In this document: piece after piece, positions 1 through 64,000 of the stretch
Position numbering within the stretch: position 1 is the stretch's first letter
Layout: each line of letters starts with the position of its first letter
NCBI RefSeq assembly: GCF_900101335.1
Contig: NZ_FNKA01000003.1
Span: forward strand, 558,001 to 622,000
Length of the DNA stretch: 64,000 nt
DNA from: Quadrisphaera sp. DSM 44207
GTDB lineage: Bacteria > Actinomycetota > Actinomycetes > Actinomycetales > Quadrisphaeraceae
Direction: 5' to 3'
Made by a program: the position numbers and the translations under genes
Notes under the pieces: generated by a model
What the model saw: only the letters and a program-made list of their open reading frames with translations
What the model was told of the DNA's origin: nothing
Databases searched by the model: none

Positions 1-776
1 TGCGCCCGCTGGAGGCGTCCGGCACCTCGGGGATGAAGGCGGCGCTGAACGGCTGCCTGAACCTGTCGATCCTCGACGGGTGGTGGGACGAGTGGTTCGA
101 CGGCGAGAACGGCTGGGCGATCCCCACCGCGGACGGCGTCGACGACCCCGACCGCCGCGACGAGCTCGAGGCCGCCGCGCTGTACGACCTCGTCGAGACG
201 CAGGTCGCGCCGCGCTTCTACGACCGCGACGAGGACGGGCTGCCCGGGCGGTGGCTGGAGATGGTCGGGCACACGCTGCACACGCTGGCGCCGAAGGTGC
301 AGGCCACGCGCATGGTCTCCCAGTACGTGCAGGAGCTGTACCAGCCGGCGGCGCGCAGCGGCGAGCAGCTGGCGGCGTCGTCCTGGAGCGGGGCGAGGGA
401 CCTGGCGCAGTGGAAGCAGCGCGTGCGCGCCGCGTGGCCGGGCGTGCGGGTCGACCACGTGGACTCCAGCGGCCTGGGGGACGTCGCCGAGGTCGGCGAG
501 GTGCTGTGCGTCTCGGCGTACGTCTCCCTCGGCGACCTGTCGCCGCAGGACGTCGACGTGCAGGTCGTGCACGGGCGCGTCACGGAGGCCGACGAGCTGG
601 TCGACACGGCGCAGCAGTCGCTCGACGTCGCCGAGGCGTACGAGGACGGGCGCTACCAGTTCGCCGGCGAGGTCGTGCTGCGGCGCACCGGGCCGTTCGG
701 GTACACGGTGCGGGTGCTGCCGCGCCACGACGGGGCCGCCGGCCCGGCGCACACGGCGCTGGTCACGAACGCCTGA
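1..776 (+). CDS. glgP: alpha-glucan phosphorylase, C-terminal part
   Basis: This is the last 257 residues of an alpha-1,4-glucan phosphorylase; the 5' end lies before the window. The enzyme releases glucose-1-phosphate from glycogen or maltodextrin ends in the cytoplasm with pyridoxal phosphate. The frame is open from base 3. The block EASGTSGMKAALNG at the left edge is the family's PLP-lysine region (Lys at 36-38). It is followed by LDGWWDEW, typical of the short unregulated bacterial GlgP type (TIGR02094). The product ends at TGA, followed by a strong hairpin. The debranching enzyme glgX lies 1.3 kb downstream on the other strand, which fits a glycogen-breakdown neighbourhood. Confidence 0.93.
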   Translation, partial: RPLEASGTSGMKAALNGCLNLSILDGWWDEWFDGENGWAIPTADGVDDPDRRDELEAAALYDLVETQVAPRFYDRDEDGLPGRWLEMVGHTLHTLAPKVQATRMVSQYVQELYQPAARSGEQLAASSWSGARDLAQWKQRVRAAWPGVRVDHVDSSGLGDVAEVGEVLCVSAYVSLGDLSPQDVDVQVVHGRVTEADELVDTAQQSLDVAEAYEDGRYQFAGEVVLRRTGPFGYTVRVLPRHDGAAGPAHTALVTNA

Positions 777-794
777 GGACCCCCCCGGTCCGGC

Positions 795-828
795 GCGGCC
801 CCGGTCCCCTCGAGGGGACTGGGGCCGC
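795..828 (+). terminator. hairpin after glgP
   Basis: Two 17-nt arms meet at CTCGAG and pair fully except for one G-T wobble (GCGGCCCCGGTCCCCTC with its partner). It sits 18 bases after the glgP stop. There is no T-run, as is usual for actinobacterial terminators. Confidence 0.7.
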
Positions 829-846
829 GTGCGTTGCTGCTGCGAG

Positions 847-922
847 GCCGCGTTGCCGCTCAGATGCCGAGCAGAAGGGTCCCTCGGAGCCGTCCGCCGC
901 GGCATCTGAGCGGCAACGCGGC
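847..922. repeat. perfect 23-bp inverted repeat with 30-nt loop
   Basis: The arms 847-869 and 900-922 are exact reverse complements of each other; the loop is 870-899. It lies between the glgP terminator and the DUF559 gene. The arms are too long and too perfect for an ordinary terminator, and a separate terminator already follows glgP. It could be a miniature mobile element, a REP-like palindrome or a large operator. The sequence alone does not decide. Confidence 0.8.
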
Positions 923-951
923 ACGTGGAAGGCAACGACGTCTAGGAGCGG

Positions 952-2016
952 ATGCCTCACGCCTGTGGACGGCTGCAGCGACGCGCCGCTCACCCGATCG
1001 AGACTGCCGGTCTGCGAGCGGGCCGGCCGGACGACGTGGAGCTGCCCCTGGTCTTCACCACGGCCGAAGCGCTCGAGGCCGGGTGGACGCGCCACGAGGT
1101 CACCGGCCGCGTCCGCCGCGGGGACTGGGTGCGCCTGCGCTCCGGAGCCTTCTGCCTGGCAGAGCGGTGGCGGGCCTCGGACGCATCAGGCCGTCATGTC
1201 CTGGGAGCTGTCGCGGTGGCGAGGTGCCGCGACGGCGCGGTCCTCAGCCACCTGTCCGCGGCCGCCCGGTGGGGCTGGCCCCTCCCGCCGGGTGGTGACC
1301 AGCCGTCCTGGCTCACCACTGCGCCGGGGCCCGCGACCAGGACGGTGCGGCTCGAGCGGCTGCGGGTCGAGGTCGCCGACCTCGGGGCCCCGGAGGTGGT
1401 GCCGGCCGTCGCAGCGCGCGTGTCGGTGACCTCGCGCGCCCGCACGGTCGCGGACTGCCTGCGCCACCTGCCCGCACCGGACGCCGTGGCCGTCGCTGAC
1501 GCCGCCGTGGCGGCGGGCCTGTCGCGGGCGGACCTGGACGAGGCGCCGAGGCGGCAGACCGGATGGCCCTACGCCGAGCGGGCGCGGGGACGCGTGCGGC
1601 TCGTCGATCCCCGCCGGGAGTCCTGGCTCGAGTCCTGGTCCGTGGTGAGGCTCCACGAGCGCGGAGTGCCGCTGCCGGAGCCCCAGGCCGTGGTGCACGA
1701 CCGGCGCGGCCGCTTCCTCGCCCGGGTGGACTGGTGGTGGCCGCAGCACGGAGTCGTCGGGGAGGCGGACGGGCGGGTGAAGTACCGGCGGGCCGGGATC
1801 CGCACCCCCGAGGACGCCGACCGGCTCCTGCGGGAGGAGAAGGGGCGCGAGGACCGCCTGCGGGACGCGGGGCTGGAGGTCGTGCGCTACGGCACGCGCG
1901 ACGCCGACGGAGGGATCGAGGAGCTCCTCGACCGCGTCGGCCGGGCCCTGGCGCGGGGTGACCCCGCACGCGTGCACGGCCGCATCACGCCGACGCCCCT
2001 GCCCCGCTGGTGGTGA
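952..2016 (+). CDS. AbiEi-like N-terminal domain plus DUF559 nuclease-fold protein
   Basis: A 354-residue protein of a class common in actinobacteria, with an N-terminal winged-helix AbiEi-antitoxin-like region and a C-terminal DUF559 domain of the Vsr/PD-(D/E)XK fold. The N-terminal part reads FTTAEALEAGWTRHEV...RRGDWVRLRSGAF. The C-terminal part shows RVDWWWPQHGVVGEADGRVKY, giving the D...ExDxxxK pattern of the nuclease core, preceded by ESWLES. ATG 952 has AGGAG just upstream (944-948). GTG 1036 (MELPLVFTTAEALEAG) is an alternative start closer to the domain edge. No partner AbiEii toxin is adjacent, so it stands alone. Its biological role is unknown; nuclease activity is inferred from the fold only. 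Confidence 0.75.
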   Translation: MPHACGRLQRRAAHPIETAGLRAGRPDDVELPLVFTTAEALEAGWTRHEVTGRVRRGDWVRLRSGAFCLAERWRASDASGRHVLGAVAVARCRDGAVLSHLSAAARWGWPLPPGGDQPSWLTTAPGPATRTVRLERLRVEVADLGAPEVVPAVAARVSVTSRARTVADCLRHLPAPDAVAVADAAVAAGLSRADLDEAPRRQTGWPYAERARGRVRLVDPRRESWLESWSVVRLHERGVPLPEPQAVVHDRRGRFLARVDWWWPQHGVVGEADGRVKYRRAGIRTPEDADRLLREEKGREDRLRDAGLEVVRYGTRDADGGIEELLDRVGRALARGDPARVHGRITPTPLPRWW

Positions 2017-2088
2017 GGGCCGGCAGAGCTCGGACGACGCGCGGGACGGCGCGGACGCCGGTGCAGGTGAGGAGGGGCACCGCCCGGG

Positions 2089-4266
2089 TCAGGGGCGCTC
2101 GGCCAGGTACAGGCGCACCGACAGGGCGCTGACCGGGACGGCGGCGCCCGGGCGGTCCCGCCCGCCGACCGCGCCGGCCGGGTAGCGCTCGACGGCGCCG
2201 TCCCACAGCAGCCGGTACCCGCTGGCCCACGGCCGCGGGGGCAGGTGCACCTGCCCGTCGTCCAGGCCCCCGTGCAGCACGAGCAGCAGGGATCGCCCGC
2301 CGACCGGGTCCCCGTGGCGGAAGACCTGCACCATGCGCACCGCGGGGTCCTCCCACCGCGCCTGCGTCATGGGCGCCCCGGAGGCGTCGAACCAGGCGAG
2401 GTCGGTGGTGCCGTCCTCGTGCACGGCCTCCCCGGTGCAGTGGCGCACCGGGCGCAGCGCGGGGTGCTCGCGCCGCAGCGCCGTGAGCACCCGCGCGGTG
2501 GCCAGCAGGTCCTCCTGCCACGGCGCGAGGTCCCAGTCGACCCAGGAGGTCTCGTCGTCCAGGCAGTAGGGGTTGTTGTTGCCGTGCTGGGTGCGCCCGA
2601 CCTCGTCGCCGGCCACGAGCATCGGCACCCCGGCCGAGAGCAGCAGCGTGGCCGTCAGCGAGCGCATGGAGCGCCGGCGCAGCGCCTCCAGCAGCAGCTC
2701 GTCGGCGCTGCGCCCGGCGGTCCACCCCTCGGCGCCGTGGTTCCAGGTGCGGTTGTCGTCCGAGCCGTCCCGGCCGCCCTCGCCGTTCGCCTCGTTGCGC
2801 TTGCGCTGGAAGGCCGTGGTGTCGGCGAGGGTGAAGCCGTCGTGGGCGGTGACGAAGTTGACCGACGCCAGCGGGGTGCGGTCGTCCCCGGCGAACAGGT
2901 CCGCGGACCCGGACAGGCGCGTGGCCAGCTCGCGCAGGCCGTGGCCCGGCTGCTCCCCGGAGGACAGCCGCCCGGCGTCGGCGAGCCAGAAGTCGCGCGC
3001 GCCGTCGCGGAAGCGGTCGTTCCACTCGGCGAAGGGCGCGGGGAACTGCCCGGTGCGCCAGCCGTCGTGCCCGACGTCCCACGGCTCGGCGATGAGCTTG
3101 ACGTCCGCGAGCACCGGGTCGGCCAGCGCCGCGACGAGGAAGGGGTGGTCGGGGGTGAACCCGCCGGAGCGGTCGCGCGCCAGCGTCGGGGCGAGGTCGA
3201 AGCGGAAGCCGTCGACGCCGTAGGACGTCGCCCAGGAGCGCAGGGAGTCCAGGGCCAGCTGGACGACGCGCGGGTCGCCGGAGTCGAGGCTGTTGCCGCA
3301 GCCGGTGGTGTCGACGTCCCGCCCGTGCTCGTCGAGGCGGTAGTAGGACGCCGCGTCCAGGCCGCGCAGGCTCAGCGTCGGGCCGTCGGCGCCGCCCTCG
3401 CAGCTGTGGTTGTGCACGACGTCGAGCAGCACCTCCAGCCCGGCCCCGTGCAGGGCCGCGATCGCCGCGCGCAGCTCCGCGCCCACGGCGGCGGGCCCGG
3501 CGGCCCGCGCCGCGGCGGTGGCGTAGCGCGGCTCGGGCGCGAACCACGACAGGGTGCTGTAGCCCCAGTAGTTGACGGCGCCGCGCCGCACCAGGTGCAC
3601 CTCGGGGGCGCTGGCGTGCACGGGCAGCAGCTCCAGGCTCGTGACGCCGAGGGAGAGCAGGTGCTCGACCACGGCGGGGTGCGCGAGGCCGGCGTAGGTG
3701 CCGCGCAGCTGCGGCGGCACGGCCGGGTGGCGCGCCGTCAGCCCGCGCACGTGCGCCTCGTAGACCACGGTGCGCGACCACGGGGTGCGCGGGCGCAGCG
3801 CCGGGTCGGCCACGGCGTCCTCGACGACGACGCCGTGCGGCACGCACGCGGCGCTGTCGCGCTCGTCGCGCCGGTGCGGGCCGGGCACGGGACGCCAGGC
3901 GTCGTCCACCGCGTGCCCGAAGACCTCCGGGCCCCACCGCACCTCGCCCGTGATCGCGCGGGCGTAGGGGTCGAGCAGCAGCTTGGCCGGGTTGTGCCGG
4001 TGCCCGCGGGCGGGGTCCCACGGCCCGTGCACCCGCAGGCCGTAGCGCTGGCCCGCGCGCACGCCGTCCAGGGAGCCCGACCACACCCCGTGCCGGCGCT
4101 GGGGCAGGCGCACGCGCCGCTCGAGCAGCCCGCCGGCGCCGTCGTCGTCGAGCAGGCACACCTCCACCGCCTCCGCGTGCCGGGCGAGGACCGCGGCGCG
4201 GGCGCCGCCGGGGGTCAGGTGGACGCCCAGCGGCCAGGTCCACGGGTCGTCGGCAGCAGCGGGCAC
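2089..4266 (-). CDS. glgX: glycogen debranching enzyme (isoamylase type)
   Basis: The product (725 residues from GTG 4266) hydrolyses alpha-1,6 branches of phosphorylase-trimmed glycogen. An N-terminal CBM48-like region (WPLGVHLTPGGARAAV) precedes the GH13 barrel. Visible GH13 motifs are DVVHNHSCEGG, GVDGFRFDLA (nucleophile Asp), LIAEPWDVG (acid/base Glu) and VTAHDGFTL (transition-state Asp). The frame is open to ATG 4353, which would overlap the start codon of the divergent YbjN-like gene. I prefer GTG 4266 because CAGACT lies 8 nt before it, the spacing seen at other leaderless starts in this window. It works with glgP upstream. Confidence 0.9.
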   Translation of the reverse strand: MPAAADDPWTWPLGVHLTPGGARAAVLARHAEAVEVCLLDDDGAGGLLERRVRLPQRRHGVWSGSLDGVRAGQRYGLRVHGPWDPARGHRHNPAKLLLDPYARAITGEVRWGPEVFGHAVDDAWRPVPGPHRRDERDSAACVPHGVVVEDAVADPALRPRTPWSRTVVYEAHVRGLTARHPAVPPQLRGTYAGLAHPAVVEHLLSLGVTSLELLPVHASAPEVHLVRRGAVNYWGYSTLSWFAPEPRYATAAARAAGPAAVGAELRAAIAALHGAGLEVLLDVVHNHSCEGGADGPTLSLRGLDAASYYRLDEHGRDVDTTGCGNSLDSGDPRVVQLALDSLRSWATSYGVDGFRFDLAPTLARDRSGGFTPDHPFLVAALADPVLADVKLIAEPWDVGHDGWRTGQFPAPFAEWNDRFRDGARDFWLADAGRLSSGEQPGHGLRELATRLSGSADLFAGDDRTPLASVNFVTAHDGFTLADTTAFQRKRNEANGEGGRDGSDDNRTWNHGAEGWTAGRSADELLLEALRRRSMRSLTATLLLSAGVPMLVAGDEVGRTQHGNNNPYCLDDETSWVDWDLAPWQEDLLATARVLTALRREHPALRPVRHCTGEAVHEDGTTDLAWFDASGAPMTQARWEDPAVRMVQVFRHGDPVGGRSLLLVLHGGLDDGQVHLPPRPWASGYRLLWDGAVERYPAGAVGGRDRPGAAVPVSALSVRLYLAERP

Positions 4267-4274
4267 GGCGTCCC

Positions 4275-4280
4275 AGTCTG
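4275..4280 (-). promoter_or_regulatory. candidate -10 element of glgX
   Basis: Reads CAGACT on the minus strand, with 8 nt to GTG 4266. It resembles the TAGACT elements before iscS and gatC, with C in place of the first T. Confidence 0.4.
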
Positions 4281-4340
4281 CCTCCTCCGCGGACGCCGCG
4301 AGGCGGCTCCCGGGACCGGCCCCCGGGACCGGCCCCCGGG

Positions 4341-4346
4341 TACGGT
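4341..4346 (+). promoter_or_regulatory. candidate leaderless -10 (TACGGT)
   Basis: TACGGT ends 5 nt before ATG 4352, and no ribosome site lies between them. This is slightly closer than the 6-8 nt seen elsewhere. Confidence 0.45.
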
Positions 4347-4351
4347 GGGGC

Positions 4352-4888
4352 ATGTCGAGCGAGGAGTGGCCGCCGTCCTACCCGCCCCCGGCCTCCTCCC
4401 GGCCCCTGCGCGGCCGGGTGCTCGACGCCCTGCTCGACGAGGGCCTGCGCCCGGACGTCGACGCGGACGGCGACGTGGCGTTCACCCTGCGCGGCCAGCG
4501 GCTGTTCGTGCGCTGCGTGGACCCGGACCCCGACCTCGACCCCGGCGGCGGCGCCGCGCGCCCGGACCGGCTGCGCGGGCGGGTGCCGCTGGCGCGCGTG
4601 TTCGGCCAGTGGCACCTCGGTGACTCGGTGCCCGCGGACCCGCTGCTGCGGCTGCGGGCGGCCAACGACATCACCGCCCGCTACGACCTGGTCAAGGCGA
4701 GCCTGCACGACGACGTCCTGCTCGTGCTCGTCGACCTCGTCGTCGTGGACGCCGCGGACGACGCGCCGCTGCGCCCGCTGCTGACCGGGGCGGCGGCCGG
4801 GGTGCTCTCGGCGGTGCGGGCCTGGTACGCCGCCGCCGGCGGCCACGGGCCGGGCGGCGCCGGGGCAGGGACGCCGGGAGCGCCCTAG
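4352..4888 (+). CDS. YbjN-like protein
   Basis: A 178-residue acidic soluble protein. Its central part (LDALLDEGLRPDVDADGDVAFTLRGQRLFVR...NDITARYDLVKASL...LVLVDLVVVD) resembles the actinobacterial YbjN family, whose fold is like type III secretion chaperones. The molecular function is not established. The N-terminus is proline-rich, and the C-terminus ends in a Gly/Pro/Ala tail. It is divergent from glgX and lies 41 bp upstream of the cysteine desulfurase. The start is supported by TACGGT just upstream. Family assignment is from sequence feel only. Confidence 0.6.
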   Translation: MSSEEWPPSYPPPASSRPLRGRVLDALLDEGLRPDVDADGDVAFTLRGQRLFVRCVDPDPDLDPGGGAARPDRLRGRVPLARVFGQWHLGDSVPADPLLRLRAANDITARYDLVKASLHDDVLLVLVDLVVVDAADDAPLRPLLTGAAAGVLSAVRAWYAAAGGHGPGGAGAGTPGAP

Positions 4889-4916
4889 CCGCGGCCGGAC
4901 CGTCGCACGCCCGACC

Positions 4917-4922
4917 TAGACT
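4917..4922 (+). promoter_or_regulatory. leaderless -10 of iscS (TAGACT)
   Basis: TAGACT ends 7 nt before GTG 4930, with no Shine-Dalgarno between. Transcription would begin at or next to the start codon. Confidence 0.6.
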
Positions 4923-4929
4923 CGACGCC

Positions 4930-6111
4930 GTGAGCGCCTACCTCGACCACGCGGCGACCACGCCCGCGCGGCCCGAGGTGGTCGCCGCCATGGCGGAGGA
5001 GCTGGGCCGCATCGGCAACCCCTCGTCGCTGCACACGGCGGGGCGCGCCGCGCGCCGCGTGGTCGAGGAGGCCCGCGAGCAGGTCGCCGCGGCGCTCGGC
5101 GCCCGGCCGGGCGAGGTGGTGATCACCGGCGGCGGCACGGAGGCGGACAACCTCGCCGTCAAGGGCCTGTACTGGGCCCGGCGGGCGGCCGACCCGCGCC
5201 GGCGGCGCGTGCTCGTCTCCGCCGTCGAGCACCACGGCGTGCTCGACCCGGCGGAGTGGCTCGCGCACGAGCAGGGCGCGGAGGTGGTGCACCTGCCGGT
5301 CGACGCCACCGGCCGCCTCGACGTCGCGGCGCTGCGGGCCGAGCTCGAGGCCGACCCGGCCTCCGTCGCGCTCGTGTCGGTGATGTGGGCGAACAACGAG
5401 GTCGGCACGCTGCAGCCGGTGGCCGAGGTGGTCGCCGCGGCGGCCGAGCACGGCGTTCCCGTGCACTCCGACGCCGTGCAGGCGGTCGGGGCGGTGCCCG
5501 TGGACTTCGACGCCTCCGGCGTGGCGGCCCTGAGCACGACCGCGCACAAGATCGGCGGGCCCGTGGGCGTCGGCGCGCTCGTGGTGCGGCGGGGCACCGC
5601 GCTGGTGCCGGTGCTGCACGGGGGCGGCCAGGAGGGCGGGGTGCGCTCGGGCAGCGTGGCCGCGGCCTCCGCCCGCGCGCTCGGCCTGGCCGCCGAGCTC
5701 GCCGCCGCCGACCAGCCGGCGCACGCCGCGCGGCTGGCCGACCTGCGCGAGCGGCTCGCCGCGGCGGTGCTGGCCGCCGTCCCCGACGCCGTCGTGCACG
5801 GCAGCCCCGACCCGGCGCTGCGCCTGCCCGGGCTGCTGCACGTGACCGTGCCCGGCTGCCAGGGCGACTCCCTGCTGTACCTGCTCGACGCCCGCGGCGT
5901 GGAGTGCTCCACCGGCTCGGCGTGCACCGCCGGCGTGCCCCAGCCCAGCCACGTGCTGCGCGCCATGGGCCTGGAGGACGCCACCGCCCGCGGCGCGCTG
6001 CGCTTCAGCCTCGGGCGCACCTCCACCGCCGCGGACGTCGACGCGGTCGCCGCCGCCCTCGGGCCCGTCGTCGAGCGCGCCCGCAGCGCCGGCCTGGCGG
6101 TGCAGCGGTGA
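4930..6111 (+). CDS. iscS: cysteine desulfurase (IscS/NifS family)
   Basis: A 393-residue PLP enzyme that takes sulfur from cysteine as a persulfide, here most likely for tRNA thiolation by the next gene (mnmA) and for Fe-S assembly. Visible are YLDHAATTPARP at the N-terminus, VEHHGVLDP, the PLP lysine in STTAHKIGGP and the active-site cysteine loop ECSTGSACTAG. Length and motifs are those of group I desulfurases. The start is GTG 4930 behind TAGACT. The stop codon lies in the first copy of a 14-bp triple repeat that runs into mnmA. The iscS-mnmA order is conserved in actinobacteria. Confidence 0.93.
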   Translation: MSAYLDHAATTPARPEVVAAMAEELGRIGNPSSLHTAGRAARRVVEEAREQVAAALGARPGEVVITGGGTEADNLAVKGLYWARRAADPRRRRVLVSAVEHHGVLDPAEWLAHEQGAEVVHLPVDATGRLDVAALRAELEADPASVALVSVMWANNEVGTLQPVAEVVAAAAEHGVPVHSDAVQAVGAVPVDFDASGVAALSTTAHKIGGPVGVGALVVRRGTALVPVLHGGGQEGGVRSGSVAAASARALGLAAELAAADQPAHAARLADLRERLAAAVLAAVPDAVVHGSPDPALRLPGLLHVTVPGCQGDSLLYLLDARGVECSTGSACTAGVPQPSHVLRAMGLEDATARGALRFSLGRTSTAADVDAVAAALGPVVERARSAGLAVQR

Positions 6112-6141
6112 GGGTGCAGCGGTGAGGGTGCAGCGGTGAGG
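6100..6141 (+). repeat. three perfect 14-bp tandem copies at the iscS/mnmA junction
   Basis: The unit GTGCAGCGGTGAGG is present three times without mismatch (6100-6113, 6114-6127, 6128-6141). Each unit contains a GTGA start/stop overlap, so two six-codon mini-frames (MRVQR, stop) lie between the iscS stop and the mnmA start. This looks like tandem amplification of an original GTGA junction. Confidence 0.95.
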
Positions 6142-7242
6142 GTGCTGGCCGCCCTGAGCGGCGGCGTGGACTCCGCGGTCGCCGCCGCGCGGGCGCTCGA
6201 CGCCGGGCACGACGTCGTGGGCGTGCACCTGGCGCTCGCGCGTGGCAGCGCCCCGGCCGGCGGCGGCCGGGTTCGCGGCTGCTGCACGGTCGAGGACGCC
6301 CGCGACGCCCGCCGGGCCGCCGACGTCCTCGGCGTCCCGTTCTACGTCTGGGACCTCTCCGAGCGCTTCGGCGCGGACGTCGTCGACGACTTCGTCGCCG
6401 AGTACGCCGCCGGGCGCACCCCCAACCCGTGCGTGCGGTGCAACCAGCGCGTGAAGTTCGCGGCCCTGGCCGACCGGGCGCTGGCCCTCGGCTTCGACGC
6501 GGTCACCACCGGCCACTACGCCCGCCGGGTCGACACCCCCGACGGGCCGCGCCTGCACCGGGCCGCGGACGCCGCCAAGGACCAGTCGTACGTGCTCGCC
6601 GTGCTGCCCCCGCACCGCCTGGCCACGGCCCTGTTCCCGCTGGGGGAAGCGGCCAGCAAGGACGACGTGCGGGCCGAGGCCGCCCGGCGCGGGCTCGCCG
6701 TCGCCGACAAGCCCGACAGCACCGACATCTGCTTCGTGCCGGACGGCGGCACGAAGGCGTGGCTGGACGAGCGCATCCCCGCCCGCCCGGGCGCGGTGGT
6801 CGACACCGCCGGGCGCGTCGTCGGCGCGCACGCCGGGGCCGCCGGGCACACGGTCGGCCAGCGGCGCGGGCTGCGCCTGGGCGTGCCCGCCCCCGACGGC
6901 AGGCCGCGCTACGTGCTCTCGGTGTCGGTGGCGCGCGGCACCGTGACGGTCGGCGGGGAGCAGGAGCTGCTCGCGGACGTCGTCGAGGCCGAGCACCCGG
7001 TCTGGTGCGGGCCGGCGCCCGCGCCCGGCGCCCGCGTGGGCGCGCAGCTGCGCGCCCACGGCGCCGAGCTGCCGTGCGTGGTGCAGCGCGCGGACGAGGC
7101 CGCCGACGGCGCGCTGGTCGTGCGCCTGCTCACCCCGGCGCGCGCGGTGGCCCCGGGACAGCTGCTGGCCCTCTACGACGGCGACCGCGTCGTGGGCTCC
7201 GCGACGGTGACCGCCGCGGCCCGCGCCGGGGTGCCGGCGTGA
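6136..7242 (+). CDS. mnmA: tRNA-specific 2-thiouridylase MnmA
   Basis: A 368-residue enzyme that puts the 2-thio group on U34 of tRNA-Lys, -Glu and -Gln, using sulfur passed on from IscS. The PP-loop SGGVDSAVA sits at the N-terminus. The two catalytic cysteines are seen in [12 protein letters not shown] and [14 protein letters not shown]-terminal beta-barrel follows (GQRRGLRLG...YVLSV...[20 protein letters not shown]). The start GTG 6136 lies in the third copy of the 14-bp repeat. Its stop overlaps the next start by GTGA. It follows iscS directly, which fits the sulfur relay. Confidence 0.94.
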
Positions 7243-8330
7243 GCGAGCAGCCGCCGGCGGGCCCGCCCGGCGCCGCTGGCGAGGGCACCGCACAGGGCCG
7301 GTCCGGGGGTGCCGCGGCGGCCCCCGCGGCGCGGCCGCGCGCGACCGGCACGGGCCCGTGGCCGGGGGAGGACCCGCTGGAGGCGGCGCGCACGGTGCTC
7401 GGGGAGCTCGGCGGCGACGCCGGCCTGCCCTTCCTGCCCGAGCTGCCAGCCCGCGGGCCCGGCTCCGACGCCGCCGGCCGCACCGCGGCGCTGCTCGTGG
7501 ACCTGCCGGTGGACCTGCAGCCGGTGGGCTGGCGCCTGGTCGACCACCCGGGCCGCGACGCCGAGCGCGCCGGCTCGCACCGGCGCGCGGACCTCGACGC
7601 CCTCGCCGAGGCCGCCGACGGCTGGACCGGGCCGCTGAAGCTGCAGGTGCTCGGCCCGTGGTCGCTCGCCTCCTCGGTGTGGCTGCCGCGCGGGGAGCGC
7701 GCCGTCGTCGACGCCGGCGCCCGCCGCGACCTGGTCCACTCCCTCGGCGAGGGCGTCGCCGCGCACCTGCGCGACGTCGCCCGCCTGGTGCCCGGCGCCG
7801 ACCTCGTCCTGCAGGTCGACGAGCCGGCGCTGCCCGCCGTCCTCGACGGCCGCCTGCCCACCGCGAGCGGGTGGGGTCGCCTCCCGGCGGTCGACAGCCT
7901 CGAGGTGCGCGAGGGGCTGCGCGCGGTGCTCGACGCCGCCGGGGCCGCGGGGGCGTCCGCCCGGGGGGTGCGCTGCCCGGCCGGGGCGCCGCTGGGCCTG
8001 GTCCGCGAGGCCGGGGCGAGCGCGATCGGCGTCGAGGTCGCGGCGCTGGGCGCCGCGGGCTGGGAGTCCCTGGCCGCGAGCACCGAGGCCGGCCTGGCCC
8101 CCTGGCTGGGGGCGCTCGACCCGGCCGGTGAGCTGCCCGCCGTGGGCGCGCTGGTCGAGGCGGTGCGCCGGCCCTGGCGCGAGGTCGGGCTCGACCCCGA
8201 GCTGCTGGCCGGCGTCGTGCTGGCGCCCACCGCGGGCCTGGCCGGCACCGCGCCGTCGCGGGCGCGCGCCGTGCTGGCGCGGCTGCGCGAGGGCGCGGAC
8301 GCCCTGGCCGAGGTCGCGGCGGGCGGCTGA
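7239..8330 (+). CDS. MetE C-terminal-like protein with degenerate zinc site
   Basis: A 363-residue protein related to the catalytic half of cobalamin-independent methionine synthase, matching in position the mycobacterial gene between trmU and ligA (Rv3015c type). [15 protein letters not shown] and [16 protein letters not shown] are recognisable barrel segments. The zinc ligands of true MetE are not all present: the HxC motif reads VRC, and the late cysteine position reads LAPTAGLAG. It is therefore probably not a normal methyltransferase. The start is GTG 7239, overlapping the mnmA stop. The first 45 residues are Gly/Ala/Pro-rich. True function unknown. Confidence 0.75.
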
Positions 8331-8338
8331 CCGGGTGA

Positions 8339-12097
<3,759 letters not shown>

Positions 12098-12120
12098 GGC
12101 AGCTCCTCCTCCGGGTCGCG

Positions 12121-12146
12121 GCTCGTGGGCGGGACCGCCCACGAGC
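12121..12146 (-). terminator. 26-bp palindrome between the DUF4236 and thrE genes
   Basis: GCTCGTGGGCGG pairs perfectly with CCGCCCACGAGC across 2 nt. It lies after the DUF4236 stop (12219) and just before the thrE ribosome site. It could end the upstream transcript or act as an operator or attenuator for thrE. Confidence 0.5.
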
Positions 12147-12218
12147 GCGGTGGATCGTCCCGCGTCCCGGGCAGGAGCGCAGCCGAACGCCGCCGAGGAC
12201 GGCGGAGCGGAGGTGGTC

Positions 12219-13178
12219 TCAGCCGTCCGCGTCCCGGCCGGCGACGTGGTCGAGGAGCGCGGCCAGCGCCGGCTCGCCGCGCAGGTCCAGCGGAGCCAGC
12301 CCTCCGCGGCGCACCTGGACCAGCAGCTCGCTGGCCGTCTGCGCCGCGATGACGCCGGCGTCGGCCAGGTCCCAGCGGACGCCGTCGAGGGCGGCGCGGG
12401 TCCAGCGCCCGGCCAGCAGGCACTCCAGGCGGGGCCGCCCGTACGCGTCGGGGCCCGCCTCGCGCACGACGACGACCCGGACGGCGGCCAGGGCGGGGAC
12501 GGTGGCGAGCGCCCGCCGCGCCGTGCGCAGGGCCTGCCCCGTGACGGCGGTGGCGTGCACGCCGGCGCGCCAGCGCGCCGGGGCCGCGCGCAGGGACGCC
12601 CTCCCCGCCGCGGTGCGGCCGGGCACCCGGTCCGGCACGACCGACTCCGGCGGCGCCAGCAGCACGGTGGTGACCTCCTCGCCGTCCACGCCGACCGGCG
12701 CGGCGGCCTCGCCGGCCCGCGCGTAGGCCTCGACCAGGGCGGCCACGACGGCGTCGGGGTCGGACAGGGGCGGCGCCGCCGAGGGCGGCACCGGCACGAC
12801 CTCGCTGCGGTGGGCGCTGGTGAGGGCCTCCAGCTCCGCCGCGAGGAGCTCGGCCTCTCGGGCCTTCTCCGCCTCCGCGGCGGCCGCCCGCCCCGCCGCG
12901 GGAGCCGGGGCGCGCCGCCCGCCGCCGCGCCGGCGCCCGGCACGGGTGGTCGGCGCGGGAGCCAGGGGGCCGGACGAGACCGTGAGCGGGCCGAAGAGGG
13001 TGGGCACCGTGGTGGACGCGGTGACCCCACCCGCGCCGGCCCCACCCGCGCCGACCCGCACGCGGGTGCTCGCCGCTGCGGCGCCGACGCGCACGCCGCT
13101 CGGCGTCACCCGCACGCGCACGCCGCTCGGGGTCACCCGCACGCGCACGCCCGGCGCGATCCTCACCGAGAACCCCAC
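12219..13178 (-). CDS. DUF4236-domain protein
   Basis: A 319-residue protein of unknown function. The N-terminus [19 protein letters not shown] matches the DUF4236 signature (MGF-R...IAPGVR...SGV-V-V). The GVRVRVTPS unit is tandemly duplicated here by a 27-bp DNA repeat. A charged, Ala/Glu-rich helical stretch (around residues 90-120) and a mixed alpha/beta C-terminal half follow ([48 protein letters not shown]). The start GTG 13178 has AGGAGG upstream, and that site overlaps the MBL stop. The C-terminal half is not recognised. It sits between the MBL hydrolase and the exporter genes. Confidence 0.65.
13087..13140 (-). repeat. 27-bp tandem duplication inside the DUF4236 gene
   Basis: Copies 13087-13113 and 13114-13140 differ at one base; a third partial copy follows. 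Each encodes nine residues (GVRVRVTPS), so the frame is kept. Confidence 0.85.
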
Positions 13179-13187
13179 GGGCCCTCC

Positions 13188-14015
13188 TCAGGCGGGCCCG
13201 CGCAGGGGCAGCTCCACCGCTCCGCCGCGCTCGACGGCGCGCACGCGGTCCGCGAGGCCGCGCTCCTGCGCCGCGGTGAGGAAGTCCTGCAGCGGGGAGC
13301 GGAAGACGGTGTAGTCGCCGTGGTGCACCGGCACGGCGATCCCGGGCCGCACCCGCTGCACCAGCTCGGCGCCCATCGCGCCGTCCATCGTGACGACCAG
13401 GCCGCCGGGCAGGGTGGTGCCGCCCAGGTGCAGCACGCCGACGTCGATGTCGGGGTAGCGGCGGGGGATCTCGTCGAGCCCCTCGAACAGCAGCGTGTCC
13501 CCGGTCTGGTACAGGCGCAGCAGCAGCCGCCCGCCCTCGGAGAACTCGAGCATGGTGCCCATCACGGGGGGCAGCAGGGCCTGCGCGGGGCCGGGGGCGT
13601 GCCGGCCCGGCAGCGCCGTGACGCTCAGGTCGACCCCGTCGCGGCTCAGGTGGGCCGCCTCCCAGATGCGCAGCCCCACGGCGCGGCGGAAGCCGCGCGG
13701 GCGCAGCCGCCGCGCCGCGTGCCGGGTGGTGATCACCGGCACGTCGCGGTCCAGGGAGCGGGTGGCCACGCGGTCCCAGTGGTCGCCGTGGAAGTGGGAC
13801 AGGACCACGGCGTCCAGCGGCGGCAGGTCGCCGACCTGCAGCGCGGGGTCGTGCAGCCGCTTCGACAGCAGGCCCCAGCCCAGGTGCACCCGCTGCCCGG
13901 CGTGCAGGAAGTTCGGGTCGGTCAGGAGCGTGAAGCCGCACGCGCGCACGAGCGTCGTCGCGGTGCCGATCCACAGCAGGGAGGCGGGCCCGGCGGCCCC
14001 GTCGGTTCGCGCCAT
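13188..14015 (-). CDS. MBL-fold metallo-hydrolase
   Basis: A 275-residue soluble hydrolase of the UlaG/NAPE-PLD-like metallo-beta-lactamase group. It shows [22 protein letters not shown] at the N-terminus, the metal motif [10 protein letters not shown] (HxHxDH), [11 protein letters not shown], and [13 protein letters not shown]...[16 protein letters not shown] late His (VPVHHGDY) is present. The substrate is unknown. ATG 14015 is the start; the frame is open further upstream, but into gatC antisense. It is divergent from gatC with 43 bp between them, and its stop overlaps the ribosome site of the DUF4236 gene, suggesting an operon. Confidence 0.82.
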
Positions 14016-14044
14016 GCCCGCCCCTACCCCCCGCGCGCGCCGCC

Positions 14045-14050
14045 TAGACT
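14045..14050 (+). promoter_or_regulatory. leaderless -10 of the gat operon (TAGACT)
   Basis: TAGACT ends 8 nt before ATG 14059, with no ribosome site between them. It would drive gatC, gatA, the inserted cassette and gatB. Confidence 0.6.
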
Positions 14051-14058
14051 GCCGGGCC

Positions 14059-14358
14059 ATGCCCGACATCACCCGCGACGAGGTCGCCCGCCTCGCCCGG
14101 CTGGCGCGGATCGACCTGTCCGGGGACGAGCTGGACCGCCTCGCCGGCCAGCTGGACCAGATCGTGCACGCGGTCGCGAGGGTCTCCGGCGCCGTGGGCG
14201 ACGACGTCCCGGCCACCTCCCACCCGATCCCGCTGCGCAACGTGACCCGGCCCGACGTCGTCTCCGGCGTGCTGAGCGCCGAGGAGGCGCTGGCCGGCGC
14301 GCCCGAGGCCGAGGACGGCCGCTTCCGCGTGCCGCGCATCCTCGACGACGAGAGCTGA
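14059..14358 (+). CDS. gatC: Asp/Glu-tRNA amidotransferase subunit C
   Basis: A 99-residue small subunit that clamps GatA to GatB. Typical features are [32 protein letters not shown] at the N-terminus and the C-terminal [11 protein letters not shown]. The start ATG 14059 is supported by TAGACT upstream; the frame is open earlier but only as antisense of the MBL gene. It is the first gene of the gat operon and is followed 11 bp later by gatA. GatCAB is needed because this lineage charges tRNA-Gln through Glu-tRNA-Gln. Confidence 0.93.
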
Positions 14359-14369
14359 GAGGAGCAGCA

Positions 14370-15908
14370 GTGGACGAGCTCCTGCGCTGGGACGCCGCGG
14401 CGATGGCCGCGGCGGTCGCCGGCGGCGAGGTCAGCTCCGAGGAGGTCACCAGGGCCCACCTGGAGCGCATCGCCGAGGTCGACGGGCCCGCCGACACCGG
14501 CGTGCACGCCTTCCTGCACGTGGCGGCCGAGCAGGCGGTCGAGCAGGCGCGCGCCGTCGACGCCGCCCGCGCCGCCGGCGAGCCGCTCGGCCCGCTGGCC
14601 GGGGTGCCGATCGGCGTCAAGGATGTCATGGTCACGAAGGGCCTGCCGACCACGGCGGGCTCGCGGATCCTGGCCGGCTGGGTGCCCCCCTACGACGCCA
14701 CGGTCGTGCGCCGGCTGCGCGAGGCGGGGCTGGTGACCCTGGGCAAGACGAACATGGACGAGTTCGCCATGGGCTCCTCCACCGAGCACTCCGCGTTCGG
14801 GCCCACGCGCAACCCCTGGGACGCCACGCGCATCCCCGGCGGCTCCGGCGGCGGCTCCTCCGCGGCGCTGGCCGCCTTCGAGGCGCCCCTGACCACCGGC
14901 ACCGACACCGGCGGCTCGATCCGCCAGCCGGCCGCCGTCACCGGCACGGTCGGCGTCAAGCCCACCTACGGCGGGGTCTCCCGCTACGGCCTGATCGCGC
15001 TGGCGAGCAGCCTCGACCAGGCCGGCCCGTGCGCGCGCACCGTGCTCGACACCGCCCTGCTGCACGAGGTGATGGGCGGGCACGACCCGCTGGACTCCAC
15101 CTCGATCGACGCCCCCGTGCCGCCCGTGGTCGCCGCCGCCCGCGAGGGCGCCCGCGGGGACCTGCGCGGGGTGCGCGTCGGCGTGGTGCGCGAGCTGGAC
15201 GGCGAGGGCTACCAGGCCGGGGTGCGCACGCGCTTCGCCGAGGCCCTCGCGCACCTGCAGGCCGCCGGCGCCGACGTCGTCGAGGTCTCCTGCCCCGACG
15301 TCGAGCACGCCCTGGCCGCGTACTACCTGATCCTGCCCAGCGAGGCCAGCAGCAACCTGGCCCGCTTCGACGGCATGCGCTACGGCCTGCGCGTCGTGCC
15401 CGACGGCGAGGGCGTCACGGCCGAGCAGGTGATGTCCGCGACCCGCGCCGCGGGCTTCGGCGACGAGGTCAAGCGGCGCGTGATCCTCGGCACCTACGCG
15501 CTGTCCGCCGGGTACTACGACGCCTACTACGGCAGCGCGCAGAAGGTGCGCACCCTCGTCCAGCGCGACTTCGCCGCCGCCTTCGAGCAGGTCGACGTCC
15601 TGGTCTCCCCGACGGCGCCGACCACGGCGTTCCCGCTGGGGGAGAAGCTGGACGACCCGCTGGCGATGTACCTCAACGACGTCGCCACCATCCCGGCGAA
15701 CCTCGCCGGCATCCCCGGCATGTCCGTGCCGGTCGGCCTGGCCCCGGAGGACGGCCTGCCCGTCGGCCTGCAGGTGCTCGCGCCCGCCGGGGCCGACGAG
15801 CGGCTCTACCGCGTCGGCGCGGCGCTGGAGGCCCGCCTCGTCGCGCAGTGGGGCGGTCCGCTGCTCGACCGCGTCCCCCAGTGGCGCCTCGCCGTGACAA
15901 TGGCCTGA
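14370..15908 (+). CDS. gatA: Asp/Glu-tRNA amidotransferase subunit A
   Basis: A 512-residue amidase-signature subunit that frees ammonia from glutamine and feeds it to GatB. The Ser-cisSer-Lys triad is visible: Lys in [14 protein letters not shown], the Ser pair in [18 protein letters not shown] and [12 protein letters not shown]. The start GTG 14370 has GGAG about 9 nt upstream. Length is normal, so the subunit looks intact. The last codons (ACA ATG) are the first place where the composition drops. The foreign ATPase gene begins 9 bp after the stop, in the same direction. Confidence 0.95.
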
Positions 15909-15917
15909 GGGACTCTG

Positions 15918-17318
15918 GTGATTACACGTCTCGAGATTGACGGCTTCAAGTCGTTTGCGGACTTCTCGGTAGATCTCCCTCCCTTCGTGGCTATTGTCGG
16001 GCCGAACGCCAGCGGCAAGTCGAACATCTTCGATGCCATGGCCTTTTTGGAGCGCGTCGTTAGTTCTCCGGTGGCCGAGGCGCTCGCACGGGGCAGGGGG
16101 GAGCCGGTGGAGCAGTTCCGGCTTCGGGGCGATGGCTCGCGTGTCCGGGCGATGCGCTTCTCGGTGGACCTATTAGTCGAAAAGCGCGTGGACGATGACT
16201 TCGGCACCTCGGCGGAAGTCACCCACACTCGGCTCCGGTATCGAATCGACATCGAGCAAAGATTAGATGAGCGTGGCGTGGAACGCCCGTTCATCGCTGA
16301 GGAGAGCATCCGGCCCATCCCCAAGGGTGAGGACGTCGCTATGCAGGGCGTTACCCGTTCATTCGCAGACGAACACCTCCTCTACCGTGCCAGTCAGTGG
16401 AAGATTCTTGAGACGGAGACGAGGGAGGACGGCAGGCGCGTCTTCAGCCTCAAGGGAGCCCGGCCTGGCGGCGGTCCGGGGCGAAACCGCGAGATCCCCG
16501 CGCAGCAAGCCGTCTCCTCTGTACTGACCAGTGTGACGACCGCTATTGAGTTTCCCTTTCTGTATGCCGTAAGACGCGAGATTCTCAGTTGGCGCTTCCT
16601 GCAGCTTGAGCCGTCCGCCTTGCGTCAGCCGTCCGTGGCGGGTGCCCCCGTCGACCATCTCGACACCAGCGGGCGCAACCTTGCCTGGGTGCTGGAGACG
16701 GTCCGTCAAGCGCAGGAGGCGGCCGGTGGAGCCGGTCTCGACACGTTGGCCGCCGACCTCGCCCGAGTGATCACCGGCTTTCGCTCCATCGCGGTCAGGC
16801 CCAATGAAGCGCGCGGTCAGTGGGAGCTGGAGCTCCACAGCCGCGAGGAAGGTGCATTCAGCGCACGGGTCGCCTCAGACGGGACACTGCGGCTACTTGC
16901 GCTACTCACGGCGCTGTATGAGCCGGACCGTCCAGGTGTCCTCTGTTTAGAAGAGCCGGAGAACGGCATCAACCCGCGCCGCCTCACCGCGATGCTGGCG
17001 GTACTGCGGCAGTTGGTCACCGACCCCCACGAGGCAGAAGGTGGCTCGGGAGGACTAGTCCAGCTCATCGTCTCGAGCCACTCACCGCTGCTGCCGTTGA
17101 GGATGGAACCGGACGAGCTGCTCGTGGTTGACACAGTGAGCCTCGTGGAGGACGGGGTTGGTGCGAGCAGGATCACCCGTGCTCGCCGCATCGTCCGTAA
17201 CAGGGAGCAGATGGAGTTGGGCGACGGCGCAGACTGGTCCCCGCTGCCTCCGCACCAGCGAGAGAGGCTCTCGGGTATTACACCGGAGGATGGCGAGCGG
17301 ATCGTCGACGCCGGATGA
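15918..17318 (+). CDS. AAA family ATPase of a putative two-gene defence cassette
   Basis: A 466-residue SMC/RecF-like AAA_21/AAA_15-type ATPase. It starts MITRLEIDGFKSFADFSV and has Walker A GPNASGKSN (residues 28-36), a signature-like segment ASDGTLRLLALL, Walker B VLCLEEPENGINP (around 342-354) and the switch motif SSHSP with His 388. No transmembrane part was seen. Base composition is clearly lower in GC than the neighbours. It carries three TTA leucine codons (16173, 16263, 16947) and AGA. It overlaps the next gene by ATGA. Such ATPases pair with TOPRIM-type effectors in AbiL/PARIS-like anti-phage systems; that role is inferred here. Confidence 0.8.
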   Translation: MITRLEIDGFKSFADFSVDLPPFVAIVGPNASGKSNIFDAMAFLERVVSSPVAEALARGRGEPVEQFRLRGDGSRVRAMRFSVDLLVEKRVDDDFGTSAEVTHTRLRYRIDIEQRLDERGVERPFIAEESIRPIPKGEDVAMQGVTRSFADEHLLYRASQWKILETETREDGRRVFSLKGARPGGGPGRNREIPAQQAVSSVLTSVTTAIEFPFLYAVRREILSWRFLQLEPSALRQPSVAGAPVDHLDTSGRNLAWVLETVRQAQEAAGGAGLDTLAADLARVITGFRSIAVRPNEARGQWELELHSREEGAFSARVASDGTLRLLALLTALYEPDRPGVLCLEEPENGINPRRLTAMLAVLRQLVTDPHEAEGGSGGLVQLIVSSHSPLLPLRMEPDELLVVDTVSLVEDGVGASRITRARRIVRNREQMELGDGADWSPLPPHQRERLSGITPEDGERIVDAG

Positions 17319-17971
17319 GGACAGGTGTGATGGTCGTCTACGGCGAGGGCCCGTCCGACCCGGACTTCTTCCCTCCAGTCCTGAGCCGAAGCCTCGAGGC
17401 GCTCCTGTTCGATCATGTTCAAGCGTCGTCATCGATGGACCTACGAGTCAATCTGGTGCCTAACGGGCAAGAGCCGCGGGGAGCGCGCATTGCCGCCGCT
17501 GTGCAGAAGGACCACCCCGATGCTGTCATCGTCGCCTTGCATTTTGACGCCACTGCTAACCCGAATCGGCAGCGTCGCCAGGTCTTCGACCCGGTCGAGG
17601 CAGAGTGGCCGGCAGGCCCTGGTACACCGGTCCTCGTGCCGCTCGCTCCCCGCCGGGAGATGGAGGCGTGGGCGCTTGCCGACCTCGATACTTTGCGGGG
17701 GGTAGTCGGTGTGCGACTCGATACCTCGACGGTCTTCGAGGGTCACCTTCTCGGCTCGGCTGAACAACTGAGCGAGCCGAAGCGCACTCTTGCAGAGTTG
17801 GTGGCCCAAGCCGTCCGACCCCGCAGACGCGCTCCTCGAGCAGCGGACTATTTGCCGTACATCGCAGAGAACTTGCCGCTGAGTTCCTTGCGGCGCCTAC
17901 CCTCTTTCCAAGCCTTCGAGGAGTCGCTCGTGCACGCACTGACTGAGCTGGGGTGGACTAGCTATGCATGA
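17315..17971 (+). CDS. DUF4276/TOPRIM-like partner of the ATPase
   Basis: A 218-residue protein coupled to the ATPase by ATGA overlap. It opens [17 protein letters not shown] (Glu 11 as the TOPRIM Glu), continues [12 protein letters not shown] (residues 71-82) where TOPRIM proteins normally have DxD, and then [10 protein letters not shown] (115-123), the EAW-LAD block typical of DUF4276 proteins. The first Asp of DxD appears to be His 76, so metal binding may be altered. Composition is also foreign. Its end overlaps the gatB start (ATGCATGA). It is probably the effector of a defence pair; the assignment is by motif only. Confidence 0.6.
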
Positions 17972-19517
17972 GGGCGCCACGACTGATGCTCGCCGGCATG
18001 GCTTAGTCCCTTACAAGGATGCCGTGGCCCGCTACGACCCCGTCGTCGGCCTCGAGGTGCACGTGGAGCTGTCCACGGTGACCAAGATGTTCAGCGGCGC
18101 CCCCACCGCCTTCGGCGCCGCGCCGAACACCCAGGTGGACCCGGTCAGCCTCGGCCTGCCCGGCGCGCTGCCGGTGCTCAACGAGAAGGCGCTGGAGTCC
18201 GCCGTCCGGATCGGGCTGGCGCTGAACTGCACGATCGCCGCGCGGTGCCGGTTCGCGCGCAAGAACTACTTCTACCCGGACATGCCGAAGAACTTCCAGA
18301 CCAGCCAGTACGACGAGCCGATCGCCTTCGACGGCTGGCTGGACGTCGAGGTGCCGGCCTGCGAGGACGGCAGCCGGCCCGCGTTCGTCCACCGCGTGGA
18401 GGTCGAGCGGGCGCACATGGAGGAGGACACCGGCAAGTCGCTGCACGTCGGCGGCTCCACCGGGCGCATCCACGGCGCCGAGCACTCCCTCGTGGACTAC
18501 AACCGCGCCGGCATCCCGCTCGTCGAGATCGTCACCCGCCCGATCACCGGCGCCGGGGACCGCGCCCCGGAGGTGGCGCGCGCGTACGTGGCGACGCTGC
18601 GCGACCTGCTGCGGGCCCTGGACGTCTCCGACGTGAAGATGGAGCAGGGGTCGCTGCGCTGCGACGTCAACCTCTCCCTGCGCCCCTCCCCGCACGCCCC
18701 GCTGGGCACCCGCACCGAGACGAAGAACGTCAACTCCCTGCGCTCGGTGGAGCGCGCGGTGCGCCACGAGGTCTCCCGCCAGGCGGCGCTGCTGGACGCC
18801 GGCGCGCGGGTGGTGCAGGAGACGCGCCACTGGCACGAGGACACCGGCCTGACCACCTCCGGGCGGGAGAAGTCCGACGCGGAGGACTACCGCTACTTCC
18901 CCGAGCCGGACCTCGTGCTGGTCGCGCCCGACCCGGCGTGGGTGGAGCGGCTGCGCGCCGCGCTGCCCGAGCCGCCCGCGGCGCGCCGGCGCCGGCTGCA
19001 GGAGGCGTGGGGCCTGAGCGACCTGGACCTGCGCGACGTGCTCAACGCCGGCGCGCTGGACCTCGTGGAGGCCACCACGGCCGCCGGCGCCTCCGCGGCG
19101 AGCGCCCGCAAGTGGTGGACCGGGGAGCTGGCCCGGCACGCCAAGGCCCGCGGCACCGGCCTCGCCGACCTGCCCGTCACCCCGCACCAGGTCGCCGAGC
19201 TGCAGGCCCTCGTCGACGGCGGGCGCCTGTCCGACAAGCTCGCGCGCCAGGTCCTCGAGCACGTGCTCGCCGGGCAGGGCGACCCGGCCGCCGTCGTCGA
19301 GGCGCGCGGCCTCGGCGTCGTCAGCGACGAGGGAGCGCTCGTGGCGGCCGTCGACGAGGCGCTCGCGGCGTCCCCGGACGTCGCGGAGAAGATCCGCGGC
19401 GGCAAGGTCGCCGCGGCCGGCGCCGTCGTCGGGGCCGTGATGAGGGCCACGCGCGGGCAGGCGGACGCCGCCCGGGTGCGCGAGATCGTGCTGGAGCGCG
19501 TGGGCGCCGGCGCGTGA
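17964..19517 (+). CDS. gatB: Asp/Glu-tRNA amidotransferase subunit B
   Basis: A 517-residue kinase-like subunit that activates and amidates Glu-tRNA-Gln. Family blocks are [57 protein letters not shown] and TETKNVNS, with a C-terminal YqeY-like tail domain. The first 20 or so codons (17964 to about 18023) are in lower-GC usage and include TTA at 18003-18005, like the inserted cassette. Normal host usage starts at about [16 protein letters not shown] 17964 overlaps the preceding stop, so translation is coupled to the cassette. This suggests the insertion replaced the original gatB start. Confidence 0.95.
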
Positions 19518-19533
19518 GCCGCTCGTGACGCGC

Positions 19534-19551
19534 ACCGGCCTCCCGGCCGGT
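19534..19551 (+). terminator. short hairpin after gatB
   Basis: ACCGGCC and GGCCGGT pair across TCCC, 17 bp after the gatB stop. There is no T-run, so terminator function is tentative. The rest of the 161-bp gap to the next start holds nothing else I recognise. Confidence 0.4.
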
Positions 19552-19678
19552 CCCGCTCCGTGAGGGGTCGCGTCCGCGGTGCCGCACCGGGCTGCGCCGC
19601 TGCGCGGCCGTGGCACCCTTCGTCCACCGCGTGATCTCGCAGCGCGCCGCTGCGCCGGCTTGGAAGGACGACCCCGTC

Positions 19679-20923
19679 GTGGCCCGTCGCGACCCCTTCG
19701 CCCCCGTCGTGAACGACCGCTTCGCGCGGCAGCTGCGCGCCATGGCCGACCCGGGGCCGTCCCCCGCGGCCGTGCCGGTCTCCTCCGCCTCGGCGCCGGT
19801 GACCCGGTTCTCCGACGGGGTCGAGCGCGTCAACCTGGGGTCGAACAACTACCTCGGCCTGACCACCGACCCGCAGGTGGTGGCGGGCGCGCAGGCCGCC
19901 CTGGACCGCTACGGCACGGGCGCCTGCGGCTCGCGGATGCTCAACGGCACGACGGACCTGCACCTGGCCCTCGAGGCCGAGCTCGCGGACTTCTACGGCG
20001 TCGAGGCGGCGGTGGTGACCACCAGCGGCTTCACGGCCAACCTCGCGCTGCTCTCCTCGGTGGGCCGTCCGGGGGACGCCCTCCTGGTGGACTCCCAGGC
20101 CCACGCGTCCCTGCAGATGGGTGCCGGGGCGTCCCGGGCGGCGCTCGTGCGCTGGCGCCACAACGACCTGGACGCCCTGCGCGCCGAGCTCGAGGCCGTC
20201 GACCCCGCGGCGGGGGTGGTCGTCGTCGTGGACGGCGTCTACTCCATGCACGGCGGGACCGCGCCGCTGCCGCGGATCGCCGCGCTGTGCCGGGACGCCG
20301 GCGCGCGGCTGGTCGTCGACGAGGCGCACGGCATCGGCGTGCTGGGGGAGCGCGGCCGGGGCGCCGCGGAGGCCGCGGGCGTGCTGGACTCCGTGGACGC
20401 CGTGACGGTGACGCTGAGCAAGGCGCTCGGCTCGTGCGGGGGCGCGGTGCTGACCGGTGCCGCCGTGGCCGAGGGCCTGCGGGGGGCGGCCAGGCCGTAC
20501 GTGTTCGCCACCTCGAACGTGCCGGCCTCCCTGGGCGCCTCGCTCGCCGCGCTGCGCGTGCTGCGCGCCGACCCGGAGCGCCCGCGGCGCGTCCGGGCGC
20601 TGGCGGGCCTGCTGCGGCGCGAGCTGGAGCTCGCGGGCGTGCCGACCCTGCCCGGGGAGGCCGCCGTCGTGGCCGTCCCCGGAGGCTCGACGCAGGACAC
20701 GCTGGCGGCCTGGCGCGCCGTCTTCGCGCGCGGCGTGTACGTCAACGCGGTCATCCACCCCGCCGTGCCCCGGGGCGAGGGGCTGCTGCGGCTGTCCGTG
20801 ATGGCCACCCACGACGAGCGGCTCGTCGAGCGGGCCGTGGCAGCGGTCGCGGACGGCGTGCGGGCGGCGAGGGAGCGTCGCGTCGCGGTGCTCCCCGACG
20901 AGCGGGCCCCCGCCCTGCGCTGA
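19679..20923 (+). CDS. alpha-oxoamine synthase family PLP enzyme
   Basis: A 414-residue class II aminotransferase-fold enzyme of the KBL/ALAS/serine-palmitoyltransferase/BioF family, which condenses an amino acid with an acyl-CoA. Visible are VNLGSNNYLGLTTDP, GTGACGSRMLNGTTDLHLALE, VVTTSGFTANLALL, VVDEAHGIGVLGERGRG (PLP Asp) and TLSKALGSCGG (PLP Lys). The exact substrate cannot be read from sequence. GTG 19679 has GGAAGGA upstream; GTG 19610 is a possible longer start without a ribosome site. Its stop overlaps the start of the GGDEF/EAL gene by one base (TGATG), which ties its expression to a c-di-GMP protein. Confidence 0.82.
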   Translation: MARRDPFAPVVNDRFARQLRAMADPGPSPAAVPVSSASAPVTRFSDGVERVNLGSNNYLGLTTDPQVVAGAQAALDRYGTGACGSRMLNGTTDLHLALEAELADFYGVEAAVVTTSGFTANLALLSSVGRPGDALLVDSQAHASLQMGAGASRAALVRWRHNDLDALRAELEAVDPAAGVVVVVDGVYSMHGGTAPLPRIAALCRDAGARLVVDEAHGIGVLGERGRGAAEAAGVLDSVDAVTVTLSKALGSCGGAVLTGAAVAEGLRGAARPYVFATSNVPASLGASLAALRVLRADPERPRRVRALAGLLRRELELAGVPTLPGEAAVVAVPGGSTQDTLAAWRAVFARGVYVNAVIHPAVPRGEGLLRLSVMATHDERLVERAVAAVADGVRAARERRVAVLPDERAPALR

Positions 20924-23262
20924 TGGGGGAGCCGCGTGCCGCGCCGGACGTCAAGGCGGGCAGCTCGGGGACCGATGGTCCCGAGGTGCCTCCCGTCGTC
21001 GCCGTGCGCTCGCTGCGCGCCATGTCCGTCGCCACGACGCTGTCCGGGATCTCCGGCGCGTCCGTGACCGTGGTGCTCGGCGTGAACGGGTCCGTCCACG
21101 CGTTCTGGGTCGGGGCCCTGCTCTCGGCGGTGCTGGCGGTCGGCGGCGGGCTCGTCCTGGTCCGGCGCTCCGGCTACGGGGGGCAGCGCTCCGCGGTGCG
21201 CGCCGCCATGGGGGCCGCGGGGCTCGTGTGGGGCGCGGGCCAGGCGCTCGTGGGCCTGAGGGCCCTGGCGGCGCCCGGCGCACCGGTCGTGGCCGGGCTC
21301 GGGGAGGTCGTGTGCACCGCCGCGGGCCCGCTGGCCCTGGCCAGCCTCCTGTCCTTCCCCCGGCCCGCCGGACCCGCCGGCCGGCGCTGGCGGCTGGCGC
21401 TGGACGCCCTCGTGATCGCCGCCGCCGGTGCGGCCCTGCTCTGGCAGACCGTGTACCGGCAGATCGAGATGACCGCCTCGCCGTGGCTGGTGGTCGCCGT
21501 GCTGCTGGCGGACCTGTCCATCCTGGCCCTCGGCCTGCAGGTCTCCCTCGCGGGGCTGGACAGGGGGGTCCTGCTGGCCGCGGTGGGCCTCAGCCTCTTC
21601 GCCGTCGGCGACCTGGACGCCACGCGGGCCGTCGTCCAGCCCGGCGGCACGTGGCCGTGGCAGGCCGCTGCCGCCGCCTGCCTCGCCTGGCCCCTCGTCG
21701 CGGCGGGACTGCTCCTGGCGGGGGCGGGGCCCGCGGGCCCCGCGGCGCTGCGCCGGATCTCGCCCGAGGCGCGCACCGGCATCCCCGCCACCGTCGTGGT
21801 GCTGGGCCTGGGCGCGGCCCTGTGGGTGTCCGCGAGCGCCGACGAGGACGGCCTCGACAGGACGGGAGCCGCCCTCGTCGTCGTGCTCATCGTCCTCTTC
21901 GGCGTCCGCGAGGCGCTGCTGCAGCGCCAGCGCCTGGCGCTGGTGCGCTCGCTGACCGACCAGGCCGAGCGCGACTTCCTCACCGGGCTGGGCAACCGGC
22001 GGGCGCTGAGCGCGCGGATGGAGGCCCTGGCGCGCCGTCCCGAGCGCTCCAGCGTCGTGGTGATCGACCTCGACGGCTTCAAGGACGTCAACGACCGCGT
22101 CGGCCACGCGGCGGGGGACCAGCTCCTCGTCGAGGCCGCCGCGGCGATGCGCGACCACCTGCCGGCCGGCTGGCGCTGCTACCGGCTCGGCGGTGACGAG
22201 TTCGCCGCCACCGGGCCCGGCTGCGTCGTCGCCGCGGCCGACGTCGCCGCGGGCCTGCTCACCGCCCTGCGCAGCGCCGCCGTCGCCGTGGACGGCGTCG
22301 CGCAGGTCGTCGTCTCCGCCAGCGCGGGCGTCGCCGCGCTGCCCGCCGAGGGCGCCGGGGAGCCCCTGGCCGCGCTGTCGGAGGCGAGCACCGCCCTGCA
22401 GGAGGCCAAGCGCGGCGGGCGCGACCGCGTGGTGGTGCACTCCGACGAGGTCGCCGCCACCGCCCGCCGGCGCGCCCTGGTGGGCCGCCGGCTGCGCGAG
22501 GCGCTGGCCGAGGACTCCCTGGACGCCCTCCTGCAGCCGGTGGTGGACATCCGCACCGGCGGCGTCGTCGGCTTCGAGGTGCTCTCGCGGTGGACCGACG
22601 CCGAGCTGGGCGTCGTCCCCCCGGACGAGTTCGTCCCGGTCGCCGAGCAGAACGGCCTCGTCGTGCAGCTGGGCGGCGCCGTGCTGCGCCGCGGCCTGGC
22701 CGGCCTGTGCGGCGCCGGCGGGGTCGAGCGGGGGCTGCGGCTGTCCGTCAACGCCTCGCCCCTGGAGCTGCGCAACCCCGGCTACGTCGCGGCCGTCCTC
22801 GGCGCCCTGCACGAGGCCGGCGTGCCCTGCCACCTGCTCGTCGTCGAGGTCACCGAGGCCGTCTACGTCACGCGCGAGGACCCGGCCGTCGCGACGCTGG
22901 AGGCGCTGGCCGCCGAGGGCGTGCGGATCGCGGTGGACGACTTCGGCACCGGGTACTCCTCGCTGTCCTACCTCGGGCGCCTGCCGGTGCACCTGGTCAA
23001 GGTCGACCGCTCCCTGACGGAGCAGCTCGCGCAGACCCGCACCCGCGCCGTGGTCGAGGCGCTCGTGCGCCTCAGCCGGGCCCTCGACCTCGTCGTCGTC
23101 GCCGAGGGCGTGGAGGAGCGCTGGCAGGCCGAGGCGCTGCTCGACCTCGGCGTCGGCCTGGGGCAGGGGTGGCTGTGGTCGCCCGGCGTGCCGGCCGGGG
23201 AGGCCGGGCGGCTGCTCGACGGCCGCGCCGGCGGCCGCGTCGGCGGACCCGCCCTGCGCTGA
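20923..23262 (+). CDS. membrane-anchored GGDEF-EAL cyclic-di-GMP protein
   Basis: A 779-residue protein. The first 345 residues hold about nine hydrophobic segments. A GGDEF domain follows (DFLTGLGNRRAL, IDLDGFKDVND, YRLGGDEFAATG) with an intact GGDEF core and no RxxD inhibitory site just before it. The C-terminal EAL domain has EVL in place of EAL (GFEVLSRW) but keeps SVNASP, VEVTEAV, VDDFGTGYSSLSYL, VKVDRSL, VAEGVE and GQGW, so the catalytic Glu, Asn, Asp, Lys and Gln positions are present. It may both make and degrade c-di-GMP at the membrane. ATG 20923 overlaps the oxoamine synthase stop. Confidence 0.9.
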   Translation: MGEPRAAPDVKAGSSGTDGPEVPPVVAVRSLRAMSVATTLSGISGASVTVVLGVNGSVHAFWVGALLSAVLAVGGGLVLVRRSGYGGQRSAVRAAMGAAGLVWGAGQALVGLRALAAPGAPVVAGLGEVVCTAAGPLALASLLSFPRPAGPAGRRWRLALDALVIAAAGAALLWQTVYRQIEMTASPWLVVAVLLADLSILALGLQVSLAGLDRGVLLAAVGLSLFAVGDLDATRAVVQPGGTWPWQAAAAACLAWPLVAAGLLLAGAGPAGPAALRRISPEARTGIPATVVVLGLGAALWVSASADEDGLDRTGAALVVVLIVLFGVREALLQRQRLALVRSLTDQAERDFLTGLGNRRALSARMEALARRPERSSVVVIDLDGFKDVNDRVGHAAGDQLLVEAAAAMRDHLPAGWRCYRLGGDEFAATGPGCVVAAADVAAGLLTALRSAAVAVDGVAQVVVSASAGVAALPAEGAGEPLAALSEASTALQEAKRGGRDRVVVHSDEVAATARRRALVGRRLREALAEDSLDALLQPVVDIRTGGVVGFEVLSRWTDAELGVVPPDEFVPVAEQNGLVVQLGGAVLRRGLAGLCGAGGVERGLRLSVNASPLELRNPGYVAAVLGALHEAGVPCHLLVVEVTEAVYVTREDPAVATLEALAAEGVRIAVDDFGTGYSSLSYLGRLPVHLVKVDRSLTEQLAQTRTRAVVEALVRLSRALDLVVVAEGVEERWQAEALLDLGVGLGQGWLWSPGVPAGEAGRLLDGRAGGRVGGPALR

Positions 23263-23271
23263 CCAGGCCGC

Positions 23272-23478
23272 TCAGCCGACCGGCCCGCGCAGCGCGGCGA
23301 CGCAGACGGCGTCCCCGGTTTCGGCCAGCCCGCTCGGGGACGCCTCGCGCGACGACCGCACCAGCACCGGGTCGGTCGAGCGCGCGCGGTCCTCCGCCGA
23401 GCCGAGGAGGCCCTCCACGAGCGGCCAGCCGCAGCCGGCGAGCACCGCGAGGGCGCACGCGAGCGCCGCGGCGGGCAC
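23272..23478 (-). CDS. small putative lipoprotein
   Basis: A 68-residue frame starting at GTG 23478 with MPAAALACALAVLAGCGWPLVEG. It has a hydrophobic N-terminal segment ending in a lipobox-like LAGC, then a polar remainder with one more Cys. There is no positive N-region, which weakens the signal-peptide call. It is divergent from the dehydrogenase at 23488, with 9 bp between start codons. No family recognised. It could be a chance open frame. Confidence 0.35.
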   Translation of the reverse strand: MPAAALACALAVLAGCGWPLVEGLLGSAEDRARSTDPVLVRSSREASPSGLAETGDAVCVAALRGPVG

Positions 23479-23487
23479 GATGAGCGG

Positions 23488-24420
23488 GTGACCGTCCTCG
23501 TGACGCTGCCCGACCAGGACTGGCTGGAGGCCGTCCACCCCCTGCCGCCGGGCGTGAGCGCCCGCGTGTGGGACGTCGACTCCCCGCCGCGCGAGGCGCT
23601 GGGGGAGGACGCGGGGCGGGTGCGCGCCGTCGTCCTGCCCTACTCGCGGCCCGCCGGCGCCCTGGGGAGCCTGGCGGACCTGCCCGCGCTCTCGCTCGTG
23701 CAGTCGCTGAGCGCGGGGGTCGACGACCTCGCCGAGCGGCTGCCCGGCGGCGTCGCGCTCGCCAACGCGGCGGGCGTGCACGACGCCTCGACGGCGGAGC
23801 TCGCCGTCGGCCTGGCCCTCGCCTCCCTGCGCGGCATCGACGACGCCGTGCGCGACGCGGAGCAGGCGAGCTGGCGGCCCGGGTGGCACCGGTCGCTGGC
23901 GGACCGGCGGGTGCTGGTGCTCGGCGCCGGGCGCATCGGCACGGCCGTCGCGGACCGCCTGGCCCCGTTCGAGGTCGACCTCGTGCGCGTGGCCAGCCGC
24001 GCGCGCACCGACGAGCGCGGCGTCGTCCACGGCGTCGAGGAGCTGCCGCAGCTGCTGCCCGGCGCGGAGGTCGTCGTGGTCGTCCTGCCGCTGACGCCGA
24101 GCACGCGCGGTCTCGTCGACGCCGCCTTCCTCGCCGCGATGCCGGACGGCGCGCTGCTGGTCAACGTCGGCCGCGGCCCCCTCGTGGACACCGCGGCCCT
24201 GCTCGCGGAGCTGCGCCGGCACCGGCTGCGGGCGGCCCTGGACGTCGTCGACCCCGAGCCCCTGCCGGGCGACCACCCGCTGTGGGGCGCGCCCGGCCTG
24301 GTCCTCACCCCGCACCTGGGTGGCACGACCAGCGCCATGCGCCCGCGGGCCGTGGCGCTGCTGCGCCGCCAGCTGCAGCGCCTCGGCGCGGGGGAGGAGC
24401 CGGTCAACCTCGTCGGGTGA
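23488..24420 (+). CDS. D-isomer-specific 2-hydroxyacid dehydrogenase
   Basis: A 310-residue NAD(P)-dependent dehydrogenase. The Rossmann motif is VLVLGAGRIGTAVADRL. The catalytic set is visible as NVGRGPLVDTAALLAEL (Arg), DVVDPEPLPGDHPLWG (Glu) and LVLTPHLGGTTSAM (His). N-terminal residues LVQSLSAGVDDL match the substrate loop of this family. There is no ACT domain, so it is not a full-length SerA. The substrate is unknown. The start is GTG 23488 without a clear ribosome site. It ends 66 bp before ilvD. Confidence 0.87.
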   Translation: MTVLVTLPDQDWLEAVHPLPPGVSARVWDVDSPPREALGEDAGRVRAVVLPYSRPAGALGSLADLPALSLVQSLSAGVDDLAERLPGGVALANAAGVHDASTAELAVGLALASLRGIDDAVRDAEQASWRPGWHRSLADRRVLVLGAGRIGTAVADRLAPFEVDLVRVASRARTDERGVVHGVEELPQLLPGAEVVVVVLPLTPSTRGLVDAAFLAAMPDGALLVNVGRGPLVDTAALLAELRRHRLRAALDVVDPEPLPGDHPLWGAPGLVLTPHLGGTTSAMRPRAVALLRRQLQRLGAGEEPVNLVG

Positions 24421-24473
24421 GCCGGGGCCCTCCGGGGAAGGGGCGCGCCGCGGGGGCGCTGGCCGCCCGACCG

Positions 24474-24479
24474 TAGGAT
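24474..24479 (+). promoter_or_regulatory. leaderless -10 of ilvD (TAGGAT)
   Basis: TAGGAT ends 7 nt before ATG 24487, with no ribosome site between. Confidence 0.6.
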
Positions 24480-24486
24480 CGGGGCC

Positions 24487-26238
24487 ATGACGACCGTCCT
24501 GCCCGGTCCCGGGGCCGGCACCGCTGCCGGCGCCGGCGCCGGAGGAACCACCCCCGACCTGAAGCCCCGCAGCCGCGCCGTCACCGACGGCCTGGAGAGC
24601 ACCGCGGCCCGCGGCATGCTGCGCGCCGTCGGCATGGGCGACGAGGACTGGGAGAAGCCCCAGATCGGCGTGGCGTCGTCCTGGAACGAGATCACCCCCT
24701 GCAACCTGCCGCTGGACCGCCTCGCCAAGGCGGTCAAGGAGGGCGTGCACGCGGCGAGGGGCTTCCCGATGGAGTTCGGGACCATCTCCGTCTCCGACGG
24801 CATCTCCATGGGCCACGAGGGCATGCACTTCTCCCTCGTCTCGCGCGAGGTCATCGCCGACAGCGTCGAGACCGTGATGCAGGCCGAGCGCCTGGACGGG
24901 TCGGTGCTGCTGGCCGGGTGCGACAAGTCCCTGCCCGGCATGCTCATGGCGGCCGCCCGCCTGGACCTCGCGAGCGTCTTCCTCTACGCCGGGTCGATCC
25001 TGCCGGGGGTCGCGACGATGTCCGACGGCACCGAGCGCGAGGTCACCCTCATCGACGCCTTCGAGGCCGTCGGCGCCTGCGCGCGCGGGCTGATGAGCCG
25101 CGAGGACGTCGACGCCATCGAGCGCGCCGTGTGCCCGAGCGAGGGCGCCTGCGGCGGCATGTACACGGCCAACACCATGGCCAGCGCCGCGGAGGCGCTG
25201 GGCATGTCGCTGCCCGGCTCGGCCGCGCCGCCGGCCACCGACCGCGTGCGCGACGGCTACGCGCGTCGGTCCGGGCAGGCCGTGGTCGACCTGCTCGCCA
25301 AGGGCACCACCGCGCGCGACATCATGACCAAGGAGGCGTTCGAGAACGCCGTGTCCGTGGTCATGGCCCTCGGCGGCTCCACCAACGCCGTCCTGCACCT
25401 GCTCGCCATCGCCCACGAGGCGGAGGTCGACCTCGCCCTCGCCGACTTCGACCGCATCGGCAGCCGGGTGCCGCACCTGGCCGACGTCAAGCCGTTCGGG
25501 CGCCACGTGATGGCCGACGTGCACCGCGTCGGCGGCATCCCCGTGGTGATGAAGGCCCTCCTCGACGCCGGGCTCCTGCACGGGGACTGCCTGACCGTCA
25601 CCGGCCGCACGGTGGCCGAGAACCTGGAGCGGATCGCGCCGCCGGACCCGGACGGCGCCGTGCTGCGGGCCCTGGCCGACCCCATCCACCGCACCGGCGG
25701 CATCACGATCCTGCACGGCTCGCTCGCCCCCGGCGGCGCGGTGGTCAAGAGCGCCGGCTTCGAGACGGACGTCTTCGAGGGCACCGCGCGCGTCTTCGAG
25801 CGCGAGCGCGCCGCGATGGACGCCCTCGAGGACGGCACGATCGCCCCCGGGGACGTCGTCGTCATCCGCTACGAGGGCCCCAAGGGCGGCCCCGGCATGC
25901 GCGAGATGCTCGCCATCACCGGCGCCATCAAGGGCGCGGGCCTGGGCAGGGACGTCCTGCTGCTCACCGACGGACGCTTCTCGGGCGGGACCACGGGCCT
26001 GTGCGTGGGGCACGTGGCCCCCGAGGCGGTGGACGGCGGCCCGATCGCGCTCGTGCGCGACGGGGACCGGATCCGCCTCGACGTGGCGACCAAGCGCCTC
26101 GACGTGCTCGTCGACGAGGCCGAGCTGGCCCTGCGCGCGGCGGACTTCGCGCCGCTGCCGCCGCGCTACACCCGCGGGGTGCTCGCCAAGTACGCCAAGC
26201 TCGTCGGCCCCGCCTCCGGCGGCGCGGTCTGCGACTGA
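24487..26238 (+). CDS. ilvD: dihydroxy-acid dehydratase
   Basis: A 583-residue Fe-S dehydratase making the 2-oxoacids of valine and isoleucine. Cluster ligands are visible in GCDKSLPGM and [16 protein letters not shown]; other blocks are [37 protein letters not shown] and [20 protein letters not shown]. The first 25 residues are a Gly/Ala-rich extension. The start ATG is set by TAGGAT upstream. A strong hairpin follows the stop, so it is transcribed separately from ilvBNC. Confidence 0.96.
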
Positions 26239-26259
26239 CGGCGCCGCGCCGGTGCCCGG

Positions 26260-26304
26260 CCCCGCGGACGCCGTCTCACGCCGTGAGACGCGGCGTCCGC
26301 GGGG
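26260..26304 (+). terminator. terminator of ilvD
   Basis: An outer 13-bp stem (CCCCGCGGACGCC with GGCGTCCGCGGGG) and an inner 7-bp stem (GTCTCAC with GTGAGAC) are separated by a two-base bulge. The right edge lies next to the -35 box of the ilvBNC promoter. Confidence 0.75.
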
Positions 26305-26333
26305 CTGACACCGGCGCGGGCCGGGTCTACCCT
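26305..26333 (+). promoter_or_regulatory. ilvBNC promoter
   Basis: CTGACA (26305-26310), 17-bp spacer, TACCCT (26328-26333). The -35 matches five of six consensus bases. Transcription should start at about GTG 26340, the first codon of the leader peptide. Confidence 0.65.
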
Positions 26334-26339
26334 GCAGGC

Positions 26340-26381
26340 GTGGGCACCCTCCAGGTAGTAGCGGCGCGGCGCGCAGGCTGA
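26340..26381 (+). CDS. ilvBNC leader peptide
   Basis: Thirteen codons, peptide MGTLQVVAARRAG, with GTG 6 nt after the -10 box, so probably leaderless. It holds CTC and two consecutive GTA valine codons, rare in this GC-rich genome, and ends in a VVAARR-type motif like the Corynebacterium glutamicum ilvBNC leader peptide. Ribosome stalling at the valine codons would report valine-tRNA charging. A terminator-like hairpin follows before ilvB. Confidence 0.7.
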   Translation: MGTLQVVAARRAG

Positions 26382-26412
26382 CGCCGTCGTCCGACGAGCC
26401 CGCCCCGCGCCC

Positions 26413-26442
26413 GACCCTCCAGCGCCTCCCGGCCGGAGGGTC
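26413..26442 (+). terminator. attenuator hairpin upstream of ilvB
   Basis: GACCCTCC and GGAGGGTC pair across a 14-nt loop and are followed by TTC. It lies 31 nt after the leader-peptide stop and 80 nt before ilvB, the expected place for a transcription attenuator. I did not work out the competing antiterminator structure. Confidence 0.55.
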
Positions 26443-26522
26443 TTCGCATGTCCGGAGCCGGACGCCCCCACCGCAGCACGCACCACACCCCACCGCACCC
26501 CGTGGCCCCTCAGGAGGAGCCG

Positions 26523-28394
26523 ATGAGCAGCGCAGGAGCTGAGAAGCCGTCCGGAGCCGAGGGCGAGCGGATGACCGGGGCGAGCAGCCTCGTCCGCTCC
26601 CTCGAGCACGCCGGCGCCGAGGTCGTGTTCGGCCTCCCGGGCGGGGCGATCCTGCCCACCTACGACCCGCTGCTCGACAGCCCGTCCCTGCGCCACGTGC
26701 TGGTGCGCCACGAGCAGGGCGCCGGGCACGCCGCGCAGGGCTACGCCGCCGCCACCGGGCGCGTGGGGGTGTGCATGGCCACCTCGGGGCCGGGCGCGAC
26801 GAACCTGGTCACGGCCATCGCCGACGCGCACATGGACTCGGTGCCGATGGTGGCCGTCACGGGCCAGGTCTCCAGCAGCGCGATCGGCACGGACGCCTTC
26901 CAGGAGGCGGACATCCTCGGCGTCACCATGCCGATCACGAAGCACAACTACCTCGTGACGGACCCGGCGGACATCCCGCGCGTGGTCGCCGAGGCGTTCC
27001 ACATCGCCTCCACGGGCCGGCCGGGCCCGGTGCTGGTCGACGTCACCAAGGACGCCCAGCAGGCGATGACGACGTTCTCGTGGCCGCCCGCGCTCGACCT
27101 GCCGGGCTACCGGCCCGTGACCCGCCCGCACGGCAAGCAGGTGCGCGAGGCCGCCAAGCTGCTCGCCGGCGCGCGCCGCCCCGTGCTCTACGTCGGCGGC
27201 GGCGTGGTCCGGGCCGGCGCCAGCCCGCAGCTGCGCCAGCTCGTCGACCTCTCCGGCGCCCCGGCCGTGACGACGCTCATGGCCCGCGGGGCCCTGCCCG
27301 ACTCCCACCCGGCCAACCTCGGCATGCCCGGCATGCACGGCACGGTCGCGGCGGTGACGGCGCTGCAGAAGGCCGACCTCATCGTCAGCCTCGGCGCCCG
27401 CTTCGACGACCGCGTCACCGGTCAGCTGTCCACCTTCGCCCCGAACGCGGCGATCGTGCACGCGGACATCGACCCCGCGGAGATCGGCAAGAACCGGCGG
27501 GCGGACGTTCCGATCGTCGGGGACGCCCGCGAGGTGATCGCCGACCTCGTCGTCGCGCTGCGGGCCGAGCACGCCGCCGGCGTCCAGGCCGACCTGACGG
27601 AGTGGTGGCGCCAGCTCGACGCCCTGCGGCGCACCTACCCGCTCGGCTTCGACGAGCCGGACGACGGCACGCTGGCCCCGCAGCGGGTGATCCAGCGCCT
27701 GGGCGAGATCGCCGGGCCGGACGCCATCTACGCCTCCGGCGTCGGCCAGCACCAGATGTGGGCGGCGCAGTTCGTCAGGTACGAGAAGCCCGGCACGTGG
27801 CTGAACTCCGGCGGCCTGGGCACCATGGGCTACGCCGTCCCGGCGGCCATGGGCGCCAAGGTGGGCGTGCCCGACGCGACCGTGTGGGCGATCGACGGCG
27901 ACGGCTGCTTCCAGATGACGAACCAGGAGCTGGCCACCTGCGCCCTGAACGACATCCCGATCAAGGTCGCGGTGATCAACAACTCCAGCCTCGGGATGGT
28001 CCGCCAGTGGCAGACCCTCTTCTACGAGGGCCGCTACTCCAACACCGACCTGCACACCGGCGCCGCGGTCGAGCTGGGCCGGCGGATCCCGGACTTCGTC
28101 AAGCTCGCCGACGCCTACGGCTGCGTCGGGCTGCGCTGCGAGGACCCGGCGGACCTCGACGCCGTCATCGACAAGGCGATGTCGGTGGACGACCGCCCCG
28201 TGGTCGTCGACTTCGTCGTCCACCGCGACGCGATGGTGTGGCCGATGGTCGCCGCCGGGGTGAGCAACGACGCGATCCAGTACGCGCGCGGGCTGACCCC
28301 GGTGTGGGACCGCGACGAGTCCACCAGCCTGGAGAACGACGTCGAGCGCGAGCGCGACGCCGACCCGAGCGTCCCGACGGGGCAGAGCTGGTGA
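26523..28394 (+). CDS. ilvB: acetolactate synthase, catalytic subunit
   Basis: A 623-residue ThDP enzyme catalysing the first common step of valine/leucine and isoleucine synthesis. It shows [16 protein letters not shown], the catalytic Glu in [33 protein letters not shown] and the ThDP/Mg motif [12 protein letters not shown]...[13 protein letters not shown] start at ATG 26523 because AGGAGG lies 5-6 nt upstream; the frame is open to 26448 but those residues look non-coding. An N-terminal extension of about 18 residues precedes the domain. The stop overlaps ilvN (GTGA). Confidence 0.96.
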
Positions 28395-28903
28395 GCCGGC
28401 ACACGCTGTCGGTCCTCGTCGAGAACAAGCCCGCGGTCCTCACGCGCGTGGCGGCCCTGTTCGCCCGCCGCGGCTTCAACATCCACTCCCTGGCGGTGGG
28501 CCCGACCGAGCACGCGGACCTCTCGCGCATCACGGTCGTCGTCGACGTCGAGGCGCTGCCGCTGGAGCAGGTGACGAAGCAGCTGAACAAGCTCGTCAAC
28601 GTGCTCAAGGTCGTCGAGCTGGAGGAGGCCTCCTCGGTCCAGCGCGAGCTGCTGCTGGTCAAGGTGCGCGCCGACGCGGCCGCGCGCGGGCAGGTGGTCG
28701 ACGTGGTCTCCCTCTTCCGGGCGCACGTCGTCGACGTCGCGCCGGAGGCCCTCACGATCGAGGCGATCGGGGTGCCCGAGAAGAACGAGGCGCTGCTGCG
28801 GGTGCTGGAGCCCTTCGGCATCCGTGAGATCGTCCAGTCCGGCGTGGTCGCGCTGGGCCGGGGGAGCCGCTCGATCGCCGACCGGGCGCTGCGCAGCGCC
28901 TGA
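28391..28903 (+). CDS. ilvN: acetolactate synthase, regulatory subunit
   Basis: A 170-residue subunit that gives valine feedback control to IlvB. The N-terminal ACT domain reads [38 protein letters not shown], followed by the C-terminal ALS-SS domain ([43 protein letters not shown] in part). GTG 28391 overlaps the ilvB stop, so the two subunits are translationally coupled. Confidence 0.95.
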
Positions 28904-29995
<1,092 letters not shown>

Positions 29996-30010
29996 CCCCC
30001 GACGTCGCCG

Positions 30011-30047
30011 CGGCCCCGTCGTCCGCCGCGCGCGGACGGCGGGGCCG
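30011..30047 (+). terminator. terminator of ilvBNC
   Basis: Two 16-nt arms (CGGCCCCGTCGTCCGC and its partner, one T-G wobble) enclose CGCGC, 15 bp after the ilvC stop. Confidence 0.75.
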
Positions 30048-30108
30048 TGGTCGTCCTGCGCCGCACCGCCCCCAGCCGTGGTCGCCGGACAGGAGCAGGA
30101 GGCACCCC

Positions 30109-30630
30109 GTGGACGTTCCCGAGTTCTGGCAGCTCGCCCGTGCGCGCGCCGGCCTCGGCCGGCTCGCCGCGGTGGCGGGCGAGACGCCGTCCTCGGCGGT
30201 GCCGCCGCCGGCGTGGGCGTTCGGGCGGGACGCCGAGCAGGCGGACGAGCTGCTCGCGCTCGTCCTCGCCGGGCGCAAGACCGCCACGGCGTCGGCGCTG
30301 GTCGAGCACGCCGCCGAGGACGAGCCGCTCCCGCGGACGGGTGACCTGTCGATCGTGCTGGACGGCGCGGGCGAGCCCCGGGCCCTCGTCCGCACCACCG
30401 ACGTGCGCGTCGTCCGCTTCGCCGACGTGGACGCCGCGCACGCGGCGGCCGAGGGGGAGGGGCCGGCGACGCCGGCCTCCTGGCGCGCCGACCACGCGGC
30501 GTTCTGGGCCGACGCGGTGAGCGCCGCGGGGCTGGCCTCCGTGGACGACCTCGACGTGGTCCTCGAGCGCTTCGAGCTGCTGCACCCGCGCCCGCACGCG
30601 CGTGCGGGCGCGGGTGCAGCAGGCCGGTGA
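30109..30630 (+). CDS. ASCH-domain protein
   Basis: A 173-residue protein with an ASCH (PUA-like RNA-binding) domain. Recognisable parts are WAFGRDAEQADELLALVLAGRKTATASAL, PLPRTGDLSIVLDGAGEPRALVRTTDVRVVRFADV and SWRADHAAFW. Family members are thought to bind RNA or act as small hydrolases; the role here is unknown. GTG 30109 has AGGAGG about 8 nt upstream. The last 17 codons contain a 46-bp perfect palindrome, so the C-terminus HPRPHARAGAGAAGR is likely a by-product of terminator sequence. Confidence 0.8.
   Translation: MDVPEFWQLARARAGLGRLAAVAGETPSSAVPPPAWAFGRDAEQADELLALVLAGRKTATASALVEHAAEDEPLPRTGDLSIVLDGAGEPRALVRTTDVRVVRFADVDAAHAAAEGEGPATPASWRADHAAFWADAVSAAGLASVDDLDVVLERFELLHPRPHARAGAGAAGR
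30577..30622. repeat. 46-bp perfect palindrome, probable bidirectional terminator
   Basis: The sequence equals its own reverse complement over all 46 bases, centred on CACGCGCGTG at 30599/30600. It covers the 3' end of the ASCH gene and lies just past the natural end of the convergent VOC gene, the right place to stop both transcripts. Confidence 0.85.
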
Positions 30631-30634
30631 GCGC

Positions 30635-31083
30635 CTAGGACCGCTCGGCGGGACATCGGCGGGGACCTCGGCGGGGATGTTGACCATCCAGGTGGTGCCG
30701 AAGCGGTCGGTGAGCAGACCGAAGACGTCCCCCCAGGGCGCCGCCTCCAGCGGCACGTGCACCGCGCCGCCCTCGGACAGCCCGTCCCAGTAGCCGCGCA
30801 GCCGGGGCGCGTCGTCCGCGCTGTCGCCCGACAGCGAGATCGAGACCCCCTTCTGGCCGGTGTGCTCCGTGCTGTTCGGGGTGTCGGCGCCCATGAAGAC
30901 CAGGCCGTCGCCGGCGTCGAGCTGGCTGTGCATGATCTTGTCCTGCTCGGTCGGGTCCTCGCTGGCGTGGAAGTCGCCGAACGTCGACACCACCAGCTCC
31001 CCGCCGAAGACGGACCGGTAGAACTCCATCGCCTGCCGGGCGTCGTCGCGGAAGCTGAGGTAGGGGTTGAGAGCGACGGACAC
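30635..31083 (-). pseudogene. VOC-family (PhnB-like) protein with 3' frameshift
   Basis: A glyoxalase/bleomycin-resistance-fold protein of the PhnB type: [38 protein letters not shown], a middle with GDGLVFMGADTPNS and SISLSGDS, and an end WDGLSEGGAVHVPLEAAPWGDVFGLLTDRFGTTWMVNI. Function unknown. At 30650-30652 a GGG run stands where two neighbouring repeat copies have GGGG. Adding one base would end the protein at VPAERS and TAG (30635-30637), about 150 residues. As written the frame runs on to 29968 (371 residues) across the ASCH gene. Either a real frameshift near the end or a sequence error. The domain itself is intact. Confidence 0.7.
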
Positions 31084-31150
31084 GGCGGTTCCTCCTCCAG
31101 TGGGTGTGAGGGTGCAGACCGCCGCGGCGACGCGGAATCATCGGTGCTGG

Positions 31151-31561
31151 ATGATCGGTGCCGTGAGCCTGCCGACCAAGGACTGCGCCGTCTGCGGCCG
31201 CACGATCACGTGGCGCAAGAGGTGGGAGCGCGACTGGGACGCCGTCCGGTACTGCTCCGCCGCCTGCCGCCGCCGGGCCGGCAGCGCGCGGGCGCGGTCG
31301 GTGGACGCCGAGCTGGAGTCCGCGCTGGAGGCGCTGCTCGACGCGCGCGCGGTCACGTCGTCGGCGTGCCCGAGCGAGGCCGCGCGCGCCGTGGGCGGCG
31401 AGGGCTGGCGCGAGCTGATGGAGCCGGCGCGGGCCGCGGCACGGCGGATGGTCGCCGCCGGGCGCGCCGAGATCACCCAGCGCGGCGCGGTGGTGGACCC
31501 GAGCACCGCCCGCGGGCCGGTGCGGGTGCGCCGGCCTGCGGGGTGGAGCGCCCGCGCCTGA
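31151..31561 (+). CDS. DUF2256 plus DUF3253 protein
   Basis: A 136-residue protein joining two small families of unknown function. The N-terminal zinc-finger-like part is [36 protein letters not shown], with four cysteines as CxxC and CxxxC (DUF2256). The C-terminal part [23 protein letters not shown]...[30 protein letters not shown] matches DUF3253. The start may be ATG 31151 or GTG 31163 (MSLPTKDC); the frame is open to 31067, which is less likely. It is divergent from the VOC gene. Confidence 0.8.
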
Positions 31562-31591
31562 CCCGCCGCCGCACCACCGGCGGCCGAGCGC

Positions 31592-31693
31592 CTACCGCTT
31601 CCGCCTGACCTCGCCGTAGTGGAGCGCGGCCCACACCCCGACGACCGCGAGCAGCAGGACCAGACCGATCGGCACCCACAGGACGGTGTCCAT
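31592..31693 (-). CDS. 33-residue single-span membrane microprotein
   Basis: The peptide starts MDTVLWVPIGLVLLLAVVGV, then WAALHYGEVRRKR, then TAG. It has one transmembrane helix of about 20 residues followed by a basic tail, suggesting the C-terminus stays in the cytoplasm. GGAGGGGAG lies just before ATG 31693, a strong ribosome site, but that site is paired in a hairpin (31694-31717). It follows the APC permease and USP genes on the same strand by 96 bp. The family is not recognised; a small accessory subunit of a transporter is one idea. Confidence 0.6.
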   Translation of the reverse strand: MDTVLWVPIGLVLLLAVVGVWAALHYGEVRRKR

Positions 31694-31717
31694 GGCGCTC
31701 CCCTCCGAGGGGGCGCC
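31694..31717 (-). promoter_or_regulatory. hairpin masking the ribosome site of the microprotein
   Basis: On the minus strand GGCGCCCCCTC pairs with GAGGGGAGCGCC (one bulge), ending directly at ATG 31693. The Shine-Dalgarno is in the stem, so translation should depend on opening it. Confidence 0.5.
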
Positions 31718-31789
31718 ACGCCAGCGGGTTCCCGCGCCCGGGCCCAGGACCGCGCACCGGTCCCCGTGGCGGTGGGGACGGAGGGGGCG

Positions 31790-32248
31790 CTACTGCGCCT
31801 TCGGGCGCCAGACGAGCACGGGGCAGGGGGCGGAGTGCTGCACGCGCTGGGCGGTGGACCCGAGCAGCACGGTCTGGGTCAGCCCGGCGCTGCCGCTGGC
31901 CACGACGATGAGGTCGGCCGACAGCTCCTCGGCCGCCCGCACGATCTCGGCGGCCGCGGAGCCGCTGCGCACCTGCCGGTGCACGCTCGCGCCCCACTCC
32001 TCGAACTCGCCACCGACGACCCGGGTGGCGACCTCGGCCTCCTCGCGGAAGCTCAGGCTCGTGGGGTCCTGCACCGCCTGGTCCGGCGGCCTCAGCTCGT
32101 TGATGAAGGGCACGGCGGCCAGCGGGCTGACCACCGCGACGACGGTGACGTCGTCGATCTTCTCGGGTCCGGCGAAGGACTTCAGCTGGCGGGCGGCCTC
32201 CAGCGAGGCGTGCGAGCCGTCGGTGGCGATGACGACGTGCACGCTCAC
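31790..32248 (-). CDS. universal stress protein
   Basis: A 152-residue USP-A domain: VHVVIATDGSHASLEAARQL at the N-terminus, RSGSAAAEIVRAAEELSADLIVVASGSAGL in the helix-strand region and LGSTAQRVQHSAPCPVLVWRP at the end. The ATP-binding G-2x-G-9x-G(S/T) loop is only partly kept (ASGSAGLTQTVLLGSTA). Start GTG 32248 overlaps the APC permease stop, so it is translationally coupled and probably modulates that transporter or responds to the same stress. Confidence 0.85.
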   Translation of the reverse strand: MSVHVVIATDGSHASLEAARQLKSFAGPEKIDDVTVVAVVSPLAAVPFINELRPPDQAVQDPTSLSFREEAEVATRVVGGEFEEWGASVHRQVRSGSAAAEIVRAAEELSADLIVVASGSAGLTQTVLLGSTAQRVQHSAPCPVLVWRPKAQ

Positions 32249-33663
32249 AGCTCCTCGGCCGCGGTGGTCGGGTCGCGGTCGATGCGCCCGGGGCGCCGCC
32301 CGCGGCTGAAGTACTGGACCAGGAAGAGCACCAGGCCCACGGCGAGCAGCCCGGCCACCCACAGCAGCGCCGCGGGGTCGTCGACGACGATGTAGACGAG
32401 CAGCACCGCGTTGCCGAGGATCCCGAGGTAGAGCAGGGGCGTGCTGGCGCGGAACGTGTCCGGGCCCTCGTCCTGCCCGCGCAGCTTCAGCGCGGAGACG
32501 ATCACCAGCGCATAGATGAACACGAGGAAGACCACGGTCACGGTGGCCAGGCGGCCGACGACGTCCTCACCGCTGGCGGCGTTGATGACCGAGCCGATGA
32601 CCAGCAGCCCGGCCACGACGAGGAGGCCGAACGCCAGCGCGGCGGTCGGGCTGCGGCGCGTGGGGTGCACGCGGGCGAAGACGCGCGGGACGACGTCCAC
32701 GCGCCCCATGCCGTAGAGGATGCGCGACTGCGCCACGAGCGAGACCAGGGTGGTGTTGGTGATCGCGACCATGGCGATGAGCGAGAAGACGATGATCATG
32801 ATGCCGACCGGCACCGGGAGGACGCCGGCGCGCACGACCTCCAGCAGGGCCGCGTCCGCGCCCGCGAGGACGTCCACCGGCACGACCAGGGCGGCGGTCA
32901 TGGCGACGAGGACGTAGATGGCGCCCGCCGCGAGCATGCCCCCGACCAGCGCCCGCGGGAACGTCCGCGCCGGGTCGACGGTCTCCTCGGCGACGTTGGC
33001 GGCGTTCTCGAAGCCCGTCATGGCGAAGAAGGAGAGGGCGACGCCGGCGATGATCGCGAAGATCGTGTTCTGGTCGCCGGTGTTGAACTGCGTCAGGACG
33101 CCGAAGTCCGCGTCGCCGCGGGCCACGTGGACGATGCCGATGAGCAGGACGATCGCCAGGCCGGTGACCTCGACGAACGTCATGACCATGTTGGCGATGA
33201 CCGACTCGGTGATGCCGATGTAGTTGACGATCGTCAGGAGCGTGACGAAGACCAGCGTGACCAGCAGCGGGGGCGGCAGCTCGAAGACGGACCCGAAGTA
33301 GCGGGCGAAGCCGCTGGCCAGGGAGCCGGAGGCGGCGAAGAGGGCCGACAGCGTGCAGATGGTGATGAAGAACGTCAGCACGGGGTTGCGGAACGCCTTG
33401 TTGACGTAGAGGGAGGCCCCGGCGGCCTGCGGGTACTTCGTCACCAGCTCCGCGTACGCGAGCCCGGTGATCGCCGCGACCGCCACCCCCACGGCGAACG
33501 CGATCCAGAAGGCCCCGCCCACGGCCCCGGCGACGAGGCCGATGAGCACGTAGATGCCCGAGCCGAGCACGTCGCCCAGCACGTAGAAGAACAGCAGGCG
33601 GCCGGTGATCGACCGCTTGAGCTCGGGCGGGTCGGCGCGTCCGGTGTCCTCGGCAGTGGCCAC
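32245..33663 (-). CDS. APC-family amino acid permease
   Basis: A 472-residue integral membrane protein with about 12 helices. The N-terminal block LLFFYVLGDVLGSGIYVLIGLVAGAVGGAFWIAF carries the GSGIY substrate-binding turn of the APC superfamily; FFAMTGFENAANVAEET is the helix-6 region. Substrate unknown. GTG 33663 is the start. The C-terminus is charged and cytoplasmic (RGRRPGRIDRDPTTAAEEL). Coupled to the USP gene by a GTGA overlap; the DUF2252 gene lies upstream on the same strand, 105 bp away. Confidence 0.9.
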   Translation of the reverse strand: MATAEDTGRADPPELKRSITGRLLFFYVLGDVLGSGIYVLIGLVAGAVGGAFWIAFAVGVAVAAITGLAYAELVTKYPQAAGASLYVNKAFRNPVLTFFITICTLSALFAASGSLASGFARYFGSVFELPPPLLVTLVFVTLLTIVNYIGITESVIANMVMTFVEVTGLAIVLLIGIVHVARGDADFGVLTQFNTGDQNTIFAIIAGVALSFFAMTGFENAANVAEETVDPARTFPRALVGGMLAAGAIYVLVAMTAALVVPVDVLAGADAALLEVVRAGVLPVPVGIMIIVFSLIAMVAITNTTLVSLVAQSRILYGMGRVDVVPRVFARVHPTRRSPTAALAFGLLVVAGLLVIGSVINAASGEDVVGRLATVTVVFLVFIYALVIVSALKLRGQDEGPDTFRASTPLLYLGILGNAVLLVYIVVDDPAALLWVAGLLAVGLVLFLVQYFSRGRRPGRIDRDPTTAAEEL

Positions 33664-33725
33664 GGCCCCTTCCTACTCCTCTCGGGGCGCCCGCGCCGCT
33701 GCAGAGGTGTGACAGGTGTGGACGA

Positions 33726-33775
33726 GCCCGGCTCCGGACCCGGCCTCGGACCCCGCCTCGGACCCGGCTCAGACC
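33726..33775 (-). repeat. degenerate 12-bp GC repeat between DUF2252 and APC genes
   Basis: About four copies of a CGGACCCGGCCT-like unit lie at the DUF2252 stop and in the spacer. No regulatory meaning is evident. Confidence 0.5.
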
Positions 33776-35196
33776 CCGTGCTCGACGGGCAGCTCGCCGC
33801 GGGCGACGGCCGCGACGAGGGCGGCGTGGTCGCGCTCGGTCTGGTCGGCGTAGGCGCGCGCGAAGGCGCACAGGGCCGCGTCGGCGGCCTCGGAGCGGCC
33901 GAGGTACCCGGCGATCATGGACGCTCCGGAGGTGCGCGCGTGGCCCTTGGCGAGCAGGCGCCCGCAGATGCCGGCGTAGTCGGCCAGGGCCGCGGCGTCG
34001 ATGCCGTCGAGGACGACGCTGCCCTTCATGTTCCGGAACTGGCGCACGTAGTACTGGCGCTCCCCGACGCTCGTCCAGCCCAGCAGCGGGTCGGAGGCGG
34101 TCTGCAGGTCCTGCTGGTACTCCACCACCCGCTGGCCCTGGTGGGCGTGCCAGGCGGAGTCGCCGTGCACGAACGGCGCGACCACCGAGCGCCGCGCCTG
34201 CTTGAGCTGGAGGAAGACGACGTCGTCCTCGCTGCTGCCCTCCAGCAGCGCCACGTAGGCGCGCAGGCCCACGCTGCCCACGCCGACGACCTTGTGGGCG
34301 ACGTCCACGAGCGTGTACCCGCCGAGCACGCGGGCCCAGTGCGGCGACAGGGTGCGCAGGTAGTCGTCGAGGGCGTCGGCGAGCAGGTCGGCGTCGTCCG
34401 GCTCGGGGCGGGTGATCAGCGGGGGTTCCTCGACGATGCGGCGCGCGCCGTCGCGCCGCTCGGTGAAGCGGGGGAGCGCCCGGTCGCTCGTGCGCCGCTG
34501 GGCGCGGGCGGCCGAGCGCTCGATCTCCCGGCGCAGGCCCGGGTCGGAGGCGGTGGCGGTCAGGCGGTCCAGGTCCAGGCCCTCGAAGGAGCGCTCCAGC
34601 AGCGGCCGGGCGGACAGGTCCCGCAGGTGGCGGCGGTAGGCCCCCACCGCGGACGCCGTCGCCGCCTCGCACGCGTCCTCGCCCATCGAGGCGCCCCGGC
34701 CGGCGACCCAGATGCTGGCCGCGAGCCGGCGCAGGTCCCACTCCCAGGGCCCCGGGTGGGCCTCGTCGAAGTCGTTGAGGTCGAGCACGAGGTCGCGCGA
34801 GGGGGAGCCGTAGAAGCCGATGTTGCCCACGTGCGCGTCGCCGCAGATGACGGGCGTGATGCCGGTGGCGGACAGGGAGGAGGAGTCCTCGGCCATGACG
34901 CCGGCGGCGCCGCGCAGGAACCCGTACGGGGAGGCCGCCATGCGCCCCACCCGCACCGGCACCAGCCGCTCCAGGCGGCCCTCGTGCGCTGCGCGCACCT
35001 GGGCCACGACGTCGCGCCGGTCGGCCGGCGGCTCCCAGCGCGCCAGGGAGGCGCGCGGCACCCGCTCCCGCAGCGCCTTGCCGAGCGCGTACCGCTGCGC
35101 GCGGGGCACGGGGCGCTCGCGCAGCGAGCCGTAGGCGCTGGGGTCGGCCTGCGGCAGGACGACGTGGCCCCGGGCCGGGCCGGAGGTGCTGGTCAC
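33769..35196 (-). CDS. DUF2252 family protein
   Basis: A 475-residue protein with the DUF2252 pattern: RMAASPYGFLRGAAGVMAED, ICGDAHVGNIGFYGSPSRDLVLDLNDFDEAHPGPWEWDL, and a later DVAHKVVGVGSVGLRAYVALLEG. The GDAHVGN...DLNDFDE arrangement resembles the HxDxxxxN / DF-D catalytic pairs of aminoglycoside-phosphotransferase-like kinases, so a kinase-like fold is likely; the substrate is unknown. GTG 35196 is preceded by GGGAG. The C-terminus lies 105 bp before the APC permease start on the same strand. Confidence 0.85.
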   Translation of the reverse strand: MTSTSGPARGHVVLPQADPSAYGSLRERPVPRAQRYALGKALRERVPRASLARWEPPADRRDVVAQVRAAHEGRLERLVPVRVGRMAASPYGFLRGAAGVMAEDSSSLSATGITPVICGDAHVGNIGFYGSPSRDLVLDLNDFDEAHPGPWEWDLRRLAASIWVAGRGASMGEDACEAATASAVGAYRRHLRDLSARPLLERSFEGLDLDRLTATASDPGLRREIERSAARAQRRTSDRALPRFTERRDGARRIVEEPPLITRPEPDDADLLADALDDYLRTLSPHWARVLGGYTLVDVAHKVVGVGSVGLRAYVALLEGSSEDDVVFLQLKQARRSVVAPFVHGDSAWHAHQGQRVVEYQQDLQTASDPLLGWTSVGERQYYVRQFRNMKGSVVLDGIDAAALADYAGICGRLLAKGHARTSGASMIAGYLGRSEAADAALCAFARAYADQTERDHAALVAAVARGELPVEHGV

Positions 35197-35237
35197 GGCG
35201 CACACGCTCCCACGGGCGGAGCGCCGCGCGCGCCGGG

Positions 35238-35549
35238 CTACGACGCGGTCGGGCCGGCCTGGTGGACGACCTCGAACTCCAGCAGGCTCGCGCCGGTGGC
35301 GACCGGGCGCGCCCGCTCCCCGGCGTGGGCCTCGCGGGCCCCGCCGCCCGACCACGCCCGGAACGCCTCGTCCGACTCCCACCGGGTGTAGACGAAGTAG
35401 CGGGACTCGCCCGCCACCGGGCGCAGCAGCTCGAAGCCCAGGAACCCCGGCGTCCCCTCGACGGCGCCGAGCCGGGCGGCGAAGCGCCGCTCCAGCTCCT
35501 CGCCGCCGCCGGGCGGGACGTCGATGGCGTTGATCTTCACGACGGCCAT
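35238..35549 (-). CDS. antibiotic-biosynthesis-monooxygenase fold protein, IsdG/MhuD-like
   Basis: A 103-residue ABM-domain protein: [59 protein letters not shown]. Asn 7, the Trp in [11 protein letters not shown] and the His in REAHAGE match the Asn-Trp-His set of IsdG/MhuD heme-degrading enzymes, so heme breakdown is plausible but not proven. It acts as a dimer in the family. It is divergent from leuB with 62 bp between them. Confidence 0.75.
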
Positions 35550-35597
35550 CGCGCCAGCCTGGCACGCACCGCCGGCCCCCGCCCGCCCCGCCCTGGC

Positions 35598-35603
35598 TAG
35601 GCT
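35598..35603 (+). promoter_or_regulatory. leaderless -10 of leuB (TAGGCT)
   Basis: TAGGCT ends 8 nt before ATG 35612, with no ribosome site between. Confidence 0.6.
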
Positions 35604-35611
35604 CGCCGCCC

Positions 35612-36670
35612 ATGACGACCCCCGCCAGTGCCCCCGACGCCCTGCGCCTCGCCGTCGTGGCGGGGGACGGGATCGGACCGGAGGTGGTGGCGGAGGGCCT
35701 GAAGGTGCTCGCGGCCGCGACGGCGCCGGAGGGCACCCGCGTGGAGACCACCGACTACGACCTCGGCGCGCGCCGCTGGCGCGCCACCGGCGAGACCCTG
35801 CCGGACGGCGTGCTGGAGGAGGTGCGCGCCTGCGACGCGATCCTGCTCGGCGCGATCGGGGACCCGGGCGTGCCGAGCGGCGTCCTCGAGCGCGGCCTGC
35901 TGCTGCGGCTGCGCTTCGAGCTCGACCACTACGTCAACCTGCGCCCCGGCCGCCTCTACCCGGGCGTGCGCTCGCCGCTGGCCGACCCCGGCGACGTCGA
36001 CTTCGTCGTCGTGCGCGAGGGCACCGAGGGCCCCTACACCGGCAACGGCGGGTCGATCCGCACCGGCACGCCCCACGAGATCGCCACCGAGGTCAGCCTC
36101 AACACCGCCTTCGGCGTCGAGCGCGTCGTCCGCGACGCCTTCGCCCGCGCCGCCGCGCGCCCGCGCAGGAAGCTCACCCTGGTGCACAAGCACAACGTCC
36201 TCACCCACGCCGGGCACCTGTGGCGGCGCACCGTGGAGGCGGTGGGCGCCGAGCACCCGGACGTGACCGTCGACTACCTGCACGTGGACGCCGCGACGAT
36301 CTTCCTGGTCACGGACCCGGCGCGCTTCGACGTGGTCGTCACCGACAACCTCTTCGGCGACATCGTCACCGACCTGGCCGCCGCCGTGTGCGGGGGCATC
36401 GGGCTCGCGGCCTCCGGCAGCATCAACCCCGACCGCACCGCGCCGAGCATGTTCGAGCCGGTGCACGGCTCGGCCCCCGACATCGCCGGGCAGGGCGTCG
36501 CCGACCCCACCGCCACCGTGCTCTCCGTGGCGCTGCTGCTGGAGCACGTGGGCCTGAGCGCCGCGGCCCGGCGCGTGGAGGCCGCCGTCGCCGCCGACCT
36601 GGCCGAGCGCGGCGGCGCGCGCCGCCGCACCGGCGAGGTCGGGGACGCCATCGCCTCGCGCCTGGCCTGA
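35612..36670 (+). CDS. leuB: 3-isopropylmalate dehydrogenase
   Basis: A 352-residue NAD-dependent oxidative decarboxylase of leucine synthesis. It shows [21 protein letters not shown], the substrate loop [37 protein letters not shown], the Lys region [11 protein letters not shown], the metal Asp block [20 protein letters not shown] and the NAD block [22 protein letters not shown]. The ATG is set by TAGGCT. It leads leuB-ilvE-cimA, each with its own start signal and short spacing. Confidence 0.95.
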
Positions 36671-36683
36671 CGCCCCGGTCGGC

Positions 36684-36689
36684 TACGGT
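36684..36689 (+). promoter_or_regulatory. leaderless -10 of ilvE (TACGGT)
   Basis: TACGGT ends 7 nt before ATG 36697, in the 26-bp gap after leuB. Confidence 0.55.
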
Positions 36690-36696
36690 TCCGCGC

Positions 36697-37791
36697 ATGA
36701 GCGCCCCGCTGGTCTTCGAGCACCGGGCCAACCCGGCCCCGCTGCCCGCCGAGGAGCGGGCGCGGGTGCTCGCGGCGCCCGGCTTCGGCCGGCACTTCAC
36801 CGACCACATGGTGCGCGCCACCTGGACGGCGGAGGACGGCTGGCACGACGCCCGGGTGGAGGCCTACGGCCCCCTGCAGCTGGACCCGAGCGCCGCCGTC
36901 CTGCACTACGCGCAGGAGGTCTTCGAGGGCCTGAAGGCCTACCGCTGGGAGGACGGGTCGGTCTGGTCCTTCCGCCCCCGGGCCAACGCCGCCCGCCTCG
37001 CGCGCTCGGCGCGGCGCCTGGCCCTGCCCGAGCTGTCCGAGGCCGACTTCCTCGCCTCCCTGCACGCCCTCGTCGAGGCGGACGCCGCGTGGGTGCCCAG
37101 CGGCGGGGAGACGAGCCTGTACCTGCGCCCCTTCATGTTCGCCTCCGAGGCCTTCCTCGGCGTGCGGGCCGCCGCGCGCGTGGACTACCTCGTCATCGCC
37201 TCCCCGGCGGGCTCGTACTTCACCGGCGGGCTGAAGCCGGTCTCGATCTGGCTCTCGCGCGACCACGCGCGCGCGGCCCCGGGCGGCCTCGGCGCGGCCA
37301 AGACCGGCGGCAACTACGCGGCCAGCCTGCTCCCCCAGCAGCAGGCCGCCGAGCACGGCTGCGAGCAGGTGTGCTTCCTCGACGCCGCCGAGCGCACGTG
37401 GGTGGAGGAGCTGGGCGGCATGAACGTCTACTTCGTCCACGCCGACGGCACCCTCGTCACGCCCGCGCTGACCGGCACCATCCTCGAGGGCGTCACGCGC
37501 GACGCGATCCTGCAGCTGGCGGGCGAGGTGGGCCTGCGCCCGGTCGAGCGCCGCGTCTCGGTGCAGGAGTGGAAGGACGGCGCCGCCTCCGGGGAGATCA
37601 CCGAGGTCTTCGCGTGCGGCACCGCGGCCGTCGTCACCCCGATCGGGCGCCTCGTGGACGGCGAGGAGGAGGTCGTCCCGCGCGGCGGCGCCGAGGCCGG
37701 CGAGGTCACCGAGCGGATCCGCGCGGCCCTGCTCGACGTCCAGCACGGCCGCGCGCAGGACCGCCACGGCTGGATGCACCGCCTCCTCTGA
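36697..37791 (+). CDS. ilvE: branched-chain amino acid aminotransferase
   Basis: A 364-residue fold-type IV PLP transaminase for the last step to Val, Leu and Ile. The family blocks are HYAQEVFEGLKAYR, RPFMFASEAFLGVRAA, the PLP Lys in GGLGAAKTGGNYAASLLPQ, WVEELGGMNVYFV and the phosphate loop EVFACGTAAVVTPIG. Length fits the group I eukaryote-like/mycobacterial BCAT. ATG 36697 is preceded by TACGGT; the frame is open upstream only as leuB out-of-frame translation. Confidence 0.95.
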   Translation: MSAPLVFEHRANPAPLPAEERARVLAAPGFGRHFTDHMVRATWTAEDGWHDARVEAYGPLQLDPSAAVLHYAQEVFEGLKAYRWEDGSVWSFRPRANAARLARSARRLALPELSEADFLASLHALVEADAAWVPSGGETSLYLRPFMFASEAFLGVRAAARVDYLVIASPAGSYFTGGLKPVSIWLSRDHARAAPGGLGAAKTGGNYAASLLPQQQAAEHGCEQVCFLDAAERTWVEELGGMNVYFVHADGTLVTPALTGTILEGVTRDAILQLAGEVGLRPVERRVSVQEWKDGAASGEITEVFACGTAAVVTPIGRLVDGEEEVVPRGGAEAGEVTERIRAALLDVQHGRAQDRHGWMHRLL

Positions 37792-37819
37792 GGCGAGCAC
37801 CGCGCGAGAGCAGGACGAG

Positions 37820-39421
37820 ATGAGCGCGCCCGCCCCCGGGGACCCGGCGGTCCACGTCTACGACACCACCCTGCGCGACGGCGCCCAGCAGGAGGGCCTG
37901 TCGCTGTCGGTCGCGGACAAGCTGGCCATCGCCCGCCACCTCGACGAGCTCGGCGTGCACTTCGTCGAGGGCGGCTGGCCCGGGGCGAACCCGAAGGACA
38001 CCGAGTTCTTCGCGCGCGCCGCCGCGGAGCTGACCTGGCGCTCCGCCCAGCTGGCCGCCTTCGGCGCCACCCGGCGCCCCGGTGTCCGCGCCGCCGACGA
38101 CCCGCAGGTGCGCGCCCTGCTCGACGCCGCCACGCCCGTGGTCACCCTCGTGGCGAAGAGCCACTCGCGGCACGTGGAGCTGGCCCTGCGCACCACGTGC
38201 GCCGAGAACCTCGCCATGGTCACCGACACGGTCGCCCTCCTCGTCGCCGAGGGCCGGCGGGTCTTCGTCGACGCCGAGCACTTCTTCGACGGCCACCGCG
38301 CCGACCCGGCGTACGCCCGCGAGGTCGTCCTGGCGGCCGCCGGCGCCGGCGCCGAGGTCGTCGTCCTGTGCGACACCAACGGCGGGATGCTCCCGCACCA
38401 GGTCTCCGCGGCCGTCGCCGACGTCCTGGCCGCCACCGGGGCCCGCCTCGGCATCCACGCCCACAACGACAGCGGCTGCGCCGTCGCGAACAGCCTCGCC
38501 GCGGTGCAGGCGGGCGCCAGCCACGTGCAGGGGTGCGTCAACGGCTACGGCGAGCGCACCGGCAACGCCGACCTCGTCACGGTCGTCGCCGACCTGGTGC
38601 TCAAGCTCGACCAGCCCGTGCTCGACCGCCGGCACCTGCGGGAGGCCACGCGCGTCGCGCACCAGATCAGCGAGATCACCAACGTCGCGCCCTACGCCCG
38701 GGCGCCCTACGTCGGGGCCAGCGCCTTCGCGCACAAGGCGGGCCTGCACGCCTCCGCGATCCGCGTCGACCCCGACCTGTACCAGCACACCGACCCCACG
38801 GCCGTCGGCAACGACATGCGCATGCTCGTCTCCGACATGGCCGGGCGCGCCAGCATCGAGCTCAAGGGCCGCGAGCTGGGCGTCGACCTGGCCGGCCGCG
38901 ACGACGTGCTGGCCCGCACCACCGCCCGCGTCAAGGAGCTGGAGCAGCAGGGCTGGACCTTCGAGGCCGCCGACGCCTCCTTCGAGCTGCTGCTGCGCGA
39001 GGAGCTGGAGGGTGCCCGGCCCTCCTGGTTCGAGGTGGAGAGCTGGCGCGCCCTCACCGAGCACGGCCGCGGCAGCGGGCCCACCTCGGAGGCGACGGTC
39101 AAGCTCGTGGCCGGCGGGGCGCGGGTGGTCTGCACCGGGGAGGGCAACGGCCCCGTCAACGCCCTGGACGCCGCGCTGCGCCAGGCGCTGCTGCCGATCT
39201 ACCCCGAGCTGGCGGAGCTGGAGCTGACCGACTTCCGGGTGCGCATCCTCGACGCCGACCAGGGCACCGACGCGACCACGCGCGTGCTCATCGACACCAC
39301 CGACGGCCAGTCCACGTGGACGACGGTCGGGGTGGCGCCCAACCTCGTCGAGGCCTCCTGGCAGGCGCTCGTCGACAGCCTGGGCTACGGCCTGCTGCGC
39401 GCGGGCGTCCAGCCGCGCTGA
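37820..39421 (+). CDS. cimA: citramalate synthase
   Basis: A 533-residue DRE-TIM enzyme condensing pyruvate and acetyl-CoA to citramalate, which starts isoleucine synthesis without threonine deaminase. It begins VHVYDTTLRDGAQQEGLSLSVADKLAIARHLDELGVHFVEGGWPG and contains LCDTNGGMLPHQV, HAHNDSGCAVANSLAAVQAG (metal His pair) and NGYGERTGNADL. The C-terminal LeuA-dimer regulatory domain follows (from about residue 410). The WPGANPKDTEFF segment and length fit the TIGR00977 group (citramalate synthase, sometimes listed as LeuA-like). ATG 37820 follows AGGACGAG. Confidence 0.88.
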   Translation: MSAPAPGDPAVHVYDTTLRDGAQQEGLSLSVADKLAIARHLDELGVHFVEGGWPGANPKDTEFFARAAAELTWRSAQLAAFGATRRPGVRAADDPQVRALLDAATPVVTLVAKSHSRHVELALRTTCAENLAMVTDTVALLVAEGRRVFVDAEHFFDGHRADPAYAREVVLAAAGAGAEVVVLCDTNGGMLPHQVSAAVADVLAATGARLGIHAHNDSGCAVANSLAAVQAGASHVQGCVNGYGERTGNADLVTVVADLVLKLDQPVLDRRHLREATRVAHQISEITNVAPYARAPYVGASAFAHKAGLHASAIRVDPDLYQHTDPTAVGNDMRMLVSDMAGRASIELKGRELGVDLAGRDDVLARTTARVKELEQQGWTFEAADASFELLLREELEGARPSWFEVESWRALTEHGRGSGPTSEATVKLVAGGARVVCTGEGNGPVNALDAALRQALLPIYPELAELELTDFRVRILDADQGTDATTRVLIDTTDGQSTWTTVGVAPNLVEASWQALVDSLGYGLLRAGVQPR

Positions 39422-39483
39422 GGCTCGACAGGGCCGAAAGGACCTTGTGAGGCCGCCTGCAGGGTACCGGAGCGGCATGGGTG

Positions 39484-39513
39484 TTGGCCATGGTTGGCCA
39501 AGGTCGCTACACT
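39484..39513 (+). promoter_or_regulatory. promoter/operator of the toxin-antitoxin pair
   Basis: TTGGCC (39484-39489), 18-bp spacer and TACACT (39508-39513). TTGGCCA occurs twice, 10 bp apart (39484, 39494), giving two palindromic TGGCCA half-sites on the same face of the helix, suited to Phd-type autorepression. Confidence 0.55.
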
Positions 39514-39516
39514 GGC

Positions 39517-39768
39517 ATGGTGATCGTCGACGTCGGCCAGGCGAAGACGGACCTGTCGAAGCTGATCGCACGCGCCGAAGCAGGGGAGGACGTGGAGATC
39601 GCTCGCAGCGGCGTCCCCGTGGTGAGGCTCGTGCCCGTCGAACCATCGAGTGCTCCTGGAGCGCGGTTCCTCGCGATGCGGGGCGCGCTCAGCGGGAGGA
39701 TCACGATCCCCGACGACTTCGAGTTCGACGACGCGGAGCTCGACGAGATGTTCGACGGGCCCGCATGA
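39517..39768 (+). CDS. Phd/YefM-type antitoxin
   Basis: An 83-residue antitoxin. MVIVDVGQAKTDLSKLIARAEAGEDVEIARSGVPVVRLVP is the DNA-binding Phd/YefM fold. The C-terminal DDFEFDDAELDEMFDGPA is the acidic toxin-neutralising tail. ATG 39517 and GTG 39520 are both possible starts; GTG 39520 lies 6 nt after TACACT and would be leaderless. Its stop overlaps the toxin ATG (ATGA). It sits between cimA and the FAH gene in a small accessory stretch. Confidence 0.85.
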   Translation: MVIVDVGQAKTDLSKLIARAEAGEDVEIARSGVPVVRLVPVEPSSAPGARFLAMRGALSGRITIPDDFEFDDAELDEMFDGPA

Positions 39769-40142
39769 GGGTGCTCCTGGACACGCATGTGGTGCTCTGG
39801 CAGCTGGAGGGGAGCCGGGCGTTGTCCGGAGCGGCGCGGGAGGCGATCGAGCAGGCCACCGAGCTGCTGTTCAGCGTCGTGTCGTTCGCCCAGATCGGCG
39901 TCAAAGTCGCGATCGGTAAGCTGTCGGTACCGGACGACCTGCAAGACCACGTGGCGCGCAGCGGTCTGCGCACCCTCGCCCTCACGTCCGGCCACGGCCT
40001 CGGTGTGGCTGACCTACCCGTGCACCACCGTGACCCGTTCGACCGACTGCTCATCGCCCAAGCCCGGGCCGAGCACCTGACGATCGTCAGTGCTGACCGG
40101 CGCTTCGCGGCGTACGAGGTATCTCTCGTCCACGCCGGTTGA
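39765..40142 (+). CDS. PIN-domain toxin (VapC-like) with Glu-to-Gln change
   Basis: A 125-residue PIN ribonuclease-type toxin. Asp 6 (LLDTHVVLW), Asp 90 and Asp 93 (HHRDPFDRLLIAQA) and Asp 111 (SADRRF) are in place. The second acidic residue, normally Glu in a WEI segment before K-x-GKL, is Gln 43 here (FAQIGVKVAIGKL; codon CAG at 39891-39893). That residue is part of the metal site in this family, so the nuclease may be weakened or dead. Start ATG 39765 overlaps the antitoxin stop. Confidence 0.85.
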   Translation: MRVLLDTHVVLWQLEGSRALSGAAREAIEQATELLFSVVSFAQIGVKVAIGKLSVPDDLQDHVARSGLRTLALTSGHGLGVADLPVHHRDPFDRLLIAQARAEHLTIVSADRRFAAYEVSLVHAG

Positions 40143-40233
40143 CGCGCCGCTCCCGTCCAGCCGCTGAGCGGTCCTTCCTGCCCGGATCGGGCGTTCACGC
40201 GTCTCTCCGAACACGGGCTGACATCCTGAACAG

Positions 40234-41064
40234 GTGCCTGCCGCGTCGCCTTCACGCCCCCCGCCCTTGGTTGGCTCTGCGGACCGACTGACGAGACTCC
40301 TTCCGCGCAACAGCTTCACCGGCGCAGAACTCACTCGAGCGCTGCGGCTGTTGGCCACCCACCTCGAGTGTGACCAAGCAGAGGATGTGTTGGTCACCTG
40401 GAAGCACGGTGAACTCCGTTCGGTGGAGGTCGGTCAGCTCGCCCTTCTCGCAGATCCGGAGCAGGTCACCAGGATCGACGTGAGTTGGAGCTTCGCATCA
40501 GTCGTACCCGCAGACTCCCCGCCTCCTGCAGGAGGCCGCACGCTCCCGGGCCGAGTCTCGGGCACGCTCGTGGAGCGACGACGTGGAGTTTCGGCTTGGG
40601 TGCTGGGGCCCTGGCGTCGCGGCCGCCTGACCGTCGAGCACGGTGGGTGGGCCAGGGTCGGCCTCAACGCGTGTTCGACGTACCTGGTGGCGCGCCGGCC
40701 CGCGGTGGCCTTCACGAAGGACCGCCTTTTGGGAACCACTCCCCTGTTCGTGATCGTCTTGGTCGTCGGCTTCAGCCTGTCCTTCACGCAGTGGCGCACG
40801 TATCCGTCGGGGCCGCCATTCTTCAGTGCGATCACATTGCGGGCCGTCGTCCTTGCTATCCTCTACGCCGCGCTGTACTACTGGCTCTTCGCGCTGCTCG
40901 CCGGAGGCACGCGCCTCGTCGAGCCAGCGCAGGTGATGAGGTGGTCCTGGCTGACGCCCGCGATCGTGGCCGGTCTCGCGGGACCGGCCATCGCCCTGCT
41001 GGCTCTGCTGCTCACCGTGCTCACGGGCCTGGTGCGCGCCTCCGGCGTCCTCGGCGCAGGCTAG
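40234..41064 (+). CDS. hypothetical membrane protein
   Basis: A 276-residue protein not assigned to a family. The first 160 residues are soluble and mixed in character ([30 protein letters not shown]...[33 protein letters not shown]). Three membrane helices follow: about 170-185 ([14 protein letters not shown]), 200-222 ([21 protein letters not shown]) and 240-265. The start GTG 40234 has CATCCT 6 nt upstream. Base composition is a little less GC-rich than the neighbours, as in the adjacent toxin genes. The 91-bp gap before it holds only a weak hairpin. Confidence 0.5.
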
Positions 41065-41088
41065 TCGTCCCTGGCCCGCACCTCTCAC

Positions 41089-41094
41089 TAGGCT
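41089..41094 (+). promoter_or_regulatory. leaderless -10 of the FAH gene (TAGGCT)
   Basis: TAGGCT ends 6 nt before GTG 41101. Confidence 0.6.
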
Positions 41095-41100
41095 CGCAGT

Positions 41101-41877
41101 GTGCGCATCGCGAGGTTCACGACGGGCGAGGACCCCCGCTTCGGGCTGGTCGAGGGCGAGGCGGGGGAGGAGGTCCTGCACGTCGTCGTCGGGGACCCCC
41201 TCTACGCGCCGCTGCAGCCCACGGGCGAGCGGGTCCCGCTCGCCGACGCCCGCCTGCTCGCCCCCGTGATCCCCCGCAGCAAGGTCGTCGGGATCGGCCG
41301 CAACTACGCCGAGCACGCCGAGGAGCTGGGCAACGACGTGCCGCAGCGACCGCTGGTCTTCCTCACCCCCAACACCGCGGTCGTCGGCCCGGGCGACCCC
41401 GTGGTCCTGCCCGAGGGCTCGCAGGAGGTGCACTACGAGGGCGAGCTGGCCGTCGTCATCGGCCGCGTGTGCAAGGACGTGCCGCGCGAGCGCGCCCGCG
41501 AGGTCGTCCTCGGCTACACGTGCGCCAACGACGTCACCGCCCGCGACTGGCAGCGCAGCGACGGGCAGTGGGCGCGGGCCAAGGGCTTCGACACCTCCTG
41601 CCCGCTGGGGCCGTGGATCGTGCCGGACCTCGACGTGGCGGACCTGCGCGTCACCACCCGCCTCGACGGGCGCACGGTGCAGGACGGCACCACCGCCGAC
41701 ATGGTCTTCGACGTCCCGGACCTCGTGGCCGCCGTCAGCGCCGCCTTCACGCTGCTGCCCGGCGACGTGATCCTCACCGGCACCCCCGCCGGCGTGGGGC
41801 CGCTGGCCGAGGGGCAGCGCGTGGAGGTCGAGGTCGAGGGCGTCGGCGTCCTGGCGAACCCGGTGGTGCGCCGGTGA
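41101..41877 (+). CDS. fumarylacetoacetate hydrolase family protein
   Basis: A 258-residue FAH-fold protein. The central domain shows [17 protein letters not shown], the metal ligands in [13 protein letters not shown] and [11 protein letters not shown], then the loop [14 protein letters not shown] and the C-terminal [15 protein letters not shown]. Members hydrate, isomerise or decarboxylate oxoacids; the substrate is not defined. A FAH gene directly before gltX is common in actinobacteria. The start is GTG 41101 behind TAGGCT; the stop overlaps gltX (GTGA). Confidence 0.88.
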
Positions 41878-43415
41878 GCGCGGCCAGCACCACGGGCGCG
41901 ACGGGCACGGCCCCGGCCGGGCTGCCCGCCAGCGCCGGGGACCGGCCCGTGCGGGTGCGCTTCTGCCCGTCCCCCACCGGCGTCCCGCACGTGGGGCTGG
42001 TGCGCACGGCGCTGTTCAACTGGGCCTACGCCCGGCGCACCGGGGGCACGCTGGTCTTCCGGATCGAGGACACCGACGCCGCCCGCGACAGCGAGGAGTC
42101 CTACGCGCAGCTGCTGGACGCGCTGCGCTGGCTCGGCCTCGACTGGGACGAGGGCGTGGAGGTCGGCGGCCCGCACGCGCCGTACCGGCAGTCCCAGCGC
42201 GGCCCGGTCTACGCCGACGTCCTGCACCGCCTCGCGCAGGCCGGGCGCGTCTACGAGTCCTTCTCCACCCACGAGGAGGTCGAGGCGCGCCGCACGCGGG
42301 CCGGGCTGGACCCCAAGCTCGGCTACGACAACGCCGACCGCGACACGTCGCCCGAGCAGGCGGAGGCGCTGCGGGCGCAGGGCCGCTCGCCGGTCTGGCG
42401 CGTGCGGATGCCCGACTCCGACGTCGTCGTCGAGGACCTGGTGCGGGGCACCATCACGTTCCCGGCCGGCAGCGTTCCCGACTTCGTCGTCGCGCGCGCC
42501 GACGGGGCGCCGCTGTACACCCTGACCAACCCCGTCGACGACGCCCTCATGGGCATCACGCACGTGCTGCGCGGGGAGGACCTGCTCGCCTCCACGCCGC
42601 GCCAGGTCGCCCTCTACCAGGCGCTCGTCGCGATCGGCGTCACCTCGACGGTGCCCCGCTTCGGCCACCTGCCGTACGTGATGGGGGAGGGCAACCGCAA
42701 GCTGTCCAAGCGCGACCCCGAGTCGAACCTGTTCCTGCACCGCCAGCGCGGGTTCCTGCCCGAGGGCCTGCTGAACTACCTGGCGCTGCTGGGGTGGTCG
42801 ATCGGCCCCGACCGCGACGTGTTCACCCCCGCCGAGCTCGTGGCCGCCTTCGACGTCGCGGACGTCGTCCCCAGCCCCTCCCGCTTCGACCTGCGCAAGG
42901 CCGAGGCCATCAACGGCGCGCACGTGCGGATGCTGGCGCCCGAGGACCTGCGCGACCGCCTCCTCCCGCACCTGCGGTCCGCCGGGCTGCTGCCCGAGCA
43001 CCCCGGCGCCGAGCAGCTGGCGCTGCTGGACGCCGCGGTCCCCCTCGTGCAGGAGCGCATGACCCTGCTCGGGGAGGCGCCCGGGATGCTCGGCTTCCTC
43101 CTCGTGCCCGACGACGCCCTGGTGGTGGAGGAGGACGCCCGCGCCTCCCTGCGCCCGGAGGCGGCGCAGGTGCTGGACGCCGCGCTCGCGGTCCTGCCCG
43201 GCCTGCAGGACTGGTCGGCCGCCGGGATCGAGGCCGCGCTGCGCGCGGCCGTGGTGGACGGGCTGGGCGTCAAGCCGAAGTTCGCCTTCGGCCCGCTGCG
43301 CGCGGCGGTCACCGGACGGCGCGTCTCGCCGCCGCTGTTCGAGTCGATGGAGCTGCTGGGCCGGGACTCCAGCCTGCGCCGGCTCTCCGCCCTGCGTGCG
43401 ACGCTGGACGGGTGA
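41874..43415 (+). CDS. gltX: glutamyl-tRNA synthetase
   Basis: A 513-residue class I synthetase. The HIGH-type motif is [19 protein letters not shown] and the KMSKS-type motif [27 protein letters not shown] is the Glu-binding block. No GlnRS gene is present in this window, while gatCAB and a GatCAB-type tRNA-Gln are. It is therefore probably non-discriminating and also charges tRNA-Gln with Glu. The first 22 residues are an Ala/Gly/Thr-rich extension. Start GTG 41874 overlaps the FAH stop; its stop overlaps the next gene. Confidence 0.95.
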
Positions 43416-44488
43416 CGCACCCGCACCCCCCGGCGCCGGGACGGCCCGCGCAGGCCGAGCCCGCGCAGGCCTGGAGCTCCCAGGTCCGGCCCGCGCAGGC
43501 CTGGCCCGCGCCGCCCCCGTCCCCGCGCGAGGCGTGGCAGCCGCGACCCCACCCGCAGCTGCTGCGGGGGCCGCGCCACCGCTGGTGGCGCCCGCTGGTG
43601 GGCCTCGCCGTCGTGGTGGCGGGGATCGCCGTCGTCCTCGTGGCGACGGCGATCGCCCTGGTCGCGGCGGCGCTGGCCCGGGGGATCGACCCCGGGTCCC
43701 CGGAGTTCGCGAGCGCGGCGTTCCTCGCCTCCTGGCCGTCCCTGCTGCTGACCAACCTCTCGCTCGCCGCCCTCATCCCGCTGTCGTTCCTCGCCGTGCA
43801 GGCCGGGCACCTGTGGCGCCCGCGCTGGGTCTCCTCCGTGCGGGGCGGGCTGCGGTGGCGCTGGCTGGCCCTCGCGGCGGCCGCCACGACCGCGGTCTTC
43901 GCGCTCGTGCAGGGCGGGTTCATGATCGCCGAGGGCTGGCGGCCCGCGCAGGTCGACGACCTCGTCCCGCTGCTGCTCGTGGTCCTGCTGACCACCCCGT
44001 TCCAGGCGGCGGGGGAGGAGTACCTCTTCCGCGGCTGGCTCTCCCAGGCCGTCGGCTCGCTGTTCGCGCGCGCCGCCGTGGGGGCCGTGGTGGCCGGCGC
44101 CGTCTCCGCGCTGCTCTTCGCCGCCGCCCACGGCGGCCAGAACCCGTGGCTGTTCCTCGACCGCTTCGCCTTCGGCGTCCTCGCGTCCTACCTCGTGTGG
44201 CGCACCGGCGGCCTCGAGGCCGCCATCGCGCTGCACGCCGTGAACAACGTCGCCGTCTTCGTCCCCACTATCCTCGCGGGCGAGCTGGAGGCGGCGCTGC
44301 AGGTCACGGAGGCGCCGCTGGCGGCCGTGGTCTGGGACGTCGCTCTGCTCGCTGGGACCGGGCTGCTGCTCCTGCTGCTCGCCCGGTGGCGCCGCGTCGA
44401 GCGGCTCTTCGTCCCGCCCGCCCCGGTGCTGGGCGGGGAGCCGGCACACCCCTCCCCGGCGGTCGTCGGGCCCTGCGGGCTCGGGTAG
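43412..44488 (+). CDS. CPBP-family intramembrane metalloprotease
   Basis: A 358-residue membrane protein with the CPBP (Abi/CAAX-protease-like) motifs: EExxxR in [11 protein letters not shown], the second motif FAAAHGG and the third HAVNN. About eight hydrophobic segments are seen. The first 45 residues are a Pro/Ala/Gln-rich cytoplasmic stretch with PAQAW repeats. The substrate is unknown; relatives take part in prenyl-protein processing or bacteriocin immunity. Start GTG 43412 overlaps the gltX stop. The TAG stop doubles as part of a -10-like TAGAGT before tRNA-Gln. Confidence 0.87.
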
Positions 44489-44491
44489 AGT
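44486..44491 (+). promoter_or_regulatory. candidate -10 for the tRNA pair (TAGAGT)
   Basis: TAGAGT includes the TAG stop of the CPBP gene, about 50 nt upstream of tRNA-Gln. No clear -35 was found. Confidence 0.4.
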
Positions 44492-44540
44492 CTCCTGTCG
44501 GCGCGGCCGCGGGGCACTGCCCCGGCAGCCGTGATCACCA

Positions 44541-44612
44541 TGGGGTATGGTGTAATTGGCAGCACGACTGATTCTGGTTCAGTTAGTCTAGGTTCGAGTC
44601 CTGGTACCCCAG
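44541..44612 (+). tRNA. tRNA-Gln (CTG)
   Basis: Acceptor arms TGGGGTA and TACCCCA, D arm with AATTGGCAG, anticodon stem ACTGA/TCAGT around TTCTGGT (anticodon CTG), T arm GGTTCGAGTCC; CCA is not encoded. The T1-A72 pair is the known identity element for bacterial GatCAB amidation of Glu-tRNA-Gln. Confidence 0.95.
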
Positions 44613-44613
44613 C

Positions 44614-44686
44614 GGCCCCGTTGTGTAGCGGCCTAGCACGCCGCCCTCTCAAGGCGGTAGCGCGGGTTCGAATCCCGTCGGGGCTA
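44614..44686 (+). tRNA. tRNA-Glu (CTC)
   Basis: Acceptor GGCCCCG with CGGGGCT (first pair G-T), D arm TGTAGCGGCCTAGCA, anticodon stem CCGCC/GGCGG around CTCTCAA (anticodon CTC), T arm GGGTTCGAATCCC. It starts 2 nt after tRNA-Gln, so the two are co-transcribed. It is the cognate tRNA of the nearby gltX product. Confidence 0.95.
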
Positions 44687-44690
44687 CGTC

Positions 44691-44726
44691 GAGGGCCCGG
44701 TGCACCACAAGGTGCACCGGGCCCTC
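44691..44726 (+). terminator. terminator of the tRNA pair
   Basis: A perfect 16-bp stem (GAGGGCCCGGTGCACC and its complement) with loop ACAA begins 4 nt after tRNA-Glu. It can also serve the convergent IclR gene. Confidence 0.8.
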
Positions 44727-44771
44727 AGCCGTCCCACCCGGCTGCCCGGCCCCGGCTCGGCCCCGGCGCGG

Positions 44772-45494
44772 TCACGAGCCGCCGCTCGCGAGCGCCTCGG
44801 TCAGCCGCTCGCCGGCAGCCACCACCGTCTCGGCGTGCAGGCGCCCGGGCTGGCGGCCCAGGCGCTGCAGCGGCCCCGAGATCGACACGGCCGCGACGAC
44901 GCGCCCCGAGGGCCCGCGCACGGGTGCCGAGACCGACCCCACGCCCTCCTCGCGCTCTCCCACGCTCTGCGCCCACCCGCGCCGGCGCACGCCCGCCAGC
45001 GTCGTGGCGGTGAAGGAGGCGCTGGCCAGCCCGCGGTGCAGGCGCTCCGGGTCCTCCCAGGCCAGCAGCACCTGCGCCGCCGACCCGGCCAGCATCGTCA
45101 GCGACGCGCCGACCGGCACCGAGTCGCGCAGCCCCACGCCGGGTCGCTCGACGGCCGCGACGCACACCCGCGCCTCGCCCTGGCGGCGGTACAGCTGCAC
45201 GCTCTCCCCGCTCGTGTCGCGCGCCTGCGCCAGCACGGTGCCGGCGGCCGCCAGCAGGCGGTCCTCGCCGGCCGCCGCGGCCAGCTCGCCGAGGCGGGCG
45301 CCGAGCACGAAGCGGCCCTGCAGGTCGCGGTCGACGAGGCGGTGGTGCTCCAGCGCCACGGCCAGCCGGTGCGCCGTGGGGCGGGACAGCGACGTGGCGC
45401 TGACGAGCTGCGCCAGGGTCGCCGGGCCCGCCTCGAGGGCGGAGAGGACGAGCACGGCCTTGTCCAGCACGCCGACTCCGCTAGAGTTGTCCAT
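44772..45494 (-). CDS. IclR-family regulator (LtbR/NdgR type)
   Basis: A 240-residue regulator with an N-terminal winged helix (VLDKAVLVLSALEAGPATLAQLVSATSLSRPTAHRLAVALE) and a C-terminal IclR ligand domain (GRFVLGARLGELA...VGVGSVSAPVRGPSGRVVAAVSISGP). It is divergent from leuCD. In Corynebacterium and Streptomyces the gene in this position (LtbR/NdgR) controls leuCD and related amino acid genes, so the same role is inferred here. Start ATG 45494 is 75 bp from leuC. Confidence 0.88.
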   Translation of the reverse strand: MDNSSGVGVLDKAVLVLSALEAGPATLAQLVSATSLSRPTAHRLAVALEHHRLVDRDLQGRFVLGARLGELAAAAGEDRLLAAAGTVLAQARDTSGESVQLYRRQGEARVCVAAVERPGVGLRDSVPVGASLTMLAGSAAQVLLAWEDPERLHRGLASASFTATTLAGVRRRGWAQSVGEREEGVGSVSAPVRGPSGRVVAAVSISGPLQRLGRQPGRLHAETVVAAGERLTEALASGGS

Positions 45495-45509
45495 GGACCG
45501 ATATTGGCG

Positions 45510-45524
45510 TCTCGCATGTTGAGA
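45510..45524. promoter_or_regulatory. candidate IclR-type operator in the leuC/regulator gap
   Basis: TCTCGCATGTTGAGA has 4-bp inverted half-sites (TCTC/GAGA) spaced like an LtbR/NdgR site. It lies 16 bp from the regulator start and 45 bp from leuC, so one protein bound here could affect both. Confidence 0.4.
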
Positions 45525-45569
45525 AGGCAAGCGACGCCGACCGACGCGTGAACGGGTGGAGGGGCGAGC

Positions 45570-46988
45570 ATGGGCCGGACGCTGGCCGAGAAGGTGTGGG
45601 ACGCGCACGTCGTCCGCAAGGGCGGCCCGGGGGAGCCGGACCTGCTCTACATCGACCTCCACCTGCTCCACGAGGTCACCAGCCCGCAGGCCTTCGACGG
45701 CCTGCGCGAGGCCGGGCGCCCCGTGCGCCGTCCCGACCTGACGATCGCCACGGAGGACCACAACGTCCCCACCCTGGCGATCGACCGGCCGATCGCCGAC
45801 CCGGTCAGCCGCACGCAGGTGGAGACCCTGCGCCGCAACTGCGCCGAGTTCGGCGTCCGGCTGCACAGCCTCGGCGACGCCGAGCAGGGCATCGTCCACG
45901 TCGTGGGGCCGCAGACCGGCCTCACCCAGCCCGGCATGACGATCGTGTGCGGCGACTCGCACACCTCCACCCACGGCGCCTTCGGCGCGCTGGCCTTCGG
46001 CATCGGCACCTCCGAGGTCGAGCACGTCCTCGCCACGCAGACCCTGCCGCTGGCGCCGTTCAAGACGATGGCGATCACCGTGGACGGCGCGCTGCCCGAG
46101 GGCACCACCTCCAAGGACGTCATCCTCGCCGTCATCGCCGAGATCGGCACGGGCGGCGGCCAGGGCTACGTGCTCGAGTACCGCGGCGAGGCGATCCGGG
46201 CGCTGTCCATGGAGGCCCGGATGACGATCTGCAACATGTCGATCGAGGCCGGCGCCCGCGCGGGCATGATCGCCCCCGACGAGACGACGTTCGAGTACCT
46301 GCGCGGGCGCCCCCACGCCCCCGCGGGCGCCGACTGGGACGCCGCCGTGCGGGAGTGGTCGATGCTGCACACCGACGACGACGCGGTCTTCGACGCCGAG
46401 GTCGTTCTCGAGGCCGCCGACCTCGAGCCGTTCGTCACCTGGGGCACCAACCCCGGGCAGGGCCTGCCGCTGTCCGGGGCCGTGCCCGACCCGGCGACGA
46501 TGGCCGACGAGGGCGCCCGCTCCGCCGCCGAGCGCGCCCTGGCGTACATGGACCTGCAGCCCGGCACGAGGCTGCGCGACATCGCGGTGGACACCGTCTT
46601 CATCGGCTCGTGCACCAACGGCCGCATCGAGGACCTGCGGGCGGCCGCCGAGGTCGTCCAGGGGCGCAGGGTCGCCCCGGGGGTGCGCGTGCTCGTCGTC
46701 CCCGGCTCCGCGCGCGTGCGCCTGCAGGCCGAGGCCGAGGGCCTCGACAGGGTGTTCACCGACTTCGGCGCCGAGTGGCGCAGCGCCGGCTGCTCGATGT
46801 GCCTGGGCATGAACCCCGACCAGCTCGCGCCGGGCGAGCGCGCCGCCTCGACGTCCAACCGCAACTTCGAGGGCCGCCAGGGCAAGGGCGGGCGCACCCA
46901 CCTCGTCAGCGTCCCCGTCGCCGCCGCCACGGCGGTGCGCGGCACCCTCAGCTCGCCCGCCGACCTCGACGCCCCCGCCCTGGTCTGA
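45570..46988 (+). CDS. leuC: 3-isopropylmalate dehydratase large subunit
   Basis: A 472-residue aconitase-fold subunit with a 4Fe-4S cluster; it isomerises 2- to 3-isopropylmalate with LeuD. The three cluster cysteines are seen in [13 protein letters not shown] and [10 protein letters not shown]. Other blocks are [42 protein letters not shown] and [20 protein letters not shown] 45570 has GGAGGGG about 8 nt upstream. Isopropylmalate synthase (leuA) is not in this window. Confidence 0.96.
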
Positions 46989-47018
46989 GCCCGCCCGAGC
47001 CCGCCCGAGCCCGCCCGA
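46989..47018 (+). repeat. three 10-bp tandem copies between leuC and leuD
   Basis: GCCCGCCCGA is repeated three times exactly in the 45-bp spacer, right after the leuC stop. It changes only the spacing to the leuD ribosome site (CTGGAGAG). Confidence 0.9.
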
Positions 47019-47033
47019 GGACTGGAGAGCCCG

Positions 47034-47630
47034 ATGGAGCCGTTCACCACGCACACCGGCGTCGGCGTGCCGCTGCGCCGCAGCAACGTCGACACCGACC
47101 AGATCATCCCGGCCGTCTACCTCAAGCGGGTCTCCAAGACCGGCTTCGAGGACGGCCTGTTCGCCGCCTGGCGCGGCGACCCGTCCTTCGTCCTCAACCA
47201 GGAGCCGTTCCGCGCCGGAAGTGTGCTCGTCGCCGGCCCGGACTTCGGCACCGGCTCCTCCCGCGAGCACGCGGTGTGGGCGCTGAAGGACTACGGGTTC
47301 CGGGTCGTGCTCTCCTCGCGGTTCGCCGACATCTTCCGCGGCAACTCCGGCAAGCAGGGCCTGCTCGCGGGCCAGATGAGCCAGGACGACGTCGAGCAGC
47401 TGTGGAAGCTGCTCGAGAACGACCCCGGAGCGCAGGTGACGGTCGACCTCGCGCAGCGCACGGTGACGTGCGGCGCGTTCGTCGCGCCGTTCTCGATCGA
47501 CGACTACACCCGCTGGCGGCTGATGGAGGGCTTGGACGACATCGGCCTGACCCTGCGCAGCGAGGCCGAGATCGACGCCTACGAGGCCGCCCGCCCGAGC
47601 TGGAAGCCGGCCACCCTCCCCGTCCGCTGA
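47034..47630 (+). CDS. leuD: 3-isopropylmalate dehydratase small subunit
   Basis: A 198-residue swivel-domain partner of LeuC. Family blocks are [66 protein letters not shown] and the C-terminal [25 protein letters not shown] 47034 follows TGGAGAG. It lies in the leuCD operon, convergent with the DoxX-like gene. Confidence 0.95.
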
Positions 47631-47665
47631 GGCCGTCCTCGCGGGCGGGGAGGGCGCCGCACCCC

Positions 47666-48214
47666 TCAGGTGGGGTCGGCCGTCGGGTCCGCGGTGGTGT
47701 TGGCCCCCGGGGCGTCGTCGCCGGAGGGCGCCTCCTGGCGCCGGCTGAGCACGAGGGCGGCCGTGCCGAGGCCGACCCCGACCGCGGTGAGCAGGGCGCC
47801 CGGGCCGCTGCGCTCGACGCCCAGGACCCGGTCCAGGGAGTACCGCCCCGGCCCGGTGGCGGCGATCCCGGCGGCGACGACGCCGTTGATCAGCGGCAGC
47901 TCCCAGCCGCCGCCGGTCACCCACACCCCCTTGCCGCGGTGGGCGGTGCGCGCGGCGCCGACCATCTGCCCGATCACCCCGGCCGCGGACAGCGGCGTCG
48001 CCAGGCCCGCCGCGAGCCCGAGGCCGGCGACCAGCTCGGTGGCGCCCGACAGCACCGCGTAGGGCCTGCCGGGGCGGAAGCCGAGGCTCTCCATGAACCC
48101 GGCCGTGCCCTCGACGCCGTAGCCGGCGCCGAAGGCGCCGAACAGCTTGCCGGCGCCGTGCCCGGCGAACAGCGCCCCGACCCCGCCTCGGATGACCAGC
48201 ACTCCCAGGTCCAC
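47666..48214 (-). CDS. DoxX-family membrane protein
   Basis: A 182-residue protein with four hydrophobic segments typical of DoxX: LGVLVIRGGVGALFAGHGAGKLFGAFGG-like start, MESLGFRPGRPYAVLSGATELVAGLGLAAGLATPLSAAGVIG, INGVVAAGIAATG and LLTAVGVGLGTAALVL. The C-terminal tail is polar (DDAPGANTTADPTADPT). Function unknown; relatives join membrane oxidoreductase complexes. Start GTG 48214. The 199-bp gap to murA holds GC-rich sequence with no other gene I can support; the HU gene often found between leuD and murA is absent. Confidence 0.8.
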   Translation of the reverse strand: MDLGVLVIRGGVGALFAGHGAGKLFGAFGAGYGVEGTAGFMESLGFRPGRPYAVLSGATELVAGLGLAAGLATPLSAAGVIGQMVGAARTAHRGKGVWVTGGGWELPLINGVVAAGIAATGPGRYSLDRVLGVERSGPGALLTAVGVGLGTAALVLSRRQEAPSGDDAPGANTTADPTADPT

Positions 48215-48413
48215 AGCGCCCTCCGTCCCCGGCCCGTTCCCGGCCCGTCCTCGACCGCACGACCGGGCCCCGCGACCGCGGGACCCGCACGAGGGGCCGC
48301 ATACCCGCGCTCGCGCGGATCACGCACGTCCCGCCGGCGGATCGGGCGCCCGCGGGACGCGGCCGCGCCGTCCGCGCCCGGCGCGCGCGGGCCTGGTGCA
48401 GACTGGGTCCCCT

Positions 48414-49760
48414 ATGAGCAGCGTCCTCACGGTCTCGGGCGGTGTGCCCCTGCGGGGCACCGTGGCCGTCCGCGGAGCCAAGAACTTCGTGTCCAAGGCG
48501 ATGGTCGCGGCGCTGCTGGGAGAGACCACCAGCCGCCTGCGCAACGTCCCAGACATCCGCGACGTCGGCGTGGTGCGGGGGCTGCTGGAGCTGCACGGCG
48601 TGCAGGTCTGCGGCGGCCCGGACGGCGCCGACGGCGAGCTGCTGATGGACCCGGTCAACGTCGAGCGCGCCAACGTCGCCGACATCGACGCGCACGCCGG
48701 CGCCAGCCGCATCCCCGTGCTGCTCTGCGGCCCGCTGGTGCACCGCCTCGGGGCCGCGTTCATCCCCGACCTCGGCGGCTGCCGCATCGGGGACCGCCCC
48801 ATCAACTACCACCTCGACGTGCTGCGCCAGTTCGGCGCCGTCGTCGAGAAGCTGCCCAGCGGCATCGCGATCTCCGCGCCCCGCCGGCTGCGCGGCACCC
48901 GCCTGGAGCTGCCGTACCCGAGCGTCGGCACGACCGAGCAGGTGCTCCTGACCGCCGTGCGCGCCGAGGGCGTCACCGAGCTGCGCAACGCCGCCATCGA
49001 GCCGGAGATCGGCGACCTGATCGCCGTGCTGCAGAAGATGGGCGCGATCATCAGCGTCGACACCGACCGCGTGATCCGCGTCGAGGGCGTCGACTCCCTG
49101 ACCGGCTACGACCACCGCGCGCTGCCCGACCGGATCGAGGCGGCCTCGTGGGCCTCCGCCGCGCTGGCGACGCAGGGCGACGTCTACGTCGCCGGCGCCC
49201 GCCAGCCCGACATGACGACCTTCCTCAACACCTTCCGGAAGATCGGCGGCGCCTTCGACATCGACGACGACGGCATCCGCTTCTTCCACCCCGGCGGGCC
49301 GCTGCGCTCGATCCCGCTGGAGACCGACGTCCACCCGGGCTTCATGACCGACTGGCAGCAGCCCCTGGTCGTCGCCCTCACCCAGGCGCAGGGCCTCTCG
49401 ATCGTCCACGAGACGGTCTACGAGAACCGCATGGGCTTCACCGACGCCCTGGTGCGCATGGGCGCGACGATCCAGACCTACCGCGAGTGCCTGGGCTCGA
49501 CCCCGTGCCGCTTCGGGGCGCAGGACTTCAAGCACTCGGCCGTCATCAGCGGGCCCACCCCGCTGCACGGCGCGGACATCGAGGTGCCCGACCTGCGCGG
49601 CGGGTTCAGCCACCTGATCGCCGCCCTGGCCGCCGAGGGCACCTCCCGGGTGCACGGCATCGACCTCATCGACCGCGGCTACGAGCACTTCGCCGACAAG
49701 CTGGCCGGTCTCGGGGCGCAGGTCAGCCGGGACACCGCGCCGGTCCCGGCCGTGGCCTGA
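48414..49760 (+). CDS. murA: UDP-N-acetylglucosamine 1-carboxyvinyltransferase
   Basis: A 448-residue enzyme for the first committed step of peptidoglycan synthesis, moving enolpyruvate from PEP to UDP-GlcNAc. LRGTVAVRGAKNFVSKAMVAALL carries the Lys-Asn pair. The catalytic Cys is in DLGGCRIGDRPINYHL, so it is the fosfomycin-sensitive Cys type rather than the mycobacterial Asp type. C-terminal blocks are EVPDLRGGFSHLIAALAAEGTSRV and IDRGYEHF. ATG 48414 has CAGACT 9 nt upstream. Its last 38 bp overlap the convergent cofC. Confidence 0.94.
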   Translation: MSSVLTVSGGVPLRGTVAVRGAKNFVSKAMVAALLGETTSRLRNVPDIRDVGVVRGLLELHGVQVCGGPDGADGELLMDPVNVERANVADIDAHAGASRIPVLLCGPLVHRLGAAFIPDLGGCRIGDRPINYHLDVLRQFGAVVEKLPSGIAISAPRRLRGTRLELPYPSVGTTEQVLLTAVRAEGVTELRNAAIEPEIGDLIAVLQKMGAIISVDTDRVIRVEGVDSLTGYDHRALPDRIEAASWASAALATQGDVYVAGARQPDMTTFLNTFRKIGGAFDIDDDGIRFFHPGGPLRSIPLETDVHPGFMTDWQQPLVVALTQAQGLSIVHETVYENRMGFTDALVRMGATIQTYRECLGSTPCRFGAQDFKHSAVISGPTPLHGADIEVPDLRGGFSHLIAALAAEGTSRVHGIDLIDRGYEHFADKLAGLGAQVSRDTAPVPAVA

Positions 49761-50484
49761 GGCCCGCGCCACCGGCCGGCCCCGGGCTCCCGGCCAGCGG
49801 CGGGCTCCCGGCCAGCGCGGCGGCGGTGCGCGGGCCGACGCCGAGGCGCTGGGCCTGCGCCAGCTCCCCCGGCGTGTCGACGTCGCGGCGCAGGCGCGGG
49901 GCGTCCAGGTCCAGCCGCAGCGCGCCGGCCGCCGCGTGCGCGGCGGCCGAGCCGGCCCCGAAGCGCGGGTGCAGGCGCTCCGCGTCGGCGGCCGCGAGCA
50001 GCACCGTGCCGGTGCCCTCGGCGTCGGGGACCAGCACCGACGCGGCGCCGCGCGCCAGCGCGCCCTCGACGGCGGCGAGGGCGTCGTCGAGCACCCGCGG
50101 GCGCAGGCACGGCAGGTCGGCGAGCAGGACGGCGACCGGCCCGCCCGCCTGCGCGGCGGCGCGCACGCCGTCGCCGACCGCGGCCAGCAGCCCCGCGCCG
50201 GGGCAGGACTCCGCCACCACCCGGCCGCCGGCGTCGCGGGCGCGGGCGGCCACCTGCGGGTCCGCCGTCACGACGTGGGCCGCCGCCGTGCGGGAGGCGG
50301 CGAGGACGGCGTCGAGGCAGTCGAGCGCCACCGCCGTGGCCAGCGCCGCGCGGGGGGCCGCGGGGCCGCCCAGGCGGCTCTTCGCGCCGGGCCCGCCCTT
50401 GACCGGCAGCACCACCTGCCACCCGCCCGGCCGCGGCGCGCCCGGGGAGCTCCCGGCGGGCGCGTGCGGGGCTCGAGGGGGCAC
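49723..50484 (-). CDS. cofC: 2-phospho-L-lactate/phosphoenolpyruvate guanylyltransferase
   Basis: A 253-residue nucleotidyltransferase of coenzyme F420 synthesis. It shows WQVVLPVKGGPGAKSRLGG (nucleotide loop), VVTADPQVAARARDAGGRVVAE, VAVLLADLPCLRPRVLDDAL (metal Asp) and ASVLVPDAEGTGTVLLAA, then FGAGSAAAH and RRDVDTPGEL. GTG 50484 is preceded by CAGGAT at 6 nt. A Pro/Gly-rich tail of about 30 residues (repeated LAGSP) runs into the murA 3' end and may reflect a lost earlier stop. F420 use fits an actinobacterium. Confidence 0.88.
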   Translation of the reverse strand: MPPRAPHAPAGSSPGAPRPGGWQVVLPVKGGPGAKSRLGGPAAPRAALATAVALDCLDAVLAASRTAAAHVVTADPQVAARARDAGGRVVAESCPGAGLLAAVGDGVRAAAQAGGPVAVLLADLPCLRPRVLDDALAAVEGALARGAASVLVPDAEGTGTVLLAAADAERLHPRFGAGSAAAHAAAGALRLDLDAPRLRRDVDTPGELAQAQRLGVGPRTAAALAGSPPLAGSPGPAGGAGLRPRPGPARCPG

Positions 50485-50490
50485 CGGGCG

Positions 50491-50496
50491 ATCCTG
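50491..50496 (-). promoter_or_regulatory. candidate -10 of cofC (CAGGAT)
   Basis: On the minus strand CAGGAT ends 6 nt before GTG 50484. Confidence 0.35.
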
Positions 50497-50531
50497 CCAG
50501 CCGCCGCGGCGGACCGGCGCGGGGCAGCCGC

Positions 50532-50537
50532 TAGCCT
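50532..50537 (+). promoter_or_regulatory. leaderless -10 of plsC (TAGCCT)
   Basis: TAGCCT ends 8 nt before GTG 50546, with no ribosome site between. Confidence 0.6.
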
Positions 50538-50545
50538 CCTGGTCC

Positions 50546-51295
50546 GTGGCGGTGCTCCAGCGCGGGATCGGTCCGGCCTTCAACGCGGCGGCCCTGCTGC
50601 TGCGGCCACCCCTGCGGCTGCTGACCACCCGCTCGTGGCAGGGCGCGCAGCACCTGCCGCGCGACCGCGGCTTCGTCGTCGTCTCCAACCACGTCTCGTG
50701 GTCCGATCCGGTCACCCTCGCCGACTTCCTGCTCACCCACGGGGTGCGGCCCCGCTTCCTCGCCAAGCAGAGCCTGTTCGAGGTCCCCGTGGTCGGCGCG
50801 GTGCTGCGCGCGACCCGCCAGGTGCCCGTGCTGCGCGGCACCAGCGACGTCACCACCGCCCTGTCCGCGGCGCAGGAGGCGGTGCTGGCCGGTGAGTGCG
50901 TCGTCGTCTACCCCGACGGCACCCTGACCAAGGACCCGCAGCAGTGGCCCATGGCCGGCAAGACGGGCGCGGCCCGCATCGCGCTGGCCACCGGCTGCCC
51001 CGTGGTGCCGCTCGCCCAGTGGGGCCCGCACCAGCTGCTGCCCCGCGTCGGCCGCCCGCAGCTGTGGCCGCGCCCGCGCCTGCGGGTGCTCGTCGGCGAG
51101 CCGGTGGACCTGTCCGCCTTCGCCGGCCGGCCGCTGACGAGCGAGGTGCTGCGCGAGGCCACCGAGGTGGTCGTCGGGGCCGTCACCGCGCTGCTGGAGC
51201 AGCTGCGCGGGGAGAGCGCGCCGCCGCGGTGGGACCCGCGCACGGGGGCCCGGCGCCCCGCGGGCTCGGACGCGGGCCCGCTGGACGCCGCGTGA
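50546..51295 (+). CDS. plsC: 1-acyl-sn-glycerol-3-phosphate acyltransferase
   Basis: A 249-residue membrane-associated acyltransferase of phospholipid synthesis. The NHVSWSDP motif supplies the H-x4-D pair, and VVVYPDGTLTKDP is the acceptor-binding block in the form common in actinobacteria. One N-terminal amphipathic/hydrophobic stretch is present. GTG 50546 follows TAGCCT. The stop overlaps gpsA (GTGA), which makes glycerol-3-phosphate, so the pair serves the same pathway. The open frame continues far upstream, but only as antisense or out-of-frame translation of other genes. Confidence 0.9.
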   Translation: MAVLQRGIGPAFNAAALLLRPPLRLLTTRSWQGAQHLPRDRGFVVVSNHVSWSDPVTLADFLLTHGVRPRFLAKQSLFEVPVVGAVLRATRQVPVLRGTSDVTTALSAAQEAVLAGECVVVYPDGTLTKDPQQWPMAGKTGAARIALATGCPVVPLAQWGPHQLLPRVGRPQLWPRPRLRVLVGEPVDLSAFAGRPLTSEVLREATEVVVGAVTALLEQLRGESAPPRWDPRTGARRPAGSDAGPLDAA

Positions 51296-52323
51296 GGGCG
51301 GCCGCCGCGCGCCGCGTCGCCGTCCTCGGGGCGGGCAGCTGGGGCACCACCTTCGCCCAGGTCCTCGCCGACGCCTCCGCGCACGCCCGCGTCGTCGTCT
51401 GGGGGCGGCGCGCGGAGGTCGTCTCCGGCATCGCGGAGCGCTCCGAGAACCCCGCGTACCTGCCCGGGGTGCGGCTGCCGGCCGGCGTGACCGCGACCCG
51501 GGACGCAGGCGAGGCGCTGGAGGGCGCCGACCTCGTCGTCCTCGCCGTGCCCGTCCAGCAGCTGCGCGCCACCCTGGCGCGCCACGCGGCCGCGGTGCCG
51601 CCCGGCGCGGTGGTCGTCAGCCTCCTCAAGGGCCTGGAGGCGCAGACGCACCTGCGGGTCACGCAGGTCGTCGAGGAGGTGCTGCGCGCGCAGCCGCACG
51701 GGCCGCCGCCCGTCGCGGTGGTCTCCGGCCCCAACCTCGCGCGGGAGATCGCCGAGCGGCGCCCGACCGCGACCGTGGTGGCCGCCGCGGACGCCGCCGT
51801 CGCCGCCGCCGTCGCCCGGGCGTGCTCCACGAGCTACTTCCGCCCCTTCACGTCGCAGGACGTCGTGGGCGTGGAGGTCGCCGGAGCGGTGAAGAACCTG
51901 CTCGCCGTGGCCGTGGGCCTGTCCGAGGGCCTGGGCCTGGGGGACAACGCCAAGGCCTCGGTGATGGCCCGCGGCCTCGCCGAGACCACGCGGCTGGTCA
52001 TGGCGCTCGGCGGCTCGGCGGCCACGGTCGCCGGCCTGGCCGGCGCGGGGGACGCCTTCGCCACGTGCGCCTCGAACCTGTCGCGCAACCACCGCCTGGG
52101 CGTCGGCCTCAGCCGGGGCGAGCGCCTCGAGGACGTCCTCGCCGGCCTCGGCGGAACGGCCGAGGCGGTGGCGACGTCCCGGTCGGTCACCGAGCTGGCC
52201 GCGGGCGTCGGCGTCGCGATGCCGGTGGTGGAGCAGGTCACGGCCGTGCTGCACCGCGGGCGCCACCCGCGCGAGGCGGCCGCGCTGCTGCTCTCCCGGC
52301 CCGTGGGCCCCGAGGCGGCCTAG
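51292..52323 (+). CDS. gpsA: glycerol-3-phosphate dehydrogenase, NAD(P)-dependent
   Basis: A 343-residue enzyme that reduces dihydroxyacetone phosphate to glycerol-3-phosphate. RRVAVLGAGSWGTTFAQVLADA is the nucleotide fold, SGPNLAREIAERRPTA and VVGVEVAGAVKNLLAVAVGLSEGLGLGDNAKASVMARGL hold the catalytic Lys and substrate residues, and GLAGAGDAFATCASNLSRNHRLGVGLSRG is the C-terminal block. GTG 51292 overlaps plsC. The GNAT gene follows after 2 bp. Confidence 0.95.
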   Translation: MRAAAARRVAVLGAGSWGTTFAQVLADASAHARVVVWGRRAEVVSGIAERSENPAYLPGVRLPAGVTATRDAGEALEGADLVVLAVPVQQLRATLARHAAAVPPGAVVVSLLKGLEAQTHLRVTQVVEEVLRAQPHGPPPVAVVSGPNLAREIAERRPTATVVAAADAAVAAAVARACSTSYFRPFTSQDVVGVEVAGAVKNLLAVAVGLSEGLGLGDNAKASVMARGLAETTRLVMALGGSAATVAGLAGAGDAFATCASNLSRNHRLGVGLSRGERLEDVLAGLGGTAEAVATSRSVTELAAGVGVAMPVVEQVTAVLHRGRHPREAAALLLSRPVGPEAA

Positions 52324-52325
52324 CC

Positions 52326-52946
52326 GTGGGGGCCGACGCCGCCGACGGCGACGAGGTCGTCCTCGGGCTGGGCGCCGAGCCGAGCGGCCTGCGGACCGCC
52401 GAGGTGCGCCGGGTGGACGTGGCGGCAGCGACCCCCGACGACGCCCTGGCGCTCGCGGAGCTGGCGGCGCGCACCTTCCCCCTCGCCTGCCCGCCCGGGA
52501 CGGACCCCGCCGCCGTGGCGCGGCACGTCGCCGAGGAGCTCGCCCCCGAGCGGTTCGCCGCCTGGGCGCGAGACCGCGACCGCGTCCTGCTGCTGGCCCG
52601 CCGGGAGGGCGCCGCCGGGCCCGCCGGGTACGTCCTCCTGGTCGCGGACCCCGCACCGCCAGCGCCCGTGGCGGGCCCGGCCGTGCTGCTGTCCAAGGCG
52701 TACGTGGCGGCCGACGAGCAGGGGTCGGGGCTGGCGCGGGTGCTCGTGGTGGCCGCTCTCGGTGCCGCCCGGGAGCGCTTCGGCGCGCGCCCGGTGTGGC
52801 TGGGGACGAACCGGCAGAACGCACGCGCGCAGGCGTTCTACCGCCGGCTCGGCTTCGAGCAGGTCGGGAGCCGGACGTTCGTCGTCGGCGGCCAGGAGCA
52901 CGACGACGTCGTCCTGCTCCTGGCGGACGGCGCGCCCGCCGGCTGA
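52326..52946 (+). CDS. GNAT-family N-acetyltransferase
   Basis: A 206-residue acetyltransferase. The acetyl-CoA part is seen as LSKAYVAADEQGSGLARVLVVAALGAARERFG, followed by VWLGTNRQNARAQAFYRRLGFEQVGSRTFVVGGQEHDDVVL. The pyrophosphate loop EQGSGLA stands for the usual Q/RxxGxG/A. The first 35 residues are a less conserved extension. The substrate is unknown. GTG 52326 is 2 bp after gpsA, so it is co-transcribed. Confidence 0.85.
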   Translation: MGADAADGDEVVLGLGAEPSGLRTAEVRRVDVAAATPDDALALAELAARTFPLACPPGTDPAAVARHVAEELAPERFAAWARDRDRVLLLARREGAAGPAGYVLLVADPAPPAPVAGPAVLLSKAYVAADEQGSGLARVLVVAALGAARERFGARPVWLGTNRQNARAQAFYRRLGFEQVGSRTFVVGGQEHDDVVLLLADGAPAG

Positions 52947-52952
52947 CGGCGC

Positions 52953-54104
52953 TCAGGGGCCGCCCGGGCTCCACACCGCGTCGAGCGCCTGCGCCAGGTC
53001 GCTCCACAGGTCCTCGACGTCCTCGACGCCGACCGAGAGCCGCAGCAGCGCCTCGGGGACGACGTCGGGCTCGCTGGCGTGGCGCCGGCGCCGCTCCAGC
53101 GTCGACTCCACCCCGCCGAGGCTCGTGGCGGGCAGCCACAGCCGCACGGCGGCGCACACGGCGTCGGCGGCCGCGGCACCGCCGCGCACCTCCAGGGAGA
53201 CCACGGCGCCGAAGCCGCGCATCTGCGCGAGCGCGAGCGCGTGCCCGGGGTCGTCGGGCAGCGAGGGGTGGCGCACGCGGGAGACCGCCGGGTGCTCGCG
53301 CAGCCGCCGCGCCAGCTCGGCCGCCGAGGCCTGCGAGCGCTCGAGGCGCACCGACAGGGTGCGCACCCCGCGCAGCGCCAGCCACACCTCGAAGGGCCCC
53401 GGCACGGCGCCGTGCAGGGTGCGGGAGCGGTGCAGGGCCCCCAGCAGGTCGGCGTCCGCCGTGACCACCGCGCCGAGGACGACGTCGGAGTGGCCGGCGA
53501 GGAACTTGGTCACCGAGTGCACGACGACGTCGGCGCCGAGGTCGAGCGGGCGCTGCACCAGCGGTGTGGCGAAGGTGTTGTCCACCACGGCCAGGGCCCC
53601 GGCGGCGCGCGCCGCGGCGCACAGGGCGCGCAGGTCGGCGACCTCCAGCAGCGGGTTGGTGGGGGACTCCAGCCACAGCAGCGCCGCGCCGTCCAGGGCT
53701 GCCTCGACGGCCGCGGTGTCCGTGGTGTCCAGGCGCCGCACCCGCAGCCGTCCGGCGGCGGCCAGCTCGTCGAGCAGGGCCAGGGTGGTGTTGTAGGCGC
53801 CGCGCGGGGTGAGCACGAGCCCGCCGGGCGGCACGCGGTCCAGGACGGCCGAGACGGCCGCCATGCCGGAGGCGAACACCCGCGCCGGAGCGCCCTCGAG
53901 CGCCTCGAGCACCTCCTCCAGCGCCTCCCAGGTGGGGTTGGCGAACCGCGCGTACATGCGCGCCGTCGGCTCCTGCGAGGAGTGGTACGTCGAGGTCAGC
54001 ACCAGCTCGGGGTTGACCGGCGCGTCCGGTGTGCGCGCAGGGCGGCCGGCGGCCACGGCCCGGGTGGCGGGGGACCAGGCGGCGCCGTGCTCGCGGGAGC
54101 TCAC
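52953..54104 (-). CDS. trans-sulfuration family PLP enzyme
   Basis: A 383-residue Cys/Met-metabolism PLP enzyme (cystathionine gamma-synthase/lyase type). It shows VLTSTYHSS, MYARFANPTWEALEEVLEALEGA, FASGMAAVSAVL, WLESPTNPLLEVADL, AVVDNTFATPLVQRPLDLGADVVVHSVTKFLAGHSDVV (PLP Lys) and the late SLGGVESTLERRRRH. Whether it acts as synthase or lyase cannot be told. GTG 54104 lies 6 nt after TAGCCT on the minus strand. It is convergent with the GNAT gene (6 bp) and divergent from ddl. Confidence 0.88.
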   Translation of the reverse strand: MSSREHGAAWSPATRAVAAGRPARTPDAPVNPELVLTSTYHSSQEPTARMYARFANPTWEALEEVLEALEGAPARVFASGMAAVSAVLDRVPPGGLVLTPRGAYNTTLALLDELAAAGRLRVRRLDTTDTAAVEAALDGAALLWLESPTNPLLEVADLRALCAAARAAGALAVVDNTFATPLVQRPLDLGADVVVHSVTKFLAGHSDVVLGAVVTADADLLGALHRSRTLHGAVPGPFEVWLALRGVRTLSVRLERSQASAAELARRLREHPAVSRVRHPSLPDDPGHALALAQMRGFGAVVSLEVRGGAAAADAVCAAVRLWLPATSLGGVESTLERRRRHASEPDVVPEALLRLSVGVEDVEDLWSDLAQALDAVWSPGGP

Positions 54105-54110
54105 CCGGGA

Positions 54111-54116
54111 AGGCTA
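54111..54116 (-). promoter_or_regulatory. leaderless -10 of the trans-sulfuration gene (TAGCCT)
   Basis: TAGCCT on the minus strand ends 6 nt before GTG 54104. It shares a 75-bp divergent region with the ddl promoter. Confidence 0.55.
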
Positions 54117-54165
54117 GGGGAGGCCAGGAGCCGTCGAGGCGCCCGCCCGGGCTCGCGCGCCCGGC

Positions 54166-54171
54166 TAGGGT
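54166..54171 (+). promoter_or_regulatory. leaderless -10 of ddl (TAGGGT)
   Basis: TAGGGT ends 8 nt before ATG 54180. Confidence 0.6.
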
Positions 54172-54179
54172 CGCGGGCC

Positions 54180-55325
54180 ATGGACGAGCACGGCCGACCC
54201 CCCGCCCGCCCGCGCGTCGCCGTGGTCTTCGGCGGCCGCTCGAGCGAGCACGCCATCAGCTGCGCCACGGCGGCCGGGGTGCTGGGGGCGCTGGACCGCG
54301 ACGCCTGGGACGTCGTCCCGGTCGGCGTCACCCGCGAGGGCCGCTGGGTGCTGGCCGCGGACGACCCCGGCCGGTGGCGCATCGCCGCCGGGGGCGCGCT
54401 GCCCGAGGTCACCGCGGGTGACGGGCCGCAGGTGCTGGTGCCCACGGCCGCGGACGAGCGCGACCTCGTCGTCCTCGAGCCCGACCGGGTGCCGCGCGCG
54501 CTGGGCGCCGTGGACGTCGTCCTGCCGCTGCTGCACGGCCCGTACGGCGAGGACGGCACGCTGCAGGGGCTGCTGGAGATGGGCAGCGTGCGCTACGCCG
54601 GCTCCGGGGTGCTCGCCTCCGCCCTGAGCATGGACAAGCACGTCGCCCGCACCGTGCTGGCCGGCGCGGGGCTGCCGGTCGGCCCCTGGACGGCGCTGCT
54701 GCCGGGGCAGTGGGAGCACGACCCCGAGGACTGCCGCCGCCGCGTCGGGGAGCTGGGGTGGCCGGTGTTCGTCAAGCCCGCGCGCGCCGGCTCCAGCATC
54801 GGCATCAGCCGGGTCACCGGCCCGCACGGCCTCGACGCCGCCGTGGAGCTGGCGCTGCGGCACGACCCCAAGGTCGTCGTGGAGGCCGGCGTGCCGGGCG
54901 TGCGGGAGGTCGAGTGCGGCGTGCTGCAGGACGTCGGGCCCGACGGGCGGCGCGCGGTGAGCACCTCGCTGCCCGGGGAGGTCGTCGTCGGCGGGGAGCA
55001 CGAGTTCTACGACTTCGAGGCCAAGTACCTCGACGAGGCCTCCGTGCAGCTGCTGTGCCCGGCGCCGCTGGACGAGGAGACCACCGCCCGGGTGCGCCAG
55101 ATCGCGGTGCGCGCGTTCGAGGCGGTGGGCGCCGAGGGGCTCGCCCGCGTCGACCTGTTCCTCACCGGCGACGGGCAGCTGCTGGTCAACGAGATCAACA
55201 CCATGCCGGGGTTCACGCAGCTGTCGATGTTCCCCCGCATGTGGGCCGCCACCGGGGTCGGCTACCCGGAGCTGGTGGACCGCCTGCTGCGCCACGCCCT
55301 GGCGCGCCCGACCGGCCTGCGCTGA
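54180..55325 (+). CDS. ddl: D-alanine--D-alanine ligase
   Basis: A 381-residue ATP-grasp ligase making the D-Ala-D-Ala end of the peptidoglycan stem. It shows VAVVFGGRSSEHAISCATA, LPLLHGPYGEDGTLQGLLEM, SALSMDKHVARTVL, WPVFVKPARAGSSIGISRV and the metal/substrate block RVDLFLTGDGQLLVNEINTMPGFTQLSMFPRMW. The start ATG 54180 is set by TAGGGT. It lies near murA in the same region, as in many actinobacteria. Confidence 0.95.
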   Translation: MDEHGRPPARPRVAVVFGGRSSEHAISCATAAGVLGALDRDAWDVVPVGVTREGRWVLAADDPGRWRIAAGGALPEVTAGDGPQVLVPTAADERDLVVLEPDRVPRALGAVDVVLPLLHGPYGEDGTLQGLLEMGSVRYAGSGVLASALSMDKHVARTVLAGAGLPVGPWTALLPGQWEHDPEDCRRRVGELGWPVFVKPARAGSSIGISRVTGPHGLDAAVELALRHDPKVVVEAGVPGVREVECGVLQDVGPDGRRAVSTSLPGEVVVGGEHEFYDFEAKYLDEASVQLLCPAPLDEETTARVRQIAVRAFEAVGAEGLARVDLFLTGDGQLLVNEINTMPGFTQLSMFPRMWAATGVGYPELVDRLLRHALARPTGLR

Positions 55326-55338
55326 CACCGCGCCCGCG

Positions 55339-55360
55339 CGGGGCACCGCACCGGTGCCGC
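55339..55360. terminator. hairpin between ddl and the DUF3515 gene
   Basis: GGCACCG and CGGTGCC pair across 3 nt with flanking G/C pairs, in the 51-bp gap between two convergent genes. Confidence 0.5.
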
Positions 55361-55376
55361 GCTCGGGGCGGCGGGC

Positions 55377-55853
55377 TCAGGTGCAGCTGCGCTCGCTGGG
55401 CAGGACCGAGACGGCGCCGCTGACGGCCGAGGCCACCGCCGCCAGCTCGCCGGCGGCCTCCGCCGGCGCCGACAGCTCCACCGCGGGCGCGCGCCCGAAG
55501 CTGACCCACACCACGCGGTCCCCGCCGGTCTCCTCCGGCGGCACCACGACCCAGTCCACGCCGGCCCCCTCGGGCCCCTCGACGAAGACGCACTCCCACG
55601 TCGTCGGCCCGGGGGAGGTCACGCCGCAGCGCAGCACGACCGGCGGGTCACCCCAGGCGGCGGTCGCCTGCGCGGTGGTCTCCCGGCGCGCCTCGTCGCC
55701 GACCTCCTCCGGCAGGGCGACGAGCACCTGCGAGCAGATCGGGTCCGTCGCGTCCGGCGCCGCCCGCGCCGTGACGGCGGCCGCGCACCCGCCCAGCGCC
55801 GCGCTCGCCAGCGCCGCTGCGGCGGCCCCGGCGAGCGCGGCGGGCCGCCTCAC
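55377..55853 (-). CDS. DUF3515 lipoprotein
   Basis: A 158-residue exported protein. It begins MRRPAALAGAAAAALASAALGGC, a lipoprotein signal peptide with lipobox LGGC. The mature part has four more cysteines (ICSQV, LRCGV, WECVF, RSCT), which could form two disulfides. The arrangement between ddl and thiL is typical of the actinobacterial DUF3515 family, of unknown function. Start GTG 55853. It follows the Lrp-like domain gene by 7 bp on the same strand. Confidence 0.82.
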   Translation of the reverse strand: MRRPAALAGAAAAALASAALGGCAAAVTARAAPDATDPICSQVLVALPEEVGDEARRETTAQATAAWGDPPVVLRCGVTSPGPTTWECVFVEGPEGAGVDWVVVPPEETGGDRVVWVSFGRAPAVELSAPAEAAGELAAVASAVSGAVSVLPSERSCT

Positions 55854-55860
55854 CGGGCCG

Positions 55861-56094
55861 TCACTCGTGGACGACGGTGCACGTGACCGTCCTCGTGATG
55901 CCGGGCACCCGCGAGAGCGTGCCCATGACGAGCGGGCCGAGCTCGTCGACGCCCGCCGCCCGCACGCGCACGACGACGTCGTAGGGGCCCATCACGCTCT
56001 CCGCGAGCACGACGCCGGGCAGCTGCACGACCTGCGCCGCGACGTCCGCGGCGCGCCCCACCTCGGTCTGCACCAGCACGTACGCCTCGACCAC
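55861..56094 (-). CDS. stand-alone Lrp/AsnC ligand-binding domain
   Basis: A 77-residue protein that consists only of the RAM (effector-binding) domain of Lrp/AsnC regulators: VEAYVLVQTEVGRAADVAAQVVQLPGVVLAESVMGPYDVVVRVRAAGVDEL. It has no DNA-binding helix-turn-helix. Such proteins may bind amino acids or modify partner regulators. Start GTG 56094. It is divergent from thiL with 91 bp between them. Confidence 0.85.
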   Translation of the reverse strand: MVEAYVLVQTEVGRAADVAAQVVQLPGVVLAESVMGPYDVVVRVRAAGVDELGPLVMGTLSRVPGITRTVTCTVVHE

Positions 56095-56173
56095 GTCGAC
56101 CGCTCCTCGTCGCTGCGCCGCACCGGGAGCCCCGGCACCCGACGGCGTCGGCCGGCCTGCGGAGGCGCCACGC

Positions 56174-56179
56174 TACCGT
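56174..56179 (+). promoter_or_regulatory. leaderless -10 of thiL (TACCGT)
   Basis: TACCGT ends 6 nt before GTG 56186. Confidence 0.55.
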
Positions 56180-56185
56180 GCCGAG

Positions 56186-57190
56186 GTGCCCCCTCCCGCG
56201 CCCGACGCGCACGGTCCGCGCGTCGCGGGGCTGGGGGAGGCCGGGCTGCTGGCCCGCCTCCTGCCGCTGCTGCCGGCCGGCCCCGCGGCCCTGCTGGGGC
56301 CCGGTGACGACGCCGCGCTCGTCGCCGCGCCCGACGCCCGCGTGGTCGCCACCACCGACGTGCTCGTCGAGGGCCGCGACTTCCGCCGCGACTGGTCCGG
56401 CGGCGCCGACGTCGGCTGGAAGGCCGCCGCGCAGAACCTCGCCGACGTCGCGGCCATGGGCGCGGTGCCCACGGGCCTGCTCGTCGCGCTGGCGGTGCCG
56501 CAGGACCTGCCGGCCGCGTGGGCCGAGGACCTCGCGCGCGGGCTGGCGGCCTGCTGCGCGCGGGCGGGCACGGGCGTGGTGGGCGGGGACCTGTCGGCGG
56601 CGTCGGAGGTCGTCGTCGCCGTGACGGCCCTGGGGGACCTGCAGGGGCGCCCTCCCGTGCGCCGCGACGGCGCGCGGGCGGGGGACGTGCTCGCGCTCGC
56701 GGGGCCGGTCGGCCGCTCGGCGGCGGGGCTGGACCTGCTGCTGGCCGGCCGGGAGGACCTGGCGCCGGACCTGGTGGCCGCCCACCGCCGTCCCACCCCG
56801 CCGCTGGAGGCCGGGCCGGCGGCCGCGCGGGCGGGCGCGAGCGCGATGCTCGACGTCAGCGACGGCCTCGGCCAGGACCTGGGCCGCCTCGCCGCGGCGT
56901 CCGGGGTGCACGTCGACGTCGACGACGCGGCCGTGCGGCAGCTGGCCGCCGACCTGCTCCCGGCCGCCGGGGGCCTGGCCGGGGAGCGGGGAGGCCCGGG
57001 CCTGGCGCGGCGGTGGGTGCTGGCCGGCGGGGAGGACCACGCGCTCGTCGCCGCCTTCCCCGCCTCCGCGTCCCCGCCCGCGCCGTTCCGGCGCCTCGGC
57101 CGCGTCGTGCCCGCGCGCACCGACCGGCCCGCGCTCACCGTCGGCGGCGCCGCGGACGCCGTCCTGGGCGGCTGGGACCACTTCGCCTGA
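56186..57190 (+). CDS. thiL: thiamine-monophosphate kinase
   Basis: A 334-residue AIR-synthase-fold kinase that makes thiamine diphosphate, the cofactor of IlvB encoded in this window. Visible are LLGPGDDAALVAAPDARVVATTDVLVEGRDFR, WKAAAQNLADVAAMGAVP, VGGDLSAASEVVVAVTALG, AMLDVSDGLGQDLGRLA and LAGGEDHALVAAFP. GTG 56186 follows TACCGT. A bidirectional hairpin separates it from rpmB. Confidence 0.93.
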   Translation: MPPPAPDAHGPRVAGLGEAGLLARLLPLLPAGPAALLGPGDDAALVAAPDARVVATTDVLVEGRDFRRDWSGGADVGWKAAAQNLADVAAMGAVPTGLLVALAVPQDLPAAWAEDLARGLAACCARAGTGVVGGDLSAASEVVVAVTALGDLQGRPPVRRDGARAGDVLALAGPVGRSAAGLDLLLAGREDLAPDLVAAHRRPTPPLEAGPAAARAGASAMLDVSDGLGQDLGRLAAASGVHVDVDDAAVRQLAADLLPAAGGLAGERGGPGLARRWVLAGGEDHALVAAFPASASPPAPFRRLGRVVPARTDRPALTVGGAADAVLGGWDHFA

Positions 57191-57195
57191 CAGCG

Positions 57196-57229
57196 CGACG
57201 CCCGCCGGGCCGGGGCCGGGCGGGCGTCG
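57196..57229. terminator. bidirectional terminator between thiL and rpmB
   Basis: A perfect 11-bp stem (CGACGCCCGCC with GGCGGGCGTCG) and a 12-nt loop, 5 bp after the thiL stop and facing the rpmB stop from the other side. Confidence 0.7.
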
Positions 57230-57283
57230 GGACGCTCAGCGCTGACCTGCGCAGGGCGGTGTCAGCGCAGGGTCAGTACGGGG

Positions 57284-57472
57284 TCAGCGGGCGACCTTGC
57301 CGGCCTTCAGGCAGGAGGTGCACACGTTGACGCGCTTCGGCGTCACGCCGCCGACCATCGTGCGCACGCGCTGGATGTTGGGGTTCCAGCGGCGCTTGGT
57401 GCGCCGGTGGGAGTGGGAGATGTTGTGGCCGAAGCCCGGCCCCTTGCCGCAGACGTCGCAGGTGGCAGCCAC
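57284..57472 (-). CDS. rpmB: 50S ribosomal protein L28
   Basis: A 62-residue L28. It starts [34 protein letters not shown] and ends [15 protein letters not shown]. The two CxxC pairs (CDVC, CTSC) make it the zinc-binding (C+) form. GTG 57472 is the start. It lies alone on the minus strand, divergent from rsmD with 191 bp between starts; that gap holds GC-rich sequence and no gene I can support. Confidence 0.95.
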
Positions 57473-57650
57473 AGTGATCTCCAGGGTCTCGTCGTGCTCG
57501 GGTCGGTCTCGGGTGCGCCGCCCGGCTCGCGCGGGGCGCGGGGGCGGCGCTGGAGGGCCCGGTGCGCACCGGGCGGGATCCCCAGGATAGCCGAGCGGCG
57601 GGCGTGCCCGGGACGGCGCAGGGCCGGCCCTGCGGCCCGGGCCCGTGGGG

Positions 57651-57656
57651 CATGCT
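57651..57656 (+). promoter_or_regulatory. candidate -10 of rsmD (CATGCT)
   Basis: CATGCT ends 7 nt before GTG 57664. It resembles TANNNT with C first. Confidence 0.35.
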
Positions 57657-57663
57657 CGCCGTC

Positions 57664-58287
57664 GTGACGCGGATCATCTCCGGCACGGCGGGCGGGCGCA
57701 CCCTGCAGGTGCCCCGCGGCGGGGCCACCCGGCCCACCTCCGACCGGGTGCGCGAGGCCCTGTTCTCGCGCCTGGAGCACGCGGTGGGGCTGCGGGGCGC
57801 CCGCGTGCTGGACCTGTACGCGGGCTCCGGCGCCCTGGGCCTGGAGGCGGCCAGCCGCGGCGCGGCCTCCGTCCTCCTCGTCGAGCAGGCGGCGCCCGCC
57901 GCGGCCGCCTGTCGGCGCAACGCCGCCGCCCTGGGCCTGTCCGCGGCGTCCGTGCGGGCCTCCTCCGTCGCGGCCGCTCTGGCCGGCGAGCCCGGCGAGC
58001 CCTACGACGTCGTCCTCGCCGACCCGCCCTACGACCTGTCCGGGACGGCGCTCGCCGGCGCGCTCGCCCGCCTCGTCGAGGGCGGCTGGCTCGCGCCGGG
58101 GGCCGTGGTCGTCGTCGAGCGCAGCTCCCGCAGCCCCGAGCCGGCCTGGCCCGCGGGCCTGCGCCCCACCGGGGACCGCCGCTACGGGGAGACGGTGCTG
58201 TGGTGGGCCGAGCACGCCGGGGAGCACGCCGGGGAGGGCGCCGGGGAGGGCGCCGGGGAGGGCGCCGGCGCGCCCGCCCGCGGCTAG
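57664..58287 (+). CDS. rsmD: 16S rRNA m2G966 methyltransferase
   Basis: A 207-residue SAM-dependent enzyme that methylates G966 of 16S rRNA. It starts [17 protein letters not shown] and has [20 protein letters not shown] motif [19 protein letters not shown] and the catalytic DPPY in [13 protein letters not shown] 57664 fits both the family N-terminus and the promoter spacing; ATG 57652 is also in frame. The C-terminal [17 protein letters not shown] is encoded by a 12-bp tandem repeat. Its TAG stop is part of the coaD -10 box. Confidence 0.92.
58216..58263 (+). repeat. 12-bp tandem repeat at the rsmD 3' end
   Basis: Four copies of GCCGGGGAGGGC (the first ends CAC) encode A-G-E-G/H units in the RsmD tail. 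Copy number is likely variable. Confidence 0.9.
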
Positions 58288-58290
58288 GGT
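58285..58290 (+). promoter_or_regulatory. leaderless -10 of coaD made from the rsmD stop codon
   Basis: TAGGGT, of which TAG is the rsmD stop (58285-58287), ends 8 nt before GTG 58299. Confidence 0.55.
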
Positions 58291-58298
58291 CGTCGTCC

Positions 58299-58859
58299 GT
58301 GCGCCGCGCCGTCTGCCCCGGGTCCTTCGATCCGGTCACCCTCGGGCACCTCGACGTCGTCGCCCGCGCCGCGGTGCTGTTCGACGAGGTCGTGGTGGCG
58401 GTGCTGCCCAACCCGGCCAAGCGGCCCGCGTTCGAGCTCGCCGAGCGCGTCGCGATGGTCACCGAGGCGCTCGCGGCGCTGCCCGCCCCGACCCGCCCCG
58501 CGCCGCAGCGCGTGCGCGTGGAGGCCGTGACCGGCGGGCTGCTCGTCGACTTCTGCCGCCGGGCGGGGGCGCTCGCGGTGGTCAAGGGCGTGCGCACCGC
58601 CGCGGACGTCGACCACGAGACGCCCATGGCGCTGATGAACCGCCACCTGTCCGGCCTGGAGACGGTGCTGCTGACCGCCGACCCGCGGTGGGCGCACGTG
58701 TCCTCCAGCCTCGTCAAGGAGGTCGCCGGCCACGGCGGGGACGTCTCCGGGCTCGTGCCGGACGCCGTCCTCGCCCGCCTGCAGGCCCTGCGGGCGGCAC
58801 CCCCCGCGCCCTCGAGCGCGTCCTCGAGCGCGTCCTCGACCCGACCGGCGACCGGCTAG
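58299..58859 (+). CDS. coaD: phosphopantetheine adenylyltransferase
   Basis: A 186-residue nucleotidyltransferase of coenzyme A synthesis. It shows [22 protein letters not shown] (T/HxGH motif), [40 protein letters not shown] and [22 protein letters not shown]. The last 22 residues ([19 protein letters not shown]) are a low-complexity Ser/Ala tail from a 12-bp DNA repeat (58811-58834). The start is GTG 58299 behind TAGGGT. Its TAG stop begins the next -10 box. The rsmD-coaD order is widely conserved. Confidence 0.94.
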
Positions 58860-58862
58860 ACT
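58857..58862 (+). promoter_or_regulatory. -10 of yceD-rpmF-rnc made from the coaD stop codon
   Basis: TAGACT, of which TAG is the coaD stop (58857-58859). ATG follows 93 nt later, so this transcript has a leader, unlike most others here. Confidence 0.5.
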
Positions 58863-58915
58863 GGGAAGTCGGTCTCGTCGCGCTCGCGCCGGGGCCGAGG
58901 TCGTGCAGGGCCCCG

Positions 58916-58937
58916 GCGGGGCCGCGCGCGGCCCCGC
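58916..58937 (+). repeat. 22-bp perfect palindrome in the yceD leader
   Basis: The sequence reads the same on both strands and is centred on GCGCGC at 58926/58927. It lies 18 nt before ATG 58956, next to the ribosome site GTGAGGAA. Confidence 0.75.
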
Positions 58938-58955
58938 ACCGCGACGTGAGGAACC

Positions 58956-59528
58956 ATGAAGCACCTCGACCTGCGCTCCCCGCTCGTCCTCGACACCCAC
59001 GACCTGGGCCGTCGTGCGGGAGCCTCGCAGCGGCTCACGCGCACGGTGCCGGCGCCGGCCGACCTCGGCACCGAGGTGGTCCGCGTCCCCGAGGGCTCCG
59101 ACCTCCAGCTCGACCTGCTGCTGGAGTCGGTGGTCGAGGGGGTCCTCGTCTCCGGCGCGGTGCGAGGGCGGACGGCCGGGGAGTGCGTGCGGTGCCTCGA
59201 CGACGTCCAGCGCGAGCTGGACGTGCGGCTGCAGGAGCTGTTCGCCTACCCCGGCAAGTCCTCCACGGAGGACGAGGACACCCACGAGCTGCAGGGCGAC
59301 CACATCGACCTGGAGCCCGTGCTGCGGGACGCCGTGGTGCCGGCACTGCCGTTCCAACCCGTGTGCCGGGCGGACTGCCCCGGCCTGTGCTCCGAGTGCG
59401 GAGCGCGGCTGGAGGAGGACCCCGGCCACGCGCACGAGAGCGTCGACCCCCGGTGGGCGGCGCTGACGACCCTGACGACCGAGCAGACCCAGCGGCCGGA
59501 GGACCGGCCCGCGGACGACGAGGAGTGA
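58956..59528 (+). CDS. YceD/DUF177 family protein
   Basis: A 190-residue protein of the YceD (DUF177) family, which is nearly always next to rpmF and is linked to 23S rRNA/50S maturation. It shows [36 protein letters not shown] and the cysteine-containing [22 protein letters not shown] (CxxC...CxxC-like), suggesting metal binding. ATG 58956 follows GTGAGGAA. The rpmF gene begins 3 bp after the stop. Confidence 0.9.
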
Positions 59529-59531
59529 CCC

Positions 59532-59735
59532 GTGGCGGTCCCCAAGCGGAAGATGTCCCGCTCCAACACGCGGCACCGCCGCTCGCAGTGGAAGGCGCAG
59601 GAGCAGACCCTGACCACCGCGGTCGAGAACGGCGCCACCACCTACGCCCGGCCGCACCAGGCGCGCGTGGTGACCGGCTCCGACGGCACGCCGCTGTACC
59701 TCGAGTACAAGGGCCGCAAGGTCAAGGACCTCTGA
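59532..59735 (+). CDS. rpmF: 50S ribosomal protein L32, cysteine-free form
   Basis: A 67-residue L32: [22 protein letters not shown], then [20 protein letters not shown] and [13 protein letters not shown]. It has no cysteine, so it is the zinc-independent (C-) form, while L28 in this window has four cysteines. The start is GTG 59532. Its last codon and TGA overlap the presumed CTG start of rnc. Confidence 0.95.
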
Positions 59736-60484
59736 GCCCTCCGCGGCACCGGCCGCAGCCGCAGCGCGGCGCGCCCTCCCGCGAGGAGGCGCTCGCCGCG
59801 CTGCGCGCGCGCCTGGCCATCGACGTCGACCCCGAGCTGCTCGAGCAGGCGCTCGTGCACCGCTCGTGGGCGTACGAGAACGGCGGCGCGCCCACCAACG
59901 AGCGCCTGGAGTTCCTCGGTGACGCCGTTCTGGGCCTCGTCGTCACGGAGGCCCTCTTCCGGCGCCACCCCGACCTGCCCGAGGGCCGCCTGGCCAAGCT
60001 GCGCGCCGCCGTGGTGAACATGCGCGCCCTCGCCGGCGTCGCCCGCGGCCTCGACCTGGGCTCCTGCGTGCGGCTGGGCCGCGGAGAGGAGGCCACCGCC
60101 GGGCGGGAGAAGGACTCCATCCTCGCCGACACCACCGAGGCCCTCATCGGCGCCGCGTACCTGTCGGCCGGCGTGGAGGCCGCCCGGGAGCTGGTGCTGC
60201 GCCTCGTCGGCCCCCAGCTGGAGGCCTCCGCCGACCTCGGCGCCGGCCTGGACTGGAAGACGAGCCTGCAGGAGCTCGGCGCCGAGCGCGGCCTGGGCGC
60301 CGTCGAGTACGTCGTCTCGGCGCAGGGGCCCGACCACGCCAAGACCTTCACGGCGGTGGCGCGCTTCGCAGGCTCCGGCGCCGGTGCGCCCACCGGCACC
60401 GGCGGCGGGCGCTCGAAGAAGGAGGCCGAGCAGGCCGCCGCCGCCGACGCCTGGCGTGCGCTGGCGGGCGCCGGCGGGGCGTGA
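59732..60484 (+). CDS. rnc: ribonuclease III
   Basis: A 250-residue dsRNA endonuclease for rRNA processing. The catalytic signature is [20 protein letters not shown], with the second acidic block [15 protein letters not shown]. The C-terminal dsRNA-binding domain runs from [14 protein letters not shown] to [18 protein letters not shown]. No ATG, GTG or TTG fits the N-terminus: the frame gives CTG at 59732, overlapping the rpmF stop as CTGA. The next GTG is inside the catalytic domain (ALVHRSW), and an upstream GTG would add 69 residues over all of rpmF. CTG 59732 is the best start. Confidence 0.9.
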
Positions 60485-60487
60485 GCG

Positions 60488-61447
60488 GTGCCTGAGCTGC
60501 CCGAGGTGGAGGTCGTGCGCCGCGGCCTGGCCCGCTGGGTGACCGGACGGCGCGTGGCCGACGTCGCGGTGCACCACCCGCGGCCCGTGCGGCGCCACCT
60601 GGCCGGCCCCGAGGACCTCGCCGCCCGCCTCGCGGGCACGACCGTGACGGACGTCGTGCGGCGCGGGAAGTTCCTGTGGGCCGAGCTGGACTCCGGGGAG
60701 GCGCTGCTGGCCCACCTCGGCATGAGCGGCCAGCTGCTGCTGCAGCCCGCCGACGCCCCCGACGAGCGGCACCTGCGGGTGCGGGTGCGCTTCGACGACG
60801 CGCCCCGAGGCGGGCGCGAGCTGCGCTTCGTCGACCAGCGCATGTTCGGGGGCCTCGCCGTGGTGGCCCTGCACCCGACGCCCGACGGCGGCCCGGGCGG
60901 CGTCGGCGGCGCGCTCGACGAGGCCGGCACCGGGGGGCCGTCCGCGCCGCTGCTGCCCGCCGGGGTCGGCCACATCGCCCGCGACCCCCTCGACCCGCAC
61001 CTGCGCGTCCCGGCGCTGGTGGAGCGCTTCCGCGCCCGGCGCACCGGCGTCAAGCGGGCGCTGCTCGACCAGACCCTCGTCTCCGGGATCGGCAACATCT
61101 ACGCCGACGAGGCGCTGTGGCGCTCGCGGCTGCACGGCGAGCGGCCGGCGTCGGGGCTGACCCGCCCGGCGGTGCGCCGACTGCTGGACGACGTGCGCGC
61201 GGTGATGACCGACGCGCTGGGTGCCGGCGGCACGAGCTTCGACAGCCTCTACGTCGACGTCAACGGCTCCAGCGGGTACTTCGAGCGGGGCCTGGCCGTC
61301 TACGGGCGCGAGGGGCGCCCCTGCCCGCGGTGCGGGACGCCGGTGCGCCGGGCGGCCTTCATGAACCGCTCCTCGCACTGGTGCCCGGCGTGCCAGCCGG
61401 CCTCGCGCCCGCGCCCGGCCCCCGCCGTCCTGGGAGGCGCCGGATGA
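60488..61447 (+). CDS. mutM: formamidopyrimidine-DNA glycosylase
   Basis: A 319-residue repair enzyme removing oxidised purines. The N-terminus [14 protein letters not shown] carries the catalytic Pro-Glu after Met. The Lys is in [13 protein letters not shown]2TH region [20 protein letters not shown]-terminal zinc finger CPRCG...HWCPAC. It is about 30 residues longer than usual because of a Gly-rich loop ([20 protein letters not shown]). GTG 60488 lies 3 bp after rnc; its stop overlaps acyP (ATGA). Confidence 0.95.
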
Positions 61448-61737
61448 CCGGGGGAGGCCCCGAGCGGCTGCTCGCCACGGTCTCCGGGCGGGTGCAGGGC
61501 GTCGGGTTCCGGTTCTGGACGGCGCGACGGGCCCGGGAGCTGGGCCTGACCGGCTGGGCGGCGAACCTGCCCGACGGGCGGGTGGAGGTCGTCGCCCAGG
61601 GCCCGCGCGAGCGCCTCGAGGAGCTGCTCGCCGCGCTGCGCGAGGGCACCGGCGGTCGGCCCGGGCGCGTCGACGGCGTCGAGGTCGCCCGGGGCGCGCC
61701 CGACCCGGACGCCGAGGCCGGCTTCGCCACCCGCTGA
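61444..61737 (+). CDS. acyP: acylphosphatase
   Basis: A 97-residue acylphosphatase: [43 protein letters not shown], with catalytic Arg (VGFRFW) and Asn (AANLPDG). It hydrolyses carboxyl-phosphate bonds; the cellular target is unclear. ATG 61444 overlaps the mutM stop. It lies just before smc, a usual order in actinobacteria. Confidence 0.92.
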
Positions 61738-61750
61738 GCGCACCTGCGGC

Positions 61751-61756
61751 TAGTCT
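61751..61756 (+). promoter_or_regulatory. leaderless -10 of smc (TAGTCT)
   Basis: TAGTCT ends 7 nt before GTG 61764. Confidence 0.6.
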
Positions 61757-61763
61757 GCCCGCG

Positions 61764-64000
61764 GTGCACCTCAAGACCCTGACGCTGCGGGGCTTCAAGT
61801 CGTTCGCCTCGGCGACGACCCTGCAGCTGGAGCCGGGGATCACGTGCGTGGTGGGCCCCAACGGCTCGGGCAAGTCCAACGTCGTGGACGCCCTGGCGTG
61901 GGTGATGGGGGAGCAGGGCGCCAAGACGCTGCGCGGCGGCACGATGGAGGACGTCGTCTTCGCCGGCACCACCGGCCCCGGCGGGCGCCCTCCGCTGGGC
62001 CGCGCCGAGGTGGCCCTGACCATCGACAACAGCGACGGTGCCCTGCCGATCGGCTACGCCGAGGTGACGATCAGCCGCACGATGTTCCGCACCGGCGGCT
62101 CCGAGTACGCCATCAACGGCACCCCGGCGCGCCTGCTCGACGTCCAGGAGCTGCTCTCGGACTCCGGCATCGGCCGGGAGATGCACGTCATCGTCGGCCA
62201 GGGCCAGCTGGACGCCGTCCTGCGCGCCACCCCCGAGGAGCGCCGCGGCTTCGTGGAGGAGGCCGCCGGCGTCCTCAAGCACCGCCGGCGCAAGGAGAAG
62301 GCGCTGCGCAAGCTCGACGCGATGCAGGCCAACCTCCTGCGCCTGACCGACCTCGCCGCCGAGGTGCGCCGCCAGCTCGGTCCCCTGGCCCGCCAGGCCG
62401 ACGTCGCGCGGCGGGCCCAGACGGTGCAGGCGCAGGTGCGCGACGCCCGGGCGCGCCTGCTCGCCGACGACCTCGTGCAGGCGGAGGCGGAGCTGGCGGC
62501 CGACCTCGCCGACGAGGCCGCGCACCGCGCGCGGCGCGCGGCCGTGGAGTCCTCGCTGCGGGACGCCCGCGCCGCGCTGGCCGCCGCCGAGCTGGCCGCC
62601 GAGGCCGCCGCGCCGCGCCTGTCCGCCGCCTCCGACGCCTCGTACGTCCTGCAGGCGCTGCGCGAGCGGCTGCGGGGCACGGCCGCGCTCGCCGGGGAGC
62701 GCGAGCGCGGCCTCGGCCCGCTCGCCGGTGCCGCCGTGCGCGGCCCCGACGGCCGCGACCCCGACGAGCTGCTCGCCTCCGCCGCCCGGCTGCGCGAGCA
62801 GGAGAAGGCGCTGGCCGCGCAGGTCGCCCGCGCCGGCTCGGCCCTGGAGGCCGCCGCGACGGCACGCGCGGGCGCGGAGGCCGCCCTCGCCGCCCAGGAG
62901 CGGCGCACCGCCGACCGCCACCGCGCGCTCGCGGACCGGCGCGAGCGGCTCGCCCGCCTCACCGGCCAGGTCGCCGCGCGGCGCAGCCGGGTGGAGACCA
63001 CGCAGGCCGAGCAGGAGCGCCTGGCGCACTCCCTGGCGGCCGCGCAGGAGCGCGTCGCGGCCGCCCAGGACGCTGCCGACGCGCTGGGCCCCGCGGAGGC
63101 GGCGGCGCCCGAGCGGGCGCGAGACGCCGCCGAGCACGAGGACGCCGCGCAGGCGCTGTCGACCGCGGAGGCGCAGCTGGCGCGCTGGCGCGACGACGAG
63201 CGCGCCGCCGAGCGCGACCGCGCCGGCGCCGCCGCCCGCAGGGAGGCGCTCGAGCTCGGCCTGCGCGAGCGCCGGGACGGCGCCGGCGCGCTGCTCGCCT
63301 CCGGCGGGCGCCTGCCCGGGGTGCTGGGCTCGCTCGCCGCGCTGCTCGACGTCGAGGCGGGCGCCGAGGACGTCGTGGCCGCCGCGCTGGGCGACGCCGC
63401 GGACGCCGTGGTGGTGGAGTCCCTCAACGCCGCGGTCGACGCCCTGCGGCTGCTGCGCGACGCCGACGCCGGGCGCGCCGACCTGCTCGTCGCCGGCGTC
63501 CCCGGCGCGCCGGCCGGCGACCCGCCGTCCGGCGACCCGGCCGGGGAGCCGGACGGCGGGTCGCCGGAGCCGCCGGACCTGCCGCCCGGCGCCCGGGCCG
63601 TGGCCGCGCTGCTCGCCGCGCCGCCGCACCTGGCCCCGGTGGTGCGGCGCCTGCTCGGCGCGCACGTGGCCGTGCCGGGCCTGGCCGAGGCCCGCGCCCT
63701 GCTCGCGCGGCGGCCCGACCTCGTCGCGGTCACCGAGGCGGGCGACGTCCTGCGCTCCGACGCCGCCCGCGGCGGCGCGGGCGGCGGGGCTCCCAGCCTG
63801 CTGCACGTGCAGGCGGCGGTCGACGAGGCGGGCGCGGCGCTCGCCGAGGCCCTCGAGCGCAGCCGGGACGCGCGCGCGGGCCTGGCCGGCGCCACCGCCG
63901 CCCGCGAGGCCGCGCGCGAGCGCCGCGACGCCGCCCTCGCCCGCCTGCAGGCCGCCGACGCCGAGGCCGCCGCCCGCGCCCGCCGCCTCGGGGAGAGCAG
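61764..64000 (+). CDS. smc: chromosome segregation protein SMC, N-terminal part
   Basis: The first 745 codons of SMC; the gene leaves the window. SMC forms an ATP-driven ring that folds the chromosome with ScpA/ScpB. Walker A is GPNGSGKSN in LKTLTLRGFKSFASATTLQLEPGITCVVGPNGSGKSN; the Q-loop region is GQGQLDAVL. Long Ala/Arg/Glu-rich coiled coil runs from about residue 165 to 510, then the hinge domain (LPGVLGSLAALLDVEAGAEDVVAAALGDAADAVVVES). A proline/glycine-rich insert interrupts the hinge (PAGDPPSGDPAGEPDGGSPE), encoded by a perfect inverted repeat. The second coiled coil begins at the right edge. Confidence 0.94.
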   Translation, partial: MHLKTLTLRGFKSFASATTLQLEPGITCVVGPNGSGKSNVVDALAWVMGEQGAKTLRGGTMEDVVFAGTTGPGGRPPLGRAEVALTIDNSDGALPIGYAEVTISRTMFRTGGSEYAINGTPARLLDVQELLSDSGIGREMHVIVGQGQLDAVLRATPEERRGFVEEAAGVLKHRRRKEKALRKLDAMQANLLRLTDLAAEVRRQLGPLARQADVARRAQTVQAQVRDARARLLADDLVQAEAELAADLADEAAHRARRAAVESSLRDARAALAAAELAAEAAAPRLSAASDASYVLQALRERLRGTAALAGERERGLGPLAGAAVRGPDGRDPDELLASAARLREQEKALAAQVARAGSALEAAATARAGAEAALAAQERRTADRHRALADRRERLARLTGQVAARRSRVETTQAEQERLAHSLAAAQERVAAAQDAADALGPAEAAAPERARDAAEHEDAAQALSTAEAQLARWRDDERAAERDRAGAAARREALELGLRERRDGAGALLASGGRLPGVLGSLAALLDVEAGAEDVVAAALGDAADAVVVESLNAAVDALRLLRDADAGRADLLVAGVPGAPAGDPPSGDPAGEPDGGSPEPPDLPPGARAVAALLAAPPHLAPVVRRLLGAHVAVPGLAEARALLARRPDLVAVTEAGDVLRSDAARGGAGGGAPSLLHVQAAVDEAGAALAEALERSRDARAGLAGATAAREAARERRDAALARLQAADAEAAARARRLGES
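63514..63567 (+). repeat. 19-bp perfect inverted repeat inside smc
   Basis: CCGGCGACCCGCCGTCCGG (63514-63532) and its exact complement (63549-63567) flank a 16-nt loop. It encodes a low-complexity loop in the SMC hinge, in frame. Confidence 0.85.

Follow-up and report, generated by a model that had tools for sequence, protein, structure and literature searches.

A putative lineage-specific single-pass microprotein gene, with its start site in a predicted hairpin, next to a permease and universal stress protein unit of Quadrisphaera sp. DSM 44207

The locus

In Quadrisphaera sp. DSM 44207, a reading frame of 33 codons follows the genes of an amino acid permease and a universal stress protein (USP), and its ribosome-binding site lies in a predicted hairpin. 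The locus raises the question of whether this frame is a real membrane microprotein gene, whether its product acts on the permease, and whether the hairpin controls its translation. The window, that is the whole stretch of DNA analysed, is 64,000 nt long and contains these features:

31067..31561, plus strand: convergent DUF2256-DUF3253 gene (Pfam DUF3253 4.6e-26, DUF2256 7.9e-18); the coordinates are those of the longest open frame, and the true start is probably further in
31592..31693, minus strand: microprotein ORF, 33 codons, one predicted transmembrane helix at about residues 4-24, C-terminal RRKR
31691..31720, either strand possible: near-palindromic hairpin covering the Shine-Dalgarno (SD) sequence and the ATG, its stem of 13 base pairs carrying a single bulged A and its loop reading CGG
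31700..31706, minus strand: SD sequence GGAGGGG, read directly, its end 6 nt before the ATG
31790..32248, minus strand: USP gene (Pfam Usp 1.8e-21), stop codon at 31790-31792
32245..33663, minus strand: APC-superfamily amino acid permease (Pfam AA_permease_2 3.7e-43), its end overlapping the USP start

The position 3' of an APC permease and a stress protein gene, as given in the initial annotation, is borne out by the Pfam matches, and the distance from the USP stop codon to the microprotein ATG is 96 nt. As for the wider surroundings, the permease-USP unit lies among what we take to be branched-chain amino acid genes (26448-37791): presumably acetolactate synthase (26448-28394), ketol-acid reductoisomerase (28949-29995) and isopropylmalate dehydrogenase (35612-36670), the last followed by a presumed aminotransferase. 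The reductoisomerase is also near the permease-USP pair in three other genomes (L064, L066 and L073). Branched-chain amino acids may be the substrate of the permease, whose match to BcaP (1.5e-26) is far below the cutoff.

The open reading frame and its coding potential

The frame starts with ATG, has no in-frame ATG, GTG or TTG 5' of this start, and encodes the 33 residues MDTVLWVPIGLVLLLAVVGVWAALHYGEVRRKR. Its maximal Kyte-Doolittle value over 19 residues (KD19) is 2.53; together with the C-terminal RRKR, this bears out the small membrane protein with one helix and a basic tail that had been proposed, and places it by hydropathy prediction in the single-helix class (one transmembrane helix, fewer than about 60 residues). 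The product is probably a one-helix membrane protein, for which the positive-inside rule predicts an N-out/C-in topology. The strong GGAGGGG site was likewise found, at a spacing of 6 nt from the ATG.

Regarding composition, GC at the three codon positions is 25, 13 and 32 of 33 (76/39/97%), near the values of the permease gene (68/44/99%), and this membrane-gene-like pattern is missing in the same frame 5' of the ATG (82/76/91%). Against the 76.6% GC background, the probability of at most 13 GC at position 2 is 5e-6, a figure inflated by the fact that hydrophobicity was among the reasons for picking this ORF, and that of at least 32 at position 3 is 0.0017. The full codon score is equalled by one of the 37 other intergenic small ORFs of the window; synonymous codon choice alone is unexceptional, with 10 of the 37 scoring equally.

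Chance frames of this hydrophobicity are rare. In 2 Mb of intergenic sequence simulated with a first-order Markov model trained on the noncoding DNA of the window, there were 7053 ORFs of 25-60 aa, one with a KD19 of at least 1.9 and none with 2.5 or more; an earlier 3 Mb simulation gave no transmembrane-like small ORF. The window itself holds four such ORFs, among which the microprotein ORF alone lies outside called genes and alone has an SD sequence, the other three overlapping called genes by 100, 100 and 76%. In 79 of 80 actinobacterial loci (860,635 bases, L136 excluded), two intergenic small ORFs had a KD19 of at least 1.9, one of them with an SD sequence. A chance open frame is thus unlikely on these compositional data, and the ORF is probably a real microprotein gene because its codon-position GC is membrane-gene-like from the ATG on and no simulated ORF was equally hydrophobic. 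A scan of 30500-34000 for sigma-70-type promoters, which is ill-suited to actinobacteria, found none.

Distribution among relatives and at equivalent loci

In tblastn searches the full peptide was matched in its own genome only. Among 59 relatives, 24 others gave matches at E ≤1 (best 0.009); among 396 genomes of the order, five others reached E ≤0.02 (best 3.3e-4); and among 394 genomes of the class, nothing beyond the own genome appeared at 0.005. It should be noted that the three samples overlap, and that each covers part of its group. The five order-level matches were rejected as chance. The best, L141, has its E value of 3.3e-4 per genome, or ~0.13 after multiplication by the number of genomes, and corresponds to the start of a longer charged protein that begins MDT.W like the microprotein. 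Those in L142, L144 and L143 lie within open frames of 325, 517 and 746 aa, and that in L002 in a 100-aa frame.

Plasmids and phages gave no match at E 1, and the best matches among solved structures and PHROGs had E values of 0.64 and 0.1. The DNA of the gap (31562-31792, including the USP stop codon) gave, among the matches listed from the own genome and 39 genomes, only short GC-rich ones apart from itself. The helix resembles a segment inside permease paralogues of L049, L052, L053 and L054 (45-55% identity over 22 residues, E 0.014-0.9), which is probably generic hydrophobic similarity.

The permease-USP pair is widespread, with 64 distinct loci among the 80 genome-contig loci analysed, and the microprotein was found in 0 of these 64 by a small-ORF scan and direct tblastn. 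The scan comprised 68 rows and covered 600 bp past the USP gene on the same strand (128 bp in L068); the duplicates L032/L065, L033/L073, L034/L064 and L035/L066 reduce the rows to 64 distinct loci. Some small transmembrane-like ORF is present in 33 of the 68 rows, none resembling the microprotein by eye; 31 of these are, also by eye, fragments of a ~117-aa Nocardioides protein, the other two being in L114 and L124. In the direct search of 109 loci, with the window as control, the best match listed outside the control had an E value of 0.014. Conserved copies beside APC-USP genes, for which the initial annotation had suggested a tblastn search, were not found in any of the 64 distinct loci.

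In 21 of the 64 loci (Nocardioides and relatives, L061-L140; a count resting on a strict C-terminal motif), the USP gene is followed by this conserved ~117-aa protein, METLRLVLLFVHILG..., which has several hydrophobic stretches and by eye is unrelated to the microprotein. In several of its genes the likely start is preceded within a few bases by a TAGGGT-like box, as in leaderless transcripts.

Of the 12 family members sampled, four have a permease orthologue (73-76% identity); the other eight were probed by genome-wide tblastn only. After the USP gene, L064 (Quadrisphaera granulorum) has a gap of 18 nt, L066 of 3 nt and L073 of 51 nt, each followed by the same convergent DUF3253 gene; in L065, 13 nt separate the USP gene from a different gene. 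The source genome has 228 nt at this place, and the gaps of 3-51 nt in the four family members are too short for the microprotein ORF, which thus occupies roughly 200 bp that they lack. At the family level, neither tblastn nor locus comparison thus found the frame conserved in close relatives, the outcome set beforehand as refuting the initial annotation; the genus is represented by one genome, the source. As far as the sampled relatives, order and class reach, the microprotein is probably a lineage-specific orphan.

The hairpin over the start site

The 26-nt core of the hairpin has a predicted energy of -19.7 kcal/mol, and a 38-nt window one of -24.4. The initial annotation had a stem that pairs exactly the SD sequence and ends at the ATG; the hairpin is there, and the details differ: five of the seven SD bases (AGGGG) are paired, the loop takes up the leading GG, and pairing extends over all three bases of the ATG. 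The core (31693-31718) has no second copy in the assembly at up to 3 mismatches, and no tandem repeats were found in 31000-32500. The segment GCGCCCCCTC is present twice on the minus strand, at the USP stop (31781-31790) and in the left arm of the hairpin (31707-31716); the copy at the USP stop, part of an inverted repeat, offers the SD sequence another potential anti-SD partner 71 nt upstream.

For such GC-rich DNA a hairpin of this kind is not unusual, and the comparisons made do not point to dedicated regulation. Stretches of 30 nt at or below -19.7 kcal/mol form 151 clusters over the 64 kb, a density of roughly one in 424 bp, alike inside called genes and between them, and the dinucleotide-shuffle z-scores of the hairpin are only -0.85 and -1.27. 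Random leaders were also placed before the native SD-ATG segment: of 3000, 1292 paired at least five of the seven SD bases upstream, 123 of them also paired the ATG fully, and 2 had in addition an energy as low as the real one or lower, a criterion chosen after the structure had been seen; the SD heptamer was fully paired in 116 of 2000 random leaders, while only five of its seven bases are paired in the native one.

Because the loop contains two bases of the SD sequence, its accessibility as a function of temperature and 5' end was uninformative, and the cost of opening was used instead. Freeing the stretch from SD to ATG costs 14.3 kcal/mol. Of 1000 random leaders, 119 cost at least as much. 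The median over 41 called gene starts is 9.0, and the top six starts, at 15.6 to 17.2, are all costlier to open than that of the microprotein. Two observations speak for something out of the ordinary, both by criteria chosen post hoc: the 2 of 3000 random leaders above, and the energy of the 38-nt window (-24.4 kcal/mol), which is not reached at any of 42 called starts (mean -12.2). The comparisons with called starts are affected by the gene list, which comprises 42 genes from a crude caller and includes some longest-ORF starts instead of true ones (e.g., 31790-32362). For temperatures of 20, 45 and 65 °C, the predicted costs are 17.4, 12.9 and 9.3 kcal/mol, so that across physiological temperatures the SD sequence is not predicted to be freed. 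An RNA thermometer is thus unlikely, the modelled cost declining too slowly with temperature, and an Rfam search of 31000-34000 gave no match up to E 1. Hence the conditional translation initially proposed did not find support, with at least six called starts of the window costlier to open and a weak effect of temperature.

Interpretation

The explanation that we cautiously favour, at slightly better than even confidence, is a genuine lineage-specific single-pass microprotein gene with its own SD sequence, whose hairpin lowers initiation without being a dedicated switch. The gene would sit in the roughly 200 bp that separate the USP gene from the DUF3253 gene converging on it, DNA that is missing in family members, and would be translated from its own SD sequence. 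The hairpin over SD and ATG would keep initiation low, as predicted for other starts in this very GC-rich genome; translation may even be very low, since both elements are in a stable predicted stem, which may double as a 3' hairpin for the USP or DUF3253 transcripts. The product would most likely adjoin an inner-membrane protein and have a mild tuning effect on this putative partner, for which the upstream permease is one candidate, named solely for its adjacency.

The main competitor, appreciably less probable yet a serious one, is that the hairpin serves the USP and DUF3253 genes, which converge on it, as a bidirectional transcription terminator; the ORF would then be untranslated or a chance frame, and the SD sequence simply the G-rich arm of the palindrome. 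The near-palindromic structure between convergent genes fits this, the abundance of such hairpins makes one in the gap unsurprising, and the ORF is missing at the equivalent site in the four family members. However, the ORF has a membrane-gene-like composition that simulation did not reproduce, the hairpin begins 69 nt beyond the USP stop, and a scan of 30500-34000, which covers T-run terminators only, found 0. Moreover, convergent gaps are not clearly enriched in such structures: hairpins at or below -19.7 kcal/mol occur in 3 of 5 other convergent gaps (picked by hand from the hairpin listing) versus 8 of 16 non-convergent gaps above 40 bp. A terminator role of the hairpin is possible, and nothing specially indicates it.

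The reading in the initial annotation, in which the APC permease would have the microprotein as its accessory subunit or regulator and translation would await opening of the hairpin, is improbable. The gene is on the same strand, 96 nt past the USP stop in the permease-USP unit, and one-helix proteins acting on transporters exist, e.g., AcrZ on AcrB (PMC7267776); nonetheless, the absence from the 64 distinct loci leaves such a role unsupported and a conjecture from adjacency, and the opening cost is unexceptional and weakly sensitive to temperature. We hold a recently arisen, genus-specific modulator of the old permease-USP unit, its dose limited by sequestration of the start site, to be quite improbable as well. 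Finally, a remnant of a larger membrane-protein gene brought into the gap would agree with membrane-gene composition within DNA missing in family members, but it is very improbable, as the composition turns coding-like at an ATG that has an SD sequence and the own genome contains no long paralogous stretch of the gap DNA (best match after the gap itself, 84% over 41 of its 231 nt).

If translated, the favoured single-pass microprotein would be another orphan of a class often missed by annotation. It could then also serve as a modest model of how new membrane genes arise at very high genomic GC, a setting in which hydrophobic ORFs seldom occur by chance.

Comparison with known systems

SD-sequestering hairpins and RNA thermometers are a known regulatory class, and the locus is like them in having SD and ATG within a predicted stem; it differs from them in the predicted stability of the hairpin, which is too high for melting at physiological temperatures, and in having no Rfam match.

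As for protein families, PspB (PF06667; NF006993) is the best Pfam and the sole NCBIfam match, spanning most of the microprotein with E values of 0.055 and 0.036, respectively; the scores are below the curated cutoffs (14 bits versus 25.6 for Pfam, 14.4 versus 90 for NCBIfam), and the models have lengths of 73 and 75 against 33 aa.

KdpF, MgtS and MetS are single-helix small proteins associated with transporters. AcrZ is a small one-helix protein that acts on AcrB (PMC7267776). Unlike proteins of the AcrZ type, the microprotein has no Pfam or NCBIfam match above cutoff and no conserved transporter neighbourhood, as the 64 permease-USP loci indicate; it is like AcrZ, KdpF, MgtS and MetS in its short length, its one hydrophobic helix, and a transporter gene nearby or as target.
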